Assembly: GCA_016177875.1 (NCBI GenBank) | Contig: JACOUL010000041.1 | Span: 1 to 64,000 of the forward strand | DNA: 64,000 nucleotides | Direction: 5' to 3' | Source of the DNA: Burkholderiales bacterium | Lineage (GTDB): Bacteria > Pseudomonadota > Gammaproteobacteria > Burkholderiales > Burkholderiaceae_D | In this document: piece after piece, positions 1-64,000 of the stretch | Layout of the letters: each line of letters starts with the position of its first letter | How positions within the stretch are numbered: position 1 is the first letter of the stretch | Position numbers and translations under genes: made by a program | Notes under the pieces: model-generated | Databases searched by the model: none | What the model was told of the DNA's origin: nothing | Seen by the model: the letters and a program-made list of their open reading frames with translations, nothing else

Positions 1-2265
1 CAATGCAATCTGCCCATTGTCCGCTACTTCCACTTCGCAGCCGGCATGCTGCAATAAGCCTTTCGCAACCTCTTGGTTGATGTCGTTGTCTTCCACCAGC
101 AATATCTTCGCCCCTTGCACCGCAATCAGCTTTTGCTCGATAACGGAAGATGCCGGCTGATCGGAATTCACACGCCTTTGGCCGATACCCAGGGGGACTG
201 CGCACCAGAACGTACTTCCCTTACCGAACACGCTTTCGACCCCGACTTCACCATCCATTAATTCGGCAAGCCGCTTGCAAATTGCCAGGCCCAAACCGGT
301 GCCGCCATACTTACGCGTGGTTGAACTGTCCGCCTGCTGGAACGACTGAAACAATTGTGCACGCTGCTCTTCGGCTAAACCAATACCGGTATCGCGCACG
401 GCGAAATAAAGCAGCGCCTTGCCGCCCATCCGCTTCTTCATCCGCACGATGATGTCGATCTCGCCGCGCTCGGTGAATTTGACGGCATTGTTGGCGTAAT
501 TGATGATGATTTGTCCGAGCCGCAGCGGATCGCCGATTAATTCATTCGGCACGTCCGGGTCGACCTCGAACATGAATTTCAATCCCTTTGCGGTAGCCTT
601 CTCGCCGACCAAAGCGTTGACGGTATCGAGCAACTGATCCAATCTGAAATCCGTGGTTTCGATATCGAGCTTACCGGCCTCGATTTTAGAGAAGTCCAAA
701 ATATCGTTGATGATGCCTAAAAGATGCTGTCCCGACTGCCGGATCTTTTCAATGTAATCGCGCTGGCGCAACGTAAGATCGGTTTTTAAAATCAGGTGCG
801 ACATACCGATCACCGCATTCATCGGCGTACGAATCTCATGACTCATGTTGGCCAAGAAATCGCTCTTAGCAAGCGTCGCCGCCTCGGCGACCTCCTTGGT
901 GCGCACCAATTCCGCTTCTATCCTTTGCCGCTCCTTGATGTCTTCCATCAGCTTGCGGTTGGTATCGTTCAGCTCTGCGGTACGCACCGTTACCAATTCT
1001 TCCAAATGTGCCTTGTATTCGGTGAGCTCGCGGTTCGCCTGGCGCTGGATACGCTCGTTTTCGTCCTTCAGGCTGCGCATGCGATGCGCCAGGGCGAACG
1101 ACAACAACATGACGTCGGCCGCAGTGCCGATATGGGTCGCGTATGACGTAATGAAGAAAATCGGCACCCAGCCGAAATTGAGCATGATCGATAGCAAGAT
1201 ACCGAATATGAGCGTCGACCATGCCAGCATAAAGTACCTGGCCTGCTGCACGCCTTGCCGGACACACAGGAAACCGGCACTGAACAGCGTGACCGTACCG
1301 GTAAAGATCGTGACGTTGACCAACACCGACATCAAACGATACGGCAATACGACAATGCCTAGCATCAGCAGCGCGAAAGCCCACACGTGAGCCCGCATTA
1401 CCAGATCATGCTTAGGCAGATTCTGCCGGAGCTGTAAAAAGGCCCGGGCGAACTGCGACGCGCCGATAGACGCAAAACAAATGGCGGAAAGGACGGCGAT
1501 ATTGCCCCACCACGGATACGCCGGCCATAGATACTCGAAGGATAAGCCGTTGATCGAGAGCTGAAAGAGAATAACGCCGACCAGGTAATGCACGTAATGA
1601 AAGTAGCTGATGTCCCGGATCGAGAGGAAAATCAGCAGGTTGTACAGCAACATGGCCAGCAAAATGCCATAGTACAGGCCGAAACCCCATTGCTCTTCGT
1701 GATCCTTGACCAGCAAGCTTTGCATGCTATGCAAGGTCAGGGACATCACCAACGGGCCTTCCGAATAGGCGCGAACGTAGACGGTGCGTTCTTCGCCCGG
1801 TGCCAAGGGCACTTTGAAGATGACATTGCGATGTTTGAGTTCGCGCTGCGCAAACGGCAACGTGTCGCCGCTGCGGTTGGCGGTGACCAAGCGTCCGTCG
1901 CGAACGACATACGCGTCGATTCGATCCAGCGTCGGAAAACGGCTTTCTAAGTACCACTCCCGCGCGGCGGCGTCTTTGCTGTGCAATTTCAGGCGGAACC
2001 AGTACGCGGATGAGGTAAATCCGTAACTGACGGATTCGGTCATGACCGGCTTGAACGCCTGCGGCGACGTCAGTGCAAGAATGTCTTGGATATCGAGCCG
2101 GCCGCTTTTGTCCTCGAAGTAGTCGAGATAGCGGCCTACTTGAACGTCGCCGCTATGCGCCGTCAGCGTCAGGGCCTCCGCGCCGGAAGCGCCGCGCGCC
2201 AATGAAAGCAACACAGCCAGCGACATCAGCATCAAGTAAAACCGGCGCGCGCCGCGCATGCTCAT
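1..2265 (-). CDS. Hybrid sensor histidine kinase with 7TM-DISM sensor (3' end beyond the window)
   Basis: Reading from ATG 2265, the frame stays open to base 1, giving 755 codons without a stop. The order is a signal peptide (about residues 1-27), a periplasmic 7TMR-DISM extracellular domain, seven membrane helices (about 190-400), a coiled coil, and a HisKA domain with the H-box SHEIRTP (phospho-acceptor His476). An HATPase domain with DTGIG and GGTGLGLAI follows, then the first part of a receiver domain ([11 protein letters not shown]) cut by the window edge. The family autophosphorylates on His and passes phosphate to its own receiver; DISM sensors often bind carbohydrate-like or other small ligands, unknown here. 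AGAGGA precedes the start. ATG 2259 is an alternative. No partner regulator is visible on this side. Confidence 0.9.
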
Positions 2266-2410
2266 GAGTGCCTATCCTCTCAGGCCCATTTGATTGATAT
2301 TATTTTTTCGATTTTAGCAGGCTGTTGCGCAAATTCCCCACTCCGCTTGGGGTCGAACGGTGGAAAGAGTAAGATGTTCGAGAAGGAAAACAACACATCG
2401 GGGAGGCGAT

Positions 2411-3430
2411 ATGCATGCCGTACGTTTGTTCGTCGCTGTAGCGACAGTCTTCGCTCTTATCGCCCGCCCAGCAGCGGCAACGGAACTCGACCCGGAACGC
2501 CTTGCGGCGATTGATACGCACGCACTTGCGGCGAACCCGGCGCATGAAGCGACCCCGGAACTGCTGGCCAAATATCTTATTCAGCCCGCGCGCAATGACT
2601 ATGAAAAGGCGCGCGCCATTTATCGCTGGATGACTGATCGCGTCAGTTACGACGTCGATGCATATCTGGGCAAAAAGCCGATGATCTCGACGGAGGCGGA
2701 AGATGTGCTTAAGTCGCGCAGCAGCATCTGCGACGGTTACGCATCATTGTTCGAACGTTTGGCCAAGGTTTCCGGTCTTGAGGCGGCCAGCATCAAGGGT
2801 TTTGCCAAAGGCTACCTGACCGCACAAAAAGGCGACGGCAAACCTAATCATGCTTGGAACGCGATCAAGGTCGATGGCCGCTGGCACTTGGTCGACCCGA
2901 CCTGGGGCGCCGGATATGTGCGGGATGGCCGATACCAAAAAGCGCTATCCGAACTATTTTTTCTGATCCCGCCGGAACAGTTGATTTTTTCGCACTACCC
3001 AACCGATAGTGCATGGCAGCTGCAATCGACGCCACGCATTTCCAAGACTGAATTTGAAACGCTTCCTGCTTTAGAGCCGGCGTTCTTCCACATCGGCGTG
3101 TCCGGACAGGAAGTATGGCAAACATTGAAGACTCCTGCGTTTCGCGGCGAATTCGTACGCACCTTCGATATTCCCTTCCGCATGGTACAGGTGCTGCAAG
3201 CACCGCTGACGCACCATCTAGTGTCAACACAAGCTTATGACTTCCGCATCCGCTCGAAAGCCTTCGAGAAAATGGCCGCCGTTCAAGGAGACAAGTGGTT
3301 GGAGATGAATATGGAAGGCGACACCTTCTCGCTGAATGCCGCACCGCCCGGCAAAGGTCCGTTCTACATCATGGGTAAAAAGCCCGGCGTCGAACAATAC
3401 ACCGCTGTCCTCGCCTATACCATCGACTAA
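2411..3430 (+). CDS. Exported transglutaminase-like protein
   Basis: The product of 339 residues starts with a clear signal peptide ending near RPAAA, so it should be periplasmic or secreted. A transglutaminase-like cysteine protease fold is indicated by SSICDGYASL (Cys107), NHAWN (His147) and HLVDPTWG (Asp162), the Cys-His-Asp triad in the usual order and spacing. Members of this bacterial family (kyphoscoliosis/YebA-like) are thought to act as peptidases or cross-linkers, but substrates are mostly unknown. The C-terminal half has no motif I recognise. ATG 2411 is chosen over an upstream in-frame start because GGAGG sits just before it and the signal peptide begins there. It stands alone, divergent from the hybrid kinase. 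Confidence 0.85.
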   Translation: MHAVRLFVAVATVFALIARPAAATELDPERLAAIDTHALAANPAHEATPELLAKYLIQPARNDYEKARAIYRWMTDRVSYDVDAYLGKKPMISTEAEDVLKSRSSICDGYASLFERLAKVSGLEAASIKGFAKGYLTAQKGDGKPNHAWNAIKVDGRWHLVDPTWGAGYVRDGRYQKALSELFFLIPPEQLIFSHYPTDSAWQLQSTPRISKTEFETLPALEPAFFHIGVSGQEVWQTLKTPAFRGEFVRTFDIPFRMVQVLQAPLTHHLVSTQAYDFRIRSKAFEKMAAVQGDKWLEMNMEGDTFSLNAAPPGKGPFYIMGKKPGVEQYTAVLAYTID

Positions 3431-3449
3431 TTTTTTCTTCGCCTGATTC

Positions 3450-3488
3450 AAGTTGGAACGCATGCACACAACGAACGCATTCCGACTT
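3450..3488. repeat. Imperfect inverted repeat after the transglutaminase-like gene
   Basis: AAGTTGGAA (3450-3458) can pair with TTCCGACTT (3480-3488), with one G-T wobble and a loop of about 21 bases. It lies 20 bases after the stop codon. No clean T-run follows, so calling it a terminator would be weak. Confidence 0.3.
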
Positions 3489-3679
3489 GTCGTTTGACTC
3501 ACATCCCGCGCCACTTTAGCGCACGCGAACCGCCATTCAAGTGTCAAACCCGCAAATGCGGATGGCATGAATAATGCTCTACTGAAACTGACAGCGTGAA
3601 CCATGTCGCGGCCGATCTACCGATCGACGCACGATGTGTCTTCGCGCCGACAAATTCACTGTCAGAAGAGAGGTCCGCC

Positions 3680-4378
3680 ATGTTGCAACTCGAAGCCGCC
3701 CCCGGAAGTAGATCCGCAATCACGACATTCAAACCCGCCGTTAAGCAGCCTAAATTGTCTGGTGAGATATTCGCCACACTCATCAATCTCGCAGGGCGGC
3801 GGCGCTTTACTTCGCAACGCCTGGTGCTGCACGCGGTGCTGGCTTCGCTGGGTCACGAAGGCGCTCTGCAAATTGCAAAAGATGCGCTCAAGTTATTTCA
3901 TGAAGCGCATCTGGCCCTGGTCCAAGGCAATGGAGATTTACCCGGCGTATTTTGCGAATCCCTCAGAGCCGCCTATTTCGAACCCGCACAAGGCGATAAA
4001 AGAATTCGCGATTTCATTTCATTGGCCAAACGCACTCTGGAAGCAATCGACGCAGAAATGCGGCAAGCGCCAGCGCTATTAGAGGAGCTCGTGAGCATGG
4101 CGACCCCGCTGCTCAACACGGTCAACCAGTTGACTTCCATCTATGAACAGGAATCCAAGCGGCATTCGCTTATGTTGAAAAAGCAGCGGGTGAATATGAT
4201 GACCGACATCGAAAGAATCGCCAGGCAAGCACGCATGGTGTCATTCAATGCGCAAATCGTTGCGGCGCGCGCCGGCCTGGCCGGACGGGAGTTTTCGGTG
4301 GTTGCCGGCGAATTGTCCAACATTACCGGCGAACTCGACGAATTGGTGCAAGCCGCATTGGAAGGGGACAGGGAATAA
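3680..4378 (+). CDS. Short soluble protein with methyl-accepting chemotaxis-like hairpin
   Basis: The protein is about 232 residues long with no signal peptide or membrane helix. The last 60 residues contain MVSFNAQIVAARAGLAGREF followed by SVVAGELSNIT. This matches the cytoplasmic hairpin tip of chemoreceptors (consensus LNAAIEAARAGE-GRGFAVVA), the part that docks CheA and CheW. The sequence is degenerate and there is no long helical bundle, so it may be a minimal signalling adaptor rather than a true receptor. ATG 3680 is preferred to the earlier in-frame start because GAGAGG lies just upstream. The 3' end runs into a GGGGACAG-type repeat that encodes the last residues (EGDRE). A cheV gene lies 36 kb away in the window; no che operon is adjacent. 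Confidence 0.65.
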   Translation: MLQLEAAPGSRSAITTFKPAVKQPKLSGEIFATLINLAGRRRFTSQRLVLHAVLASLGHEGALQIAKDALKLFHEAHLALVQGNGDLPGVFCESLRAAYFEPAQGDKRIRDFISLAKRTLEAIDAEMRQAPALLEELVSMATPLLNTVNQLTSIYEQESKRHSLMLKKQRVNMMTDIERIARQARMVSFNAQIVAARAGLAGREFSVVAGELSNITGELDELVQAALEGDRE

Positions 4379-4407
4379 AAAAGGGACAGAGGTTCAAACT
4401 CTGTCCC
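4377..4407. terminator. Bidirectional intrinsic terminator with REP-like stem
   Basis: GGGACAGAG (4383-4391) and CTCTGTCCC (4399-4407) form a perfect 9-bp stem with a 7-base loop. On the minus strand six T follow (complement of 4377-4382), which fits termination of the DUF3617 gene; on the plus strand the following bases are only partly T-rich. A second GGGGACAG copy lies at 4364-4371 inside the end of the upstream gene. This GGGACAG palindrome style resembles REP-type repeats linked to RAYT transposases in proteobacteria, but no such transposase is in the window. Confidence 0.7.
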
Positions 4408-4450
4408 ATCTTTTATTCTCGTCCAAGCTGACTAAGCATCAGCGAACTGA

Positions 4451-4981
4451 TTATTTTTTCGGCATCATGGCGTCGGCCGACTTGACGCTGCCGCAATCGG
4501 CGCTCAACCACTTACCGCTCGTCTCATGGTGCTGGTTGATGGGGCGGCCGTGGGCTGTGCCCTTGAAATCATAGGTCGAACTCATGGTATCGCCGGTGGC
4601 GGTGCCCTTCGAAGTACCGGTTCCCTTCATTTGCGGCGTATCGCAAACAATGTCTACGCTAAAGCCGTTGCCGCTGCGCTGAAAATTTTTGGCGGTGCAA
4701 CCGGCTTCGCGACGCTCCATCGGCGGCTGATCGCCGCGCGCCGCCATTTCTTTGGAAATGCACACCTTGTGCACCATCGCCCCGTCCTGCATCTGCGGGA
4801 CGTTTACGCCCATTTTTTTCATCTGCTCCATCTGCTGCGGCGACATCTTCGGCATGGCTTTGATGGCATCCGATTTCATCGTCATTTCCCACAGGCCGGG
4901 CTTCATTTGTTCAGCAGCCATAGCACCCGCCGACAGGCCAAAAATTGAGAATGACAGTATCGAAGCAGCGATCATGCGCAT
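4451..4981 (-). CDS. Exported DUF3617 family protein
   Basis: The protein of 176 residues begins with a signal peptide (MRMIAASILSFS to AMAA). The body has the DUF3617 pattern: an opening PGLWEMTM, a central Cys pair (KVCIS and AGCTAKNF), and a C-terminal SADCG after the conserved tryptophan. DUF3617 proteins are small periplasmic beta-rich proteins of unknown function, common in proteobacteria. The start at 4981 is set by AGGAGA about four bases upstream; the longer frame to 5071 would bury the signal peptide. It is transcribed away from the CNB-GGDEF gene and ends at the bidirectional hairpin. Confidence 0.8.
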   Translation of the reverse strand: MRMIAASILSFSIFGLSAGAMAAEQMKPGLWEMTMKSDAIKAMPKMSPQQMEQMKKMGVNVPQMQDGAMVHKVCISKEMAARGDQPPMERREAGCTAKNFQRSGNGFSVDIVCDTPQMKGTGTSKGTATGDTMSSTYDFKGTAHGRPINQHHETSGKWLSADCGSVKSADAMMPKK

Positions 4982-5100
4982 GGCGTCTCCTGAAAAAATG
5001 AAGTAATGGAAATATAGCTCAGGAATATTACCTGTTTTTATAGCCCTTGCACCGTTTTTCATTCTTGGCATAATGACTTCATCAATAAAAAAGGTGAATC

Positions 5101-6075
5101 TTGGAATTTTTCACAACTTTCGGCGCTTTACATTATCCGCTCAGCGAACTTCAGTTATTTCATGAAGCAAGCGATGACAGCGTTAAGCGCATGCTGGACG
5201 ATTGCAAGGTCGCGCGGGCAGCAGCGAAGGAAATTATCCTCGACGGCAACGGCAAAAGTGCGCGACTGTATGTTTTGCTGCGGGGTTCGCTTGAAGTCCG
5301 CAATCCCGAGTTGAACGGCGGCCTGACCGATGGCGCATCCGTGCGCATTGTGCCGGGCGAATGCGTCGGCGAGCTGGCGGTGCTGGATGAAGAAGCGCAA
5401 GCGGCTACGGTGATCGCGCTGGAAGATTCCGAGTTGCTGGTGATCGAAGGAGCGCGTCTATGGCGCATGATCGATGAATGCAACGGCGTGGCGCGTAATC
5501 TTTTGCGCCTTTTGTCATTTCGCATTCGTGCGGCAAATGCGCGATTGCGCCGTCATCAAAAGGTCGGCGAATTTTATCGCCAGCTCTCTTATGTCGACGG
5601 CTTAACCGGCATGCAAAACCGTGCCTGGCTGGATCAACATTTACCCGGTCTGCTCGATAATGCCGTCTCGGCACAGAATCCCTTATCGATCATCATGATC
5701 GATATCGACCACTTCAAGAAATTCAATGACGAATACGGTCATCAAGCGGGTGATGATGTACTGCGGGCGACGGCCAGGGTTTTGAAACAAGCCCTGCGAC
5801 CGCGCGATTTCGCCGCACGCTACGGCGGCGAAGAAATGATGGTCATTCTGCCCAATACGAACCAGAAAAGTGCAATGGTCGTCGCCCAACGCCTTTGTGA
5901 AAACCTGCGCCAAACCGTGTTCTTCGCAGACATGCATAAGCCGCTTCCGCATATCACCGCATCGTTCGGCGTTGCCAGTCTGGCATCTGACCAAACCTCA
6001 GCCGACTTGATTGCAACAGCGGATGCGGCGCTATATCGCGCCAAGCACGCCGGACGCAATCAAGTCGCGGTATAG
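5101..6075 (+). CDS. Cyclic-nucleotide-binding-like domain fused to a diguanylate cyclase (GGDEF)
   Basis: The 324-residue cytosolic protein has an N-terminal CNB-like beta roll (about 20-140; PGECVGELAVLDEEA) and a C-terminal GGDEF domain (about 160-320). The signature reads GGEEM at about 242-246, so Phe is replaced by Met; the allosteric inhibitory site RPRD sits at the correct distance before it. The expected product is cyclic di-GMP. In the CNB phosphate-binding cassette the usual Arg is Gln (AQAATV), so binding of cAMP is doubtful. The start must be TTG 5101 or later because an in-frame TGA lies at 5095; AAGGTG precedes the TTG. It heads a run of c-di-GMP genes. Confidence 0.88.
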   Translation: MEFFTTFGALHYPLSELQLFHEASDDSVKRMLDDCKVARAAAKEIILDGNGKSARLYVLLRGSLEVRNPELNGGLTDGASVRIVPGECVGELAVLDEEAQAATVIALEDSELLVIEGARLWRMIDECNGVARNLLRLLSFRIRAANARLRRHQKVGEFYRQLSYVDGLTGMQNRAWLDQHLPGLLDNAVSAQNPLSIIMIDIDHFKKFNDEYGHQAGDDVLRATARVLKQALRPRDFAARYGGEEMMVILPNTNQKSAMVVAQRLCENLRQTVFFADMHKPLPHITASFGVASLASDQTSADLIATADAALYRAKHAGRNQVAV

Positions 6076-6128
6076 TATCTGCATAAGAAAATACAAATTA
6101 ATAAAAATACAACCGAGAGGGGACGAGA

Positions 6129-6449
6129 ATGAGCAAGCGTTCCAAGCAAATCGCCTTGGACGAGGCCGAGCCCGACATGGTGCTGGCGGAAGATTTGCTG
6201 ACACCGCGCGGCAAAGTGATTTTGCCGCAAGGAGCAACGCTCACCGCGAAGACGATTGAGTCATTACACCGCTACGAAGTCAGCTCGCTCCGCGTTGAAC
6301 TATCCGATGACGTGTCGGCGGCGGAAGACGCGGCGGAAAAAGAGCGACAGCTGGAACGCATCACGCGCCTGTTTCGCAAAAGCGCGGAAGACAAAGCAGC
6401 GACCTTGCTCAAGCAATACGTCACCCAATTCAGGACGGAGGCGGAATGA
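6129..6449 (+). CDS. Small protein paired with the HDOD gene
   Basis: The product has 106 residues, is soluble, and ends in a charged helical region. The stretch EDLLTPRGKVILPQGATLT followed by IESLHRYEVSSLRV resembles the short beta-rich segment found at the N-terminus of many HD-GYP and HDOD proteins, where it is normally fused to the catalytic part. Here it is a separate gene whose stop overlaps the start of the HDOD gene by four bases (ATGA), pointing to translational coupling and probably a complex. GAGAGGGGACGAGA precedes the ATG. The function is unknown. Confidence 0.75.
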   Translation: MSKRSKQIALDEAEPDMVLAEDLLTPRGKVILPQGATLTAKTIESLHRYEVSSLRVELSDDVSAAEDAAEKERQLERITRLFRKSAEDKAATLLKQYVTQFRTEAE

Positions 6450-7327
6450 ATACGCCGACCACCACCATTCCGACCTTCGATCAAATCGTCCGTAAGATCC
6501 AGTTCGACGAGATCGTCAAGCAGGTTCAAGACTTGCCGTCATTGCCGGCAGTGGTAATGGAACTGCTGAACAGCATTGACCAAGAAGATATCGACATTAG
6601 CGTACTGGCGCAAAAGGTCACACTCGACCAGGCGCTCACCGCCAAGACGCTGCGCTTCGCCAATTCTTCTCTCTATGGCACGCCCACTAAAGCCACCACC
6701 ATTCAGCAAGCGATTACGATTCTCGGCGTGCAATCGGTGCGTAACCTGATCACGGCTGCAGCCATGACGGGATGCTTCCCAAAAGGGAAAATTAATTTCT
6801 TCGATTTCAAAGCCTTCTGGCGCCACTCGATCGCGACTGCCACTTGCGCCAACATCCTGGCAAAACATCTTCGCAAGAACCAGGATTTCGCGTTTACCGC
6901 AGGTCTGCTGCACGACATCGGTCGGCTCGTTTTAGTCACTCGCTTTCCGGAACATTATGAAGGTGCCCTCGCCTATCGCGCGCAACACGATTGTTATCTG
7001 ATCGACGCCGAGCGCGCAGTGCTGGACATCGACCATGTCGTCGCCGGCCATGCATTGGCGTCACACTGGAATTTTTCCGATGTTTTGCAAAAGGCAATTG
7101 CGGGACATCACGAGCCGGAAAAAATGCCGGACGATAGCTTGACAGCGATTGTTCATGTCGCCGATGCCATTACGCATGCATTGGACTTGTCGGCAACCGA
7201 TGACGATTTAGTGCCGCCGGTTTGCATGATCGCCTGGAAGAAACTGGGCATGGATGAAAAAGTCTGCAAGCATGTATTCAAACAAACCATCGAGCAGTTC
7301 GAGGGCATCAATCGGTTGCTTGCGTAA
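6446..7327 (+). CDS. HDOD domain signalling protein
   Basis: The 293-residue protein has one HDOD domain covering about 20-240 (QDLPSLPAVVMELLNSI, ANSSLYG, TAGLLHDIGRLVL, AGHHEPE). HDOD is a variant of the HD phosphohydrolase fold that usually lacks the full metal-binding set and serves as a signalling scaffold; some homologues influence c-di-GMP, motility or stress responses. HDIGR keeps the HD pair, so weak catalysis cannot be excluded. It overlaps the preceding small gene by four bases, and GGAGG lies about seven bases before the ATG inside that gene. Confidence 0.88.
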   Translation: MNTPTTTIPTFDQIVRKIQFDEIVKQVQDLPSLPAVVMELLNSIDQEDIDISVLAQKVTLDQALTAKTLRFANSSLYGTPTKATTIQQAITILGVQSVRNLITAAAMTGCFPKGKINFFDFKAFWRHSIATATCANILAKHLRKNQDFAFTAGLLHDIGRLVLVTRFPEHYEGALAYRAQHDCYLIDAERAVLDIDHVVAGHALASHWNFSDVLQKAIAGHHEPEKMPDDSLTAIVHVADAITHALDLSATDDDLVPPVCMIAWKKLGMDEKVCKHVFKQTIEQFEGINRLLA

Positions 7328-7476
7328 ATTTCTTTCTTTCGTCTTGCTGCCGCTTATCAACAAGATGTAATCGCCCTCTCTTGAACGAGTAAATTTCCCG
7401 GGTACCATCAAAAGATAGATCAACGCTTGTTCCACTCGCCTACAATTTTGCTTTGACAAACAAAAAAGGCACAGAC

Positions 7477-7848
7477 ATGAATTACCTAGCCGTTAAGCAT
7501 CTTCACATGACTTGCGCCGCATTGAGCGGCGCATTTTTTTTCGTGCGCGGCATTTGGATGCTGCGCGACTCGGCGCTCTTGCAGCGGCGCTGGGTCAAAA
7601 TCGTGCCGCATATCATCGACACTATCCTATTAGTGAGCGCTCTTACCATGGTGGTGTGGAGCGCGCAGTATCCCTTCGCGCAATCATGGCTGACTGCCAA
7701 AGTGTTGGGCCTTATTTTATATATCGCCTTAGGAACAATCGCCTTAAAACGTGGCAAAACTAAGACAGTTCGCACCACGGCTTTTGTCGCTGCCTTAGCT
7801 GTATTCGGATATATTGTGATTGTGGCGATAACCCGCCAGCCTTACTAA
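7477..7848 (+). CDS. SirB2 family inner-membrane protein
   Basis: The protein of 123 residues has four hydrophobic helices with short loops. The sequence (KHLHMTCAALSGAFFFVRG, then a second helix after RWVKIVPHIIDT) matches the SirB2 family. The name comes from Salmonella invasion-gene regulation, but the biochemical role is unknown. ATG 7477 is chosen over the in-frame TTG 7453, since AAGG precedes it and the family starts close to the first helix. It is followed 24 bases later by a GGDEF gene, so the two may share a transcript. Confidence 0.78.
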   Translation: MNYLAVKHLHMTCAALSGAFFFVRGIWMLRDSALLQRRWVKIVPHIIDTILLVSALTMVVWSAQYPFAQSWLTAKVLGLILYIALGTIALKRGKTKTVRTTAFVAALAVFGYIVIVAITRQPY

Positions 7849-7872
7849 ACAAAAAAATACAAGGCCGCCGAC

Positions 7873-8952
7873 ATGCGCGTTCCACCCTTAATGCGTAACC
7901 AGTTGACACCTGAACTGGAAGCGCAACTGGTCTCGCAACACGAAGCTGAAATCGGCGAATTGCTACCCGTCTTAGGCCCCCTGTTCGGCTTTGGCGTGAT
8001 CGCCTTCTCCATTTGGGATTACTTAATCGATCCGGCCCATGCCCCGCTCGCTTTTTTCCTGCGCGCAGCTTTTGTTGGAGTGGGGGGCTTAGCGTATTGG
8101 CCGACCAAGTTGCCGTGGACTCCGCTGCAACGCACGGGCGTCATCTATTGCACGCACTCTGCCGCCATCATCACTTGCGTGTACCTGCTTGATGGCGGCT
8201 TTGGATATGGGCTCCCGGCAATCGCGGCAAGCTGCTTTGTCCTTTCCGTGTCGACCCTACGCATTAAGACCTTTCTATTGTTCGCGTTGCCGCCCTTCGC
8301 ATTATTCGTTTTCTTGGCACAGCTAAAACTACCCGTCTTCGATTTTTTCAATAGTTTGGCGCAATACGTATTTTCGCTGGCACTGGCAGCCGCCATCATG
8401 CTGGTGATCCGATTTTTGCGGCAAAAGGCCTTTTTATTAGAATGCGAACTTACTCGCATTTCTCGGCACGACGGCCTGACCGGCGTCTACAATCGGCGCT
8501 ACCTGACGGAACTCGGCGAACGCGAAATTGCGCTAGCACGAAGACATGGTCGCTCGCTTGCCGCGCTTATGCTGGATATCGACCATTTCAAGAAGATCAA
8601 TGACAGCCACGGACATGACGTCGGCGATTCGGTCATCAAGGCGGTGACCTACGCCTGCCTTGCCGGTGTGCGTAGCATCGATCATGTCGGACGATTCGGC
8701 GGCGAAGAGTTCGTCTGCATCTTGCCCGACGCCGGCGAAGCGGAAGCAATGCGCTGCGCCGAACGTCTGCGGCAAAGCGTCGAGGCATTGCAATTGCCTG
8801 GGCCTGGCGATCCGATCCGATTTACTATCAGTATCGGGGTCGCCGCGCTAAAGCCTTTTCACGAGAGCTGGGACGCTTTGCTGAAGGACGCGGACATCGC
8901 ACTTTACCGCGCCAAAGAGACGGGCCGTAATCGCACCGTGCTGGCATCCTAG
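7873..8952 (+). CDS. Membrane-bound diguanylate cyclase (GGDEF)
   Basis: The 359-residue protein has about six membrane helices in residues 30-190 and a C-terminal GGDEF domain (about 195-355). The active-site motif is intact (GGEEF, about 276-280) and is preceded at the correct spacing by the RSID inhibitory site. DIDHFKKIND supplies the metal-binding aspartate. It should make c-di-GMP at the inner membrane in response to an unknown cue sensed by the helices. AAGG lies eight bases before the ATG. It is followed by an intergenic stretch of about 210 bases before the next c-di-GMP gene. Confidence 0.9.
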   Translation: MRVPPLMRNQLTPELEAQLVSQHEAEIGELLPVLGPLFGFGVIAFSIWDYLIDPAHAPLAFFLRAAFVGVGGLAYWPTKLPWTPLQRTGVIYCTHSAAIITCVYLLDGGFGYGLPAIAASCFVLSVSTLRIKTFLLFALPPFALFVFLAQLKLPVFDFFNSLAQYVFSLALAAAIMLVIRFLRQKAFLLECELTRISRHDGLTGVYNRRYLTELGEREIALARRHGRSLAALMLDIDHFKKINDSHGHDVGDSVIKAVTYACLAGVRSIDHVGRFGGEEFVCILPDAGEAEAMRCAERLRQSVEALQLPGPGDPIRFTISIGVAALKPFHESWDALLKDADIALYRAKETGRNRTVLAS

Positions 8953-9125
8953 TTGCGTTTCAATTCTTGTCATCTTTAACGGATCATGTCGCACGCATCC
9001 GTTCTGGCATCATTGCACGCTTCGTTGGACAAGCTGCAAAAAGCCGAGGGCACATTAGGCCAATCCGCTCCTTAAACAACGGTGGAAGGGGCAATTTGGC
9101 CCGTACCGTAAAAATACGGATTTGT

Positions 9126-9131
9126 TATAAT
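9126..9131 (+). promoter_or_regulatory. TATAAT -10-like element before the GGDEF-EAL gene
   Basis: A perfect TATAAT lies about 35 bases before the ATG at 9166. No convincing -35 hexamer lies 16-18 bases further upstream (TTGGCC is 24 bases away), so this is a weak promoter call. Confidence 0.3.
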
Positions 9132-9165
9132 TTCATTAATTTTTCCCCACATTCCTCTCTCTTAA

Positions 9166-12100
9166 ATGAATCATGTGATGCCAATTGCAGACGAAACCGT
9201 TGCGTCGGCATCCGCCGCCGAACAACAAGTCGGCAGGCTGCGTGATTTATACGCGGCGCTCAGGCAAACCAATCACGCTATTTTGCATATCCGCAACGAG
9301 CAATCGCTCTTTGATGAGATTTGCCGCATCGCCGTGGAACATGGCCGCTTTCAAATGGCCATGTTCCGGCTGATCGACCCCCATAGCGAGGAATTGGTGC
9401 CGGTCGCTGCTTTCGGTGCGACGGCGCCCGGCATGCCTGCCGTCAGCATTCGCATCGATACCAGCACCAAGGAAGCACGTTCCGTCGCCGACAAATCGGC
9501 GCGCGCCAGCCGCCCCAGCATCTGCAATGATTTCTTTGCTTTATCCGACGAGGAGCAATGGGTAACGCTGGCCGCCAAAGTGGGGTTCCGCTCGGTCGGC
9601 AGTTTTCCCTTTCGACGCAACGGCGAGGTGATCGGCAGCCTCTTGCTGTATTCGCAGACAAAGGATTACTTCGATCAGGCACTGATCGAGCTATTGGAAG
9701 AAATGACGGGGCAAATATCCTTTGCCCTCGAAAATTTCGAACGCCAGGCACGGCGTGCGGCGATGGAAGAAGCGCTCGCCAATACCGAAAATTTTAAAAA
9801 CGCGATCCTGCAAGCGGCGCTCGACTGCATCGTGTCTTTCGATGCCGAAGGCGGCATCATCGATTTCAACCCCGCCGCCGAACAGACCTTCGGCTACCAG
9901 CGGCAAGCCGTCATCGGCAAACTGAAAATCGCTTATCTGATTGCACCGCCGTCGCGCGAACAATTTCAAAGCGGTATCGCGCAATTTTTAGCCGACGGCA
10001 CCAGCCCCTTATTCAACCGGCGTAGTGAACTGACCGCATTGCACGCGACCGGCATGGTATTCCCGATTGAAATCGCCGTCGCCCCGCTCACCCTGCACGG
10101 CAAGCAAGTATTCGCCGCCTACATGCGCGACATTTCGGAATTGAAGCAAAGCCAAGCGATTCTCGCCGATAGCGAAGCGCGTTACCGCCAATTGATCGAC
10201 ATTTCGCCGGAAGCGATTTTCGTGCATCAGCACGGCAAGTTTGTTCTTTTGAATCAGGCATGCGCTCAGCTTTTCGGTGCGAAAAGCGTAGAAGATCTGC
10301 TGGGCAAAAATGTCCGTCCCTTCATGCATCCGGATTACAAAGAAATCAGTAAGTGGCGCGCGCAGCAATTGCCCATGGGCGAATTGCGCACCGGACAAGT
10401 AGAAGAGATGTGGCTGAAGATGGACGGCACACCTTTCTATGCCGAGATCGCCGGTTCGAAATTTATTTACCTGGGCGAACCCGCTGTGCAGGTAGTGATG
10501 CGCGACATCAGCGCGCGCAAACTCGCCGAACAACTGCAGCGCACGCAAACGCAGATCCTCAATATGATTGCCACCGGCGACGCGCTTGCGGACATCTTGG
10601 CCACTCTTACGCGCTTGGTGGGCGCACAGTCGGAGCGTGGCCGCTGCGCAATTCAATTGGTCAATGCGGAACGGACCCAATTGCAAACCCCGGTAGCACC
10701 CGATTTACCGAAGGCATTAAATGCTGTAATGGAAAATCTGGCAGTCGGCCCTTGCCATTGCGCCGCAGGAACCGCAGCATTTAGACGCGAACCGGTGGTT
10801 TCGCCCGATATAGCAAGCGACCCCTTATGGTCGATGTGGCGCGAAGAAGTGGGCAACTTAGGAATACTTGCTTGCTCGTCCTGGCCTATCTATGGCAAGA
10901 ACAGCAAAGTCCTCGGCGTACTTTCGCTCTACTACGATGACAGCGTGCCGCCCAACGCCAAAGAAATGGAGTTGGTCAGCATAGCGACCAACCTGGCCGG
11001 TATCGCCATCGAAAATAAAGAAACCGAAGACCGCATTCGTTACCTCGCGCACTACGACGAGATGACGTCGCTGCCGAACCGCTCGCTGTTCAATCAGATT
11101 TTGAACCACGCGATGAAGACCGCGCATCGGCGCCAGCAAAAACTGTGCGTCATGTTCGTCGATCTCGATCGCTTCAAGAATATCAACGACACCTTCGGCC
11201 ATAGCGCCGGTGACCAAGCGCTACAGGAATTCGCCGAACGTGTACGTTCGTGCCTGCGCGAAACGGATACGGTTGCCCGCATGGGCGGCGATGAATTCTA
11301 TGTCCTCGTGGAAGAATTGGATGACGGCCAAGAAGTCGCCAGCATCGCTGAAAAAATTCTACAGGAAGCTTCCCGCCCTTTTTTCGTCGACCAGCAAGAA
11401 TGTCATTTGTCGGCCAGTATCGGTATCGCTATATACCCGGACGACGGCACCGACGCGGTATCGCTTTTAAAGAACTCGGACATCGCGATGTATCGTGCCA
11501 AGAGCGACGGCAAAAATGCCTATCGCTTCTATTCTGCCAGCAAGAATATGCACTCCGTCGAACGCATGGCGCTCGAGTCGCAATTGCGGCGCGCGATTGA
11601 AAACGATGAATTGATCCTGCATTATCAGCCGAAGATCGATGTTTTCAATGACCGCATCAGCGGCGTGGAAGCGCTGGTGCGCTGGGAACATCCCGACTTG
11701 GGCTTATTGCCGCCGCAGCATTTCATTCCCTTGGCGGAAGAGACTAGGCTGATCATTCCGCTATCCAAACAAATGCTGCGCATCGCTTGCGAAGACGCAT
11801 GCACCATCAACGCTATCAGCAATCATCCGGTGCGCGTGGCCGTCAATCTCTCGGCACGTCAGCTGGAAGACGATGAATTTCCGGAAATCTTGCAGGACCT
11901 GCTCACGCAAACCGGATTGGACGCCAACTTGCTGCAACTCGAAATCACAGAAAGCATGGTGATGGATAATCCCGCACAAGCGACAGAAATCATGCATCGA
12001 CTTCAACGCATGGGCGTTCGTCTCGACATCGACGACTTCGGCACGGGTTATTCCTCCCTGGCGTATTTGAAGCGCTTCCCAGTGCATAGCCTGAAGATCG

Positions 12101-12330
12101 ACCGCTCCTTCATCCAAGATATTCCTCTCGGCCCGAACGATACCGCCATCACGCAGGCGATTATCGCCATGGGTCACTCAATGGGATTGCGTGTGGTTGC
12201 GGAAGGCGTGGAAAAACGCGAGCAAGCCGAAGCGCTGCGTCAATTCGGATGCGATGAATACCAAGGCTATTTCTTTAGCCGCCCGGTGGCGCTGCCCGCT
12301 ATTCTGGATATGATCCGCAAACAGAACTAA
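9166..12330 (+). CDS. GAF-PAS-PAS-GAF-GGDEF-EAL bifunctional c-di-GMP enzyme
   Basis: The 1054-residue soluble protein reads in order: GAF (about 45-195), PAS (about 205-325), PAS (about 335-450), GAF (about 460-620), GGDEF (about 625-790) and EAL (about 800-1050). The cyclase motif GGDEF (about 707-711) is intact with an RETD inhibitory site before it. The phosphodiesterase motif EALVRW and DDFGTGYSSL are also intact, so both activities are possible and sensor input probably decides which dominates. No membrane segment is seen. The start is ATG 9166 or ATG 9178, and neither has a strong ribosome site. The stop lies eight bases from that of the convergent unknown gene. Confidence 0.9.
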   Translation: MNHVMPIADETVASASAAEQQVGRLRDLYAALRQTNHAILHIRNEQSLFDEICRIAVEHGRFQMAMFRLIDPHSEELVPVAAFGATAPGMPAVSIRIDTSTKEARSVADKSARASRPSICNDFFALSDEEQWVTLAAKVGFRSVGSFPFRRNGEVIGSLLLYSQTKDYFDQALIELLEEMTGQISFALENFERQARRAAMEEALANTENFKNAILQAALDCIVSFDAEGGIIDFNPAAEQTFGYQRQAVIGKLKIAYLIAPPSREQFQSGIAQFLADGTSPLFNRRSELTALHATGMVFPIEIAVAPLTLHGKQVFAAYMRDISELKQSQAILADSEARYRQLIDISPEAIFVHQHGKFVLLNQACAQLFGAKSVEDLLGKNVRPFMHPDYKEISKWRAQQLPMGELRTGQVEEMWLKMDGTPFYAEIAGSKFIYLGEPAVQVVMRDISARKLAEQLQRTQTQILNMIATGDALADILATLTRLVGAQSERGRCAIQLVNAERTQLQTPVAPDLPKALNAVMENLAVGPCHCAAGTAAFRREPVVSPDIASDPLWSMWREEVGNLGILACSSWPIYGKNSKVLGVLSLYYDDSVPPNAKEMELVSIATNLAGIAIENKETEDRIRYLAHYDEMTSLPNRSLFNQILNHAMKTAHRRQQKLCVMFVDLDRFKNINDTFGHSAGDQALQEFAERVRSCLRETDTVARMGGDEFYVLVEELDDGQEVASIAEKILQEASRPFFVDQQECHLSASIGIAIYPDDGTDAVSLLKNSDIAMYRAKSDGKNAYRFYSASKNMHSVERMALESQLRRAIENDELILHYQPKIDVFNDRISGVEALVRWEHPDLGLLPPQHFIPLAEETRLIIPLSKQMLRIACEDACTINAISNHPVRVAVNLSARQLEDDEFPEILQDLLTQTGLDANLLQLEITESMVMDNPAQATEIMHRLQRMGVRLDIDDFGTGYSSLAYLKRFPVHSLKIDRSFIQDIPLGPNDTAITQAIIAMGHSMGLRVVAEGVEKREQAEALRQFGCDEYQGYFFSRPVALPAILDMIRKQN

Positions 12331-12338
12331 TCTTCAAC

Positions 12339-13037
12339 CTATTGCTTCATCCAGCTTGTCAGGCGCGGTTGCGACGAGATGCGAAACTCCATATTCGTGA
12401 TACCTATCGAGCCCGCCGGGCCGGAAACGAAATTGTGTCCGGGCTTTACCGGAAATAAAAAATTGTCGCGAATAAAAATATCGGTATGACAGTTGGCGCT
12501 GGCATTGTAGAGCTGCTGCTTAATTTCTTGCCAGACTCCTTCCGTAATCCACCCATATAAAAACACTTGATTGGGATACAGCGGGCTATCCGAGTCGAGA
12601 TAACCTTTCTGATTTTCTTGCAGGACCGGATGCGGCGGCGGATGATTGCCTACGAACAAATCGATCCATCCTTCGCTGATGGAATAGGCTTCTTCACTTT
12701 GGAAAGTCCCATCTTTCAATAGCAACTGCCATTTGCAACTCAATTCAATACGCTTTTCCAAGCCCCAGTTTTCCGTCCACATCGATTGGCCGTCAGAGAC
12801 CGTTAACTGGGTTCGGACCACTTGACCGATCAGCGCCGGTTCAAGTTTACGGATCTCCTCGATGTTTTCATGCAAGTTCCAAAAAAACCATTTTGTCCTC
12901 TCACAGTCCGACATTTCCGAAAGCTCGGATACCTTGCGAATGCCGTAAGGTTCGATGGTTCGAATCACGTCCCTACGGTGTTTTTCATTGATTTCATCTA
13001 ACTCATGCTGCATTTTCTCGGTGAACAGTGGTTCCAT
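12339..13037 (-). CDS. Hypothetical protein, family not recognised
   Basis: The 232-residue protein has no signal peptide or membrane helix. The N-terminal third is charged and helical (EKMQHELDEINEKHRRDV); the rest is rich in Trp, Pro and aromatic residues (MWTENWGLEKRIEL, VGNHPPPHPVL, FLYGWITEGVWQEI). I recognise no family or catalytic motif. ATG 13037 has GGAG eight bases upstream and is preferred to the in-frame TTG 13073. The gene is convergent with the GGDEF-EAL gene. The TehA-like gene upstream on the same strand is 93 bases away, so it could be the distal gene of the bufferin transcript, but there is no direct sign of this. Confidence 0.65.
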   Translation of the reverse strand: MEPLFTEKMQHELDEINEKHRRDVIRTIEPYGIRKVSELSEMSDCERTKWFFWNLHENIEEIRKLEPALIGQVVRTQLTVSDGQSMWTENWGLEKRIELSCKWQLLLKDGTFQSEEAYSISEGWIDLFVGNHPPPHPVLQENQKGYLDSDSPLYPNQVFLYGWITEGVWQEIKQQLYNASANCHTDIFIRDNFLFPVKPGHNFVSGPAGSIGITNMEFRISSQPRLTSWMKQ

Positions 13038-13130
13038 CGGGAGCTCCAGAATCGTTTGCTTTAGCTTAGGCAATTACACCCGGCATTCCTTGCGCGAACG
13101 CAGGTATCAAAAAGATTCTGAAATACGCGA

Positions 13131-14114
13131 TTAGTTCTCGGAAAAGGACGCCTGAAATCCGCTTGATTCGCGCGGCAAGAGGTGCCCTCTCGCCAAAAGC
13201 ATGCCGGTACGAACGAGGAGATAAAAAATAACGATGGTGGCGAGCCCCAAAGGCGCAAGCACCAACCACGATGGCCAGCCGCCGCGATGCACCGCTTCGG
13301 CAACACCGGTGGCGAACGCCGCCAAAGGAAAAGAGAAAGACCAAAACCCGGCGGAGAATGGAACAGCGCTCCACCATGTGTGGCGCACCAGAATGGTCGC
13401 CGCCGAAACGATGCAGACGCCCAAGCCGATGTTAAGAACTTCAGCCGGCAACTCCGGCCAGATGATGGCGGCGGCTACCGGCGCGACGGTAGGAGGCGAC
13501 AATTCGATAGCGATGGTAGGACGCCAAGCCACGGGCAAAGGCCCTTCAAACAAGCGATGCAATATTCTCACTTCAAGCAAAATCCATCCTGCCATGCCCA
13601 TACCGAACAATAGTGCCCCCACTGGGCGGCAATTCAATGCCGCCATCGCCATGCCGCTGATAAAGCCTCCTCCCACGACCGGCAAATAAAGCGCCGGGGT
13701 AATCATCTCGGAGGCAATCTTGCCGGTGGAAAGAATGGTCACCACGCGCAGAGCGATGGCACCTTGAATCGACATTGCTGCAAGCACCAGCGCCCAGCCG
13801 ATCTCCATACTTACCGGCGCATGCAAAACGACGATGAGTAAAGTTGACAGGGGCAGCAAAACAATCAACGGTCCCTGCACCGGATGCAAAAATTCTTGCA
13901 CGACCGCTGATCGATGCAATAGGCATTTAGCCGCGTACAACGCCAACAAGACCGACCAAATCAACAAGGTCAATCGGAATAGCGTATCGCCGACCAAGCT
14001 CGCAAACGGCCAGCCGAATGCAGCCGCCTTATACCAGGCGGCGCTCAAGCCGAATAAGCCGAAGGTAATGCCGAAAAGCGCACCGGGCAGGTGCACTAAC
14101 CAAGAAACTCGCAC
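13131..14114 (-). CDS. TehA/SLAC1-type (TDT family) membrane transporter
   Basis: The 327-residue protein has about ten hydrophobic helices and no long soluble part, matching the tellurite-resistance/dicarboxylate transporter (TDT) and SLAC1 anion-channel family in length and in the opening (PGALFGITFGLFGLSAAW). Relatives move anions or confer tellurite tolerance; the substrate here is unknown. The start is a GTG at 14114. It lies 53 bases after the DoxX gene of the bufferin operon on the same strand, so co-transcription is likely. That raises the possibility of a link to metal handling, which I only infer. Confidence 0.8.
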   Translation of the reverse strand: MRVSWLVHLPGALFGITFGLFGLSAAWYKAAAFGWPFASLVGDTLFRLTLLIWSVLLALYAAKCLLHRSAVVQEFLHPVQGPLIVLLPLSTLLIVVLHAPVSMEIGWALVLAAMSIQGAIALRVVTILSTGKIASEMITPALYLPVVGGGFISGMAMAALNCRPVGALLFGMGMAGWILLEVRILHRLFEGPLPVAWRPTIAIELSPPTVAPVAAAIIWPELPAEVLNIGLGVCIVSAATILVRHTWWSAVPFSAGFWSFSFPLAAFATGVAEAVHRGGWPSWLVLAPLGLATIVIFYLLVRTGMLLARGHLLPRESSGFQASFSEN

Positions 14115-14167
14115 GTCATTTGCTCGTATTAAGGCGACGCCTTTTTCCTAGCAACAAGCATGCCTTT

Positions 14168-14626
14168 TTATCGGCGCCGCGACAGCCACGCATCCAAAGA
14201 AATGCGGCCGGACCCGAATGCCACCAGCACCAAGAGTAACGCGCCCCAGTAGAAATGATCGTTCAAGGCTGCCGGACATTCGAACTTGAATAGCTGCGGA
14301 TAAGAAATAACGGCCATTGCATTAACAAAGAACAGGCCCAGTGCCGCCGGGCGCGACAATAAGCCGACGAAGAGCAGCACTGGAAATGCCAGTTCCCCCA
14401 TCGCACCCATCACGGCCGCCAGTTCCGGCGGCAAGATCGGAACCTGGTATTCGTCTCGGAATAATGCAAGCGTACTGTCCCAGTCGCGAACCTTCACGAC
14501 TCCGGCCTTGAAGAATTGCCAGCCGACGTAGAGCCGGATCGCCAGACTCATCAAGGATCCGCCCCATTCGGTAAGCTTCGCATCGAAGCACATGCTCGCC
14601 CGATGCAGGCGCAAGATTTTTTCCAT
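14168..14626 (-). CDS. bufD: BufD, DoxX family membrane protein of the bufferin operon
   Basis: The 152-residue protein has four membrane helices and the DoxX pattern (RLYVGWQFFKAGVVKVRDW; ILPPELAAVMGAMGELAFPV). In bufferin operons a DoxX protein is the usual fourth gene, assumed to support export or redox steps in the membrane. AAGGAAAACATC precedes the ATG. It follows bufC by 21 bases on the same strand. The assignment as bufD depends mainly on context. Confidence 0.85.
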   Translation of the reverse strand: MEKILRLHRASMCFDAKLTEWGGSLMSLAIRLYVGWQFFKAGVVKVRDWDSTLALFRDEYQVPILPPELAAVMGAMGELAFPVLLFVGLLSRPAALGLFFVNAMAVISYPQLFKFECPAALNDHFYWGALLLVLVAFGSGRISLDAWLSRRR

Positions 14627-14647
14627 GATGTTTTCCTTATCGTTGAT

Positions 14648-15427
14648 TTATGAGAACTGCAAATCCACGAGCACGCCGCTCTGCAGCCACTGCTGCAAAT
14701 GCGCGCCGAAATCGAAGTTTTCTTCGACGTCCAACGCCGCATCGAGCGCAGCGCCCAAAGGCTGTCCTTGCGACAAGGACGACAAGGCCGCATAAGCGCT
14801 CGCGGTCAATGCAAGCACACTCACTTTCCAATGCGGACGCGTCACCAAGGCGAAGGAAGGCATGTCGATCCGCTCCGGCAAAGCGTGTTCCGATTTCGTT
14901 TGATGCGCGAACCAAATATCGGTCAACGCCCACCGGGACGCAAACAATGTGCAAGCCGGATGTAATGCGAGGTGAGCTCGATCGAGCGCTTCAGGCGCCA
15001 ATTGCGCAAACCGTTCAATCGGCAGCGCTTGTGCATTAGCCGCATAGTGTGCGCGATGCACAGCCCATTCAAGCGCGGCGACATCCGGAAAATACGGATA
15101 GTCCGCCACATGCGTAAAGCCCGCGAGAAATTCGGAAAAATGCGCGCCGAAATAATTCAGGTCGCCTATTTTCGATGGGTAGGCTTTGCCGTATTCACGC
15201 GCCAGCCCTTCAAAGAATTCTTCGCCGACCAGGGCTTGAATCACGGGGTAAGCCGCTGCTAAAGTCTTTCCCCAATTCGCGATTTGATTGCCGCGATAAA
15301 GGGCAAGCCTCCGCTCATTCAAACCGGCGTCGCCTTTGAATAAGGCTAGCGCCTGCGGCACGGTCTCCGGTTCGAACAAGGCGAGAGAAAATGCCTGCTG
15401 CACGCCAGACAGGTCAGCCGATCGCAC
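14648..15427 (-). CDS. bufC: BufC, HvfC/BufC-type (DUF2063) partner of the RiPP maturase
   Basis: The 259-residue soluble protein has the N-terminal DUF2063 domain ([52 protein letters not shown]) and a looser C-terminal half. In MNIO systems this partner binds the precursor peptide and presents it to the maturase. The start is taken as GTG 15427, which overlaps the end of bufB by 14 bases and has GGAGA six bases before it. The longer frame to 15481 would start deep inside bufB with an Arg-rich segment that is only the bufB sequence read in another frame. Confidence 0.88.
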
Positions 15428-16277
15428 GGCACGTCTCCTCTTGCGCGCGACGCGCCGTCGAGCGCGCCAATTCAGCTTCACGCAACAACACGTCCAAAAC
15501 AGGAATATCGGTATCCCATTCGATTAACGTCGATACGGTGCCGAAACGCCTTACCGCTTGTTCGTACAAATCCCAAACCGCCCCGGCGACACGATCGCCA
15601 TGATGGTCAACGACGGCATCCGGCGTAATCAAATGCCCTGCCAAATGCATTTCACCGACGACGTGCGTCGGCAAATCCAGCAATGCCTGATGGGCGTCTT
15701 CGCCATGATTGCATTGATTGACGAAGAGATTGTTAATATCGAGCAGCACGCCGCAGCCGGTGCGTTCGGCAAGCGCCGCGAGAAATTCAGTCTCGGTCAT
15801 CGCATCGTCTCGGTAGCGCAAATAGGTCGAGACGTTTTCCAAAAGAATTTGCCGGCCAAGCGTTTGCTGGACAGCATCGACGCGTTCGCAAAGAAGCGTC
15901 AAGGCTTCCGTCGTCAGCGGCAGCGGCAGCAAATCGTTCAAATGCCTATCGCCGACCGCGCCCCAGCACAAATGTTCGGATACCAAGACGGGTTGAATTG
16001 CGTTGACCAATTCACGCACACGCGCTAAATGCTGTTGCGAAAAACCGCGCGCTGAACCCAGTCCTAAACCGACGCCATGCACGCTGATGGGATAATCGCG
16101 GCGCAGTTCTTCGAGAACATGCCGGTCCCAACCGCCCGCATCCAGATAATTCTCGGTATGGACCTCCAGCCAGTCGACCTTGGGCCGCCGCTGAAGAAAG
16201 TCGCGATAATGCGGAGCGCGCAACCCCACGCCGAAACCGAGTTCTGGACAGACCCCTGCATACTCGATCGACGGCAT
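15414..16277 (-). CDS. bufB: BufB, MNIO (DUF692) multinuclear iron RiPP maturase
   Basis: The protein has about 287 residues and the TIM-barrel hallmarks of DUF692: [76 protein letters not shown] and LIEWDTDIP. The His, Glu, Asp and Asn residues in these motifs form the di/tri-iron site in characterised members. Such enzymes oxidise cysteines of the precursor; in bufferins they make thiooxazole groups (established for the family, not shown here). ATG 16277 is used; an in-frame TTG 16304 and a GTG between them are alternatives. It lies just downstream of bufA on the same strand. Confidence 0.92.
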
Positions 16278-16307
16278 GGCGATTGCTGCGCTCACGGACA
16301 GCAACGA

Positions 16308-16592
16308 TTACTTCTTAGCTGCCGGCGCGGACATCTTACCGCCCATTTTTTCGCAAGTGCCTTTAGCAACGTATTTCCACTCGTTCGGGCTGTTGTCTTG
16401 CTTAGCTTGACCGGCGCAAGAATGCGAACCATTGGTGCTGGCGCAGTCGTTTTGCCCTGCCTTCGCAACGCCGAAGCATTTTTCCTTATCCTTATTGCCG
16501 GCTGCTTGACTGCTGTAATCCTGTGCTTGGCTGGCGCCGGCGGCGCAAAGTGTGGCGAGTGCGGTGGCAAGCAAGACGTGACGTTTATTCAT
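16308..16592 (-). CDS. bufA: BufA, bufferin-type RiPP metallophore precursor (DUF2282)
   Basis: The 94-residue precursor starts with a Sec signal peptide (to about SQAQ, residue 24). The mature part has four cysteines at 39, 50, 59 and 80 in the DUF2282 setting [21 protein letters not shown] and KGTCEKMGG. Bufferins are exported, cysteine-modified peptides that bind copper and lower its toxicity in the periplasm. GGAG lies about 12 bases before the ATG, a slightly long spacing. It heads the bufABCD run, the normal order. A candidate ECF promoter lies upstream. Confidence 0.93.
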
Positions 16593-16653
16593 GGTGAGTA
16601 AGCTCCTATTAGCATGTAAAAATAAGTTAGCCGCATTATCTGGCTGGACAATA

Positions 16654-16679
16654 GTCGTAGTACCCGGCCAATTACTTAC
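16654..16679 (-). promoter_or_regulatory. Candidate ECF-sigma promoter of the bufferin operon
   Basis: On the minus strand GTAAGT is followed by exactly 16 bases and then CGAC, about 60 bases before the bufA start. From memory, the ECF sigma (SigF) promoters controlling bufferin operons in Caulobacter have the form GTAACC-N16-CGAA; the spacing matches and the hexamers differ at a few positions. No sigma or anti-sigma gene is in the window. Confidence 0.4.
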
Positions 16680-16864
16680 AAGGCCGGCAAAAATTTTAGC
16701 CCCATATGCAAAAATCGTGTGCCAAATTCAAATAAGGGGATGAATTCGCGGCTATTTCGTGTATGGAAAGCAGCAAATTGCTGGCAAAGTCATAAAAAAC
16801 GCCTAATATAAGCTGCTGCCGCCAGGCACATTCCACTTCAGAAATCACCAAAGAAAGAGTCGCC

Positions 16865-17527
16865 ATGACCACTCTCCTCTATATCGCCGATCCCATGTGT
16901 TCCTGGTGTTACGGATTCGGCCCCGAATTAACAAGCTTGCTCGAAGGTTTGCCGGAGCTGCCGATGGAAATCATGGTGGGCGGACTACGCCCCTATTATG
17001 ACGAAGCGCTCACCGCGGAGCAAAAGGCGAAGCTGCTCGATCATTGGCGCCAGTCAGGCGAAGCAAGCGGCCTGCCTTTCAAGGAAGATACACTGAACCG
17101 AGAAAACTTTATATATAACACCGAACCGGCCTGCCGGGCGGTGTTTACCGTTCGCAGTATTGCTCCTAAGGCGGCTTGGCCGGTATTTCAAGCAATCCAG
17201 CATGCTTTTTATGCGGAAGGCCGTGATGTAACCAATGGCCAGGTGCTTGCTGAAATCGCGGTTCCGATTTTGGCAGAAATGGGACATCCCATGGATACAG
17301 CGGCTTTTCTTACCCAATGGGCACAAGAATCTTCGGTGTTGGGGACGTATGGAGAATTTGAGCAGATCAAAAAATGGGGCGTTACCGGTTTTCCGACGCT
17401 TGTTCTGGAACGCAACGGCGAATTAACGCTCGTCACCTCGGGGTTCATGCAAATGCCCATATTGGTGGACACTTTACAAGCCATCGTCGATGAACAAGAT
17501 GGCGTTCAACCTGCACCGGCTAACTGA
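16865..17527 (+). CDS. DsbA family (FrnE-like) cytosolic oxidoreductase
   Basis: The 220-residue protein has no signal peptide. It opens with a thioredoxin-fold strand and the active site PMCSWCYGF, a CxxC pair, then a helical insertion and a C-terminal VTGFPTLVL segment containing the cis-proline. This is the FrnE/DsbA-like thiol-disulfide oxidoreductase pattern, acting in the cytoplasm. Its own substrate is unknown. It is divergent from bufA, with 272 bases between them, and ends at a strong hairpin. The ATG has AAAGAGT upstream, a weak ribosome site. Confidence 0.82.
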   Translation: MTTLLYIADPMCSWCYGFGPELTSLLEGLPELPMEIMVGGLRPYYDEALTAEQKAKLLDHWRQSGEASGLPFKEDTLNRENFIYNTEPACRAVFTVRSIAPKAAWPVFQAIQHAFYAEGRDVTNGQVLAEIAVPILAEMGHPMDTAAFLTQWAQESSVLGTYGEFEQIKKWGVTGFPTLVLERNGELTLVTSGFMQMPILVDTLQAIVDEQDGVQPAPAN

Positions 17528-17557
17528 GCCAACCCCATTACGTTAGAAGCGCTAAAG

Positions 17558-17591
17558 AAAAAGCCGAAATCAAAACTGATTTCGGCTTTTT
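17558..17591. terminator. Strong bidirectional intrinsic terminator
   Basis: AAAAAGCCGAAATCA and TGATTTCGGCTTTTT form a perfect 15-bp stem with an AAAC loop. T-runs occur on both strands, so it can end the DsbA-like gene and the convergent Lys/Ala-rich gene. Confidence 0.92.
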
Positions 17592-17653
17592 GATCGAAAT
17601 GAAAACGGGGCAGCGAGGTGTCCGCCTCCGCCTTCCATCCGAAAGATGCTAAA

Positions 17654-17896
17654 TTACTTGGAAGCTGCCGGTGCGGAAGCTGCCGGTGCGGCGGCTTCAG
17701 CTTTCTTGGCCTTCTTAGCTTTCTTGGCTTTCTTATGCTTCTTGGCCTTCTTGGCTTTCTTAGCCGGAGCAGCCGGGGTTGCCGGAGCAGCAGCAGAAGC
17801 CGGAGCCGAGCTGGAAGCCGGAGCGGAAGCGGTTTGAGCAACAGCGGAGCCCATTGCGAAAGTCAGGGCGACGAGAGCGGCAACTAATTTAGACAT
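17654..17896 (-). CDS. Small exported Lys/Ala-rich low-complexity protein
   Basis: The 80-residue product starts with a signal peptide (MSKLVAALVALTFAMGSAVA). The mature part is almost only Ala, Ser, Pro and Lys: an Ala/Ser/Pro stretch, then about eight KKA-type repeats (AKKAKKAKKHKKAKK), then another Ala-rich tail. It would be strongly basic in the periplasm or outside the cell. Similar Lys/Ala repeat proteins are common in Burkholderiales and sometimes compared with acid-shock or histone-like proteins; I cannot assign a role. GAGGAAAATACC precedes the ATG. The low-complexity DNA may vary in repeat number between strains. Confidence 0.75.
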   Translation of the reverse strand: MSKLVAALVALTFAMGSAVAQTASAPASSSAPASAAAPATPAAPAKKAKKAKKHKKAKKAKKAKKAEAAAPAASAPAASK

Positions 17897-18025
17897 GGTA
17901 TTTTCCTCTTGGTTGTACGTAGGCGATTGCTACGATTAGACCTATTAACGCAATACCTGCCCAGCCTGTTGACGCGACCAGCAAAAAATTTCCTCGGTTG
18001 CCCGTTCTGTCGACTTTGTTGAATT

Positions 18026-18766
18026 TCAATACATGTGCTGACCGCCGTTGATGGCAATGTTGCCACCGGTGACGAACGCCGCTTCATCGGAAGCCAAATA
18101 AGCAACCAGACCCGCAACTTCTTCCGGCTTACCTAAACGTCCCATCGGAATTTGCGGAACGATCTTGCTGTCCAAAACCTCCTGCGGAATAGCCATGACC
18201 ATCTTGGTGCCGATATAGCCCGGCGAGATAGTATTGACGGTGACCCCTTTCTTCGCCACTTCAAGCGCCAATGCCTTGGTAAAACCGTGCATGCCCGCCT
18301 TGGCCGCCGAATAGTTAGTCTGGCCGAAGGCACCCTTCTGGCCGTTTACCGAAGAAATATTAATGATGCGGCCCCAGCCGCGCTCCGTCATGCCGTCGCA
18401 TACCGGTTTGGTCATGTTGAAAACGGAATCAAGATTGGTGCGCATAACAGCGTCCCAGTTAATCTTGTCCATCTTCTTGAACGTCATGTCGCGCGTGATA
18501 CCGGCATTGTTGACCAATACATCTACGGGGCCGACTTCACGCTGCACTTGCGAAACGCATTCTTGCGCCGATTCGAAACTCGCGACATCGCAAGGATAGG
18601 CGCGGAACTTGTGGCCTTGCCTCTCCATTTCGCCCAGCCATTCCTGCGCTCGGCTATTACCCGGAGAGTACGTTGTCACAACCTGGTAACCGAGCGCAGC
18701 CATCTTGATGCAGATCGCTTCGCCCAGACCGCCCATACCGCCAGTGACTAATGCTACGCGTGCCAT
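18026..18766 (-). CDS. phaB: Acetoacetyl-CoA reductase PhaB
   Basis: The enzyme reduces acetoacetyl-CoA with NADPH to (R)-3-hydroxybutyryl-CoA, the monomer for PHB. The 246-residue SDR protein has the nucleotide motif TGGMGGLGE, NNAG (about 86-89), and the catalytic Ser139, Tyr152 and Lys156 in INISSVNGQKG and NYSAAKAG. Length and motifs match PhaB of Cupriavidus. AGGATAGGAAC precedes the ATG. It follows phaA by 122 bases on the same strand. No phaC synthase gene is in the window. Confidence 0.93.
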   Translation of the reverse strand: MARVALVTGGMGGLGEAICIKMAALGYQVVTTYSPGNSRAQEWLGEMERQGHKFRAYPCDVASFESAQECVSQVQREVGPVDVLVNNAGITRDMTFKKMDKINWDAVMRTNLDSVFNMTKPVCDGMTERGWGRIINISSVNGQKGAFGQTNYSAAKAGMHGFTKALALEVAKKGVTVNTISPGYIGTKMVMAIPQEVLDSKIVPQIPMGRLGKPEEVAGLVAYLASDEAAFVTGGNIAINGGQHMY

Positions 18767-18837
18767 GTTCCTATCCTTTGCTAGTTAAAAGTAAACGTAA
18801 CCAGCGCAAGCATTGCCCGAGGAACTTACAGCACGAT

Positions 18838-18875
18838 GACAAGGCCGTGAATTCAATAGAAAACACAGCCTTGTC
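18838..18875. repeat. Inverted repeat between phaA and phaB
   Basis: GACAAGGC (18838-18845) pairs with GCCTTGTC (18868-18875). The stem can extend through one mismatch to GTG/CAC. It has no T-run, so it may be an mRNA processing or stability hairpin between the two cistrons rather than a terminator. Confidence 0.45.
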
Positions 18876-18888
18876 GACCTGCGGCGAC

Positions 18889-20064
18889 TTACCTTTCCAC
18901 GGCCAATGCCACGCCCATGCCACCACCGATGCACAGTGATGCCAGGCCGCGCTTAGCGTCGCGCCTCACCATTTCGTGCAACAAGGTGACTAAAATTCGG
19001 CAACCGGAAGCGCCGATCGGATGGCCGATCGCAATTGCTCCGCCGTTGACATTGATCTTGCTCGTGTCCCAACCCATCTCACGGTTGACGCCGATGGCTT
19101 GCGCCGCGAAGGCTTCATTGATTTCCATGAGATCCACGTCTTGGTGCGTCCAACCTGCTTTTTGCAGACACAACTGCGAAGCAGGAATCGGGCCTAAACC
19201 CATCACGCTCGGATCAACACCGGCGGATGAATACGATTTGATTTTGGCCAACGGTGTCAGGCCAAGTTCCTTAGCCATGGCGGCCGACATCAGCATCACG
19301 GCAGCAGCACCGTCATTGATGCCGGAGGCATTGGCGGCAGTCACCGTTCCAGCCTTATCGAAGGCCGGACGCAAGCCGGAGATCGATTCCAGCGTGACGC
19401 CTTCCTTGACGTACTCATCGGTATCGAAGACGATCGTGCCCTTTTTCTGCGGGATTTCCAGCGGAAGGATTTCGTCTTTAAACTTGCCGGCTTTTTGTGC
19501 AGCCTCCGCCTTATTTTGGGAAGCCACGGCAAACTCGTCTTGCTCTTGACGCGAGATGTCGTGTTTCTTGGCGACGTTCTCCGCAGTGACGCCCATGTGG
19601 TAATTGTTATAGATATCCCACAAGCCATCGTTCACCATGGAATCGACCAGCTTGGCATCGCCCATGCGGATACCGTCGCGCGAATCCTTTAAGAGGTGCG
19701 GCGTGGCGCTCATGTTTTCCTGGCCGCCGGCGATCACGATAGAAGCGTCGCCGCTCTTAATGGCTTGTGCGGCAAGGTGAATCGATTTCAAGCCGCTACC
19801 GCAGACCTGGTTGATGGTCATGGCAGGCACCGTGTTGGGAATGCCGGCCTTGATCAAGGCTTGGCGCGCCGGATTCTGCCCGCAGCCGGCAATCAACACC
19901 TGCCCCATGATCACTTCACTGATCATCTCGGGCTTGACGCCGGTTTTGGCCAGCAGGCCCTTGATCACATGTGCGCCCAGATCGGCCGCTGAAATCTTGG
20001 CCAGCGAGCCGCCAAACTTACCCACTGCGGTCCTTTGTGCCGCAACGATTACGACGTCATTCAT
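18889..20064 (-). CDS. phaA: Acetyl-CoA acetyltransferase (beta-ketothiolase) PhaA
   Basis: The enzyme condenses two acetyl-CoA to acetoacetyl-CoA, feeding PHB synthesis and ketone-body metabolism. It has 391 residues, the normal thiolase length. Catalytic residues are visible: Cys88 in [11 protein letters not shown], His348 in [10 protein letters not shown] and Cys378 in LCIGGGMG, at the numbering known from the Cupriavidus enzyme. AAGGGA lies upstream of ATG 20064. It is upstream of phaB on the same strand, as in most pha operons. Confidence 0.94.
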
Positions 20065-20491
20065 TTCGATTCCCTTCGATTACACAGTCAATGGGCAAGC
20101 TCCTAAGGAAATAGGCTCCAATGCCCCTCTTTCTCTTATGGTCAAGAGAGGGTTTATTGTAACGGAGCTTCCCGGTCATTTCTTGTGAAGGGGAAAATTA
20201 AATGGTGCAGTGCAAAGACTTGCTTAGCGATTGAGCACCATCATAAGAGCCGACAGAATTTCCTCATTGACAATTGTCAATATGTTGCGTTGCAGCAAAA
20301 CTGAAGATGACCTCCCGATGTGTTGTATGTCGGGCCGGTAAGGAGATGAATTTGTTTTTTCTCACTTGAACCCAGCAGTTTTGGGGCACAATGAGTCGTT
20401 CTTCGCTTCTGATAAGCAAGTTTTAAGTGGATTCGGAAGTAGTTGAGTGCATGGTGAATCTTTTCTACGGAGTCTGTCTTTGGACCGTTTC
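20065..20491. other. Intergenic region between phaA and a small forward gene
   Basis: The 427-base stretch has no gene I can support. It holds an inverted repeat ATGGTGC (20202-20208)/GCACCAT (20235-20241), a 14-bp palindrome at 20267-20280, and TGCAGTGCA and TTGCAGCAA words that could be PhaR-type sites. These are suggestive only. Confidence 0.5.
20267..20280. promoter_or_regulatory. Perfect 14-bp palindrome, candidate operator upstream of phaA
   Basis: The sequence TTGACAATTGTCAA is its own reverse complement. Each half contains a consensus -35 hexamer (TTGACA) but I find no -10 at the correct distance on either strand. It lies about 200 bases upstream of the phaA start and could be the site of a dimeric regulator. 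Confidence 0.45.
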
Positions 20492-20668
20492 ATGAAAAAT
20501 AATTACGCCAACACTGCGCAGCTGAAAGAGTTGATGACTGCGCCTCCCATGACAGCGGAACAGCATGCCGCTATCAATCGGAAACGCATCGAGTTGCGCC
20601 GTCGGGTAGAAGAAGCAAAGGAGCGCAAGCACGATTCGGGTGACCCGCTGTTTGGGGCCGCCTTATAA
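20492..20668 (+). CDS. Small charged protein, unknown
   Basis: The product has 58 residues from ATG 20492 (73 if an upstream GTG at 20447 is used). It is mostly helical and strongly charged (AAINRKRIELRRRVEEAKER), without signal peptide or membrane helix. GGAC lies seven bases before the ATG. The last six bases overlap the end of the convergent glycerate kinase gene. I do not recognise a family. Confidence 0.5.
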   Translation: MKNNYANTAQLKELMTAPPMTAEQHAAINRKRIELRRRVEEAKERKHDSGDPLFGAAL

Positions 20669-21922
20669 CAAAAGAATCGCGCGGAAATCGTTGACGTTGG
20701 TTCGAGTAGGACCGGTGACGACGAGATTACCCAACGCCGCAAACGCGCCATAAGCATCGTGGCGTTGTAATAATTCCCGCAAATCCAAACCTGCGGCTTC
20801 GGCACGTTCGGCACTATCCGGCAGCCATATCGCGCCGGCGTTATCTTCACTGCCATCGCTGCCGTCTGTATCGCAAGCCAAGGCATACACTAATTTTTCA
20901 TCGCGCAATGCCAAACCCAGGGCAAGCAAGAATTCGGTGTTGCGGCCACCGCGCCCCAAACGCCCGGTGCCGAGCGTAACGCGAGTCTCTCCGCCGGACA
21001 ACACGACTGCGGGAATGTTAACCGGCGTGCCATGACGAATCACGCCCTGCGCAATACCGGCATGCACCTGCGCGGTCTCACGCGCCTCTCCTTCGATGCA
21101 GTCGCTCAATATCAAAGGAGACAGTCCTAACTCGCGCGCACGTTCCGCGGCGGCATTTAAACTTTGTATCGGCGTTGCGATTAATCGTGTCTCGCAATGA
21201 GAGAAGTCGCAGAACGGCGGTCGATAGTTAGCCAAGACGGCGCGTATATCCGCCGCCACCGTCACGCCTAAACGCTCAACGATCTCAAGCGGCCCCTCGT
21301 GCGCGACATTCGGCGCCACCGTGGGGCCGGAAGCGATCAACGCTGGATCATCGCCGGGCACGTCCGAAATCACCAGCGTGACGACTTTTGCCGGAAAAGC
21401 GGCCGCGGCAAGCCGTCCACCCTTCACCGCCGATAAGGCTTGGCGCACGCGATTCATTTCGCTAATCGTTGCACCTGCCAGCATCAGTTCGCGCGTGATC
21501 GTTTGCTTGTCGTTTAACGTGACGCCGGGTGCCGGCTCGACCAAAAGCGACGATCCTCCGCCGGAAATCAAACTAATGACCAAGTCGTCCGGATTTAGGC
21601 CCGTCACAAGCCGACGCATTTCGCGCGCCGCCGCGAAGCTATTTTCATCCGGCACCGGATGGCCGGCTTCCAATACGCGAATCTTCTTGCACGGAACACC
21701 GTGCCCATAACGGGTCACGACCGTGCCTTGCAACTCGCCTGGCCATACCGCTTCCAATTGCGCAGCCATTTCAGCCGATGCCTTACCTGCACCGATAACA
21801 ATAGTACGGCCGCGCGGCACCGGCGGCAAAGCCGTGGGAATGCAACGCGCAGGTTGGGCGGCAGCGACTGCCGTGCGGAAGAGATCGATCAGAATGTCAG
21901 GCGGCGTCATGGCATTCCGCAT
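20663..21922 (-). CDS. Glycerate 2-kinase (GckA/TtuD, MOFRL family)
   Basis: The 419-residue protein has the two domains of class III glycerate kinases. The N-terminal DUF4147 part includes VIGAGKASAEMA, SLISGGGSSLL and KGGRLAAAAFP; the C-terminal MOFRL part includes SGGETRVTL, GRGGRNTEFLLA and ACDTDGSDGSEDNAGA. The reaction is ATP-dependent phosphorylation of D-glycerate to 2-phosphoglycerate, in glyoxylate or tartrate use and the serine cycle. The start is ATG 21922 or 21910. It sits just downstream of ppnN on the same strand (10 bases), so the two are probably co-transcribed. Confidence 0.9.
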   Translation of the reverse strand: MRNAMTPPDILIDLFRTAVAAAQPARCIPTALPPVPRGRTIVIGAGKASAEMAAQLEAVWPGELQGTVVTRYGHGVPCKKIRVLEAGHPVPDENSFAAAREMRRLVTGLNPDDLVISLISGGGSSLLVEPAPGVTLNDKQTITRELMLAGATISEMNRVRQALSAVKGGRLAAAAFPAKVVTLVISDVPGDDPALIASGPTVAPNVAHEGPLEIVERLGVTVAADIRAVLANYRPPFCDFSHCETRLIATPIQSLNAAAERARELGLSPLILSDCIEGEARETAQVHAGIAQGVIRHGTPVNIPAVVLSGGETRVTLGTGRLGRGGRNTEFLLALGLALRDEKLVYALACDTDGSDGSEDNAGAIWLPDSAERAEAAGLDLRELLQRHDAYGAFAALGNLVVTGPTRTNVNDFRAILLL

Positions 21923-21932
21923 CTCGCTTGCA

Positions 21933-23303
21933 TCATTTAACGATGCGATAGCAAGGCGTATATTTTTTTCCGGGCAACTTCATGCGGTGATGGGCGACAA
22001 AGGACGACAGCAAAGCATCCATGGATGCCATGATGGCGTCGTCGCCATGGATTTCGAAAGGTCCGTGCTGTTCAATGGCGCGGATCCCTTGATCCTTCAC
22101 ATTGCCCGCCACCACGCCGGAAAATGCGCGTCGCAAATTGGCTGCCAAGAGATGCGTTTCTTGGTTTTTGTGCAGGTGCAGACTGCGCATGTTGTCATGC
22201 GTCGGCAGGAAAGGCTTCTGGAATTCGTGGTCGATTTTCAAAAGCCAATTAAAGTAATACGCGTCCGCCTTATCTTTACGGAACTCGCGCACTTTCTTGA
22301 CACCGGCCTGCATTTCTTGCGCCACTTTAGCCGGATCGTTGATGATGATTTGGTAGCGTTGCTGCGCCTCTTTGCCGAGCGTGTCGGCAATGAATTGATC
22401 GATTTGCGCAAAATAATCCGCCGCACTCTCGGGTCCGGTGAATATCAGCGGAAAAGGCAACTGCGCATTGTCCGGATGCAGGAGAATGCCGAGCACGTAC
22501 AGGATTTCTTCCGCAGTACCTGCACCGCCCGGAAATACCACGATGCCGTGGCCGGTGCGAACAAACGCTTCAAGACGCTTTTCGATGTCCGGCATGATCA
22601 CCAAGTCGTTAACGATCGGATTCGGCGGCTCGGCGGCGATGATACCCGGCTCCGAAATGCCGAGATAACGCCCGCCGGAAATGCGTTGCTTGGCATGACC
22701 GATGGTCGCGCCCTTCATGGGGCCTTTCATTGCGCCCGGTCCGCAGCCGGTGCAAATATCCAATCCGCGCAGCCCCATTTGGTAGCCGACCTTCTTGGTG
22801 TATTCGTACTCGCCGCGTGAAATGGAATGGCCGCCCCAACATACGACGAGATTGGGATTGATGAGCGGCTTCATGACGTTGGCATTACGCAGAATATGGA
22901 ACACCGCGTCGGTGATGCCTTCGGATTTATCAAGATCGAACTTAGGGTTGCCGTTGATTTCGTCGCTGACGAAAATTACGTCGCGCAGCACCGAAAACAA
23001 GTGTTCGTGAATACCCTTGATCATTTGGCCGTCGACAAAGGCGGAAAACGGCGCGCCTTTGATATCGAGCTTGATGCCGCGTTCGCGCTGAATGATGCTG
23101 ATGTCGAAAGATTTATACCGCTCCAGCAATTCCTTGCCGTCGTCCATGCCGCTGCCGGTATTGAGCACCGCGAGCGAACAATTGCGGAAGATCGTATATA
23201 AGCCACCCTGGCTGGTGTCGCGCAGCTTATTGACTTCGATTTTAGAGAGTACTTCGAGACGCCCTTCCGGGGCAATTTGGATATCGATTACTTCGTGTTT
23301 CAT
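21933..23303 (-). CDS. ppnN: Pyrimidine/purine nucleotide 5'-monophosphate nucleosidase PpnN
   Basis: The 456-residue protein matches PpnN (YgdH). It has an N-terminal DUF4478-like part, a central LOG-type Rossmann domain with GCGPGAMKGPMKGA and the signature FPGGAGTAEEILY, and a C-terminal DUF3412-like part. PpnN splits NMPs into base and ribose 5-phosphate; in E. coli it is activated by (p)ppGpp and helps balance nucleotide pools. The length agrees with the family. It is followed closely by the glycerate kinase gene. Confidence 0.92.
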   Translation of the reverse strand: MKHEVIDIQIAPEGRLEVLSKIEVNKLRDTSQGGLYTIFRNCSLAVLNTGSGMDDGKELLERYKSFDISIIQRERGIKLDIKGAPFSAFVDGQMIKGIHEHLFSVLRDVIFVSDEINGNPKFDLDKSEGITDAVFHILRNANVMKPLINPNLVVCWGGHSISRGEYEYTKKVGYQMGLRGLDICTGCGPGAMKGPMKGATIGHAKQRISGGRYLGISEPGIIAAEPPNPIVNDLVIMPDIEKRLEAFVRTGHGIVVFPGGAGTAEEILYVLGILLHPDNAQLPFPLIFTGPESAADYFAQIDQFIADTLGKEAQQRYQIIINDPAKVAQEMQAGVKKVREFRKDKADAYYFNWLLKIDHEFQKPFLPTHDNMRSLHLHKNQETHLLAANLRRAFSGVVAGNVKDQGIRAIEQHGPFEIHGDDAIMASMDALLSSFVAHHRMKLPGKKYTPCYRIVK

Positions 23304-23324
23304 GAGATAGGGGAATTCCGTAAA

Positions 23325-24023
23325 TTAGTTCAGCGTTCCACTGCCGGGCTCGATTAATCCCTTACGTTGCGCCTCGAATACCGCCTCGCTGCGCGAATGC
23401 ACCGAAAGCTTGCCGTAAATGCTCTTGATATGCGTTTGCACGGTACCCACCGACACCGTCAGCATACCCGCGATGTCGCCATAAGTCTCGCCGCGCGCGA
23501 TTAAATCCAAAATGGCCTTTTCTTTTTTGGTCAGCGCAGGACCATCGGCATCATCCGTAGTCACAGCCGTTCTAGGCCTGCCGTTACGCATACGGTCGAG
23601 CACCATGCGCGCGATGACGGGGCTCATCGGGGCGCCGCCTTGGCGCATGTTCAATACGGCGTTCGCAATGTCGTCCTTACTGCTGCCTTTCAGCAGATAA
23701 CCGGAAGCGCCTGCTTCGATACATGCCAGTACATCGCATTCGCTGCTGGAAGTGGTTAATACCATGATGTCGCAGCGAGGATGAAGCCGGCTGCACTGAT
23801 GAATGATCTCGATGCCATGCCCGTCGGGCAGCGCCAAATCTGTTAACAATACATCAAGACTTCCGCTTTCCAGCCACGTCAATGCCGGCGTGGCGCAATC
23901 AAATTCCGCGATCAACTGCAGCGCCGGCGAAGCGGTAATCGACAGGCAAAGCGCCTTTCTGGTCACGGAGTCATCTTCCACAACCACAACGCGAGTCGGC
24001 TCTGAGGAGAAAAAATGGGCCAT
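23325..24023 (-). CDS. LuxR/NarL-type response regulator
   Basis: The protein has about 232 residues: a receiver domain (VVVVEDD, phospho-acceptor Asp62 in LLTDLALPDG, the Thr switch region VLTTS and Lys in YLLKG) and a C-terminal LuxR helix-turn-helix (LTKKEKAILDLIARGETYGDIAGML, with VSVGTVQTHIKSIYGKL shown separately as the recognition region). It should bind DNA when phosphorylated. ATG 24023 is used because the receiver begins ten residues later; ribosome sites are poor for every candidate start, including 24059 and TTG 24089. No kinase is adjacent. The HisKA_3 kinase at 34035-36203 is of the type that pairs with such regulators, but the link is only a guess. Confidence 0.85.
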   Translation of the reverse strand: MAHFFSSEPTRVVVVEDDSVTRKALCLSITASPALQLIAEFDCATPALTWLESGSLDVLLTDLALPDGHGIEIIHQCSRLHPRCDIMVLTTSSSECDVLACIEAGASGYLLKGSSKDDIANAVLNMRQGGAPMSPVIARMVLDRMRNGRPRTAVTTDDADGPALTKKEKAILDLIARGETYGDIAGMLTVSVGTVQTHIKSIYGKLSVHSRSEAVFEAQRKGLIEPGSGTLN

Positions 24024-24117
24024 GAAAATAAATGATGCACAAAAACAAGGCGATTTCATTGCCACCCGGAAAGAATACCGCCTTTTCAACCGAATATACC
24101 ATCTTTATTTTCAAAAT

Positions 24118-24135
24118 ATCCCATATTTATGGGAT
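24118..24135. promoter_or_regulatory. 18-bp palindrome upstream of the response regulator
   Basis: ATCCCAT-ATTT-ATGGGAT is a perfect 7-bp inverted repeat with a 4-base A/T spacer, about 95 bases before the regulator start. It could be an operator, possibly for autoregulation, or a promoter-proximal site for the transcript described next. Confidence 0.4.
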
Positions 24136-24139
24136 GTTC

Positions 24140-24231
24140 ACCGGCCCTAATTAACAGTACATTCAAGCCGTCTCTTCAACGCTTCTCCGGTGTTGAGTCA
24201 GCCCGCGGCTAAAAACTGCGGGCTTTTTTTT
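24140..24231 (+). ncRNA. Candidate small RNA ending in an intrinsic terminator
   Basis: AGCCCGC (24200-24206) pairs with GCGGGCT (24218-24224) and is followed by an unbroken run of eight T from 24224, a textbook plus-strand terminator. Genes on both sides run on the minus strand, so no annotated gene uses it. Upstream, TTCAAC/GTTGAG can form a second hairpin. The start is arbitrary, set near 24140; I found no strong promoter. An independent small RNA is the simplest explanation, though a terminator against antisense transcription into kup is also possible. Confidence 0.4.
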
Positions 24232-24235
24232 CGCT

Positions 24236-26113
24236 TTAAATTTCGACCTGGGTGCCGAGTTCGATCACGCGGTTGGGCGGCACCCGGAAGTAATCGGCAG
24301 CGTCGCGCGCATTGCGCGACATGGCGGCAAATAAGGATTCGCGCCATAAAGCCATGCCGCGGCCGACAGTCGGGATCACCGTCTGCCGGGCGATGAAGAA
24401 AGAGGTTTCCATCGGCTCGACTTCAAGCCCTTTCGCTGCGCACATTTGCAGCGCCAGTGGAATATCGCGCTCGTCCTTGAAACCGTAATACACATCGACC
24501 TGATAACACTGCTGCCCCAAGTCTTCTACCTTGACCCGCTCCTTTTCCGGCACATAGGGAATTTCAGTGTTGTGCACAGTGAGAAAAATCGTGCGTTCGT
24601 GCAGAACCTTGTTGTGCAAGAGGTTATGCAGCATGGCGTGCGGCACGCCGTCGCCATCGGCACGGAAAAACACCGCTGTGCCGGGGACACGATGCGGCGG
24701 GCTGACGAACAAGGAATCCAAAAAATCCTTCAAGGGAATCATGTGCTTCTTGAGATTCTCGAAGACTAATTCGCGTCCGCCACGCCAAGTGAGCAAGACT
24801 GTCATCATCGCCGCACCCATGACCAAGGGGAACCAGCCGCCGTGCATGAGCTTAAGCGCGTTGGCCGAAAAGAAGGTGATATCGAACACCAGGAAAAAAC
24901 CGGTGGATAAGATGCATAGCAGCAGATTGAATTTCCAGCGATAGCGCACAACGAAGAAGGTGAGCAGCGTCGTCGTGACCATGGTGGTCGATACCGCAAT
25001 GCCGTAAGCGGACGCCAAATGATCGGAAGAACCGAAACCGATCACCGCCATCAATACCAAGGCCAATTGCATCCAATTGACCAAGGGAATATAGATTTGC
25101 CCCATTTCGCGCTCGGAGGTATGGAAGACCTGCATACGCGGCAAGAAACCCAGCGCAATCGCCTGCTGCGTCACCGAGAATGTCGCGGCGATGGTGGCTT
25201 GCGACGCGATCACCGTCGCCATGGTGGCCAGTATCACGAGCGGATAAATGCTCCACGTGCCCAACTGGTGATAAAAGGGATTGACCACTGCTGTCGGATT
25301 CGATAACAACAAGCCGCCCTGCCCGAGATAATTCAGCGCCAAAGCAGGAAAGACGATCACGAACCACACCATGCGTATCGGTTTTTTGCCGAAATGTCCC
25401 ATATCGGCGTACAGTGCTTCAGCGCCGGTAAAGGCGAGAAAAATAGCGCCCAGAGCAACGAAAGCCACCCAGCCGTTATTAATGAAGAATCGAATGCCGT
25501 AAATTGGATTGAGTGCCGCCAGGATCGCGGGCGTTTTGACGATATTCACGATGCCCATGATCGCCAGCGCGCTAAACCACACCAGCACAATGGGGCCGAA
25601 CCATTTGCCGATGCCGCCGGTGCCGTGCTGCTGCAATGTATAGAGCATCACCAATACCGCCACCGTCAGCGGAACGACATAGGGCTGGAACGCCGGCGTG
25701 GCCACTTTCAAACCTTCGATGGCGGATAACACCGACATGGCCGGCGTAATCACGCTATCGCCGTAAAACAAGGCGGCGCCGGTTAAGCCGACGAACATCA
25801 AAGGCACATACAAGCGCGATTTTTGCGTCACCGATGACATGGCCAGCGCCATGAGCGCCATGATGCCGCCCTCGCCGCGGTTGTCCGCGCGCAGAATCAG
25901 CGTCACGTATTCGAGCGATACGATGATCGTCAAACCCCATACAATCAGAGACACTACGCCCAGGAGATTAGCTTCATTCAGCGCCACGCCGTGGGTCGGC
26001 GAAAACACCTCTTTCATCGTATAAAGCGGGCTGGTGCCGATGTCACCGAAAACAACACCGATGGCGGCTAGCATTAAGGTAGCAAGGCCGCTGCGGGGTG
26101 CGGAACTGGACAA
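24236..26113 (-). CDS. kup: Kup-type low-affinity potassium transporter
   Basis: The 625-residue protein has twelve membrane helices followed by a soluble C-terminal part of about 150 residues. Family motifs include GVVFGDIGTSPLYTMKE near the N-terminus and FLAFTGAEALYADMGHFGK in the middle. It takes up K+ with H+ across the inner membrane. The start is a TTG at 26113 with GAGG seven bases before it; no in-frame ATG fits the family N-terminus. The hairpin just after the stop has its T-run on the other strand and is not a good terminator for this gene. Confidence 0.93.
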   Translation of the reverse strand: MSSSAPRSGLATLMLAAIGVVFGDIGTSPLYTMKEVFSPTHGVALNEANLLGVVSLIVWGLTIIVSLEYVTLILRADNRGEGGIMALMALAMSSVTQKSRLYVPLMFVGLTGAALFYGDSVITPAMSVLSAIEGLKVATPAFQPYVVPLTVAVLVMLYTLQQHGTGGIGKWFGPIVLVWFSALAIMGIVNIVKTPAILAALNPIYGIRFFINNGWVAFVALGAIFLAFTGAEALYADMGHFGKKPIRMVWFVIVFPALALNYLGQGGLLLSNPTAVVNPFYHQLGTWSIYPLVILATMATVIASQATIAATFSVTQQAIALGFLPRMQVFHTSEREMGQIYIPLVNWMQLALVLMAVIGFGSSDHLASAYGIAVSTTMVTTTLLTFFVVRYRWKFNLLLCILSTGFFLVFDITFFSANALKLMHGGWFPLVMGAAMMTVLLTWRGGRELVFENLKKHMIPLKDFLDSLFVSPPHRVPGTAVFFRADGDGVPHAMLHNLLHNKVLHERTIFLTVHNTEIPYVPEKERVKVEDLGQQCYQVDVYYGFKDERDIPLALQMCAAKGLEVEPMETSFFIARQTVIPTVGRGMALWRESLFAAMSRNARDAADYFRVPPNRVIELGTQVEI

Positions 26114-26206
26114 GTTTTACCTCGACAATTTTTCGCGATGCGGTAGTTTATCCTAGAACCTCAGTTGCAAAAACCAGGCCATGCAGCCTGTTGTTATTTC
26201 AGCCGG

Positions 26207-28168
26207 TTACTTTAGCTTGTAGACATACGCGGCAATATCATGCACGTCCTGTTCGGATATCAGCGAAGGATACAGCGCCGGCATCGGCGGCTTGGGATGC
26301 TTAATCACATCAGCGATTTTTGCATCAGATAAACGCGCGCTCAAATTGCGTAGACTAGGGCCAGCCAAACCACTGCCGTCGGCCCCATGGCAACCGGCAC
26401 AATTCGCGGCGAACAAATTCTTGCCGCGCAGCGCAAACGCCTCCGCTTTCTGCGTGCCGCTCACTGTCGTCGTTAATCCGCCCATAACCGATCGCAGCCC
26501 TTGCATCCAAGTTGCCCACTTCGCGGCGAGGCGCTCGCGCCAGGAGCCTTTGTTGCTTAAGTCGGGCACCTCGCCATCCGTACCGGCGGCGTCGATCATT
26601 TTCGGCGATGCGTTCTCCGCTCCTTGCAACGCCATCACGATGATGGCCGGCGCGCCAAGCGCACCAAGCGTAGCACGCGACACATTCCCCGATGTGCTGG
26701 CCACATACTGTCGCCCTTCCAGCGCATAAGTAATCACGCCGCCCGCAATTGCACCGCCGGTATTGAACTTGTAGAGCAATTTACCGGAGTCGGCATCAAG
26801 CGCAAGGAAATTGCCTGCCATATCGCCGGCGAAAACGATACCGCCTGCAGTGGGGGTAACGCCCGCCACAACAGGAGCCTCAGCCTTGTATTGCCAGCGA
26901 ATGCGACCGTTATCCGCATCGAGGGAACTCACCCACCCCATCGCCGGCAAGAGTTGCTTATAACTGCCGCCCATGAAGAGACTGCCTTTTGCACGATGCG
27001 AATCGGGCGCTTCAGATCGAATGATGGAGCACCAGTCGACCGAACCAACGACGATAGCGCGGCGCGGTGCATCGAATGCCGGCCCATTCCATTCGCTGCC
27101 GCCATACACGCCGGGGCAGAATCGTCTGCCTTCAGGCGTTGGCGGCAATCCTGCATTTTCAATCGTGGTGACCGGTGTCTTGAACAGTAAGCCGTGTGTG
27201 CTTCGATCGATGACGTACACATGGCCGTCCTTCGGAGCGACTGCAACGACTTGCTTGCCGTCGGCCTGCTGATACAGCATCGGCGCAGCACCGATACCGT
27301 AATCATGACCGTCGTTCGGCGCGACTTGATACCACCACTTTAGCTTGCCGCTTCGTGCATCGAGAACAACGACGGAATTCGTGTAGAGATTCGCGCCGGG
27401 GCGCAGGGCTGGAGAAAAATCCGGCGCGGGATTGGCCACCGGCACAAACACTTCCTCCCTTTCGATATCAAGCGCGTAGGAACCCCACGTCCCCCCACCG
27501 CCGTGATCAAGTGTTTCGGGTCTTTCCCAAGTTTCCGCGCCGGGCTCATGCGGCATCGGCACAGTATTAAAGCGCCACACTTCGTGCCCGGTGGTGAGGT
27601 CGAACGCCATCATGCGGCCGCGAATACCCCAATCGCCGCCGGCGATTCCGGTAAATACCAGGCCGTGCCACGCAATCGGGGCCGATGAAAAAAACTCTCC
27701 TTTCTTGGGATCGCCTGCGGCCGTTTGCCATAACAATTTTCCTGTCTTCGCATCGAGTGAAAGCAAACGTCCATCCGCGGTACCGCGAATCAAGCGTCCA
27801 TTCACCAATGCGACGCCGCGATTGGTTGCCCATACTTCACGTTCCTCCGGCACATAAACACTACGCCACAATAGATTGCAATTGCGCGGGTTAATGGCAA
27901 CCGTCAATCGTGCAGTCGTGGCATACATGACGCCGTCGACAACGATAGGGCCGGTATGGAAAGATCCGCCGCGTGCCAATTTGATGCGGCATACTTCACG
28001 TAGTTGCGCTACGTTGCCGACATTAATCTGATTAAGACTTGAGAATCGCTGACCTAGAAAATCCTTGTTGTACATCGGCCAGTTGGCCGCAGGAGAAGCG
28101 TGAGCCGATACGCATGCGCACACCCAAACCAAACAAGAACAATAAAAGTAGAAAAAGAAGTTTTTCAT
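26207..28168 (-). CDS. Exported PQQ-type quinoprotein dehydrogenase with C-terminal cytochrome c
   Basis: The protein has about 653 residues. A signal peptide (MKNFFFYFYCSCLVWVCACV to AHA) is followed by an eight-bladed PQQ beta-propeller (ANWPMYNKDFLGQRFS, GGDWGIRGRMMAFD, GGGTWGSYALD, GVTPTAGGIVFAGD) and a C-terminal cytochrome c with CAGCH (haem-binding CxxCH) and a later Met. This is the type I/II quinohaemoprotein layout: periplasmic oxidation of an alcohol or polyol, passing electrons through haem c. The substrate cannot be read from the sequence. ATG 28168 is chosen because the signal peptide starts there. It is divergent from the acyltransferase genes. Confidence 0.88.
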   Translation of the reverse strand: MKNFFFYFYCSCLVWVCACVSAHASPAANWPMYNKDFLGQRFSSLNQINVGNVAQLREVCRIKLARGGSFHTGPIVVDGVMYATTARLTVAINPRNCNLLWRSVYVPEEREVWATNRGVALVNGRLIRGTADGRLLSLDAKTGKLLWQTAAGDPKKGEFFSSAPIAWHGLVFTGIAGGDWGIRGRMMAFDLTTGHEVWRFNTVPMPHEPGAETWERPETLDHGGGGTWGSYALDIEREEVFVPVANPAPDFSPALRPGANLYTNSVVVLDARSGKLKWWYQVAPNDGHDYGIGAAPMLYQQADGKQVVAVAPKDGHVYVIDRSTHGLLFKTPVTTIENAGLPPTPEGRRFCPGVYGGSEWNGPAFDAPRRAIVVGSVDWCSIIRSEAPDSHRAKGSLFMGGSYKQLLPAMGWVSSLDADNGRIRWQYKAEAPVVAGVTPTAGGIVFAGDMAGNFLALDADSGKLLYKFNTGGAIAGGVITYALEGRQYVASTSGNVSRATLGALGAPAIIVMALQGAENASPKMIDAAGTDGEVPDLSNKGSWRERLAAKWATWMQGLRSVMGGLTTTVSGTQKAEAFALRGKNLFAANCAGCHGADGSGLAGPSLRNLSARLSDAKIADVIKHPKPPMPALYPSLISEQDVHDIAAYVYKLK

Positions 28169-28353
28169 AGCGGCCGGTACCCAGCATACCGACACGAATA
28201 AATAATTCCCTTGACGAAAATCACTCTTGGCATTTCCCGGACGCGTTCCTTCATGGAAGGCGTTGACATCCGTCAGTGTGCACGGCGGCATGTGTCTTAA
28301 TCTGATTCGTAATGCGCGTCGATCCAGCCGGCCGCTCGGGATGGAAGCAAAAA

Positions 28354-29523
28354 ATGCACAACGACTCACCGGAAGTTTTGGATAAACGAAACGAACAAGA
28401 ACCGTCTTTTGTTCGCAAATTGCTCTCCACATCTCCTACGATCGAATCTGTACTAAGGCAATATCGCGGAGCAGGCCCGGGTTTCGATGCTTTGCGTATC
28501 GGATTGGCTTTAGCCATTCTTTCTTATCACGCCGTTTTACTTTCATACGACAAGACCACGCTGGCTTTCGTCAACCAAACCTTTCATATTTTCATCATTG
28601 CCCTTGTTCCCATGTTTTTTGCACTCAGCGGCTTCCTGGTGACGGGCAGCGCGCTCAGAACGCGATCGGTCCGCGTCTTTCTCACCTATCGCGGCTTACG
28701 CATTTTTCCCGCGCTTGCGGTTGAAGTGACGCTGTGCGCGCTGGTGCTCGGCCCGATCGTCACTTCCGTGCCCTTATCGACCTATTTCACCGACAAGCAT
28801 TTCTTTGCGTATTTCGGCAATGTCGTCGGCATGGTCCGCATGACTTTGCCCGGCGTATTTCTCGACAATCCGCACCCGAATGTCGTGAATGGCAGTTTAT
28901 GGACGCTGCAACCCGAGTTTTACTGTTACCTCATCATGGCAGGACTCATGCTGACGTCCATCGTCTTCAGCCGCTTCTGGTTCACATTGGGATTTGCAAT
29001 TTCAACCGTAGCGTTGACGATGTTGAACGTACTGTACGGCTATGGCACCCCCGGTGATTTATTTCCGCCGAATGTGATTTTGTATTACTTTTTCGTCGGC
29101 ATTGCTTTTTTCCATTGGAAAGATCGCATCGTGGTGCACCCCGCTCTATTTGCCGCAAGCGCGCTTTTAGCGTACTTCACATTGCCGCTTCAAGGGTTCT
29201 CGTATCTTGCTGCTTTACCCATCACCTATTGCACCGTATATATCGGCATGCTCGCAATACCGCGCATTCCGCTTTTGCAAGCGGGCGACTACTCGTATGG
29301 AATTTATTTATTTAATTTCCCGATTCAGCAAAGCCTGGTCTACGCATTTCCGTCTCTGCGTGAATGGTGGATGCTGCTGGCCGCCGCAGTACCGCTGACC
29401 GTCCTATTTGCCGCTTTGTCGTGGCATTGGATTGAAAAACCGTCTCTTGGATTGAAAAAACGCTTCCTGCCGCAAACGAAGGCGCCGACGATGACGCCGG
29501 TCGCACGGCCCGCAGCACGATAG
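28354..29523 (+). CDS. Acyltransferase family 3 (OafA-like) membrane protein, first copy
   Basis: The protein has about 389 residues and ten or more membrane helices. Family marks are FDALRIGLALAILSYHA (containing the essential His), LSGFLVTGSAL, FLTYRGLRIFPALAVEV and NGSLWTLQPEFYCYL. These enzymes O-acylate sugars of lipopolysaccharide, exopolysaccharide or lipids at the inner membrane. ATG 28354 has GGAAG seven bases upstream. It is followed after seven bases by a close paralogue, so the pair arose by tandem duplication. Confidence 0.87.
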   Translation: MHNDSPEVLDKRNEQEPSFVRKLLSTSPTIESVLRQYRGAGPGFDALRIGLALAILSYHAVLLSYDKTTLAFVNQTFHIFIIALVPMFFALSGFLVTGSALRTRSVRVFLTYRGLRIFPALAVEVTLCALVLGPIVTSVPLSTYFTDKHFFAYFGNVVGMVRMTLPGVFLDNPHPNVVNGSLWTLQPEFYCYLIMAGLMLTSIVFSRFWFTLGFAISTVALTMLNVLYGYGTPGDLFPPNVILYYFFVGIAFFHWKDRIVVHPALFAASALLAYFTLPLQGFSYLAALPITYCTVYIGMLAIPRIPLLQAGDYSYGIYLFNFPIQQSLVYAFPSLREWWMLLAAAVPLTVLFAALSWHWIEKPSLGLKKRFLPQTKAPTMTPVARPAAR

Positions 29524-29530
29524 GAAAGCC

Positions 29531-30691
29531 ATGAACGACCGCTCAGCCATTTTTGACAAAACCGGCGCAATCGACACCTTACCGGTCGGAGGCACATTCT
29601 TCAGCTTATTCGGCAAGTTCCGAAGCGCCGCAACCGTCATGGAACAAAACGGCGGCGCTGGCCCGGGTTTCGACGCGTTGCGCATCGGTCTCTCGCTCTG
29701 CATACTTTGGTACCACGGCACGCAGAATGCATATGGCCCCGGCTACACCAGCCATGTGCCTGCATTTCTCTATCCGGTGATACTGGCTTTGCTGCCGATG
29801 TTTTTTTGCCTGAGCGGCTTTCTTGTCACGGGCAGCGCGGTCCGCACGCGTTCAGTGCCGGTCTTTTTGACATACCGCGGCTTGCGCATTTTCCCTGCCC
29901 TGGCAGTTGAAGTTACCCTGTCCGCACTTTTGCTTGGCCCGATGGTGACCAGCTTGCCGCTTGCAGATTATTTCAGCGGACGCGAGTTCTGGGAATATTT
30001 CGGCAATATCGTCAGCATCATCCGCTATACGCTGCCGGGCGTATTTACCGACAATCCGGTGCCGCACATCGTCAACGTCAGCTTATGGACCTTGCGCCCG
30101 GAATTTTACTGCTACGTCATGATGGCCTTCTTTATGTTCAGCGGGCTAGTGTACAAGCGCCTCTGGTACACACTGGCCTTTGCCGGCGCAACTGCGGCAC
30201 TGACGATTCTCAATATCGCCGATGGATTCGGGGCACCGACCTCGACCTTTCCCTGGCACGTGATCCTCTACTATTTTTTCGTCGGCATCTTCTTTTTTCA
30301 CTGGAAAGAATATGTGCCGATTCATTTTTCAGTCTTCGTCGCCGCAGCCGCGTTGTCGTACTTCATGTTGCCGGTACGTGGCTTGAGTTATGTTGTCGCG
30401 CTGCCGCTCACCTACTGCATCGTCTATCTCGGCATGTTGAAAGTTCCCCGTCTGCCGCTGCTGCAGAACGGCGACTATTCTTACGGTATTTATCTATTCC
30501 ATTTCCCCATTCAACAGGCGCTGGTGTATTTCTTTCCTGTCTTGCGTGAATGGTGGCTGCTGCTACCGGTAGCCGCACCCTTGACCGTTCTGTTTGCCGC
30601 AGGTTCATGGCACTGGATCGAAAAGCCATCGCTCGGTTTGAAAAAGCGCTTATTTCCCACGCCTTCTCCGAAACCCGTCCCTTCAAGTTAA
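29531..30691 (+). CDS. Acyltransferase family 3 (OafA-like) membrane protein, second copy
   Basis: The 386-residue protein is a paralogue of the gene directly before it. The same blocks recur: GAGPGFDALRIGL, the His in ILWYHG, LSGFLVTGSAVRTRSV, TYRGLRIFPALAVEV, SYGIYLFHFPIQQ and SWHWIEKPSLGLKKR. Differences in the loops (for example YGPGYTSHVP against LSYDKTT) suggest different acceptors. GGAAAGCC leads into the ATG. A strong terminator follows, so the two form one transcript ending there. Confidence 0.87.
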   Translation: MNDRSAIFDKTGAIDTLPVGGTFFSLFGKFRSAATVMEQNGGAGPGFDALRIGLSLCILWYHGTQNAYGPGYTSHVPAFLYPVILALLPMFFCLSGFLVTGSAVRTRSVPVFLTYRGLRIFPALAVEVTLSALLLGPMVTSLPLADYFSGREFWEYFGNIVSIIRYTLPGVFTDNPVPHIVNVSLWTLRPEFYCYVMMAFFMFSGLVYKRLWYTLAFAGATAALTILNIADGFGAPTSTFPWHVILYYFFVGIFFFHWKEYVPIHFSVFVAAAALSYFMLPVRGLSYVVALPLTYCIVYLGMLKVPRLPLLQNGDYSYGIYLFHFPIQQALVYFFPVLREWWLLLPVAAPLTVLFAAGSWHWIEKPSLGLKKRLFPTPSPKPVPSS

Positions 30692-30715
30692 GCGCTTGAC
30701 CAACGGGCTTTTTTG

Positions 30716-30740
30716 ACGGCCGATAAGGCCGTTTTTTTTT
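30716..30740 (+). terminator. Intrinsic terminator after the acyltransferase pair
   Basis: ACGGCC and GGCCGT form a 6-bp stem with a GATAA loop, followed by a run of nine T. It separates the acyltransferase pair from the TonB-dependent receptor gene. Confidence 0.85.
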
Positions 30741-30782
30741 CTTCGGCATAAGATTCCAGGCAGACACTCTTGCCCGCCGAAT

Positions 30783-32894
30783 ATGCCGCGCCTTCTCTTT
30801 TTCTTGTTTACCGCCTTACCGGCAATCGCTCTCGCCCAACACGCACAGAAAGCGATTTCACTTGCGCCGATGGTTGTCACCGCCACGCGCAGCGCGCAGT
30901 GGAGTTTTGATTTGCCGCTTTCAATCGATCAATTAACGAGCGTTGCGATACGCGAAGATCAGCCGCTGGCGAACATGTCGGAAGCGCTGGTGCGCGTCCC
31001 CGGCGTGATCGCGCAGAACCGGCAAAATTATGCGCAAGACTTGCAGATTTCCTCGCGCGGCTTCGGCGCACGCTCGACTTTCGGCGTACGGGGCGTAAGA
31101 ATCTATGTCGACGGCATTCCCGCCACCATGCCGGATGGACAGGGACAGGTATCGCATATCGATTTGGGTTCTTCCAACAGAATCGAGGTCATGCGCGGGC
31201 CATTTTCTGCGCTCTATGGCAATTCCTCGGGCGGCGTTATTGCTGTGTTTACCGAAAATGGCAAGCCCGGATGGAATATGCAAGGCGATGTCGAGACCGG
31301 CAGCTTTGGCTCGATACGCACCGGATTGAAAGTATCCGGCCAACAAAATGGCGTGAATCATGTAGAAAGTGTTTCACGTTTTTCCACCGATGGCTATCGT
31401 GAACATAGTGCCGCGCAGCGAACGACCGGCAATGCAAAATTGCGATTCGTATTAGACGATAAATCGTCGCTCGCTTTGGTCGGCAATGCGGTGCAAATGC
31501 AGGAGGTAGACGATCCGCTTGGTTTATCCCGTACGCAATTCGACGCCAATCCGCGCGGTGTTAACGCGAGCGCCCTGCTATTCAATACGCGCAAGTCGGT
31601 CGATCAGCAACAGATCGGCTTGACTTATGAACGCCACTTCGACAGCGATGACAATGTGCAAGTGAAGTTATACGGCGGCCGGCGCACCACCATGCAATTC
31701 CAGGCTATCCCCCTTACTGCGCAAACACCACCTACGAGCGCCGGCGGCGTGATTGATCTACAGCGGCAGTATTCGGGAATTGATTTTCGTTTGACACGCA
31801 AATGCGAGCTGGCGGGAAAACCTTGCGAATGGACTTTTGGCGCCAGCTACGATCAGCTCGATGAAGACCGGCGCGGATATGAAAACTTTATCGGCGCAAC
31901 GCTCGGCGTGCAAGGACGATTACGCCGCGATGAGGCCAACCGCGTATTTAACTTCGACCAGTATGTTCAGGCGCAATGGGAGCCCCACTCACGCTGGTTG
32001 TTGGCGGCCGGCCTGAGAAACAGCGTCATCCATTTTCGTTCCGACGATCGTTACGTGACCACCGGTAATGGAAACGATAGCGGCAGCGTGCGCTATGCAG
32101 CGGCGACGCCTGTTCTGGGCGTAACGCATCGCTTAAGCCCTGCGCTGAATCTGTATGCTTCCTGGGGAAAAGGATTTGAGACACCGACCTTCAATGAACT
32201 CTCCTATCGCTCAACGTCAGGCACAGTTACCGGACTGAACTTCGGATTGCAGGCAGCCAAAAGCGAACATGCGGAGCTTGGATTGAAAGCCCTGATCGGC
32301 ACACAGGCAACGCTGAACGCCGCTCTTTTTCATATCGACACCGACAATGAATTGACCGTGCTGACGAATAGCGGCGGACGCTCGGTTTATCAAAATGCAG
32401 GCAAGACGCGGCGTGACGGCGCCGAACTCCAATTCAACACCCGCTGGGAAAATGGAATCGAACTCTATGCCGCTTATTCTTGGCTGAAAGCGGAATATGC
32501 GGAATCGTTTTGCAGCGGCGCCTGTGCCGTGGCGACGCGCGTTGCGGCCGGCAATCGCATTCCCGGTATGCCGCGACAAAGCTGGTTCGGTGAATTGAGC
32601 TGGCGTCATGCCAGGTCGGGCTTTCATGCGGCGCTGGAGACGCGCTACGTCAGCCGCGTTTATGTCGACGATATCAATAGCGACACGGCGCCCGCCTATT
32701 TTGCGGTGAATGTTCGCGCCGGTTTGGAAAAGAAAGTGGGCAGGTGGACGGGGAAATTATTTGCACGCATCGACAATCTAGGAGATCGTCGCTATGCAGG
32801 CTCCGTAATCGTCAACGAAAGCAACCGGCGCTTTTTCGAACCGGCCCCCGGCAGAAATTTTCTAGCGGGGGCCAGCCTTGCGCATCAATGGTAA
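30783..32894 (+). CDS. TonB-dependent outer-membrane receptor
   Basis: The 703-residue protein has a signal peptide (MPRLLFFLFTALPAIALA), a TonB-box-like stretch (APMVVTATR), a plug domain (VRVPGVIAQNRQNYAQDLQ, GVRGVRIYVDGIPATMPDGQ, IEVMRGPFSALYGNSSGGV) and a 22-strand barrel ending ASLAHQW. It would import a ligand such as a siderophore, metal chelate, vitamin or glycan with TonB energy; the ligand is not evident. The C-terminal residue is Trp rather than the commoner Phe. Its 3' end lies 36 bases from that of the convergent FCG-repeat gene. Confidence 0.88.
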   Translation: MPRLLFFLFTALPAIALAQHAQKAISLAPMVVTATRSAQWSFDLPLSIDQLTSVAIREDQPLANMSEALVRVPGVIAQNRQNYAQDLQISSRGFGARSTFGVRGVRIYVDGIPATMPDGQGQVSHIDLGSSNRIEVMRGPFSALYGNSSGGVIAVFTENGKPGWNMQGDVETGSFGSIRTGLKVSGQQNGVNHVESVSRFSTDGYREHSAAQRTTGNAKLRFVLDDKSSLALVGNAVQMQEVDDPLGLSRTQFDANPRGVNASALLFNTRKSVDQQQIGLTYERHFDSDDNVQVKLYGGRRTTMQFQAIPLTAQTPPTSAGGVIDLQRQYSGIDFRLTRKCELAGKPCEWTFGASYDQLDEDRRGYENFIGATLGVQGRLRRDEANRVFNFDQYVQAQWEPHSRWLLAAGLRNSVIHFRSDDRYVTTGNGNDSGSVRYAAATPVLGVTHRLSPALNLYASWGKGFETPTFNELSYRSTSGTVTGLNFGLQAAKSEHAELGLKALIGTQATLNAALFHIDTDNELTVLTNSGGRSVYQNAGKTRRDGAELQFNTRWENGIELYAAYSWLKAEYAESFCSGACAVATRVAAGNRIPGMPRQSWFGELSWRHARSGFHAALETRYVSRVYVDDINSDTAPAYFAVNVRAGLEKKVGRWTGKLFARIDNLGDRRYAGSVIVNESNRRFFEPAPGRNFLAGASLAHQW

Positions 32895-32930
32895 GCGCCT
32901 GATTCCTGCGGAAAGAAGACGCTTCTGGTT

Positions 32931-33722
32931 TTAGGCAGAAACAGCGCCGCAGAAGGCGGCCTTCTCAGCGGACTTAGCTTCGATGTTGGTAGCCGCACCG
33001 CAAAATGCAACTTCGGCTTTGCCGCAAAAAGCAGCTTGCTTTTCAGCAGCACCGCAGAAAGCAGCCTCCTGCTGAGTCTCGGCCGCAGCACCGCAAAATG
33101 CAGCTTCTGCTTTGCCGCAAAATGCAGCTTGCTTTTCAGCAGCACCGCAGAAAGCGACATCCTGCTGAACCTCGGCTGCAGCGCCGCAAAATGCAACTTC
33201 GGCTTTGCCGCAAAAGGCAGCTTGCTTTTCAGCGGCGCCGCAGAAAGCAGCCTCCCGCTGAATCTCGGCCGCAGCGCCGCAAAATGCATCTTCGGCTTTG
33301 CCGCAAAACGCGGTAGCGGTCGAATTTGCCGAGCCGAATTCCTGAGCATACAGGCGGCGCATAGCATCGGCCGCAGCTTCCTGTTTCACCGCGTCTTCTT
33401 CGCCGCGCAAGCCGAAATACGGGTTGTGGTGCAAGAAGTAACCAAAAATGTTTTGGCAATCCTTGGCATACTTCATCGTGTCGAGAATATGGCCGTGCCA
33501 GAATTTGTCGGCAGCCAAGCTCGGCGCGATTGGCTCGTCCGGATACTTCACCAATAGCGCCAGAAAACGCTTGTATTCCACCTCATGGCGATCGGCTTCT
33601 TCGCGAGTCCAGCCATAGCCGTCTCTCTTATGCATCATCTTGGATTTCACTTGTTCAAGATCCAGCGCAAAAATGGCCTTGACAACGTCCGCCGGCTTCT
33701 TGGTGGGGGGAATCTGATTCAT
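32931..33722 (-). CDS. GRDP-like protein with a 12-fold Phe-Cys-Gly repeat tail
   Basis: The 263-residue protein has no signal peptide. Residues 1-125 resemble the glycine-rich-domain-containing-protein-like family (KFWHGHILDTMKYAKDCQ, GYFLHHNPYFGL). The tail from about 138 to the end has twelve FCG motifs (Cys 140, 148, 161, 171, 179, 192, 202, 210, 223, 233, 241, 258) in Ala/Glu/Lys/Gln linkers. They are arranged as a 31-residue unit of three (spacings 8, 13, 10) repeated three times plus a partial unit. AAAGGA precedes ATG 33722; the longer frame has no such site. The tail could be a multi-core RiPP precursor, a metal-binding protein or a structural repeat. No function is known to me. Confidence 0.75.
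   Translation of the reverse strand: MNQIPPTKKPADVVKAIFALDLEQVKSKMMHKRDGYGWTREEADRHEVEYKRFLALLVKYPDEPIAPSLAADKFWHGHILDTMKYAKDCQNIFGYFLHHNPYFGLRGEEDAVKQEAAADAMRRLYAQEFGSANSTATAFCGKAEDAFCGAAAEIQREAAFCGAAEKQAAFCGKAEVAFCGAAAEVQQDVAFCGAAEKQAAFCGKAEAAFCGAAAETQQEAAFCGAAEKQAAFCGKAEVAFCGAATNIEAKSAEKAAFCGAVSA
32937..33313. repeat. 93-bp tandem coding repeat (FCG units)
   Basis: The 3' half of the FCG gene is a tandem repeat of 93 bp, about three full copies and a diverged last copy. Copies are nearly identical with scattered substitutions. The reverse strand and shifted frames also stay open through it, which creates several spurious ORFs. Confidence 0.85.
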
Positions 33723-34034
33723 GGTTAATCCTTTCTTCTTAATATGGGAAAAATGAATAGCTCCCGGAATGGGAACTGTCTCCGACTTATTTCCTGCATG
33801 AACTATAAAATCTATCATATGCCATTTGCGCAATGTCATACTGAAGTTTGATAAATCTCAAACTTTGTGTAGGCTAGCAATTTCCAGGGGCGGTTCCTGA
33901 CGAGAATATGGACATTTTTTGACGACTCGCTATTTTTATACTTGGCATTTCCATACTGACACACAGGCATTGTATTTACTTTAAGGAATGCTTGGAGCCA
34001 AGTAAAATGAGCCTCCTCACAAGTTTTTACCTCT
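33723..34034. other. Intergenic region upstream of the FCG gene and of the CHASE kinase
   Basis: The 312-base A/T-rich region between divergent genes should hold both promoters. It contains a perfect inverted repeat at 33844-33865. On the plus strand an ATG at 34007 with GGAG upstream opens a short frame overlapping the kinase start. I find no convincing -35/-10 pair. Confidence 0.5.
33844..33865. promoter_or_regulatory. Inverted repeat AAGTTTGA-N6-TCAAACTT
   Basis: This is a perfect 8-bp inverted repeat with a 6-base spacer, about 122 bases upstream of the FCG gene and 170 upstream of the kinase. Its symmetry suits a dimeric regulator. Confidence 0.4.
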
Positions 34035-36203
34035 ATGCGAATCTCAAAGCGCTTTTTCCGATCCGTTCTTACCTCCAGCGTATGGTGGCTGGGCCTAACG
34101 ATCGCCTTGGTGCTGGCGCTGCTCAGCTCGCGTATGACGGAACAGAAAGCGGCCGCCGAATTCGACCATCAGACCAACACCGCCGAAGCTGCGATTCAGA
34201 CGCGGGTGCAAGCCTATATCGATTTGCTGCGCAGCGTCCGTGCGCTGTTCCACACCAATGATGCCGTCAGCCGCGCGCAATTTCGCACCTTTATCCAGCA
34301 ATTAAACCTGGAACAGAGCTTCCCCGGCATTCGCAACGTAAATTTCGCGCCGCGCGTCCTGGCGAGCGAACGTAAGGCGTTCGTCGCCTCGGTGCGGCGC
34401 GACACCAGCGTCGATTCGCAAGGCTATCCCGATTTCTCCATCAATCCGCCTGGGGACCGTCCGGAACATCATGTGCTGACTTACCAAGAGCCGATGGAAA
34501 AGAATGTCAGCAGCTTCGGCTTCGACATGGCGTCGATCGAAATGGTCAAAAAATCGCTCGATGTCTCGCGTGATACCGGCGAGCTTAGTGCCTCCGGCAA
34601 GGTAATCCGCATCGTCGGCCCGAACCGTCATCCGGCGCTTGCCATGAGACTTCCGCTCTATCGGCACGGCATGCCGCTCAATACGGTGGAGCAGCGGCGC
34701 GCCGCCTACTACGGCTCGGTCGGTGCGGGATTCGATATTCACAAGCTCATGGCGGATGCGCTTGACAAGAATATGCAGCCCCATATGCGCGTCAGGCTAT
34801 ATGACACGGGGCTTAACTATGAACAACGCAGCATCGGCACCACCGACCCCGGGAGGCTGCTGTTTGACAGCGAACACGAGAACGCCGACGTCAAGCCGCA
34901 ATCGATCAGGCCGCAACCAAGGGATAAATTTTTCAAGAGAGTGCCGCTGCAAGTCGGCTCGCGCGTCTGGGAAGTGGAGTTCAGCGCGATCAAATCCGGC
35001 ATGCTGAGTCCGCTGGAGATCGCGCTACCTTGGGTAGTGCTTGCCATATGCCTGACTGCTGCACTGCTGCTGCATATCATCTATTACTCGCTCAACTCGG
35101 CGCGTGAGCGCGCCGTCGAAATTGCGACGGATATGACCAAGGATTTGCGCGCAAGCGAAGCAAACCTGGCCGAAGCGCAACACATGGCACATCTTGGCAG
35201 CTGGTTATTTTCCCCCTCCAGCGGGAAAATGGTCTGGTCGAATGAAACTTACCGTATTTTCGGCATGGGACACGACATCGACGCAAATATCGACAATTTC
35301 CTGCAATGCCTGCGTGAGGATGAGCGGGAAACGATCCGTGCCGGAATTATGGATCCTATTCAAAGCGGTGAAGAATTTAGCGCCGAACACCGCATCGTGC
35401 AAAACGGCGGTGGCCAGCGTTGGGTGCACACCATTGTTCGACTGGACAACAGCAGCGAAGACCGACTTCTGCGCGGCACCATCATGGATATCACCGATCG
35501 TAAGGAAGCGGTGGAAGCGATGAAACGTTCTCAAGAGTTGCTGCGCGAACTCACTGCGCATCAAGATCGGGTAAAAGAAGAAGAACGCAAGCGCATCGCG
35601 CGCGAAATCCATGACGAACTTGGACAAACTCTGCTGGCGCTTCGTATTGATATCGCCATGCTCGAAGCGCGCACCGGGCAAACCCATCCCAAGCTTAACC
35701 AGAAAGTTCGCGCCGTGCTCAGCCATATCGACGGCACCGTCCGGACCATACGCAATATCATCAACAACTTGCGGCCGGCGGTGCTGGATCTCGGCTTGAC
35801 CGCAGCCATCGAATGGCAGGTCGCGGAATTCGAGCGGCGCAGCGGGATCGATTGCGAGCTCATCATTGGAACACGCGATTTTTCCGTGGACGATACGCGC
35901 GCAACTGCCCTGTTCCGCGTCTTACAAGAGTCGCTTACCAACGTGTTGCGCCATGCCGAAGCGACGCGGGTAATGATTCGCCTTTATCAAGAGAGCAATC
36001 AATTGGTAATGAAGATTACCGACAATGGCGTCGGTATTTATCCAAATTCGCGCCGCAAAGCCAATTCATTTGGATTAGTCGGTGTGGAAGAACGCATTCA
36101 TGCGCTGAACGGCAAGTGCGTCATCAGCAGCGTACCCGGCGAAGGCACTACGTTGACAATCTATATTCCGATGGCCCGCACGAACCGTACGCTCATCGCC
36201 TGA
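34035..36203 (+). CDS. CHASE-PAS-HisKA_3 sensor histidine kinase
   Basis: The 722-residue inner-membrane kinase has a first helix (about 15-32), a periplasmic CHASE domain (about 60-300; AYIDLLRSVRALF, FPGIRNVNFAPRV), a second helix (about 335-355), a PAS domain (about 375-495), a HisKA_3 dimerisation helix with REIHDELGQTLLALRID (phospho-acceptor His526) and an HATPase (DNGVGI, GLVGVEERI). Such kinases phosphorylate NarL/LuxR-type regulators; none is adjacent. ATG 34035 is the first start after an in-frame TGA and has no ribosome site. A short upstream frame from 34007, which has one, overlaps it and may couple translation. Confidence 0.88.
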   Translation: MRISKRFFRSVLTSSVWWLGLTIALVLALLSSRMTEQKAAAEFDHQTNTAEAAIQTRVQAYIDLLRSVRALFHTNDAVSRAQFRTFIQQLNLEQSFPGIRNVNFAPRVLASERKAFVASVRRDTSVDSQGYPDFSINPPGDRPEHHVLTYQEPMEKNVSSFGFDMASIEMVKKSLDVSRDTGELSASGKVIRIVGPNRHPALAMRLPLYRHGMPLNTVEQRRAAYYGSVGAGFDIHKLMADALDKNMQPHMRVRLYDTGLNYEQRSIGTTDPGRLLFDSEHENADVKPQSIRPQPRDKFFKRVPLQVGSRVWEVEFSAIKSGMLSPLEIALPWVVLAICLTAALLLHIIYYSLNSARERAVEIATDMTKDLRASEANLAEAQHMAHLGSWLFSPSSGKMVWSNETYRIFGMGHDIDANIDNFLQCLREDERETIRAGIMDPIQSGEEFSAEHRIVQNGGGQRWVHTIVRLDNSSEDRLLRGTIMDITDRKEAVEAMKRSQELLRELTAHQDRVKEEERKRIAREIHDELGQTLLALRIDIAMLEARTGQTHPKLNQKVRAVLSHIDGTVRTIRNIINNLRPAVLDLGLTAAIEWQVAEFERRSGIDCELIIGTRDFSVDDTRATALFRVLQESLTNVLRHAEATRVMIRLYQESNQLVMKITDNGVGIYPNSRRKANSFGLVGVEERIHALNGKCVISSVPGEGTTLTIYIPMARTNRTLIA

Positions 36204-36241
36204 TCGGCCTTACTTGCGCCGTCCATATAGTCTGCGCTTCT

Positions 36242-37852
36242 TCATTTCTCGATGATATCCGCCACTGCGGCGCCGAATGCATTGGAACACTTTGTTGCAA
36301 TCGATAGTCCGCGCTGACGCCCGCCGTTACTGCAATCGGCATCACCCTGATTCACCGAAGTGCCGGTCAGCCACTGTAAATTGGCGCGCCCTTTCGGGTC
36401 GGTGAGCGTCGTAATGAAAGGCCCTTCTTTGGCATTGCCGAGCAAAGACAAATCGCGCGGCGACTCGGCAACGACCGCCAGCATCCTGTCGGTTCCGGCC
36501 GGCCCTTGCGCCGTAATTTGCCATTTCTTGCGCGGCAGCTTTAGAGTTTGACCGGCGCTAATCGCATTATCTTGATCCAGTTCATTAGGAAAGAGCAGGT
36601 AGTAGCTCTTATCATCCGATCCCAGCATGATGAGATAGACATAACCGTCATGCGAAGATGTCACCGAGAAATCTAAATTGTCTTTACCAATGCGCAGCGC
36701 CGAGTTGCGCAAATTGATCGAGACCTTGCGGCGTGCATCACGCTGCGCGTAGATATCGTCCAAAGCGGCAGATGCCGGCGGTTTGACCGCAGGGGCCGCA
36801 GACGCAGTGGTTTGGGTATTGGCGGAAACTTGGACGATAGGCGCGGCAGACTGGCCATCCGTCGATGCCTGAGCCACCGAGTTGCTCGCGAATAGATTAG
36901 GAATGAAGGCCCGATTGCCGCCAATGGTGATATGCGGCGCCGCATATTGCGCGTTGTTGGCAAATCGCTTGTCGATCTTGCCCTGTGCGCAAGCTGCAAT
37001 CTCGTCGACCGATATGGCGCCTGAATTATCGATGTCTTCCGCATCGCTCAGCATGCAATCGCGCCAAGCTTGAGTGGCTAAGCCGCCGCCGGTCTCATCG
37101 TCGAATGAAATCTCATCCTGACGCGAAGACGAAACTTCGACGATATTCTGCGGCAGCGCGCCTTGTTTCGACGCTTGGTCGGTAAAGCTGCGGGTTCTGA
37201 GGTTGGCCGGTGTAGCGCAGAACGAGGGCACGCCGGCAGGAGAATATTTAGGCGTCAGCTTGGCAAAGGCGCTGCCGGTAAAGGAACGTGTCGTTAACGG
37301 TTTGTCGACCACGCCGCCGGAATGACAAGCGTCGTAAAACACGAACAGCTTATCGGTCTTGTCCGAAATCGGCTTCAACAATGCCGCCATGCGTTGATTG
37401 GTCAAGGGCTTGGAGTCGGATGGCAATAGCGCCTCAACACAGCCATCCTTTTTCAATGCTTCGTCGTACCAGCGGGTGCCATGACCCGAGTAATACAGGA
37501 ACACGCGATCGCCTGGTTGCGTGCGCTTGACGAGCTCGTTGATTTCTTGCTCGATGCGCGTCGAAGTGGCGTCAAGGTCGCGCACGTAACGAATATTTTC
37601 TTTTGGAATGGACATCGACTCCGCCATGCGCGTCGCCGAATCCATATCGTGCTGAATTCCCTTCAACGAAGGTACCGTCGAATTCATGTATTCGCCCACA
37701 CCGATGATCAAGGCATGGCGCGACGCGATGCTGAGAGAACGCTTGCCCGACGCCGGTTGAGCGTGCAGCAAGGCCGGCGTCAATGCGCCGACGAACACCA
37801 AAATATTGAGCGCCGGCAGCAATTCCTTCAAAGCTTTGGAAGAGGAGGCCAT
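36242..37852 (-). CDS. Exported caspase-family (C14) protein with DUF4384-like C-terminus
   Basis: The 536-residue protein has a hydrophobic N-terminus (to about HAQPASG, residue 36). Its caspase/metacaspase-like p20 domain carries the catalytic pair: His124 in YYSGHGTRW and Cys176 in FYDACHSGG. A Ca-binding-like loop (EDIDNSGAISVDEI) follows. A linker rich in Ala, Ser and Thr leads to a beta domain of DUF4384 type (DGYVYLIMLGSDDKSYYLLF). Members cleave after basic residues or serve as scaffolds. It starts one base after the stop of the OmpA-like gene and so forms a tight operon with it. Confidence 0.86.
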   Translation of the reverse strand: MASSSKALKELLPALNILVFVGALTPALLHAQPASGKRSLSIASRHALIIGVGEYMNSTVPSLKGIQHDMDSATRMAESMSIPKENIRYVRDLDATSTRIEQEINELVKRTQPGDRVFLYYSGHGTRWYDEALKKDGCVEALLPSDSKPLTNQRMAALLKPISDKTDKLFVFYDACHSGGVVDKPLTTRSFTGSAFAKLTPKYSPAGVPSFCATPANLRTRSFTDQASKQGALPQNIVEVSSSRQDEISFDDETGGGLATQAWRDCMLSDAEDIDNSGAISVDEIAACAQGKIDKRFANNAQYAAPHITIGGNRAFIPNLFASNSVAQASTDGQSAAPIVQVSANTQTTASAAPAVKPPASAALDDIYAQRDARRKVSINLRNSALRIGKDNLDFSVTSSHDGYVYLIMLGSDDKSYYLLFPNELDQDNAISAGQTLKLPRKKWQITAQGPAGTDRMLAVVAESPRDLSLLGNAKEGPFITTLTDPKGRANLQWLTGTSVNQGDADCSNGGRQRGLSIATKCSNAFGAAVADIIEK

Positions 37853-37853
37853 A

Positions 37854-38444
37854 TCATTGCTCCAAGCTGACGATACGCACGCGCCGGTTTTCCGGTGCGG
37901 CAGGGTTGTCGGTATTCAGAGGCTGCGACGACCCCTTGCCGATTGCATACATACGGTCTGCGGCGACGTGCTGCCGGATTAAGACGCGTCTTACTTCATC
38001 GGCCCGTGCAGCCGAGAGCTTTAAGTTATACGCGATACTGCCGCGGCTATCCGTATGGCCTTCGATACGAAACTTCATGGATGCCAGTTCGGATGAAGCC
38101 AACGCGGCGGACAATTCTTCGAGCGCCTTGCGACTTGCCGGCGATACCTTGCTGGAATTGAATTCGAATTGAATCGCCAAATCGATGGAACCCGAAACAC
38201 TCGACGCTGACGAATTGGGCGTTGGAGGCGTTTGATTAACTGCCTCATTGGATTGCGCATTGGACGAGGCCTCTACTTCAGCTTCCGCTTGCTTCACCCC
38301 CAAATTACGCATGCCGCGCGTTCTGGATGGCTTAAGCGCGTCAATGATCTGCTGCGAAGATGGGTCTGCAGTGGGCGTCTGCGCGAATGTCGCGGCCGGC
38401 ATTGCGCCTAAACCCCATACCAGCCACAAACAGAAAATGAACAT
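37854..38444 (-). CDS. OmpA-like peptidoglycan-binding protein paired with the caspase
   Basis: The protein has 196 residues from the first ATG. A hydrophobic export segment ends at ATFAQ, a Ser/Asn/Pro-rich linker follows, and residues 85-195 form an OmpA domain (IQFEFNSSKVSPASRKALEEL, shown here to 21 only as start and end IQFEF and LEEL; FRIEGHTDSRGS; NLKLSAARADEVRRVL; ENRRVRI). The domain binds peptidoglycan, so it should tether something at the cell wall, plausibly the caspase-like partner. The hydrophobic segment lacks a positive N-terminus if ATG is used; an ATT start five codons earlier fits better (see the next entry). Confidence 0.85.
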   Translation of the reverse strand: MFIFCLWLVWGLGAMPAATFAQTPTADPSSQQIIDALKPSRTRGMRNLGVKQAEAEVEASSNAQSNEAVNQTPPTPNSSASSVSGSIDLAIQFEFNSSKVSPASRKALEELSAALASSELASMKFRIEGHTDSRGSIAYNLKLSAARADEVRRVLIRQHVAADRMYAIGKGSSQPLNTDNPAAPENRRVRIVSLEQ

Positions 38445-38456
38445 ATTGGACGGTTT

Positions 38457-38469
38457 AATGATAGCCTCC
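38457..38469 (-). promoter_or_regulatory. Shine-Dalgarno site placed for an ATT start codon
   Basis: GGAGG (complement of 38465-38469) lies five bases before an in-frame ATT (38457-38459) but 20 bases before the ATG at 38444. Starting at ATT would add five residues including a lysine, giving the basic end expected for a signal peptide. ATT starts are known in infC and pcnB. Confidence 0.5.
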
Positions 38470-38702
38470 CCCTGTTTTTATGTCTGAATTGACGTATTGG
38501 ATGCAGCAATTGCCGCTTGCCAAAAATTATATAGGCGCCCCTCATAAGAAACCATGTAAATTGCACTTTTTATATCGCCGATTTGAGACATGATGACCCT
38601 AAGCTGGATTTGATGCTACTCAAAATTGGATGAACGTAATCGAAAGCGAAGCCGCAACGATGGTCAAATCGGCATCACCCGACAAATGGGGGAGCAATCA
38701 CT

Positions 38703-38885
38703 GTGACTGAACCTTTAACGCCATTTGAAGCGCTTAGCCGCGAATTGAACGAGCTACGTGAACGGCGCGTCGCGCAACGGCGTTTGATGGAACGCGATAC
38801 GCCGGACCGGCGCCGCAGCGATGATGGACGCTCGGACGCCGAACCGGACCCGCATTCTCTCGATTCCAGCAATCAAACGCCCTGA
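38703..38885 (+). CDS. Small charged hypothetical protein
   Basis: The product of 60 residues begins with GTG; GGGGGAG lies about eight bases upstream, a strong ribosome site. The first half is a charged helix (LSRELNELRERRVAQRR), the second a disordered Asp/Arg/Ser tail. No signal peptide or membrane helix is seen and I recognise no family. Its end overlaps the convergent YihY-like gene by 13 bases. Confidence 0.55.
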   Translation: MTEPLTPFEALSRELNELRERRVAQRRLMERDTPDRRRSDDGRSDAEPDPHSLDSSNQTP

Positions 38886-39760
38886 CCGCCGGGCCTTAAG
38901 GATTGATTTGCCGTGCCGGAGCGTGAGCCGTAATCATGCGCATACACACGCGTAAATTCGGCGCCGAGCAAAAATATTTGGGCCGAGTAATAAACCCACA
39001 CCAGTACCACTACCAAGGAACCGGCCGCGCCGAAAGGAGATGCGACGCCGCTTTTGCCGATGTAAAGACCGATGAGAAGCTTGCCGACGTTAAAAAGCAA
39101 AGCGGTCACCGCCGCACCTATCCAAACATCGTGCCATTCGATTTTCGCGCGCGGCATGATTTTATAAATCATGGCGAACATCGCGGTAGTCAGGGCAAAA
39201 CCAACGAAGAAATTCACACCCTGAGCCAATAATTCCCACTCGGCAAAGAGTGGCCCCCACCATTTTCCCAATGCGGACAAGACGGCTGAAAACACCAACG
39301 ACACAATCAGCAAAAAACCAAACCCGAGAATCATGCCGAAGGATAAGAGCCGTGCGCACGCCAGCTGCCACAAACCGCCGCCGGAACGCTTGGGCACATG
39401 CCAAATGCGGTCCAGGGCATCCTGCAATTCGCCAAAAACGGTTGTCGCGCCGACGAGCAAAAGAATCGCGCCAACGACAGTGGATACCGCGCCTTGCGCC
39501 GGCTTGTTTGCCTGTTGCAGCAGTGCCTGCACTGTTTGCGCGCCCCGCTCACCCATGAGGCCGCGCAGCTGGTCGACGATCTCGCCATGAGCGGCGTCGG
39601 CACCGAACACCAATCCCGCAACCGACACCACGATGAGCAACAAGGGCGCGATCGAAAACATGGTGTAATAAGCGAGCGCAGCCCCCATGCTGGGTGCATA
39701 ATCGGCCACCCACGAGGAGACGGCCTGCTTCATGAGCGGCCACAGATTAGGGAAATTCAC
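38873..39760 (-). CDS. YihY/BrkB family inner-membrane protein
   Basis: The 295-residue protein has about six membrane helices and the YihY signature (GAALAYYTMFSIAPLLLIVV, GAILLLVGATTVFGELQDAL, YSAQIFLLGAEFTRVYA). It was once called RNase BN, an assignment since withdrawn; the function remains unknown, with possible roles in envelope or transport. The start is a GTG at 39760. It stands between a small convergent gene and cheV. Confidence 0.85.
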   Translation of the reverse strand: MNFPNLWPLMKQAVSSWVADYAPSMGAALAYYTMFSIAPLLLIVVSVAGLVFGADAAHGEIVDQLRGLMGERGAQTVQALLQQANKPAQGAVSTVVGAILLLVGATTVFGELQDALDRIWHVPKRSGGGLWQLACARLLSFGMILGFGFLLIVSLVFSAVLSALGKWWGPLFAEWELLAQGVNFFVGFALTTAMFAMIYKIMPRAKIEWHDVWIGAAVTALLFNVGKLLIGLYIGKSGVASPFGAAGSLVVVLVWVYYSAQIFLLGAEFTRVYAHDYGSRSGTANQSLRPGGQGV

Positions 39761-39832
39761 GGCAAGAGCCTATGAAGGGCGAGTCGGCACCCTTCATTTT
39801 CGACCCTTAGCGTGAAATTATTTTGGCTTAGC

Positions 39833-40789
39833 TCAACTGAGCACGCGACGAATGGTGGCGGCCAACTCATCCGGCGCGAACTTGGCGACGTAGGCGTCGG
39901 CGCCGACGCTTTTCACGTGGTCTTCGTTGGCGGAACCCGACAGCGAAGAATGAATGACTACATGCAAATTCTTGAAACGCGGGTCTTGCTTAATTTTGCG
40001 AGTCAGAGTGAAACCATCCATCTCCGGCATTTCAAGATCCGACAATATAAGCGCCACTTTGTCTTCAACGGTTTTACCTTCGACCTGTGCAGTGACTGCG
40101 ATGGATTCCAGTTTGTCCCACGCTTCCTTGCCGCTCTTCGTCATGATGAAAGGCGCGCCCATGGCTTCCAAGGCGGCTTCGATCAGCACCCGCGCGGCGA
40201 GCGAATCGTCGGCCGCGAGTATCGCCGTACCCGGCTTTAAATTGAGAACGCCGACGCCTTCCAATTTCTGCTCTTCGTCTTCCGGCGGCGTAAGGCTGCG
40301 CATGATGGTTTCGACATCCAGGACTTGAACCAGGCGCGTGGTATGCAAATCGTCTTCCAGCCGAGCGATACTGGTGACCATGCCGCCCATGGTGCTGCCT
40401 TCCGCGGTGAGCACTTGTTTCCAATCCAGGCGCACGATGTCTTCCACCGCCTCGACCGCGAACGCCTGCGTGTTGCGCGCGAATTCGGTGATCAGCATGA
40501 TGTTTAAGCCCGTCTTAGGCTTGCAGCCGACCAAGGCCGGCAAATCGATCACCTTGATGATCTGGCCCCGTACATTGACCACGCCCAGCATGTGTTGCGA
40601 GGCGCCGGCAATCGGCGTAATGACCGGCATCGGCACGATTTCCCGGATCTTAAATACGTTGATGCCGTAAAGCTCGGTGCTATCGCTTTGACCGTCGCCA
40701 CCTAGTCGAAACAGCAATAACTCGAATTTATTGGAACTGGTGAGGTTGGTACGCTCGTCGACTTCCTGCTGTAAATGTAAATTACTCAT
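39833..40789 (-). CDS. cheV: Chemotaxis coupling protein CheV (CheW-REC)
   Basis: The 318-residue protein has a CheW-like domain (about 20-165; ELYGINVFKIREIVP, GVVNVRGQIIKVIDL) and a C-terminal receiver (about 185-318; AADDSLAARV, phospho-acceptor in ILSDLEMPEMDG, Lys in AKFAPDEL). CheV couples receptors to CheA and is phosphorylated to tune adaptation. It stands away from any che operon in this window. Confidence 0.92.
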   Translation of the reverse strand: MSNLHLQQEVDERTNLTSSNKFELLLFRLGGDGQSDSTELYGINVFKIREIVPMPVITPIAGASQHMLGVVNVRGQIIKVIDLPALVGCKPKTGLNIMLITEFARNTQAFAVEAVEDIVRLDWKQVLTAEGSTMGGMVTSIARLEDDLHTTRLVQVLDVETIMRSLTPPEDEEQKLEGVGVLNLKPGTAILAADDSLAARVLIEAALEAMGAPFIMTKSGKEAWDKLESIAVTAQVEGKTVEDKVALILSDLEMPEMDGFTLTRKIKQDPRFKNLHVVIHSSLSGSANEDHVKSVGADAYVAKFAPDELAATIRRVLS

Positions 40790-40843
40790 CCTGGAGGGTT
40801 CTTTGCTATTGTTTTTTCATGTGACTGATGCCAAACCTTTGTA

Positions 40844-41044
40844 TCATTTTTTCTGCACTGTCGCATCTTTTTTCGCGCCGTTTTGTCGTGATTGCCACGC
40901 CGCCAATTCCGCTTCATAGCGTACGAGCGCCTCGTTATAGCGATCAAATATGCAGGGGTCGCAACCGCTGCGGCAACAATCCGCCGGCTCGGGTTGAATC
41001 GGCGGCACCGGCGGATCAGCGGCCGTAGATAGCGCTGCGGCCAT
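40844..41044 (-). CDS. Small Cys-rich oxidoreductase-like domain protein
   Basis: The 66-residue protein carries PADCCRSGCDPCIFDRYNE, the DCCxSGCxxC pattern of the oxidoreductase-like N-terminal domain (PF09791-type, also found in eukaryotic OXLD1). The four cysteines suggest metal or iron-sulfur binding; the function is not established. It begins three bases after the stop of the upstream membrane protein on the same strand, so the two are one transcript. Confidence 0.75.
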   Translation of the reverse strand: MAAALSTAADPPVPPIQPEPADCCRSGCDPCIFDRYNEALVRYEAELAAWQSRQNGAKKDATVQKK

Positions 41045-41047
41045 GGT

Positions 41048-41677
41048 TTAAATGAAAAAATAAAGAATCGAGCCGACCCCGATCACGAAAAACGGCAAGG
41101 CCACCCAAAACAGCTTCGTAAAGACGGACGTTGCCGATGCCGCAGGCCAATCGCTTTCCAGGAACGAAAATGTTGTGCCCCGCCCCGGCCGCCAATCCAA
41201 ACTCCACAGCAAACCGGCGGAGATATACAGCACGGAGGAAGCGAAAATATTGGCAAACCAGGTCAGCGGATATGCACCGTCCCTAAACACCAAGTAAATG
41301 TCATATGACCAGCTGGCGGAAAACATCCACAGACAGAAAGCGACGTAAAGCTGCTTACCTCCCTCTTTGCGCCGCGCGAACAAGTACAGGGTGCCGACTA
41401 CCCACGGCGCGCCGGCAAAGGTCAATATCGACATAAAGGCGGCGTCGACATAATCCCAGGTGGGGTCACCGGTATAAGGCGCGACCACCGTCATGGCGGT
41501 TGCTGCTATGGCAAAAGTGACAAGCTTCCAGGGCACACCCAAAAAACGGCGGTATTGAGGCGAGGTGAAGCTAAACGAAGCCGGATCTCTCATGCATAAC
41601 ACGATCGCCGTTACGCAAAGGCTAAACCAGGCGGCGATATACCAGTAGAAGAAGGGCTCTAGTGTAATTTTGTTCAT
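41048..41677 (-). CDS. Six-helix membrane protein, unknown
   Basis: The 209-residue protein has about six membrane helices, many aromatic residues (FFYWYIAAWFSLCV, FCLWMFSASWSYDIYLVF) and short loops. I recognise no family. It is divergent from the cyclase gene with 50 bases between and is tightly linked to the Cys-rich small protein, which may be its partner. Confidence 0.7.
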   Translation of the reverse strand: MNKITLEPFFYWYIAAWFSLCVTAIVLCMRDPASFSFTSPQYRRFLGVPWKLVTFAIAATAMTVVAPYTGDPTWDYVDAAFMSILTFAGAPWVVGTLYLFARRKEGGKQLYVAFCLWMFSASWSYDIYLVFRDGAYPLTWFANIFASSVLYISAGLLWSLDWRPGRGTTFSFLESDWPAASATSVFTKLFWVALPFFVIGVGSILYFFI

Positions 41678-41727
41678 GTCAGCTAAGCACGTTATACTTT
41701 CCCGGCCATTTCCTTAGGAAATTTATC

Positions 41728-42711
41728 ATGAATCCTGCCCCGGTTTCGCTACAACAGCTCAATCGCACCTTCATCGGCAGCGTGCTTTTCATCGACATCG
41801 TCGGCTATGCAAAGCACACCGTGGCGGAACAGCTGGGCTTGAAAGAGCTCTTCGCCAAATTGCTGATAAGCGCCATCAAAAACGTTGCGGAGACCGAACG
41901 CATCTTGGTGGATACCGGCGATGGCGCGGCAATCGCGTTTTTAGGCGATCCGGAGGACGCCTTGTTTGCCGCCTTGTCTTTCCGCGACGCGATTACGCTG
42001 GCCGATATTCCGAACGGCGGCGGACCGAATTTTGTCCGCATGGGGATCAATCTCGGGCCATTGAAAGTGGTACGCGACATCAATGGCCACACCAATATGA
42101 TCGGCGACGGCGTCAACGACGCGCAACGCGTGATGAGTTTTGCCGGCGCCGGACAAATTGTGGTGTCGCATTCATATTACGACATTATTTCGCGCTTCTC
42201 GCGCGATTACGCCAAGCTGTTCGTATATGAAGGCACGCGGCAAGACAAGCACGTCCGCGAACATGAAGTGTATAGCCTCGGTCCGATCGAAGATGCCGAA
42301 AAATTTGCGGAGACCATGCGCGACCGTTCGCGCGCCAAACAAGCCGATGAGCAAAACGCCACTTGGCAACCCGGTGCGACAGGCTATAAGTCCGTCAACC
42401 TGCCGACGCCGCCGGCAACGGCGCAAAAGTCTTTCGGCTGGGGCAAATTAGCCGCAACGCTTTTGTTCGCAGGCGCTGCGGTCGGCGCTGCATGGTGGTA
42501 CTTGGGCACGACATCGAAAGCGGATGCTTCTGCGTCGGCATCGACGAAGGCCGTGGCAAATGCCGATGAAATACACTCTACGGATAAACCCGCCGTCAAA
42601 AAAGCTGCCGCCGTCAAGTCTTCGGAAAAACCGAAGACCCGTAAGTGCAAGTTTTTCAAATTCGAGACTGAATGCAGCGACGCGCCGACCACCACGCCGC
42701 AAGGGTACTGA
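41728..42711 (+). CDS. Class III nucleotide cyclase-domain protein with C-terminal anchor
   Basis: The 327-residue protein has an N-terminal adenylate/guanylate cyclase homology domain (about 12-185). Metal-binding Asp23 (FIDIVGY) and Asp65 (DTGDGAA) and the transition-state Asn130 and Arg134 (GVNDAQR) are present, so activity is plausible. A membrane helix follows (about 238-260), then a Lys/Ala-rich tail ending in a small Cys pair (CKFFKFETEC). The cyclase domain is therefore cytoplasmic and tail-anchored, an inverted layout for this family. AGGAAA precedes the ATG. Confidence 0.82.
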   Translation: MNPAPVSLQQLNRTFIGSVLFIDIVGYAKHTVAEQLGLKELFAKLLISAIKNVAETERILVDTGDGAAIAFLGDPEDALFAALSFRDAITLADIPNGGGPNFVRMGINLGPLKVVRDINGHTNMIGDGVNDAQRVMSFAGAGQIVVSHSYYDIISRFSRDYAKLFVYEGTRQDKHVREHEVYSLGPIEDAEKFAETMRDRSRAKQADEQNATWQPGATGYKSVNLPTPPATAQKSFGWGKLAATLLFAGAAVGAAWWYLGTTSKADASASASTKAVANADEIHSTDKPAVKKAAAVKSSEKPKTRKCKFFKFETECSDAPTTTPQGY

Positions 42712-42743
42712 CAGCGCCTACCCCTCCAATAAAACCTACGCTT

Positions 42744-43442
42744 ATGGCGACACGCATCCTGGTCATCGAAGACGAGCCGGCTATCGCCGATACGCTGACT
42801 TATGCTCTCTCGACCGAGGGTTTCGAACCGGTATGGTGCACCACCGGCGAAGCGGCGCTGGCGAGCTTGCGCCAATCGAATTTCGCGATGGCATTGCTCG
42901 ACGTCGGCCTGCCCGACATCAACGGTTTCGACCTGTTCAAGGAAATCCAGCGCCACTGGCCGCTGCCCATCGTCTTCCTGACGGCACGCTCGGGCGAGAT
43001 CGACCGCGTGGTCGGCCTCGAACTGGGCGCCGACGACTATATCTTGAAGCCCTTCAGCCCGCGCGAAGTCGTGGCGCGCGTGCGCATGGTGCTACGGCGA
43101 GCACAGCGCGCCGGCGCGCCGGCGGCCCCTGCTCCCGCGCCGGCAATGCAAGCGCCATTCACTGTCGATGAAGAACGCAAAGCGATCAGCTTCCACGGCC
43201 GCATGCTGGAACTGTCACGCACCGAATACCGCCTGCTGAAAACCCTGGTCGAACGCCCGGGCCGCGTGTACTCGCGCCAGGAATTGATGGACCAGGCGTG
43301 GGAACATCCCGATGTGAGCCTGGACCGCACGGTCGACGCGCACATCAAGCAGTTGCGCGCCAAGCTGCGCGAGATCGACCCCGGCAGCGATCCGATCCAG
43401 ACCCATCGCGGCCTGGGTTACTCGCTCAAAGAGGGCAAGTGA
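42744..43442 (+). CDS. creB: Response regulator CreB
   Basis: The 232-residue OmpR-type regulator has a receiver (ILVIEDEPAIADTL, Asp53 in LLDVGLPDINGF, Lys in YILKPFSP) and a winged-helix DNA-binding domain (LELSRTEYRLLKTLVERPG, VDAHIKQLRAKLREI). With creC behind it and creD and cre-tags nearby, CreB is the best name. CreB binds TTCAC-N6-TTCAC. ATG 42744 is used; the longer frame overlaps the cyclase gene. Its stop overlaps the creC start (GTGA). Confidence 0.92.
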   Translation: MATRILVIEDEPAIADTLTYALSTEGFEPVWCTTGEAALASLRQSNFAMALLDVGLPDINGFDLFKEIQRHWPLPIVFLTARSGEIDRVVGLELGADDYILKPFSPREVVARVRMVLRRAQRAGAPAAPAPAPAMQAPFTVDEERKAISFHGRMLELSRTEYRLLKTLVERPGRVYSRQELMDQAWEHPDVSLDRTVDAHIKQLRAKLREIDPGSDPIQTHRGLGYSLKEGK

Positions 43443-44881
43443 GCCGGCGCAACCGCATCTTCCTCGGCATCCTTGCGCTGTTTGCCGTGGTGGTCAGCGT
43501 GCTGCTGTACCGCGTCGCCGGCGACCTCGACACGCGTTACCGCGAATCCGCCGAGGAATCGCTGGTCGATACCGCGCATCTCCTGGCCGCCTTCATCGAA
43601 ACCGACATGCGCGAACTGAACGCAGCACCGCAGCACCTGCGCGCCGCCTTCGACAATGCCTATCGCCGCCGCTTCGAGGCGCGTATCTTCGGCATCACCA
43701 AACGTCGCGTCGACCTGCATGTCTACCTGACCGATGCCAATGGCAAGGTGATTTTCGATTCGGCCGGCCGCGCCGAAGGCGAGGATTACCGCGCCTGGCG
43801 CGACGTGCACAAGGTATTGGCCGGCGAATACGGCGCACGCACTACTCAGATTGATCCCGACAAGCCGGACTCCGCCGTCATGTACGTCGGCGCGCCGATC
43901 CGCGCGAACGACCGCATCGTCGGTGTGATCAGCGTCGGCAAGCCGGTCGCCAGCCATCGCGAACTGGTTGCCACCGCACGCGAAAAACTGCTGTCGGTCG
44001 GCATCATCACCCTGAGCGCCTTCGTCCTGCTGCTGCTGGTGGTGTCGGTCTGGCTGGCGCGGCCGTTCGGCTTGACCGCCGACCTGCTGCGGCTGGTGCG
44101 GCAGGAAGGCGTGCGTCATCCGCGCCGCCTGCTGCGGCGGCTGGCAACTGTGCTGCGGGCCGCTTATGCCGACATGCGCGACGCACTCGCCGGGCGCAGC
44201 TACACCGAGGAATACGTGCAGACCCTGACGCATGAATTGAAAAGCCCGCTGACCGCCATCCGCGGCGCCGCCGAACTGCTGCAGGAAGATATGCCGCCAG
44301 AGCAGCGCCGTCGCTTCGCCGGCAATATTCGCGAACAAGTGCAACGCCTGCAAAATCTGGCCGACCGCCTGCTGGAGCTGGCCAGCTTGGAAAAACGCCG
44401 CACCGTCGACGATGTGCAAGCGCTCGACATCGGCGACGTAGTGCGTGAAGCGGTGACCGCGGTGGAGCCGGCGGCGCAGCACAAAAAAGTCACGCTGCAG
44501 ACGCACATCACCGGCGCGGTGCGCCTGGAAGGCGATCCGTTCTTATTGCGGCAGGCGCTGATCAACCTGCTTGCCAACGCGCTCGACTACTCGCCGGCCG
44601 GCGGCACCATCCACCTGCACGCCCAGCTCACCGGCCGCCGCGCGGAAATTTCGGTGCGCGACCACGGTCCGGGCATACCGGACTACGCGCTGGACCGCGT
44701 GTTCGAACGCTTCTATTCTCTGCAGCGGCCCAACAACGGCAAGAAGAGCACCGGCCTGGGACTGGCCTTCGTGCGAGAGATCGCCCACTTGCACGGCGGC
44801 CAAGCCCATATTGCCAATCATCCGGAAGGCGGCGCGGTCGCGTCCATTATCCTGCCCGCGGCCGGCGCCACCACCAAATAG
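43439..44881 (+). CDS. creC: Sensor histidine kinase CreC
   Basis: The 480-residue kinase starts at GTG 43439, overlapping the creB stop. It has a first membrane helix (about 7-25), a periplasmic sensor of CreC type (SAVMYVGAPIRANDRIVGVI), a second helix (about 185-205), HisKA with TLTHELKSPLTAIRG (His265) and an HATPase (NLLANALDYSP, DHGPGIPDYAL, GLGLAFVREI). CreC phosphorylates CreB; its cue is linked to carbon metabolism or, in some bacteria, cell-wall stress. Its end overlaps the convergent hydrolase-like gene by 35 bases. Confidence 0.92.
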   Translation: MSRRNRIFLGILALFAVVVSVLLYRVAGDLDTRYRESAEESLVDTAHLLAAFIETDMRELNAAPQHLRAAFDNAYRRRFEARIFGITKRRVDLHVYLTDANGKVIFDSAGRAEGEDYRAWRDVHKVLAGEYGARTTQIDPDKPDSAVMYVGAPIRANDRIVGVISVGKPVASHRELVATAREKLLSVGIITLSAFVLLLLVVSVWLARPFGLTADLLRLVRQEGVRHPRRLLRRLATVLRAAYADMRDALAGRSYTEEYVQTLTHELKSPLTAIRGAAELLQEDMPPEQRRRFAGNIREQVQRLQNLADRLLELASLEKRRTVDDVQALDIGDVVREAVTAVEPAAQHKKVTLQTHITGAVRLEGDPFLLRQALINLLANALDYSPAGGTIHLHAQLTGRRAEISVRDHGPGIPDYALDRVFERFYSLQRPNNGKKSTGLGLAFVREIAHLHGGQAHIANHPEGGAVASIILPAAGATTK

Positions 44882-45344
44882 CCAGCGCCGCGACACTCAG
44901 CTCCAGCGCGAACGACCAGTGCAAGAAAAAATTCAGCCACCACGGCTGGTACAGTGCCGGCACCGTGAATAGCGAATATGCGCGATCGACGAACGGCGCC
45001 AGCCACCAGATGCGCCCGACGATACTGTCGAGCAGCATATGGCCGAAGCCGTTCAAGCAAAAAATGGCGACAAGCGAAGCGCAACGCTTGTCGCGCGCTG
45101 CGTAAAGCCAGATCGCCGAAGCCAGCAGCAATGCACTCCACGTGATCGGAAAATGCGTCCAGTAGGTATGGTGGTTATGCTGGCGCTGGTCGACCAGATA
45201 GAAATACAGCATATCGATATCCGGTGCGACCGCACCCAGCATGCCTGCCGCCAGGAAGCGCTTGGAAGAAACGCCGAACCGTTCGGCGCGGCGCTGCAAA
45301 AGCCGCGCCGCGATATAGCCGGCGGGAAGATGGCCGAAAAACAT
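44847..45344 (-). CDS. Metal-dependent hydrolase-like membrane protein (YdjM/DUF457 type)
   Basis: The 165-residue protein has about four membrane helices and the metal-binding pattern of the family: GHLPAGY at the start, VAPDIDML, and HNHHTYWTH. The biological role of the family is unclear (E. coli YdjM is SOS-induced). It begins six bases after the creD stop on the same strand and probably shares its transcript. Confidence 0.78.
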   Translation of the reverse strand: MFFGHLPAGYIAARLLQRRAERFGVSSKRFLAAGMLGAVAPDIDMLYFYLVDQRQHNHHTYWTHFPITWSALLLASAIWLYAARDKRCASLVAIFCLNGFGHMLLDSIVGRIWWLAPFVDRAYSLFTVPALYQPWWLNFFLHWSFALELSVAALAIWWWRRPRAG

Positions 45345-45350
45345 ATCGCA

Positions 45351-46739
45351 TCAGCCCTGAAGCGCCGCGTCGGCCGGCTTGCCGATTTGGTACCAGTCGA
45401 CCTTGCGGGTCGTGATCATGATCGCCGACAGCACGGCAAACAGCAGGATGCTGCCCATCACCAGCGCATTGTTTTCCGACTGCAGCAATCCGAACAGCAC
45501 GCCGTACAGCACGGTCAAGCCGGCGCCGAAGCCGAAACCGCGCATCCGGTTGCGCAACACGTGCGCCAAGTAAAAGCCGATCAGCAAGATGCATGCGCCG
45601 CTGGCAATCAGGTAGGCAAGCACGAATTGGATATGCTCGGACAAGCTGATCAACAACAGGAAAAAGAGCGCAAGCGCCAAACCCACCAGCACATATTGCA
45701 CCGGATGAATCGGCAAACGCTTCAACACTTCAAACAGGAAGAAAGCGGCAAAGGTCAGCGCGACGAACAGCAGGCCGTACTTCACGGCGCGATCCGCTTG
45801 CGAATAAATGTTGACCGGCTCGATGAAAGCCACGCCGAAGCTGTCGACCCTTTCAACGGACGACCCCGCGCCATTCTCGCCGGATTTGCGCGCAGTCTCC
45901 ATCCGTGTCAACTGCTGCTGCGCATTGGTCGCCAGCGCCGAAATATTCCATGTCGCGGAAAAGCCGTTCGACGTAATGCTGCGGTCCTTGGGCGAGGGCA
46001 GGAATTGTCCGCCGAACTGCGGATGCGGCCATTTCGATTTCAGCGTGACGCGATTGTTCTTGGCGACCGGCGTGAAGTGCAGACGCTCGATGCCGTCCAA
46101 TTCCAACCCGAAGGAAAACTTCACGTTCGCCGGCTGCTTCCAGTCGGTGATGTCCACGTTTGCATGCAAGCCGTCCTTGAAACTCGTCAATTTGCTGCCC
46201 TGCTCGAACTCGATCTGTTGCCCATTCCAGTCGATGCGCGGAATATTGCGAATGCCGCGCACGTCGCTGATCGACAAGGCGACAAACGGCTTGTCTAACG
46301 TAAGCCGCGAATCCGGCTTGGTGCGCTGGAAATCGGCCAGCGCCGGCAGCGTAAAATCGCCGGCGACTTGGTACTGGCCGCTGTAGATCAAGACCTTGTG
46401 TATGCCGCGATAACGGTTGTCGGTATCGATGCCGCCGCTGATCTGCAGATCATTCGGATACACCAGCAAACGGTGCGGCACCGCATGTTTTTCGATGCGA
46501 GTCTTCAGCGTCTCGCCCTGCACCGCTTCCTCGCGCTCGTATTCTTCAACATAGGGAATGACCAGCACCGGACCGACCACGGTCTGCTCGCGCACCGAAT
46601 CGGCGGAAATGGTACGCACCGCCTCTGCGCGAAACGCCATACGCTCGGCAATGGTGAATTGAATCATCATCAAGGGAATGCCGATCAATACGGTCAGCAC
46701 GCCCACGATCAGGAATTTGTGGATGAGGGATTTTTGCAT
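45351..46739 (-). CDS. creD: Inner-membrane protein CreD
   Basis: The 462-residue protein has one N-terminal helix, a periplasmic beta-rich domain (about 35-310) and five or six helices at the C-terminus (VKYGLLFVALTFAAFFLFEV, then GLALALFFLLL), the CreD layout. CreD is the main target of CreBC and is linked to colicin tolerance, biofilm and beta-lactam response in other bacteria. It runs on the opposite strand to creBC, whereas in E. coli it is directly downstream of creC. A cre-tag-like pair lies upstream. Confidence 0.92.
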   Translation of the reverse strand: MQKSLIHKFLIVGVLTVLIGIPLMMIQFTIAERMAFRAEAVRTISADSVREQTVVGPVLVIPYVEEYEREEAVQGETLKTRIEKHAVPHRLLVYPNDLQISGGIDTDNRYRGIHKVLIYSGQYQVAGDFTLPALADFQRTKPDSRLTLDKPFVALSISDVRGIRNIPRIDWNGQQIEFEQGSKLTSFKDGLHANVDITDWKQPANVKFSFGLELDGIERLHFTPVAKNNRVTLKSKWPHPQFGGQFLPSPKDRSITSNGFSATWNISALATNAQQQLTRMETARKSGENGAGSSVERVDSFGVAFIEPVNIYSQADRAVKYGLLFVALTFAAFFLFEVLKRLPIHPVQYVLVGLALALFFLLLISLSEHIQFVLAYLIASGACILLIGFYLAHVLRNRMRGFGFGAGLTVLYGVLFGLLQSENNALVMGSILLFAVLSAIMITTRKVDWYQIGKPADAALQG

Positions 46740-46785
46740 GGCAGTGTCCTGGTTGTGGAAGGCGCTGCCAGTGTAGAAATCTTGT

Positions 46786-46812
46786 GTGAAGTGTTGATGC
46801 GGGTTTTGTGAA
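46786..46812 (-). promoter_or_regulatory. Cre-tag-like TTCAC half-sites before creD
   Basis: On the minus strand TTCAC occurs twice, 22 bases apart from start to start, 47-73 bases before the creD ATG. The normal cre-tag repeats every 11 bases; here the middle position is degenerate (CGCAT), so the two outer half-sites are in phase on the same helix face. Confidence 0.5.
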
Positions 46813-46975
46813 ATTGAGGTGGAAAATCAGAGCTCTTCTCTCAAGAGAATGTCTCACGATAGAAATATTTGCAGTTGGTTGAATTTAACGCTTGCGCTGA
46901 CCGGAATACAACCAGCGCGGCAAAGCCGCAGCTTTCAGTTGTGTTTCCGTGTCGAGCAAAATGTTTATGGCATGC

Positions 46976-47392
46976 TCATTTTGCTGTCCCTTTGTCAGCC
47001 GCCCTTTTCGCGTCAAGCTCCTTGCGCATCTGTTCGTTCATTTTGATGAACTCGCCGACATATTGATCACATGCCTCTTTAGCACCGCCGCAAAGCACGT
47101 CCATCCCAATGAATAAATTCCCCTTCTCCTCAATAACTTGACGCTTCACTACGCTCGGAAATGACGGGTGCGATTGAGGTGCAAATGTCCAAACTCCCTC
47201 GTTTATCCCCTCAGGAACATGAACCACTTCCCAGCCTTCAGCGTTGCGCTTTAACTTAGCAAAGGGATCTTTACTGAGCGCGATATACGCGGACCGCGGC
47301 GATTCGTAGGGAATCTTTGTCTGCGTCTGGGCTTGCGCATTGACCGTTAATCCGACAGCAATGAGGAGGCTGGTTCGAAGCATGTGTGCCAT
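46976..47392 (-). CDS. Small exported protein, unknown
   Basis: The 138-residue protein begins with a signal peptide (MLRTSLLIAVGLTVNAQA from the third codon after the start) and a mature part with a Cys pair (DVLCGGAKEACDQY) and a charged Lys-rich end. I recognise no family. The start is at 47392 or 47383, neither with a good ribosome site. It is upstream of creD on the same strand, but the 236-base gap and the cre-like sites suggest separate transcription. Confidence 0.68.
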   Translation of the reverse strand: MAHMLRTSLLIAVGLTVNAQAQTQTKIPYESPRSAYIALSKDPFAKLKRNAEGWEVVHVPEGINEGVWTFAPQSHPSFPSVVKRQVIEEKGNLFIGMDVLCGGAKEACDQYVGEFIKMNEQMRKELDAKRAADKGTAK

Positions 47393-47681
47393 ATAACTTA
47401 AATTCTATCGAAACATAACGTCTGATCAACTCGGAAGCTTGTCTGTTCCACTGGACCGACGATTGCCTGAAAATCCGCGTGCCTACCGACTTTCGCGAAT
47501 CCCGCCAAGTTAAACGTCAAATAAAAATCAGTGAAAAGCGAACAGCCCGAACCGCGACTCAGTTTATGGCGAAATTGCCATTTCCGCAAATTTGAACGGC
47601 GCAAACGGCAGCTTTGAGGGCTCCCACGGAATGGTCTGCTTCGATCCAAAGTAGCCTTTCCCAGTCAGCACAAGCGGACGC

Positions 47682-48161
47682 TCAACCGCGTCGAGCCGCT
47701 TCGATCAGAGCTATGTCGATCTTTCCCATGTCCATCATAGCTTCGAACGCGCGCTTGGCCGCTGCTCGATCAGGATCGGTGATCGCGGCCGTCAGGGCGC
47801 GTGGCGTGATCTGCCACGACAGCCCCCACTTGTCCTTGCACCAGCCGCATGCGCTTTCTTGGCCGCCGTTTCCGACAATCGCGTTCCACAAGCGATCCGT
47901 TTCGACCTGGTCGTCGGTCGCAACCTGGAACGAGAATGCCTCGTTGTGCTTGAACGCCGGACCACCATTAAGGCCGAGACAAGGAATTCCCATTACCGTG
48001 AACTCGACCGTCAAGACATCGCCCTGCTTGCCCGAGGGATAGTCGCCTGGCGCGTGATGGACCGCCACCACCGCGCTGTCCGGGAACGTTTCGGCGTAGA
48101 ACTTTGCGGCGTCCAACGCGGTGCCGTCGTACCAGAGACAAATCGTGTTCTTGCTGACCAT
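47682..48161 (-). CDS. VOC family protein (PhnB / 3-dmu-9_3-mt type)
   Basis: The 159-residue protein is one VOC fold of the PhnB-like group (NTICLWYDGTALDAAKFYAE, GLNGGPAFKHNEAFSFQV, CGWCKDKWGLSWQITP). Members are metal-dependent or cofactor-free enzymes of varied function, often annotated as 3-demethylubiquinone methyltransferase by similarity only. ATG 48161 has AGGAGA six bases upstream and is chosen over the longer frame. The 289 bases between this gene and the next downstream one hold no gene I can support. Confidence 0.82.
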   Translation of the reverse strand: MVSKNTICLWYDGTALDAAKFYAETFPDSAVVAVHHAPGDYPSGKQGDVLTVEFTVMGIPCLGLNGGPAFKHNEAFSFQVATDDQVETDRLWNAIVGNGGQESACGWCKDKWGLSWQITPRALTAAITDPDRAAAKRAFEAMMDMGKIDIALIEAARRG

Positions 48162-48342
48162 CTTGGTTCTCCTAAGGAGGAACAGATACATACATTTAAG
48201 CTGCGCAGGCAGTCACGCTACTTTAGCAGCTTGTACCAGGGGGTGACGGAGCAGCCCAATGCCGAAGGGGCGGCATGCGGCTTCCGGCCGCAAACGGCAT
48301 CCTTCCTCTCCCGCTCACGTCATATTGTTTCCAGCCAAGCAC

Positions 48343-48358
48343 TTCACAAAAACTTCAC
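48343..48358 (+). promoter_or_regulatory. Perfect cre-tag before the VIT/exosortase operon
   Basis: TTCAC-AAAAAC-TTCAC matches the CreB box TTCAC-N6-TTCAC exactly, in the forward direction, about 97 bases before the VIT/VWA start. With creB and creC 4-5 kb away, direct control of this operon by CreB is likely. Confidence 0.75.
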
Positions 48359-48454
48359 ACCGATTTCAACCACCCTTCATAGCATCTCCTCCCTCCTCGG
48401 CGAACATTCCTCCTGACGCATCACCCGATGCCCACCACCCCAATGGAGATCGCC

Positions 48455-50452
48455 ATGACATGGATACGCCGACTGATCGCAGCATTTACCGCCGCGGCCT
48501 CGCTTGCCGCGCCTGCGGCGTGGGCGGATGAACCCGCCCGCAGCGACAAGATCGAAGCGCCCTACTTCTTCATCGGCAACGGCGATCCGTCGGTCGACCG
48601 GCTGCCGTTGAAATCCACAGCGGTGGACGTGAAGATCGCCGGCGTGATCGCCGACGTCACGGTGGTGCAGCGCTACAAGAATGAAGGCACGCGCCCGATC
48701 GAGGCGCGTTACGTATTTCCCGGTTCGACTCGTGCGGCTGTCTACGGCATGCGCATGCGTATCGGCGATCGGCTGATTGAAGCCGAGATCCGCGAAAAAC
48801 AGAAGGCGCGCGCCGAGTATGAAACCGCCAAGAAAAAAGGCAAGAGCGCATCGCTGCTGGAACAGCACCGCCCCAACGTATTCCAGATGAATGTCGCCAA
48901 CATCCTGCCGGGTGACGATATTGAAGTGGAACTGCGCTACACCGAAGTCCTGGTGCCGACCGATGCCAAATACCAGTTCGTGTTCCCGACCGTGGTCGGC
49001 CCGCGCTACAACGGCAATCCTTCCACCGGCAGCGGCACGCATGAAAAATGGCTGTCGCAACCGACGCAAGGCGCCGGGGAAGGACCCAAGTCCACGTTCG
49101 GCATGAAGCTCATGATCGACTCGCCTATCACGGTCAAGGAAGCCGCCTCCAGCACGCATCCGGTGCGCATCGCGCAACTGGATGGCCGCAAAACCGAAGT
49201 AACGCTGGCGCCGGCAGCCGCGCACGGCAATCGTGATTTCATCCTGGATTACCGCCTGGCCGGCAAGGGCATCGAATCCGGCGTGCTGCTGCACAAAGGC
49301 GCCGAGGAGAATTTTTTCCTGGCGCTAATCGAACCGCCGGCGCGCGTGACAACTGACGCAATCGTGCCGCGCGAATATATCTTCATCGTCGACATTTCTG
49401 GATCGATGCACGGCTTTCCGCTGGAGACTGCCAAGGTCTTGCTGCGCAAGCTGATCGGCGGCTTAAAGCCGAGCGATACCTTCAACGTCATGCTGTTCTC
49501 GGGCGATAACTCTATCCTCGCCCCGCAATCGCTGCCGGCCACCAAAGACAATATCGAGAAGGCGATCGATGTCGTCAACCGCCAGCAAGGCGGCGGCAGC
49601 ACGGAACTCTTGCCGGCGATGCGCCGCGCACTCGCCTTGCCGCGCGACGAGACGCGTGCCCGCAGCTTCGTGGTGGTGACCGACGGCTATGTCAGCGTCG
49701 AGAAAGAAGCATTCGATCTGGTGCGCGCCAATCTGAACCATGCCAACGTGTTCTCGTTCGGCATCGGCAGCTCGGTCAACCGTCACTTGATGGAAGGCTT
49801 GGCGCGCGCCGGCCAGGGAGAAGCTTTCATCATCACCAATGCGAGCGAGGCCGAGAAAGAAGCCGAACGCTTTCGGCGCTATATCGACAGCCCGGTGTGG
49901 ACACACCTCAAGCTCAAAATCGACGGGCTGGAAGTCTATGACTTGAACACCGAAACCCTGCCTGACTTGTTCGCGTCGCGCCCGGTGGTATTGATGGGCA
50001 AGTGGCGCGGCGAGCCGAAAGGATCGATCACCGTGCAAGGCCACGCCGGCAGCGGCATGGTCAGCCTATCGGTGCGCGTGGACGAAGGCCGCATTTCCGG
50101 CGACAGCGCCGCGCTGCGCTACCTGTGGGCACGCGACCGCATCGCCACTCTTGCCGACACCGGCAAACTCGGCGGTGCGTATGAAGAAACCGTCAAGACC
50201 ATCACCGCGCTGGGGCTGAAATACAAACTGCTCACCGATTACACTTCGTTCATCGCGATCGACCAGGTCGTGCGCAACACTGCGGGAAGCGAAGCCGTCG
50301 ACCAGCCGCAACCCATGCCGCAAGGCGTCAGCAATATGGCCGTGGGCAGTCATGTGCCAAGCACGCCGGAGCCGGAATTCTATGCCTTGATTGCCGTCGC
50401 CAGCGGCCTGGGCGCATGGCTGCGCCGCAGGAGAAAACATGCTGCGAAGTAA
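48455..50452 (+). CDS. VIT/VWA-domain surface protein with PEP-CTERM sorting tail
   Basis: The protein has about 665 residues. A signal peptide (MTWIRRLIAAFTAAASLAAP) is followed by an inter-alpha-trypsin VIT domain (about 35-165; DVKIAGVIADVTVVQRYKNE) and a VWA domain with a MIDAS motif (DISGSMHG, Asp312). The tail reads PEPEFY, then a hydrophobic helix, then RRRR: a PEP-CTERM signal for exosortase processing. Such proteins are envelope-anchored and of unknown function. ATG 48455 follows GGAGA. The exosortase gene overlaps its end by 14 bases, so this is probably its dedicated substrate. Confidence 0.9.
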   Translation: MTWIRRLIAAFTAAASLAAPAAWADEPARSDKIEAPYFFIGNGDPSVDRLPLKSTAVDVKIAGVIADVTVVQRYKNEGTRPIEARYVFPGSTRAAVYGMRMRIGDRLIEAEIREKQKARAEYETAKKKGKSASLLEQHRPNVFQMNVANILPGDDIEVELRYTEVLVPTDAKYQFVFPTVVGPRYNGNPSTGSGTHEKWLSQPTQGAGEGPKSTFGMKLMIDSPITVKEAASSTHPVRIAQLDGRKTEVTLAPAAAHGNRDFILDYRLAGKGIESGVLLHKGAEENFFLALIEPPARVTTDAIVPREYIFIVDISGSMHGFPLETAKVLLRKLIGGLKPSDTFNVMLFSGDNSILAPQSLPATKDNIEKAIDVVNRQQGGGSTELLPAMRRALALPRDETRARSFVVVTDGYVSVEKEAFDLVRANLNHANVFSFGIGSSVNRHLMEGLARAGQGEAFIITNASEAEKEAERFRRYIDSPVWTHLKLKIDGLEVYDLNTETLPDLFASRPVVLMGKWRGEPKGSITVQGHAGSGMVSLSVRVDEGRISGDSAALRYLWARDRIATLADTGKLGGAYEETVKTITALGLKYKLLTDYTSFIAIDQVVRNTAGSEAVDQPQPMPQGVSNMAVGSHVPSTPEPEFYALIAVASGLGAWLRRRRKHAAK

Positions 50453-51248
50453 ACTACTTACCTGGCACAGCCCGGCGTGGCTGCTTGGCATCCAGCTGAT
50501 TGCGCTCTGGCCGCACTGGATATGGATGACACGCCGCATGCTGGATGGATCGGACGAGCCGTGGGGCATGCTGGCGCTGCTGGCCATGATGGCGCTGGTG
50601 GCGGTCGACCGGCATCGATTAAGGGCACACCCGTCAGAGGCGATACTGGTGACGGCCGGGCTGCTCTCCCTTCTAGCGGCGTGGGGCACGGCTTATTTGC
50701 CGCCGATGATCGCGGCGGCGCTTGCCATGCTGGCCGTCGCCGCATTGATGGCAGGGCTCTTGCCCTTCGACCGTCCGCGCGCGCCGATCGCACTGCTGGC
50801 CTTGCTGGCGCTGCCGCTGACGGCATCGCTGAATTTTTATCTCGGTTATCCGCTGCGCTGGCTGTGCGGGCAAGGCAGCGCGGCGCTGCTGTCAGCCATC
50901 GGCTGGAACGTCACGGCGGAAGGCGCGGCCCTGCTGTGGAACGGCAAGATCATCCTGGTCGACGCGCCCTGCGCCGGCATTGCCATGCTGTGGGTCGGTC
51001 TGTTCACAGCCGCGCTCTTGTCTTATCTGCACCGGGCATCGCTGCTGCGCACTGCCATCAACGCGGTGGCGGCAATCGCGATCGTCTTGATCGGCAACAC
51101 CTTGCGCAACACTGCGCTGTTTTTCAAGGAATCGGGCATCGCCGATCTGCCGCACTGGACGCATGAAGGCATCGGCTTGCTGCTGTTCGCCTTCATGTTC
51201 CTGGCGATGTATTGGCTTTTTTCCTGGAGGTCACATGCGCCGCGCTGA
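50439..51248 (+). CDS. Exosortase (possibly XrtQ type)
   Basis: The 269-residue protein has about eight membrane helices and the exosortase active site: Cys178 in DAPCAGIAMLW, Arg223 in GNTLRNTALFF and His242 in LPHWTHEGIG. Exosortases are transpeptidase-like membrane enzymes that cut the PEP-CTERM tail and move the protein to the surface. Its start (AGGAGAAAAC then ATG) overlaps the end of the VIT/VWA gene. The subfamily name is from memory and should be treated as tentative. Confidence 0.88.
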   Translation: MLRSKLLTWHSPAWLLGIQLIALWPHWIWMTRRMLDGSDEPWGMLALLAMMALVAVDRHRLRAHPSEAILVTAGLLSLLAAWGTAYLPPMIAAALAMLAVAALMAGLLPFDRPRAPIALLALLALPLTASLNFYLGYPLRWLCGQGSAALLSAIGWNVTAEGAALLWNGKIILVDAPCAGIAMLWVGLFTAALLSYLHRASLLRTAINAVAAIAIVLIGNTLRNTALFFKESGIADLPHWTHEGIGLLLFAFMFLAMYWLFSWRSHAPR

Positions 51249-51786
51249 ATTCATCGCAATCTGGTTCGTCTTCGCACTGGCGCTCGCTGCGCTCTGGCCG
51301 CTGGCGCATACCGCGCCACACACACCGCCGGCGAAAGCGGGCAGCGTCGAATGGTGGGAAGGGCTATGGGCGCCGCAAAATACTTCACTGGTGAAGCTGC
51401 CGCTATCGCCGCTGGAGCAACGCTTCGCGCGCCAGTTCCCCGGACAGATCGGCAGATTCACCGATGGCCGGCGCGAATGGATCGTGCGCGTGATGGACAA
51501 GCCGACGCGCATGCTGCATCCGGCATCGGACTGCTTTCGGGGGATGGGCTATACGGTCGATCCGCCGCGCGTCAGAAGCGATGGGAAGGGCGAGCACTGG
51601 CGCTGCTTTACCGCGACACGTAAGGACACAAGCGGCGCAAAGCTGAAAGTGTGCGAGCGCATTTTCGATGCACGCGGCAAGCAATGGACCGATGCATCGT
51701 CCTGGTACTGGTCTGCGTTAATGGCGAAAGCCACGCAGGCGAGCGGGCCGTGGTGGGCAGTCACGCAAGTCGAACGGGGAGAATAG
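51235..51786 (+). CDS. Exosortase-associated (EpsI-like) protein
   Basis: The protein has about 183 residues: one N-terminal helix (RRAEFIAIWFVFALALAAL) and a periplasmic domain with conserved blocks RMLHPASDCFRGMGY, WRCFTA and WYWSAL. Proteins with this layout accompany exosortases, either as a fused or separate EpsI domain of unknown function. GGAGG precedes ATG 51235, which overlaps the exosortase end by 14 bases. Confidence 0.8.
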   Translation: MRRAEFIAIWFVFALALAALWPLAHTAPHTPPAKAGSVEWWEGLWAPQNTSLVKLPLSPLEQRFARQFPGQIGRFTDGRREWIVRVMDKPTRMLHPASDCFRGMGYTVDPPRVRSDGKGEHWRCFTATRKDTSGAKLKVCERIFDARGKQWTDASSWYWSALMAKATQASGPWWAVTQVERGE

Positions 51787-51788
51787 AC

Positions 51789-51959
51789 ATGAAGCTTGGG
51801 ATTATTTTTTCGGGCATGTTGCTGATGCTGGGCTTGGCGGTCACCGCCGGCGCCGTGGTATTCCTGGTGACGGCCGGCGAGGAAGTATGGGCAATGCCGG
51901 AGGCCGGCGTCGGAATGAATTCTATGTACATTCAGACTGCGGCGCGTGACTGCAATTGA
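51789..51959 (+). CDS. Small single-helix membrane protein of the exosortase operon
   Basis: The product of 56 residues has one membrane helix (IIFSGMLLMLGLAVTAGAVV) and a short tail ending in Cys. GGGGAGA precedes the ATG two bases after the previous stop, so it belongs to the operon. I recognise no family; it may be an accessory peptide. It ends 12 bases from the convergent PA2778-like gene. Confidence 0.65.
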   Translation: MKLGIIFSGMLLMLGLAVTAGAVVFLVTAGEEVWAMPEAGVGMNSMYIQTAARDCN

Positions 51960-51971
51960 CGCTGATCGGCT

Positions 51972-52940
51972 CTACCTCGCCTTGCGTTGCGCGAACTCGA
52001 TTTCACGCAAGGTCGCCAATGCCGTATCGCGCCATGGGCCGCCCAGCTCGATCGCGGTTTGCGCGGCTTGCCTTGCAGCCGTCCATTCGCCTAGCTCGGC
52101 CAGAACCGAGGCAAGATTATTGAATGCCGGCGCACTGCCGGGATGCAGTTCAGTCGCGCGCCGGAACGCTGCAGCCGCCGCAATGCGGTCGCCGGCAGCA
52201 TAGGCGGCATTGCCGTAGCCCAGCAGCAGTTCGACGTGGTGCGGCCAGCGTTCCAAGGCAGTTGCATAGGCACGGTGCACTTGTGACGGCCGGCTGCCTT
52301 TTTCAAGGGCGAGCAATGCAGCTATCGTTGCATCAGGCTCGGCAGTAGCGGGCAGGCGATCGGTCGGCATGGTTACCATTCCCCAGAAATGACTGCGACC
52401 CCAGGTGTGCTCGAAGGTCGACATGGACATCGGCAATCTTTCGGTCGTGCCGGAACGCAGGATGATTTCTTCACGATCCAAGTCATAGCCGATCACCAGC
52501 GCGTAATGCCATCGCGGAAACACCGGCAAACTCAGGTTTTGCAGAACGATCACCGGATTGCCTGCGGCGAGCTCCTTCAGCAGCGCATCCATGCGCGGCG
52601 GAATCGTCATCGCGAGCGCGCCATTGCGGCGTCCCGCCGCCAGCATCTCGGTTTGCAAACTGCCTTCGCGCTGCGGTACATACACCTGCGATCGCAATGT
52701 TTCAGGCGTGGTGTTCATGCCGATGGCATTCAGCGACATGGCGAGCGCCGCCGGGCCGCATTGGTACGACTCTTGCGCAAAAAATGGCACGGACGCGAGC
52801 TCGACACGGCGCGGCAGCTGCGCCGGTGCACGCTGCAGCAGAGCTTGCGTCTGCGTGGCGCAACCGGACAATACTGCGAGGATGAGAAAAAAAACGCCCG
52901 GCAGAAATCGACGCCGGGAGTTTGAAGCGGTTGGCGTCAT
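51972..52940 (-). CDS. PA2778-type C39-like cysteine peptidase lipoprotein with TPR
   Basis: The 322-residue protein has a lipobox (LAVLSGC, lipid Cys27), a papain-like C39 domain (Cys61 in ESYQCGPAAL, His145 in PRWHYALVIGYD) and C-terminal TPR helices (LLLGYGNAAYAAGDRIAAAA; APAFNNLASVLAELGEW). It is the PA2778 family and is probably anchored in the outer membrane facing the periplasm. Its start overlaps the stop of the PA2779-like gene by four bases. Confidence 0.88.
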   Translation of the reverse strand: MTPTASNSRRRFLPGVFFLILAVLSGCATQTQALLQRAPAQLPRRVELASVPFFAQESYQCGPAALAMSLNAIGMNTTPETLRSQVYVPQREGSLQTEMLAAGRRNGALAMTIPPRMDALLKELAAGNPVIVLQNLSLPVFPRWHYALVIGYDLDREEIILRSGTTERLPMSMSTFEHTWGRSHFWGMVTMPTDRLPATAEPDATIAALLALEKGSRPSQVHRAYATALERWPHHVELLLGYGNAAYAAGDRIAAAAAFRRATELHPGSAPAFNNLASVLAELGEWTAARQAAQTAIELGGPWRDTALATLREIEFAQRKAR

Positions 52941-53332
52941 CGCTGCGCGCGCGTAAACGGGAATATCTTGGTCAAGCCGAGAATATCGGTCACCAGCAAA
53001 AGCACGAAAATGAATACCAAAGCACCCAGAATGCTATCGCCGCCTGCCGGCAGGCTATCGATTTTTCCGGCCACGCTGGCTGCCTCAGCGTCGGTCAACG
53101 CGGCCACGCGCGCACGCGCCTCATCGGCGTTCACACCTTGCTTTTCCAATTCAGAAATCACCTCGGGGCGGTTCAAGGCCGCAGCGATCTTGTCGCGATG
53201 GGCCTGCGCCGATGCGGCAGCGGCAATTTGTTCAGTGCCGATCATCGCCGCTTGCGCGGATTGCGTGAACCCAAGCGACAGCAAGGCGAGCGTGACAAAG
53301 TAAATAAAGAAACGTTTTGCTTTTGTGATCAT
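52937..53332 (-). CDS. PA2779-type small membrane protein
   Basis: The 131-residue protein has a signal peptide or first helix (FFIYFVTLALLSLGFTQSAQ), a helical middle (IAAALNRPEVISELEKQGV) and a C-terminal helix (ILGALVFIFVLLLVTDILGL). This matches the PA2779 family, always paired with a PA2778-type peptidase, for which it may be partner or substrate. GAGGAAAAC precedes the ATG. Confidence 0.85.
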   Translation of the reverse strand: MITKAKRFFIYFVTLALLSLGFTQSAQAAMIGTEQIAAAASAQAHRDKIAAALNRPEVISELEKQGVNADEARARVAALTDAEAASVAGKIDSLPAGGDSILGALVFIFVLLLVTDILGLTKIFPFTRAQR

Positions 53333-53652
53333 GTTTTCCTCGCTTGTCGTTGAAAAAGATAACCTCTAAGTCTTTCACGCCCATCTCTTACAGTTTTTGA
53401 GGAGGATCAATTGAAGATTGACAACTTCATCGAGTCAACTTATGCACCGCTTGCCGGAATTTACGCCAGCACCAAAATTTCTTGTTCAATCAAGAACATA
53501 GAAACTCATGCACAGACTTGTCCACAAACTTGCCAACAATTGCTGTGAGTAATTTGTGAAGCTGTGAAACTCATTCAAACCGTCTCGCAAGACGAAACCC
53601 CGATCGGGTTTATCACTCTAATTCGCATCATCGATAGGGATTAGAGTTCACT
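53333..53652. other. Intergenic region between the PA2779-like gene and a small forward gene
   Basis: The 320-base stretch has no supported gene. It includes cre-like half-sites at 53545-53568 and AACTTGCCAACAATTG-like A/T-rich words that could hold promoters on both strands. Confidence 0.5.
53545..53568 (-). promoter_or_regulatory. Cre-tag-like site upstream of the PA2779/PA2778 pair
   Basis: On the minus strand TTCAC-AAATTA-CTCAC (53545-53560) matches the cre-tag with one mismatch; a further TTCAC (53564-53568) lies three bases upstream. It is about 213 bases from the PA2779 start, longer than usual. Confidence 0.4.
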
Positions 53653-53871
53653 ATGGCGGCCGTCACTTACACCAAGTCGAGCTGGAAAGCCGAAGCGGAT
53701 ATCCAGCGACTACCCAATGGAAAATACCAAGGCGTGGTGTTGATCACGCCGATGGGCAGGGAGGATAACGATGGCGAACCGCGAGCCGTTGATGCCGTTT
53801 CAGATACGGCGCATGAAGCGTTGGAAGAAGCGAAGGCGCTTGCGCACCGTTTGCTTGGCGATTTGCAATAG
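53653..53871 (+). CDS. Small conserved-looking protein, unknown
   Basis: The product has 72 residues, no export signal, and an alpha/beta pattern: TKSSWKAEADIQRLPNGKY, then a strand GVVLITP, an acidic loop and a C-terminal helix (AHEALEEAKALAHRLLGDL). I believe it matches a small DUF family common in Burkholderiales but cannot name it with confidence. AGGGATTAGAG precedes the ATG. Confidence 0.65.
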   Translation: MAAVTYTKSSWKAEADIQRLPNGKYQGVVLITPMGREDNDGEPRAVDAVSDTAHEALEEAKALAHRLLGDLQ

Positions 53872-53931
53872 CGAATTAGTTGAGGGCAGAGCAGCCTCCG
53901 GCTAGCACTGTCCAGCAATTTATAAGATTCG

Positions 53932-54597
53932 CTACTGCAGTTTCATGCCGTTAGCCAGCAGCTCCTTGGCTTGAGCAAAGCCTTGGTCGGCGGATTTTTG
54001 CAGCCACTTGCGTGCTTCGTTTTCGTTTTTCTCCACGCCTAAACCTTTTAAGTACATCAACGCCAAGCTGAACTGCGCTTCCTTCACGCCCTGCTGCGCC
54101 GCTTTCCGGTACCACTTCACCGCTTCGACCGGATCTTTTTTTACGCCGAGCCCGTCTTCGTAACTGAGGCCCAAGCTGGCTTGCGCATTGCCGAAGCCTT
54201 GTTCAGCTGCCTTGCGAAACCAGTTGGCCGCTTCCACATCGTTTTGTTTTACGCCTTGGCCGAAGGCGTACATGATGCCCATGCTGGATTGCGCCGGCGC
54301 ATAGCCTTTTTCGGCGGCGGCCCGAAAATATTGCACGGCGACGTTCGGATTTTGCGGAACGCCCTTTCCATCGGCATGCATCATGCCCAACTGATGCTGC
54401 GCAACCGGATTGCCCTTCTTGGCCAAGGGCTCAAGATATTTTTGCGCGGCAGCCGGATCTTTGTTTTGGATAGCCTGCATGCCGAGTTCGAGTTCACCCT
54501 TGGCATACGTTATAGGCGCGATTAGACATAGGCTCCACGACAGCAGCCATACCGTCAGCGACTTCCGAATCGTCATTCCGTCCAAATTCTTATGCAT
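53932..54597 (-). CDS. Exported Sel1-repeat protein, first of a pair
   Basis: The 221-residue protein has a signal peptide ending near ITYAK and about five Sel1 (TPR-like) repeats with the pattern AQHQLGMMHADGKGV, AQSSMGIMYAFGQGV, AQASLGLSYEDGLGV and AQFSLALMYLKGLGV. Such repeats mediate protein-protein contacts. GAGG lies before ATG 54597; ATG 54576 is an alternative closer to the signal peptide. It is 18 bases from the next Sel1 gene on the same strand. Confidence 0.83.
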   Translation of the reverse strand: MHKNLDGMTIRKSLTVWLLSWSLCLIAPITYAKGELELGMQAIQNKDPAAAQKYLEPLAKKGNPVAQHQLGMMHADGKGVPQNPNVAVQYFRAAAEKGYAPAQSSMGIMYAFGQGVKQNDVEAANWFRKAAEQGFGNAQASLGLSYEDGLGVKKDPVEAVKWYRKAAQQGVKEAQFSLALMYLKGLGVEKNENEARKWLQKSADQGFAQAKELLANGMKLQ

Positions 54598-54615
54598 TTC
54601 ACGCCTCTTCCCAAG

Positions 54616-55236
54616 CTATCGCGCGCCGCCCAATTCCTGCATCGCTTGAACGTGGCCCTGTTGCGCCGCGCGCTTCAGCCATTTTTGCACTTCTGCCGCA
54701 TCGGGAGCAACCCCGTATCCATATCGATACATATCCGCCAAACGAAACTGCGCATCGGCGACACCACTGTCGGCAGCTTTTTTCATCCATTTAAATGCCT
54801 CGTTATCGTTTTGCATCGCGACTGGACCGGTGCGATAGAAAATCGCCAGCTGCAGCTGTGCTCCCGGGTTGCCTTTTTCCGCGGCGACGGTGAGAAATTT
54901 CTTGGCCTGCGGCAGATCCTCGGGTACGCCATTTCCTTGCAAATACATCAGACCAAGAATATGCGCGGCGTCCGGCTGTTTGTTTTCCGCTGCTTTGCGC
55001 AGCCAATACACCGCCTTCTGCTGATCGATGGTTTGCAGCGCCGATACCAGCATGAATTGCGCGTCGGCGTTACCGCGTTTTGCCAAGGGATCGAGGTAAT
55101 TCACGGCGGCTGCGGCATTGCCTTGCTTTAAAGCCGATATGGCCGGCTCAAGATCGTGTTTTTTTTGCGCATAGACATGGCTACTTGTTCCCAGCATCAG
55201 GCACGCGGCCAGCGTCACGGATTTAAATAGATTCAT
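54616..55236 (-). CDS. Exported Sel1-repeat protein, second of a pair
   Basis: The 206-residue protein has a signal peptide (MNLFKSVTLAACLMLGTSSH to YAQ) and four or five Sel1 repeats (AAHILGLMYLQGNGV, AQLQLAIFYRTG, AQFRLADMYRYGYGV). It is similar in layout to its neighbour and probably arose by duplication; both are on one transcript. No partner is evident. Confidence 0.83.
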   Translation of the reverse strand: MNLFKSVTLAACLMLGTSSHVYAQKKHDLEPAISALKQGNAAAAVNYLDPLAKRGNADAQFMLVSALQTIDQQKAVYWLRKAAENKQPDAAHILGLMYLQGNGVPEDLPQAKKFLTVAAEKGNPGAQLQLAIFYRTGPVAMQNDNEAFKWMKKAADSGVADAQFRLADMYRYGYGVAPDAAEVQKWLKRAAQQGHVQAMQELGGAR

Positions 55237-55253
55237 ACCTTATCACTCCAAGT

Positions 55254-55280
55254 AAAAACCCCCTCGCAAGCGAGGGGGTT
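55254..55280 (-). terminator. Intrinsic terminator of the PHB depolymerase gene
   Basis: On the minus strand AACCCCCTCGC pairs with GCGAGGGGGTT and five T follow. It lies 43 bases after the depolymerase stop and ahead of the Sel1 pair. Confidence 0.88.
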
Positions 55281-55322
55281 CAAGTCTATCCGAAGTAGGA
55301 GGACTTGCGTCCCCCGACTTGA

Positions 55323-58300
55323 TTACGGACAGGTCACTACAGTCGCCGAATAGGTGTAGTAACCCTTCGGTTTCTCTTTCAGGTAGCTATACACACCCAT
55401 GCTATTCAGACCCATGTTGGTGCCGGAGCCGACGGCGCAGACATAACCCATGGTGCACGGGCTGGTCGTGTAACCGCGTTTCGGGTTGGACGTGCCGTGA
55501 CCATAGTTATGACCATACCATACCTTGCAGTAGGTGGCCGGCAGGGTCTTCGCAGCGACTTCGTTGCTGTTCACGCTCTCGACACTGGAGGTGTTCTGAG
55601 CGCGGACCACGAAGAAGTAGCTGGAGTCAGGCTGCAGCTTGTCAACCGTGTAGCTAGTAGCACCACTACCGACCAGGCTGCTGTTGTGCTTGGTGTAAGC
55701 GCCGCCAGTCTGTGTTGCGGTGTACACGTTATAGCCGTTCAGGTTCGGGCCGGTGGAAGCGGTCCAGGTCAATGGCACGGTAGTGTCGGTGGTGCCGGTT
55801 CCGACTGCGACGTTGGTCGGCTGGGCAGGCTTGGCCGACAGGGTCGAACCGCTCACCTGTGACGAGTTGGCGGACTCGGTACCGGTCAGATTCACCGCAC
55901 GTACCACGAAGTAGTAGGTAGTGCTGCTGGTCAAGCCGGTGTAGGTGTAGCTGGTTGCACCGTTCGGCACGGAATTGTGCTTGGTGTACGGTCCGCCAGA
56001 AACAGTACTGTAGTACATGTTGTAGCCTGCCAAGTCAGAACTGCCGCTCGCGGTGTAGCTTACTACAAGCGAGGTATCGGTTGCGGTACCAGCACTCAAG
56101 CCGGTCGGCGCGCTGACAGAAGCCTGTGCCGAGGTGGTGGCGTTGACTTCATTGGAGGCCGGGCTTTCCTGATTGGACGCATTGTAGGCCTTGGCCACGA
56201 AGTAGTAAGTGGTGCTGGCCGCCAACGACGTCACGGTGTAGCTGGTGCCGGTGATGCCGGTGCCATTGACCTTGGTCAGCACGCCGCCACTAGCCGTAGA
56301 GATATCCGACTGATAGACGTTGTAGCCGGTGGCACCGGAAGCCGCGGTCCAGCTCAAGGCAACCGAACTGGCGGTTACCGTACCCACGCTCAAGCTGGTA
56401 GGAGCAGCCTGCGTGGTCGTGGTCGTGGTTGCATCCTTGACATCCGACTTCTGGCTATTGGTACCGGCGCTGTCTTGCGCAGTCACGAAGAAGTAGTACT
56501 TCGTGTTGCTTTGCAAGCCGGTGACCGTGTAGCTGGTGCCGGTGACCAGCGAGCCATTGGCCTTGGTCTCGTTGGTGCCGAGGGCGGTGGTCGAGACATA
56601 GACGTTGTAACCGGAAGCACCCGTCACTGCGGTCCAAGACAATGCGACCGAGTTATTGGTGATGGTGCCGACCGTCAGGCCTGTCGGTACGGCGATCACG
56701 CTGGCGCAATCGCTGCTGATGACATAGTAGCCGGAAGGAGCTTCCTTCAGCGTGGTGTTGGTATAGGTATTGTTCAAGCCCATATCCTGCATCGAACCGA
56801 CTGCGCACACGTGGCCGGTAGCGCAACCGGTTTGTGTTGCACGCCCTGCGGTGCCATGAGCATAGTTGCTGGAGGTATGCAGGGCACAGAATGCCGGTGC
56901 GCTGGTCATCTTGCTGACCACAGCCCCCTCGTTACCTGCCAAACCGGAACCATCCAGGCTGCGTCCCCAGAAGTAGTACGTGGTCGAAGCGCGCAAGCCG
57001 CCTACCGTGTACGACGTCGTGGTAATCGCATTGGTGTTGGACTTGGTGCGCGCGCCGTCCGACGCAGTGCCGTAATAGATGTTATAGCCAGTAGCGCCGC
57101 TGACAGTAGACCACGTCAGAGGCACGGTGGTATCGGTTGCGGTTCCCGCGGTCAGTGTCGGTCCTGCGACGCTGCCAACCGGAGCATCCGGGGTAGTGGC
57201 GTTGACCTGGTTCGAATCCACGGTTTCCAAACCGCCGCTGTCCTGCGCTTTCACCACGAAGTAATAGGTGGTATTCGGCTCAAGTCCGGATGCGGTATGG
57301 CTGGTGCCCGTAATGAGCGATGCATTGCTCTTGGTGCGCGGGCCGCCGCTGGTGTTGGAACGATAGACGTTGTAGCCGGAAGCGCCGGAGCTGGCAGTCC
57401 AGGACAACGGGACCGTGTTATAGGTCACGGTGCCTTTGGTCAAGCCGGTCGGTGCCGGGTTCGCCGATGCGGAGACGAAGCCGGAATTCAGGCGATCGAC
57501 GATGTCCTTGATGAACTTCATCTGCGGACCAGCCTTCTTCACGGCACTGGCGTTGGTGTAACCCCAGAAGTCCCAGCAACCGTTAGGGTTGGCGCTCGAC
57601 ATGCCGCCGCCGGTAAATGCTGCCACCGTCTGCGGGTACACGACAATGATGTTGTTGGTGTCGGCCCATTCATTCAAACCGGCCTTCTTGATGAACTTGT
57701 CGCCGATCTTGGAATAGCTTTGTACGCAGCCATGCACAGCTACGTGCACTTTACATACTTGCTTTGCTGCGCAGTTTGCCGGCACATACAGCCAGCCGGA
57801 ATCGGCCAGGCTATAGTCGACCGGCTTGCCGCTCGGGACGAATTCTTTCTGATCGAACTCGATGAAGGAGCCGCCCAGCGTTCCCGTGTTCTTGGCGTTC
57901 AACGTGCCATAGAACTGGGTCAGGAAGGTCTGCTCCGGGTCGATCGAGCAATTGCTGATGTAGGGATCGCCCTTGGTGCCGCAAGAGTTCGGACCATACG
58001 GAGAAATCCATGCATGCTGAGCCGCCGTAGTGCTGTTATAAGTCACGTTACCGGTGGACAGACCCAAGCCGTTGGTGGCGTGCGTGTAATACGTGTATAG
58101 CACGTCCATGACCGATTTTTTAACGACATCGTCCGCGGTACCGGAAAACATATAAATCTTGGTGTTGGCCAGATTGCTGGTCGGATCGATGGTGCCTGCC
58201 GAGGCAAAATTCAAGGTATCGGACCTGGAGGTCGCGGCGGAAGGCGCCGGCGAGCCTTTCATACAATCTGCTTGAGCAACCGAAGAGCTATTTTTGGCAC

Positions 58301-58556
58301 AGTTGTATGGACCGCCTGCAAAAACTGCGACACCGGTTTTAAACGTGGCGGAATACGCAATATGGATCTGTTGCGCAAAATAACCGCCGGACGAAATGCC
58401 GGAAACGGAAGTTTTCGCTGGGTCCGCGTTATAAGCAGAGAGCTTGACGGCAGCAGCATTAGCCGCACTGCCAAAGGCTAGCGCGGATATAACGCCTGCG
58501 CTAGCGAGTACTATCTTGATTTTTTTTAGTCTTGTATAGCCACTTGGTGTGCTCAT
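55323..58556 (-). CDS. Extracellular PHB depolymerase with six Fn3 modules and two Cys-rich domains
   Basis: The protein has about 1077 residues. After a signal peptide (to about AANA) comes a catalytic domain (about 35-350) with the lipase box GISSG (probable nucleophile Ser55); an Asp in GTADDVV and His in QHAWI are tentative triad members. Then follow two Fn3 modules, a Cys-rich domain (SSNYAHGT, CATGHVCAVGS, PSGYYVISSDC), four more Fn3 modules, and a second Cys-rich domain (HNYGHGTSNP, CTMGYVCAVGS, PKGYYTYSATV). The enzyme hydrolyses PHB outside the cell; the Cys-rich domains may bind polymer. ATG 58556 follows GGAG. The type II secretion genes nearby could export it. Confidence 0.9.
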   Translation of the reverse strand: MSTPSGYTRLKKIKIVLASAGVISALAFGSAANAAAVKLSAYNADPAKTSVSGISSGGYFAQQIHIAYSATFKTGVAVFAGGPYNCAKNSSSVAQADCMKGSPAPSAATSRSDTLNFASAGTIDPTSNLANTKIYMFSGTADDVVKKSVMDVLYTYYTHATNGLGLSTGNVTYNSTTAAQHAWISPYGPNSCGTKGDPYISNCSIDPEQTFLTQFYGTLNAKNTGTLGGSFIEFDQKEFVPSGKPVDYSLADSGWLYVPANCAAKQVCKVHVAVHGCVQSYSKIGDKFIKKAGLNEWADTNNIIVVYPQTVAAFTGGGMSSANPNGCWDFWGYTNASAVKKAGPQMKFIKDIVDRLNSGFVSASANPAPTGLTKGTVTYNTVPLSWTASSGASGYNVYRSNTSGGPRTKSNASLITGTSHTASGLEPNTTYYFVVKAQDSGGLETVDSNQVNATTPDAPVGSVAGPTLTAGTATDTTVPLTWSTVSGATGYNIYYGTASDGARTKSNTNAITTTSYTVGGLRASTTYYFWGRSLDGSGLAGNEGAVVSKMTSAPAFCALHTSSNYAHGTAGRATQTGCATGHVCAVGSMQDMGLNNTYTNTTLKEAPSGYYVISSDCASVIAVPTGLTVGTITNNSVALSWTAVTGASGYNVYVSTTALGTNETKANGSLVTGTSYTVTGLQSNTKYYFFVTAQDSAGTNSQKSDVKDATTTTTTQAAPTSLSVGTVTASSVALSWTAASGATGYNVYQSDISTASGGVLTKVNGTGITGTSYTVTSLAASTTYYFVAKAYNASNQESPASNEVNATTSAQASVSAPTGLSAGTATDTSLVVSYTASGSSDLAGYNMYYSTVSGGPYTKHNSVPNGATSYTYTGLTSSTTYYFVVRAVNLTGTESANSSQVSGSTLSAKPAQPTNVAVGTGTTDTTVPLTWTASTGPNLNGYNVYTATQTGGAYTKHNSSLVGSGATSYTVDKLQPDSSYFFVVRAQNTSSVESVNSNEVAAKTLPATYCKVWYGHNYGHGTSNPKRGYTTSPCTMGYVCAVGSGTNMGLNSMGVYSYLKEKPKGYYTYSATVVTCP

Positions 58557-58904
58557 GAGTGTCTCCTCGTGTGATGGACGTCTAAGCCGGATCTTCTCTT
58601 TCTCCTCTTTTCGGATTTTTCCTACAAAGAAAAGATATTTCCGACAGACAATTGTTTTTATAGGCTTGCCCAAATGCACTGTCAACGAAAATATTGATAA
58701 ATGGCATTAATTCTCAGTGGCAACGTTTTCGAACCTAAAGTCACACTTCTCCAAGCTTTCATTCACCGGTGAATTGCACCATTTTAGTGCAAAATACGAG
58801 GACTTGGGCGATTAGGAACCAAGCATTCTCGGCTTTCTCCTTGCAGCGATTGACAGAAAAATTGCTTCCTGTAATTTGAGCTGCTTGAGTCACGGAGGGA
58901 ATCG
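58557..58904. other. Intergenic region upstream of the PHB depolymerase
   Basis: The 348-base stretch between divergent genes has no supported gene. It includes a perfect palindrome ATTCACCGGTGAAT (58761-58774) and an abutting inverted repeat TTGCAC-N7-GTGCAA (58774-58792). These are candidate operators controlling the depolymerase or the forward gene. Confidence 0.5.
58761..58792. promoter_or_regulatory. Two adjoining palindromes, candidate operators
   Basis: ATTCACCGGTGAAT is a perfect 14-bp palindrome; TTGCAC and GTGCAA with a 7-base spacer follow directly, sharing one base. They lie about 205 bases before the depolymerase start and 113 before the forward gene. Confidence 0.45.
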
Positions 58905-59240
58905 ATGAAAGAAAGCTGTCGCTGGATCTATGAAAAAACCGATTTGAAGCTAGTGGAGAACTGGTTTCGCGCCTTAGTCGCCGCCAATGAGCGTTTGCTC
59001 GAAGAGGCTAACTTCCTTTTTTACTCAGCGTGCGATGGCAAGGAAATCACGCCGAATGAAAAAATTCGCCGGCTCGAATTGCTTTCGGCTTGCGTGCGTC
59101 ACAATGTGCGCTTAGCGGAGCGTGGCGAAAAAATGCGCTTGGAAGTGTTCAAAGATCCCGCCGATATGCTGGAAAAATATCAAGCGCATGTCAAAGCTTG
59201 CGATGTCGTGCTCAGCTCCATGCCCAAGGCCGGATTTTGA
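58905..59240 (+). CDS. Small helical protein, unknown
   Basis: The product of 111 residues is soluble, helical and contains four scattered cysteines (ESCRW, SACDG, SACVRH, KACDV). GGAGGG lies seven bases before the ATG, supporting it. I recognise no family. It is divergent from the depolymerase gene and precedes the pseudopilus genes by 181 bases. Confidence 0.65.
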   Translation: MKESCRWIYEKTDLKLVENWFRALVAANERLLEEANFLFYSACDGKEITPNEKIRRLELLSACVRHNVRLAERGEKMRLEVFKDPADMLEKYQAHVKACDVVLSSMPKAGF

Positions 59241-59421
59241 GCGGCTGCCGAAACTTTAAGATACCTAGTTAAAACAGGTAACCGGCAGTTATCGCTGATT
59301 TCTGTCGATTGCAGCCGCGATTTTTCCATCGTCGCTTATCTCCATCATTACCTTCACAAATTGTTGTATGGCAAAAGGTTGCATGGTAGCCTTGGATGAT
59401 AAAAATACAGGGGACAGTGCA

Positions 59422-59907
59422 ATGACATCAGTCACGAAGCAAGGCTTGGGAGAGGCCCGCGCAACGAAGCGGACACCCACTTATGATTGCGCGCGCGGCA
59501 TCGGCACACGTTCTTCCGGCTTCACCTTGCTTGAGCTGTTGGTGGTGATTGTGATCATCGGTCTGCTCGCTGCTTATGTCGGCCCGAAATATTTTGCGCA
59601 ACTGGGCAAATCCGAAGTCACCGTGGCCAAAGCGCAAATCGAATCGTTTGAAAAAGCACTCGACACTTATCGCCTGGATGTCGGCCGCTATCCGACGACG
59701 GAAGAGGGCTTAAAGGCCTTGCTCGCCAAACCGCCTACCGCGCTTAAGTGGAACGGCCCTTACCTGAAAAAGGACGTGCCGCTCGACCCCTGGGGCCATT
59801 CTTACCTCTATCGTGCGCCGGGCACAAAGGGGGATTTTGAAATTCTGTCCTATGGCAAAGATGGACAACCGGGCGGCACCGATGACAATGCCGATATCAG
59901 CAACTAA
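59422..59907 (+). CDS. gspG: Major pseudopilin GspG
   Basis: The 161-residue protein has the prepilin cleavage and methylation motif G33/FTLLELLVVIVIIGLLA, the long hydrophobic helix, and the GspG body (YRLDVGRYPTTEEGLKALL, DPWGHSYLYRAPG, LSYGKDGQPGGTDDNADI with Ca-binding residues). It polymerises into the type II secretion pseudopilus. The leader before the cleavage site is 33 residues, longer than the usual 6-15. ATG 59422 follows GGGGACAG; a longer frame from 59368 would make the leader longer still. Confidence 0.9.
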   Translation: MTSVTKQGLGEARATKRTPTYDCARGIGTRSSGFTLLELLVVIVIIGLLAAYVGPKYFAQLGKSEVTVAKAQIESFEKALDTYRLDVGRYPTTEEGLKALLAKPPTALKWNGPYLKKDVPLDPWGHSYLYRAPGTKGDFEILSYGKDGQPGGTDDNADISN

Positions 59908-59922
59908 GACGGAACCGTCGCC

Positions 59923-61125
59923 ATGCAGTTCGATGTGCGTGCCCTGACCGCCGATCACCTGGTCACCAGGCTGTCTATCGACGCAACCAGCGAAGAAGAT
60001 GCGCGGCGTCAAGTTGAAGCGCGCGGCTTGTTTGCGGCGGCCATCACGCCGGCGCGACGTCCCCTCTTCGGCAATTTCTTCGCCGGCCCCGGAAAAAAAC
60101 GCGGACTGTCGCTCGTCCTGTTTAGCCAGGAATTGCTCGCTCTGTTGAATGCCGGCCTGTCAATCGTCGAAGGTTTGGAAGCCTTGCTCGAAAAAGAAGG
60201 CAACCCTGTCACGCGCGAGATCCTCACCCGCTTGTTGACTGCGCTGCGCGAAGGCAAGCGCTTTTCGCAAGCGCTCGGCGAACAGCCAGACTTGTTCCCA
60301 CCGCTGTACGTAGGCATCGTCAAAGCTGCGGAAGGCACCAGCGATTTACCGCGCTCTCTTGCACGCTTCATCGATTACCAGCAACGCATTGACATCGTTC
60401 GCGGCAAGATCGTCAGCGCGGCGATTTATCCCGCCATCTTGATGTGCGTAGGCGGCGGCGTGACGTTCTTTTTAGTGGGTTACGTTGTGCCGCGTTTCGC
60501 CGAAGTCTACCAAGGCGCAGGCCGCAGCTTACCTTGGCTTTCGCAATTAATGCTCGATTGGGGGCAATTGGCGTCTAGTCATACCAAGTCCATTCTGCTC
60601 GCTCTTGTACTCGGCATCACAGCAATCTTTATCGGCGGCCGCCGTTTCTTCGCGCAAGGCGGCGTGACCCGCTTGCTGGTAAAAATCCCCGGCATCGGCG
60701 AGCGCGCGCAAATTTACGAGCTGTCGCGCCTGTACCTTACGCTCGGCATGCTGCTCGAAGGCGGCATTCCAATCGTGGCTGCGATGGAAACCGTGCATGG
60801 CATGGTGTCGCCTCGCATCAAGACCGCGCTTCAAAATGCGCGCGAAGCGATTCAATCCGGCGGCCAATTCTCGACTGCCTTCGAAGCCAATAACTTGACC
60901 ACGCCGATTTCACTGCGCATGCTGCGCGTGGGCGAACGTTCCGGCGAACTCGGCAAAATGCTGACCCAATCGGCCGCCTTTTATGACGGCGAGATCAGCC
61001 GCTGGATCGATCGTTTCACGCGCAGCTTCGAGCCGCTGTTGATGACCGCGATCGGCCTTGTCGTCGGTTTGATCGTGGTGCTGCTCTATATGCCGATATT
61101 TGATTTGGCAGGAGGATTGTCATGA
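59923..61125 (+). CDS. gspF: Type II secretion inner-membrane protein GspF
   Basis: The 400-residue protein has two T2SSF domains (about 65-190 and 270-390) and three membrane helices (about 165-190, 215-235, 365-390). Marks are FSQELLALLNAGLSIVEGLE, SAAIYPAILM and RMLRVGERSGELGKML. GspF is the platform that couples the GspE ATPase to pseudopilus assembly. It lies 15 bases after gspG and overlaps gspE by four bases. Confidence 0.9.
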   Translation: MQFDVRALTADHLVTRLSIDATSEEDARRQVEARGLFAAAITPARRPLFGNFFAGPGKKRGLSLVLFSQELLALLNAGLSIVEGLEALLEKEGNPVTREILTRLLTALREGKRFSQALGEQPDLFPPLYVGIVKAAEGTSDLPRSLARFIDYQQRIDIVRGKIVSAAIYPAILMCVGGGVTFFLVGYVVPRFAEVYQGAGRSLPWLSQLMLDWGQLASSHTKSILLALVLGITAIFIGGRRFFAQGGVTRLLVKIPGIGERAQIYELSRLYLTLGMLLEGGIPIVAAMETVHGMVSPRIKTALQNAREAIQSGGQFSTAFEANNLTTPISLRMLRVGERSGELGKMLTQSAAFYDGEISRWIDRFTRSFEPLLMTAIGLVVGLIVVLLYMPIFDLAGGLS

Positions 61126-62816
61126 GTGCGCAAAACAAAATCGCGACGGTATTGCCGTTCGACGCCGCACTCGTGCAGCGCGCTCGCAGCGCCGCCACCA
61201 CATCCAAACGCCCGGTAATTGTCGAACTGCAGGAATTGATCAACGATGAGCCGCGCCAACTTGTGCAAAGCGTAGCATCGGCATTTGGCTTGGATGTAAT
61301 GCAAACAGCCGATATGCTGTCCATGGCGCCGGCCTTCGATTTACTGCCGCTGTCCAAGGCGATTCAACGCTCATGCGCCTTGCTGCGTGACGCGCAGGAC
61401 GAACTGATCGGCGTCATCGCCGACCCCTTCGATCCCGATCTCACTACGTGGCTGGATGCACAAGCGAAAGCCCCCGTTGCTTTGCGCTTGGCACTGCAGT
61501 CCGACATCCAAGCCTATTTATCCAAGCAAGAAGAGACGGCTCGCGCTACCGACAGTTTGGTGGAAACCGGATCGGATACGCGGCGCGACGGCAAGACTGC
61601 CGCCGTTCTCTCCTTCACCTCAATTTCCGAAGCCGCCAGCCCTGCCGTCAAACTGGTCAACTCGACTTTGTACGATGCCTTGAAAGCCGGTGCTTCCGAC
61701 ATTCATTTGGAAAGCACGCCCGGCGGCTTGGCGATCAAATTCCGCATCGATGGTGTCTTGGATCATGCAGCCGAAGTGCACGGCATTGAATTGGCCGAGC
61801 AAGTCATCTCGCGTTTGAAGGTCTTGGCCGAGCTGGATATTTCCGAACGCCGTGTGCCGCAAGACGGCAGCTTCCGCGTGGAGGCCGCCAGCCGGGAAAT
61901 CGATTTGCGCGTGTCGATCATGCCGAGCATTCATGGCGAAGACGCGGTCATTCGCGTGCTCGACAAGCGCGCCATGATTGAAGCGTATGGCGCCTTGACG
62001 CTGGACGCATTGAGCTTTGACCGGGATTCCTTGGATAAATTAAGAAGTCTTGCCGAAGAAGCCTACGGCATGCTGCTGGTGACAGGTCCGACGGGGTCGG
62101 GCAAGACCACCACCTTGTATGCAGCCTTGACGGAAATTCACAATGGCCGCGACAAGATCATCACGATCGAAGATCCGGTGGAATATCAATTGCCCGGCAT
62201 CCTGCAAATTCCCGTCAATGAAAAGAAGGGCCTGACCTTTGCCAAGGGTTTGCGTTCGATCTTGCGGCACGACCCGGACAAGATCATGGTGGGTGAAATC
62301 CGCGATAAGGAAACCGCGGAGATTGCCGTGCAATCCGCGCTGACCGGCCACTTGGTGCTGACCACCGTGCATGCCAACAATGTGTTCGATGTGTTCGGAC
62401 GTTTTGCGCACATGGGCATCGACCCCTATGCCTTCGTATCGGCTTTAAACGGTATTTGGGCTCAGCGTTTGATTCGCTTGAATTGCCCGCATTGCTCGGT
62501 ATCGGTCGAGCCGACCACCGACGAGTTGACCCGCGTGAATCTCTCGCCTAACGAAGTCACCGGCTACACTTTTATGCAAGGAATGGGCTGCGGCGATTGC
62601 CGCGGCACCGGCTACAAAGGACGGCGCGCGATTGCCGAGATCCTGACGCTCAATGACGAAATCCGCGAAATGATCATCGACAAGCGGCCGATCCGCCACA
62701 TCAAAGAGGCAGCACGCTTGAACGGTACGCGCACTTTGCGTGAAGCAGCCTTGGAATTGGTCAAGCGAGGCGAAACCACGCTGCTGGAAATCAAACGAGT
62801 GACGCTGCATGCTTAA
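61122..62816 (+). CDS. gspE: Type II secretion ATPase GspE
   Basis: The 564-residue protein has an N-terminal GspE/MshEN-type domain (about 30-140), a linker, and the secretion ATPase: SDIHLESTPGGLAIKFRIDG, Walker A GPTGSGKTTTL (about 321-331), the Asp box IEDPVEY, Walker B IMVGEIRD, the His box TGHLVLTTVHAN, and a zinc tetracysteine (CPHC and CGDC). It powers pseudopilus assembly. It overlaps gspF (ATGA) and the following PilM-like gene by eight bases. Confidence 0.92.
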   Translation: MSAQNKIATVLPFDAALVQRARSAATTSKRPVIVELQELINDEPRQLVQSVASAFGLDVMQTADMLSMAPAFDLLPLSKAIQRSCALLRDAQDELIGVIADPFDPDLTTWLDAQAKAPVALRLALQSDIQAYLSKQEETARATDSLVETGSDTRRDGKTAAVLSFTSISEAASPAVKLVNSTLYDALKAGASDIHLESTPGGLAIKFRIDGVLDHAAEVHGIELAEQVISRLKVLAELDISERRVPQDGSFRVEAASREIDLRVSIMPSIHGEDAVIRVLDKRAMIEAYGALTLDALSFDRDSLDKLRSLAEEAYGMLLVTGPTGSGKTTTLYAALTEIHNGRDKIITIEDPVEYQLPGILQIPVNEKKGLTFAKGLRSILRHDPDKIMVGEIRDKETAEIAVQSALTGHLVLTTVHANNVFDVFGRFAHMGIDPYAFVSALNGIWAQRLIRLNCPHCSVSVEPTTDELTRVNLSPNEVTGYTFMQGMGCGDCRGTGYKGRRAIAEILTLNDEIREMIIDKRPIRHIKEAARLNGTRTLREAALELVKRGETTLLEIKRVTLHA

Positions 62817-63627
62817 ATTGTTTTCATCTTCGTCTTTTTTTCTTGGCATCGCACCGGATGGCGCCGCGCTGCTCCGGGCAGAAAGCGGCCGCGCCGCATC
62901 TACGGTGCTTGCCGAATATCAGGCAGAGTCCGCACAATCGCTGCCGGCATTGCTCGACGGCCTGCGCACAAAATTGGCCAACGCCGGCGTCATGCGTATG
63001 CCGGTGACGATCATACTTGCTGACCAATGGACACGCATGTTCATGGTGACGCCTCCGCAAAACGCAAGCAGTCTCGACGATTGCCGCGCCGCCGCAATGC
63101 GCCGCTTTCAAGATTTATACGGTGAATCGCCGAATGGTTGGCAAATGCATGCCGATTGGGATGCGCAACATCCTTTCCTGGCCTGCGCGATGCCGGACAG
63201 CGTCCTCTCCTCGCTCAAGCAACTCGCTGCTGAATTTCGCTGGACGCTCCTCACCGTTGTGCCGCAATTTATCGCCGCCTGGAATCGCTGGCACAAAGAA
63301 CTCGACGGCAATGCATGGTTTGGCGTCGCGCTCGGCAATCGGCTGAACCTAGGCGTGATCGAACACGGCAGACTGCGTGCAGTCAATGCGATTCAAGTAG
63401 CCGACGGCGCATGGAAGGATGCGCAATGGTTGCCTGCGCAAATGGAGAGAGAAGCACTGCGCCTCAGCCTCGCCTCGCCGCAACAAATGCGCGTGTGCGG
63501 CCTTCTGAACGGCGCGCCTGCCGGACGCGCTGAAATCACGCCGACCTGCCAACGGCTCGATGCGGCACAAATCGACACGACGGGAACAGCAGCGATGGCG
63601 CTCGCTCGCACGGGGATACGCGCATGA
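62809..63627 (+). CDS. PilM/GspL-like actin-fold protein
   Basis: The 272-residue protein begins like an ASKHA assembly protein (FFLGIAPDGAALLRAE) and has MPVTIILADQWTRMFMV, SVLSSLKQLAAEF and a C-terminal nucleotide-fold-like half (FGVALGNRLNLGVIEHG). No membrane helix is visible, so it resembles PilM, or the cytoplasmic part of GspL, separate from a PilN-like membrane partner. It overlaps gspE by eight bases and the next gene by four. Confidence 0.72.
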   Translation: MLKLFSSSSFFLGIAPDGAALLRAESGRAASTVLAEYQAESAQSLPALLDGLRTKLANAGVMRMPVTIILADQWTRMFMVTPPQNASSLDDCRAAAMRRFQDLYGESPNGWQMHADWDAQHPFLACAMPDSVLSSLKQLAAEFRWTLLTVVPQFIAAWNRWHKELDGNAWFGVALGNRLNLGVIEHGRLRAVNAIQVADGAWKDAQWLPAQMEREALRLSLASPQQMRVCGLLNGAPAGRAEITPTCQRLDAAQIDTTGTAAMALARTGIRA

Positions 63628-64000
63628 GGCCGATTCAAATCGACTTTGCACCCGCTTCATTGGAACGCACTCTGCGACTAAGCTCACCGCTTACTTGGGG
63701 CTTGTTGCTGATGGCAATTGTCTTGTGGGCCGGTGTGGCTTTCAAGGCAAATCAACTGGCGCACCAAAAAGAAAGGGCTGCAGCCGATTTAAAGCAGGTA
63801 CTGAAACAAACCCAGACTCGTTTGCAGGAACGCGAAGCGAAAAAATTGGCGGCTAGTCAGTTCAGCATTCCCGAATCTCAAGCGAATGCCATTAATGCCG
63901 CGATCGCCCAGCTCAATTTACCCTGGCGCGACTTGTTCGATGCGATCGAGGCGGCGACACCGGCAGATATCGCTCTGTTAGCAGTTGAGCCGGATGCGAA
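63624..64000 (+). CDS. PilN/GspL-like membrane protein (3' end beyond the window)
   Basis: The frame is open from ATG 63624 to the window end (about 125 codons). A short cytoplasmic start (PIQIDFAPASLERTLRL) leads to one membrane helix (LTWGLLLMAIVLWAGVAF), a coiled coil (LKQVLKQTQTRLQEREAKK) and the start of a periplasmic domain (LNLPWRDLFDAIEAATP). That is the PilN layout, a partner of PilM. The start overlaps the previous stop (ATGA). Confidence 0.75.
   Translation, partial: MRPIQIDFAPASLERTLRLSSPLTWGLLLMAIVLWAGVAFKANQLAHQKERAAADLKQVLKQTQTRLQEREAKKLAASQFSIPESQANAINAAIAQLNLPWRDLFDAIEAATPADIALLAVEPDA

Follow-up and report, generated by a model that had tools for sequence, protein, structure and literature searches.

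A bacterial family of GRDP-like domain proteins with aromatic-Cys/Ser repeat tails and a genomic link to CHASE-domain sensors

The window, which is the whole stretch of 64,000 nucleotides analysed here, contains a gene whose product joins an N-terminal domain to a tail in which Phe-Cys-Gly (FCG) is repeated many times (Table 1), and the question is what such a tail, and the domain that carries it, might do. Comparison with homologues gives a well-supported picture at the level of sequence, made up of the motif grammar of the tail, an FNR-type box, a CHASE-domain partner and an ancient His/Cys set in the domain. It also hints that the repeat family may form an undescribed self-processing or signalling system.

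Table 1 Features of the repeat gene and its surroundings in the window
Feature	Position	Strand	Basis
CDS, 263 aa, GRDP-like N-terminal domain and 12 x FCG tail	32931..33722	-	Translation (ATG start); homologues
N-terminal domain, residues 1-132, with W75, H76, H78, D81, Y85, C89, H98 and H99	33327..33722	-	AF2; invariant columns; PF07173 sub-threshold
Repeat tail, 12 FCG units, residues 139-263	32934..33308	-	TRF, motif positions, codons
FNR/ANR-type box TTGAGATTTATCAA, 9/10 matches	33848..33861	-	Inside inverted repeat 33844-33865
CHASE-PAS-HisKA_3-HATPase sensor kinase, divergent	34035..36203	+	Pfam CHASE, 153.5 bits

Translation of the minus strand from 33722 to 32931 bore out the architecture that had been proposed, a WHGHILDT-type N-terminal domain (the motif being residues 75-82) followed by exactly 12 FCG units, which start at residues 139, 147, 160, 170, 178, 191, 201, 209, 222, 232, 240 and 257. 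The longer start at 33839 given by the ORF tool (302 aa) is unlikely, since alignments of homologues back the start at 33722. The protein has no evident signal peptide. The 93-bp DNA units were recovered by TRF as a tandem array at 32995-33308 with a period of 93 bp, 3.4 copies and 90 % matches. The spacing of the units runs 8-13-10 three times and then ends with 8 and 17, so the strict rhythm described in the original prediction holds up to the 11th unit but not to the last. Similarly, all 12 Cys of the tail lie in F-C-G as claimed, but the one further Cys of the protein, C89 of the N-terminal domain, does not. Over the 12 units Phe is encoded by TTT in 8 and TTC in 4, Gly by GGC in 8 and GGT in 4, and the preceding Ala by all four of its codons; despite this synonymous drift A-F-C-G shows no amino acid change, whereas the linkers do, which suggests selection on the motif and not mere copying. 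The tail was modelled at low confidence (AF2, block means of 31-55 pLDDT).

Judged from its homologues, the window protein is a member of a family and not an orphan. At E ≤ 1e-10, 182 of 392 genomes from its taxonomic family encode the N-terminal domain, spread over 12 of 44 genera. A set of 60 relatives gave 14 with the domain at E ≤ 0.001, some remote, and a phylum-wide set of 398 genomes gave 27 at E ≤ 1e-6, mostly remote; all three counts include the own genome. From the scan of named genomes the best 80 of 185 encoding stretches were taken, corresponding to 79 loci that are mainly from Oxalobacteraceae (Noviherbaspirillum, Massilia, Duganella, Janthinobacterium, Pseudoduganella, Rugamonas and Undibacterium), with some betaproteobacterial MAGs and one Thiomargarita MAG. 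These yielded 96 homologues from 75 of the 79 loci, L033, L078, L080 and L092 being dropped because no start codon fitted the filter. Together with the window gene and its paralogue this makes 98 genes, and 97 tails when the truncated tail of L035 is excluded; near-identical rows were omitted from alignments A2 (58) and A4 (69). The own genome encodes the domain twice, and the paralogue (L164:8299-8871, contig C25), with three YCG units and an RPTL end, is convergent with a dCache-GGDEF-EAL gene and has no CHASE gene beside it. The family is apparently undescribed, in that no description was found among the literature matches listed, from which most subscription journals fall outside.

The tails of the family are arrays of A-[F/Y/W]-[C/S] units in which selection seems to hold the motif, while the remaining sequence turns over rapidly and concertedly. 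Among the 97 tails (loci from the best 80 of 185 stretches) 41 are of Cys type, 53 of Ser type and one is mixed; the two that are neither are the Thiomargarita tail, with its Cys in a TATC unit, and that of L098, in which the repeats break off. Tail Cys is preceded by F, Y or W in 340 of 360 cases, tail aromatics are followed by Cys or Ser in 834 of 974, motif aromatics are preceded by Ala in 808 of 857, and 742 of 761 unit spacings measure 7-20 residues. In most proteins a single core recurs along the whole tail (AYSGRAV, AYSAAPG, AWCTRT, AWCGRAP, AFCGIVKPPKQ and AYCAGPWDK among others). On the N-domain tree, which has few columns and many open forks, parsimony requires at least 6 Cys/Ser switches, 2 of them forced by well-supported (starred) branches, and F, Y and W replace one another at least 22 times. 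A tunable copy number had been suggested, and indeed 14, 17 and 19 AWCTRT-type units were counted in three homologues with nearly identical N-domains (L099, L064 and L087, respectively). RP-x-[LIAVF] occurs in the last 25 residues of 67 of 95 complete homologues; the window protein is without it.

Such rapid expansion and homogenisation of units, with copy numbers that differ between close relatives, is what a selfish or neutral minisatellite in an otherwise ordinary domain protein would produce. We nevertheless regard this explanation as highly improbable, because the motif outlasts both synonymous drift inside the array and many sequence turnovers across species. A multivalent scaffold is a second alternative, in which aromatic stickers in a disordered tail would drive oligomerisation or partner docking at low oxygen with no chemistry on Cys or Ser. 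The free interchange of F, Y and W, the narrow range of unit spacings, the low-confidence prediction for the tail and the drift of the linkers all agree with it, but the residues that flank the aromatics on both sides are kept more strictly than stickers need, and the Cys-rich tails of distant relatives are largely without the aromatic motif. On balance the scaffold seems to us somewhat unlikely.

The window tail, being purely FCG, would also suit a Cys-specific function, either metal binding or modification by an MNIO enzyme in the manner of bufferins. Conservation of the Cys among homologues, on which the original prediction had staked its metal-binding tail and which a modified Cys of an MNIO-type precursor would show, was not found, since the position holds Ser in more than half of the tails; with the 53 Ser-type tails and the 6 switches, neither chemistry specific to Cys nor metal binding suffices by itself to account for the family. 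The MNIO gene announced at about 17 kb is real (15417-16304; PF05114, 343 bits) and lies 16.6 kb from the repeat gene. Flanking it are DUF2063, DoxX and, at 16308-16592, a 94-aa ORF that seems to encode a signal peptide and is presumably a BufA-like precursor, and the run at 14168-16592 on the minus strand (DoxX, DUF2063, MNIO and the BufA-like ORF) looks like a complete bufferin-type cluster. In a set of 363 genomes in which phylogeny was not controlled, MNIO and the repeat gene occurred together in 133, the repeat gene only in 22, MNIO only in 105 and neither in 103 (odds ratio 5.9, Fisher p 8e-13). Thus 22 of 155 repeat-positive genomes are without any MNIO at E ≤ 1e-20, and 8 of these were inspected, of which 7 have Cys-type tails and 1 a Ser-type tail. 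Because the MNIO has a BufA-like precursor of its own and Cys tails persist where MNIO is missing, its action on the FCG tail is unlikely despite the co-occurrence, and MNIO is not required. We consider a Cys-specific tail of either kind quite improbable. In the available part of PMC12452194, MNIO-modified bufferins include EGKCG-repeat precursors, which resemble the present family in having repeated Cys units in variable number; there, however, they are described among signal-peptide precursors, and unlike them the repeat family needs no MNIO and has Ser for Cys in many homologous tails. The broader proposal, a multi-core precursor, may still hold, the protein being at most a candidate RiPP.

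For the N-terminal domain six helices are predicted (AF2, mean pLDDT 92.8, pTM 0.86). The window protein itself scores 20.5 bits against PF07173 (GRDP-like, DUF1399), below the Pfam gathering cut-off of 22.7, while 68 of the 69 N-domains in alignment A4 match this model at E ≤ 0.01 and the distant relatives L133 and L132 reach 28 and 27.6 bits, respectively; the assignment as GRDP-like is thereby supported. The likeness to the plant proteins AtGRDP1/2 lies in the N-domain, which matches the C-terminal portion of the Pfam model, and AtGRDP2 likewise combines the domain with a low-complexity tail, Gly-rich in that protein according to the available part of PMC4299439. The window protein differs in its sub-cut-off score and in having an aromatic-Cys/Ser repeat tail instead of a Gly-rich one. 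As far as the accessible plant literature goes, the GRDP-like domain is itself termed a domain of unknown function, and among the literature matches listed it has no known biochemistry in plants or bacteria. Foldseek gave no PDB match at E ≤ 0.001 for either the N-domain or the full-length protein. Structural relatives by VIA (best Z 4.5 and 5.4) were uninformative, and two matches of a PDB-sequence profile search (E 0.55 and 0.9) as well as an NCBIfam cittilin match in 1 of 58 sequences (E 0.001) were taken as chance.

Invariant in the 69 N-domains are W38, R52, L54, D72, W75, H76, H78, I79, L80, D81, T82, Y85, D88, C89, F93, G94, H98, H99, P101 and G104. In 31 distant superfamily members, whose conservation counts are biased because the members were found by a profile of the N-domain and picked by a WH-containing pattern, D72, W75, H76, Y85, H99 and P101 are present in all 31 (for W75 and H76, which are part of the pattern, this proves nothing alone), C89 in 30, G94 in 29 and H98 in 28, and the H78 column holds His in 15 and Phe in 16. 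These members derive from 33 loci, two of which contributed two rows each and four none. At least two Cys are found in the last 40 residues of 24 of them (7 do not have this), and the Cys content there is 7.9 %, compared to 1.4 % between domain and tail, the tails being of several unlike kinds (GGGCGGCGGD, HACHAPTSCACRTPGACK and PKRCMRKNCKPQKCR). An ancient His/Cys set, retained by the domain throughout Pseudomonadota for the most part alongside unrelated tails rich in Cys, is well supported by these alignments, and we infer a joint function of the domain with C-termini that carry Cys. A decayed copy beside a kinase gene (G024; L166:7592-8062) has an altered WH/His motif and no repeat tail, a single case that agrees with both parts sharing one function.

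The perfect 8-bp inverted repeat noted upstream of the gene is AAGTTTGA-N6-TCAAACTT (33844-33851/33858-33865). It holds an FNR-type box, TTGAGATTTATCAA, which matches TTGAT-N4-ATCAA at 9 of 10 positions. The box precedes the ATG by 139 bp and falls in upstream DNA common to this gene and the divergent kinase gene. Among the 300-bp upstream regions of the 98 family genes a 10/10 match occurs in 18, 9/10 in 34, 8/10 in 31 and less in 15. A box of at least 9/10 is therefore present in 52 of 98 regions, compared to 1.1 % of shuffles (at least 8/10 is seen in 12 % of shuffles), and in 33 of 67 non-redundant regions. Spacers of 2, 3, 5, 6 and 7 gave at least 9 matches in 6, 1, 5, 2 and 6 of the 98, respectively, and were much less enriched than N4. 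Among 830 other neighbourhood genes, a redundant control set restricted to genes of >150 aa with a coding-like GC pattern, 0.1 % (about one) have a box of at least 9/10, and among 23 distant superfamily genes (400 bp upstream; rows from 26 loci) none do. Kinase genes have one in 15 of 79 cases, partly via shared divergent regions. In the own genome, L175 is a Crp-family regulator bearing a cluster of Cys at its N-terminus, and we take it to be Fnr. In Herbaspirillum seropedicae, Fnr1 recognises and binds a palindrome of canonical type, as stated in the available part of PMC5934665. The enrichment of the box, the Crp-family regulator of the own genome and the palindrome of H. seropedicae Fnr1 together make it likely that oxygen controls the repeat gene, in one direction or the other.

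A look for a maturase gene beside other copies of the repeat gene had been proposed as a check, but no recurring one was recognised in the neighbour clusters, which were assessed by reading, nor was a protease or exporter; the partner that recurs is the CHASE sensor. The BLAST cluster of the window kinase is represented in 75 of 80 neighbourhoods (79 loci, from the best 80 of 185 stretches, and the window), and is missing in L034, L035, L038, L039 and L055. In L035 and L055 CHASE is fused to GGDEF-EAL, giving a CHASE gene in 77 of 80 loci. Pfam confirmed CHASE in the window, L059 and L030, in the last as a 362-aa ORF that overlaps a GAF-GGDEF-EAL ORF and is thus probably part of a broken CHASE-GGDEF-EAL gene. 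The two genes lie within 1 kb in 70 of 71 loci in which both were placed, with the kinase upstream in tandem in 58, divergent in 9 and downstream in 4. As 62 of the 80 loci share one glnS neighbourhood, in which DnaJ-like (56) and small HTH-like (51) genes also recur, the 77 CHASE loci are not independent cases and the 18 loci outside this neighbourhood provide the better test: a CHASE gene is present in 15 of them, where it lies divergent from, upstream of or downstream of the repeat gene. Genomic linkage of the repeat gene to a CHASE-domain sensor, with a varying output domain and a constant CHASE domain, is by these gene neighbourhoods well supported. To our knowledge bacterial CHASE sensors are largely without known ligands, so a recurrent genetic partner is a concrete lead.

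Kinase and repeat gene have also been duplicated together, in L083 (three pairs) and L088 (several pairs). In the Massilia locus L083:4620-13955 the three CHASE-kinase/repeat-gene pairs stand in tandem; identity between them is 90-93 % for the kinase parts and 85-99 % for the N-domains, while the sensor parts share about 60 % and the tail cores are AYCAGPW, AYCASPR and AFCASPH. Two L088 pairs orthologous to L083 pairs have kept the tail core, with sensor identities of 82-83 %. Joint divergence of sensors and tails in L083, their joint retention in L088 and the association with CHASE regardless of the output domain would fit a peptide signal precursor, whose tail units would be liberated and exported for detection by the neighbouring CHASE domain, as in a polymorphic pheromone-receptor pair. 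However, recombination (gene conversion) of the contiguous central kinase/N-domain block would explain the same pattern with no selection, no export signal or exporter was seen, and the repeat gene is absent in 4 of 92 genomes carrying a kinase orthologue (E ≤ 1e-120). Across 69 kinase-repeat pairs the linear partial Mantel correlation of tail core and sensor was 0.49 (0/500 permutations), but with ranks and glnS clocks it was 0.14 (0/500 permutations; 60 pairs with glnS), compared to 0.49 for the tail and its own N-domain in the rank test with glnS clocks (60 pairs). Coupling of tail and sensor across loci is thus weak once clocks are controlled, and a released signal appears unlikely to us.

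Two other neighbours may be mentioned. The TonB receptor of the window was rejected as a partner, as it has no relative (E ≤ 1e-10) among the called ORFs of other neighbourhoods, a comparison in which the Thiomargarita locus was poorly served by gene calling. The homologue at that locus (L034:5071-7800) carries TATCTDKIYVD repeats, and a TonB-receptor Plug-domain gene lies just downstream, within about 60 bp. In the window, a caspase-like (Peptidase_C14) and DUF4384 protein is encoded at 36242-38444 on the minus strand, adjoining an OmpA-domain protein.

The reading that we prefer, although tentatively and short of calling it probable, is that of a domain under oxygen control which acts on the multi-copy tail to which it is fused and is coupled to the CHASE sensor. 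The GRDP-like domain, probably metal-loaded, would bind or chemically act on the Cys/Ser units of its own tail, and the protein would thus be an enzyme or carrier fused to a multi-copy substrate. Expression would respond to oxygen via FNR. The CHASE sensor might read out the tail, or some product derived from it, or else work together with either. Fused burpitide precursors, in which a BURP-domain copper cyclase is joined to core peptides, offer a parallel in the way of working only, namely a His-bearing domain with repeated short aromatic-containing cores, as far as the available part of PMC12186524 describes them. The window protein differs in being bacterial and in its A-[F/Y/W]-[C/S] cores, and no sequence relation was seen (no Pfam match to BURP up to E 1). 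The protein may work like a fused domain-plus-multicore precursor or like a multivalent scaffold. Because the domain is joined here to units that can be counted and clearly typed and that resemble substrates, and comes with an oxygen-regulator site and a sensor partner, its function is open to experiment.

A bolder version, which we think improbable, would extend this self-acting function to the whole superfamily. The WH..HH domain would then be a new fused metalloenzyme or carrier acting on its own Cys/Ser-rich C-terminus across Pseudomonadota, developed in Oxalobacteraceae into a multi-core, fast-diversifying signal precursor that is FNR-controlled and CHASE-read, i.e. a RiPP-like class in which the leader is the maturase. 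TIGR04222 membrane proteins (the model matched L144, one of two relatives scanned) and other WH..HH proteins with GGCGGCGGD-type tails share the Asp, Trp, His, Tyr, Cys, His and Pro positions and mostly a Cys-rich C-terminus. They differ from the repeat family in that several look membrane-anchored (by eye), the tails are of Gly/Cys low complexity with no aromatic-Cys repeat array, and an FNR box of at least 9/10 is missing from the 23 rows mentioned above.

Among the remaining relatives, two short proteins from different phylum groups (L160:7523-8017 and L162:7985-8476) have near-identical Cys tails of the form HACHxPxSCACRxPGACK and possibly represent a separate peptide-like family. Another relative, with a short Cys tail, is found in a same-strand gene run (L163:3869-7183) reminiscent of a biosynthetic operon. 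In this run one gene matches TauD weakly (29 bits) and another resembles a methyltransferase; a UvrA-like ATPase, recognised by eye, adjoins them.
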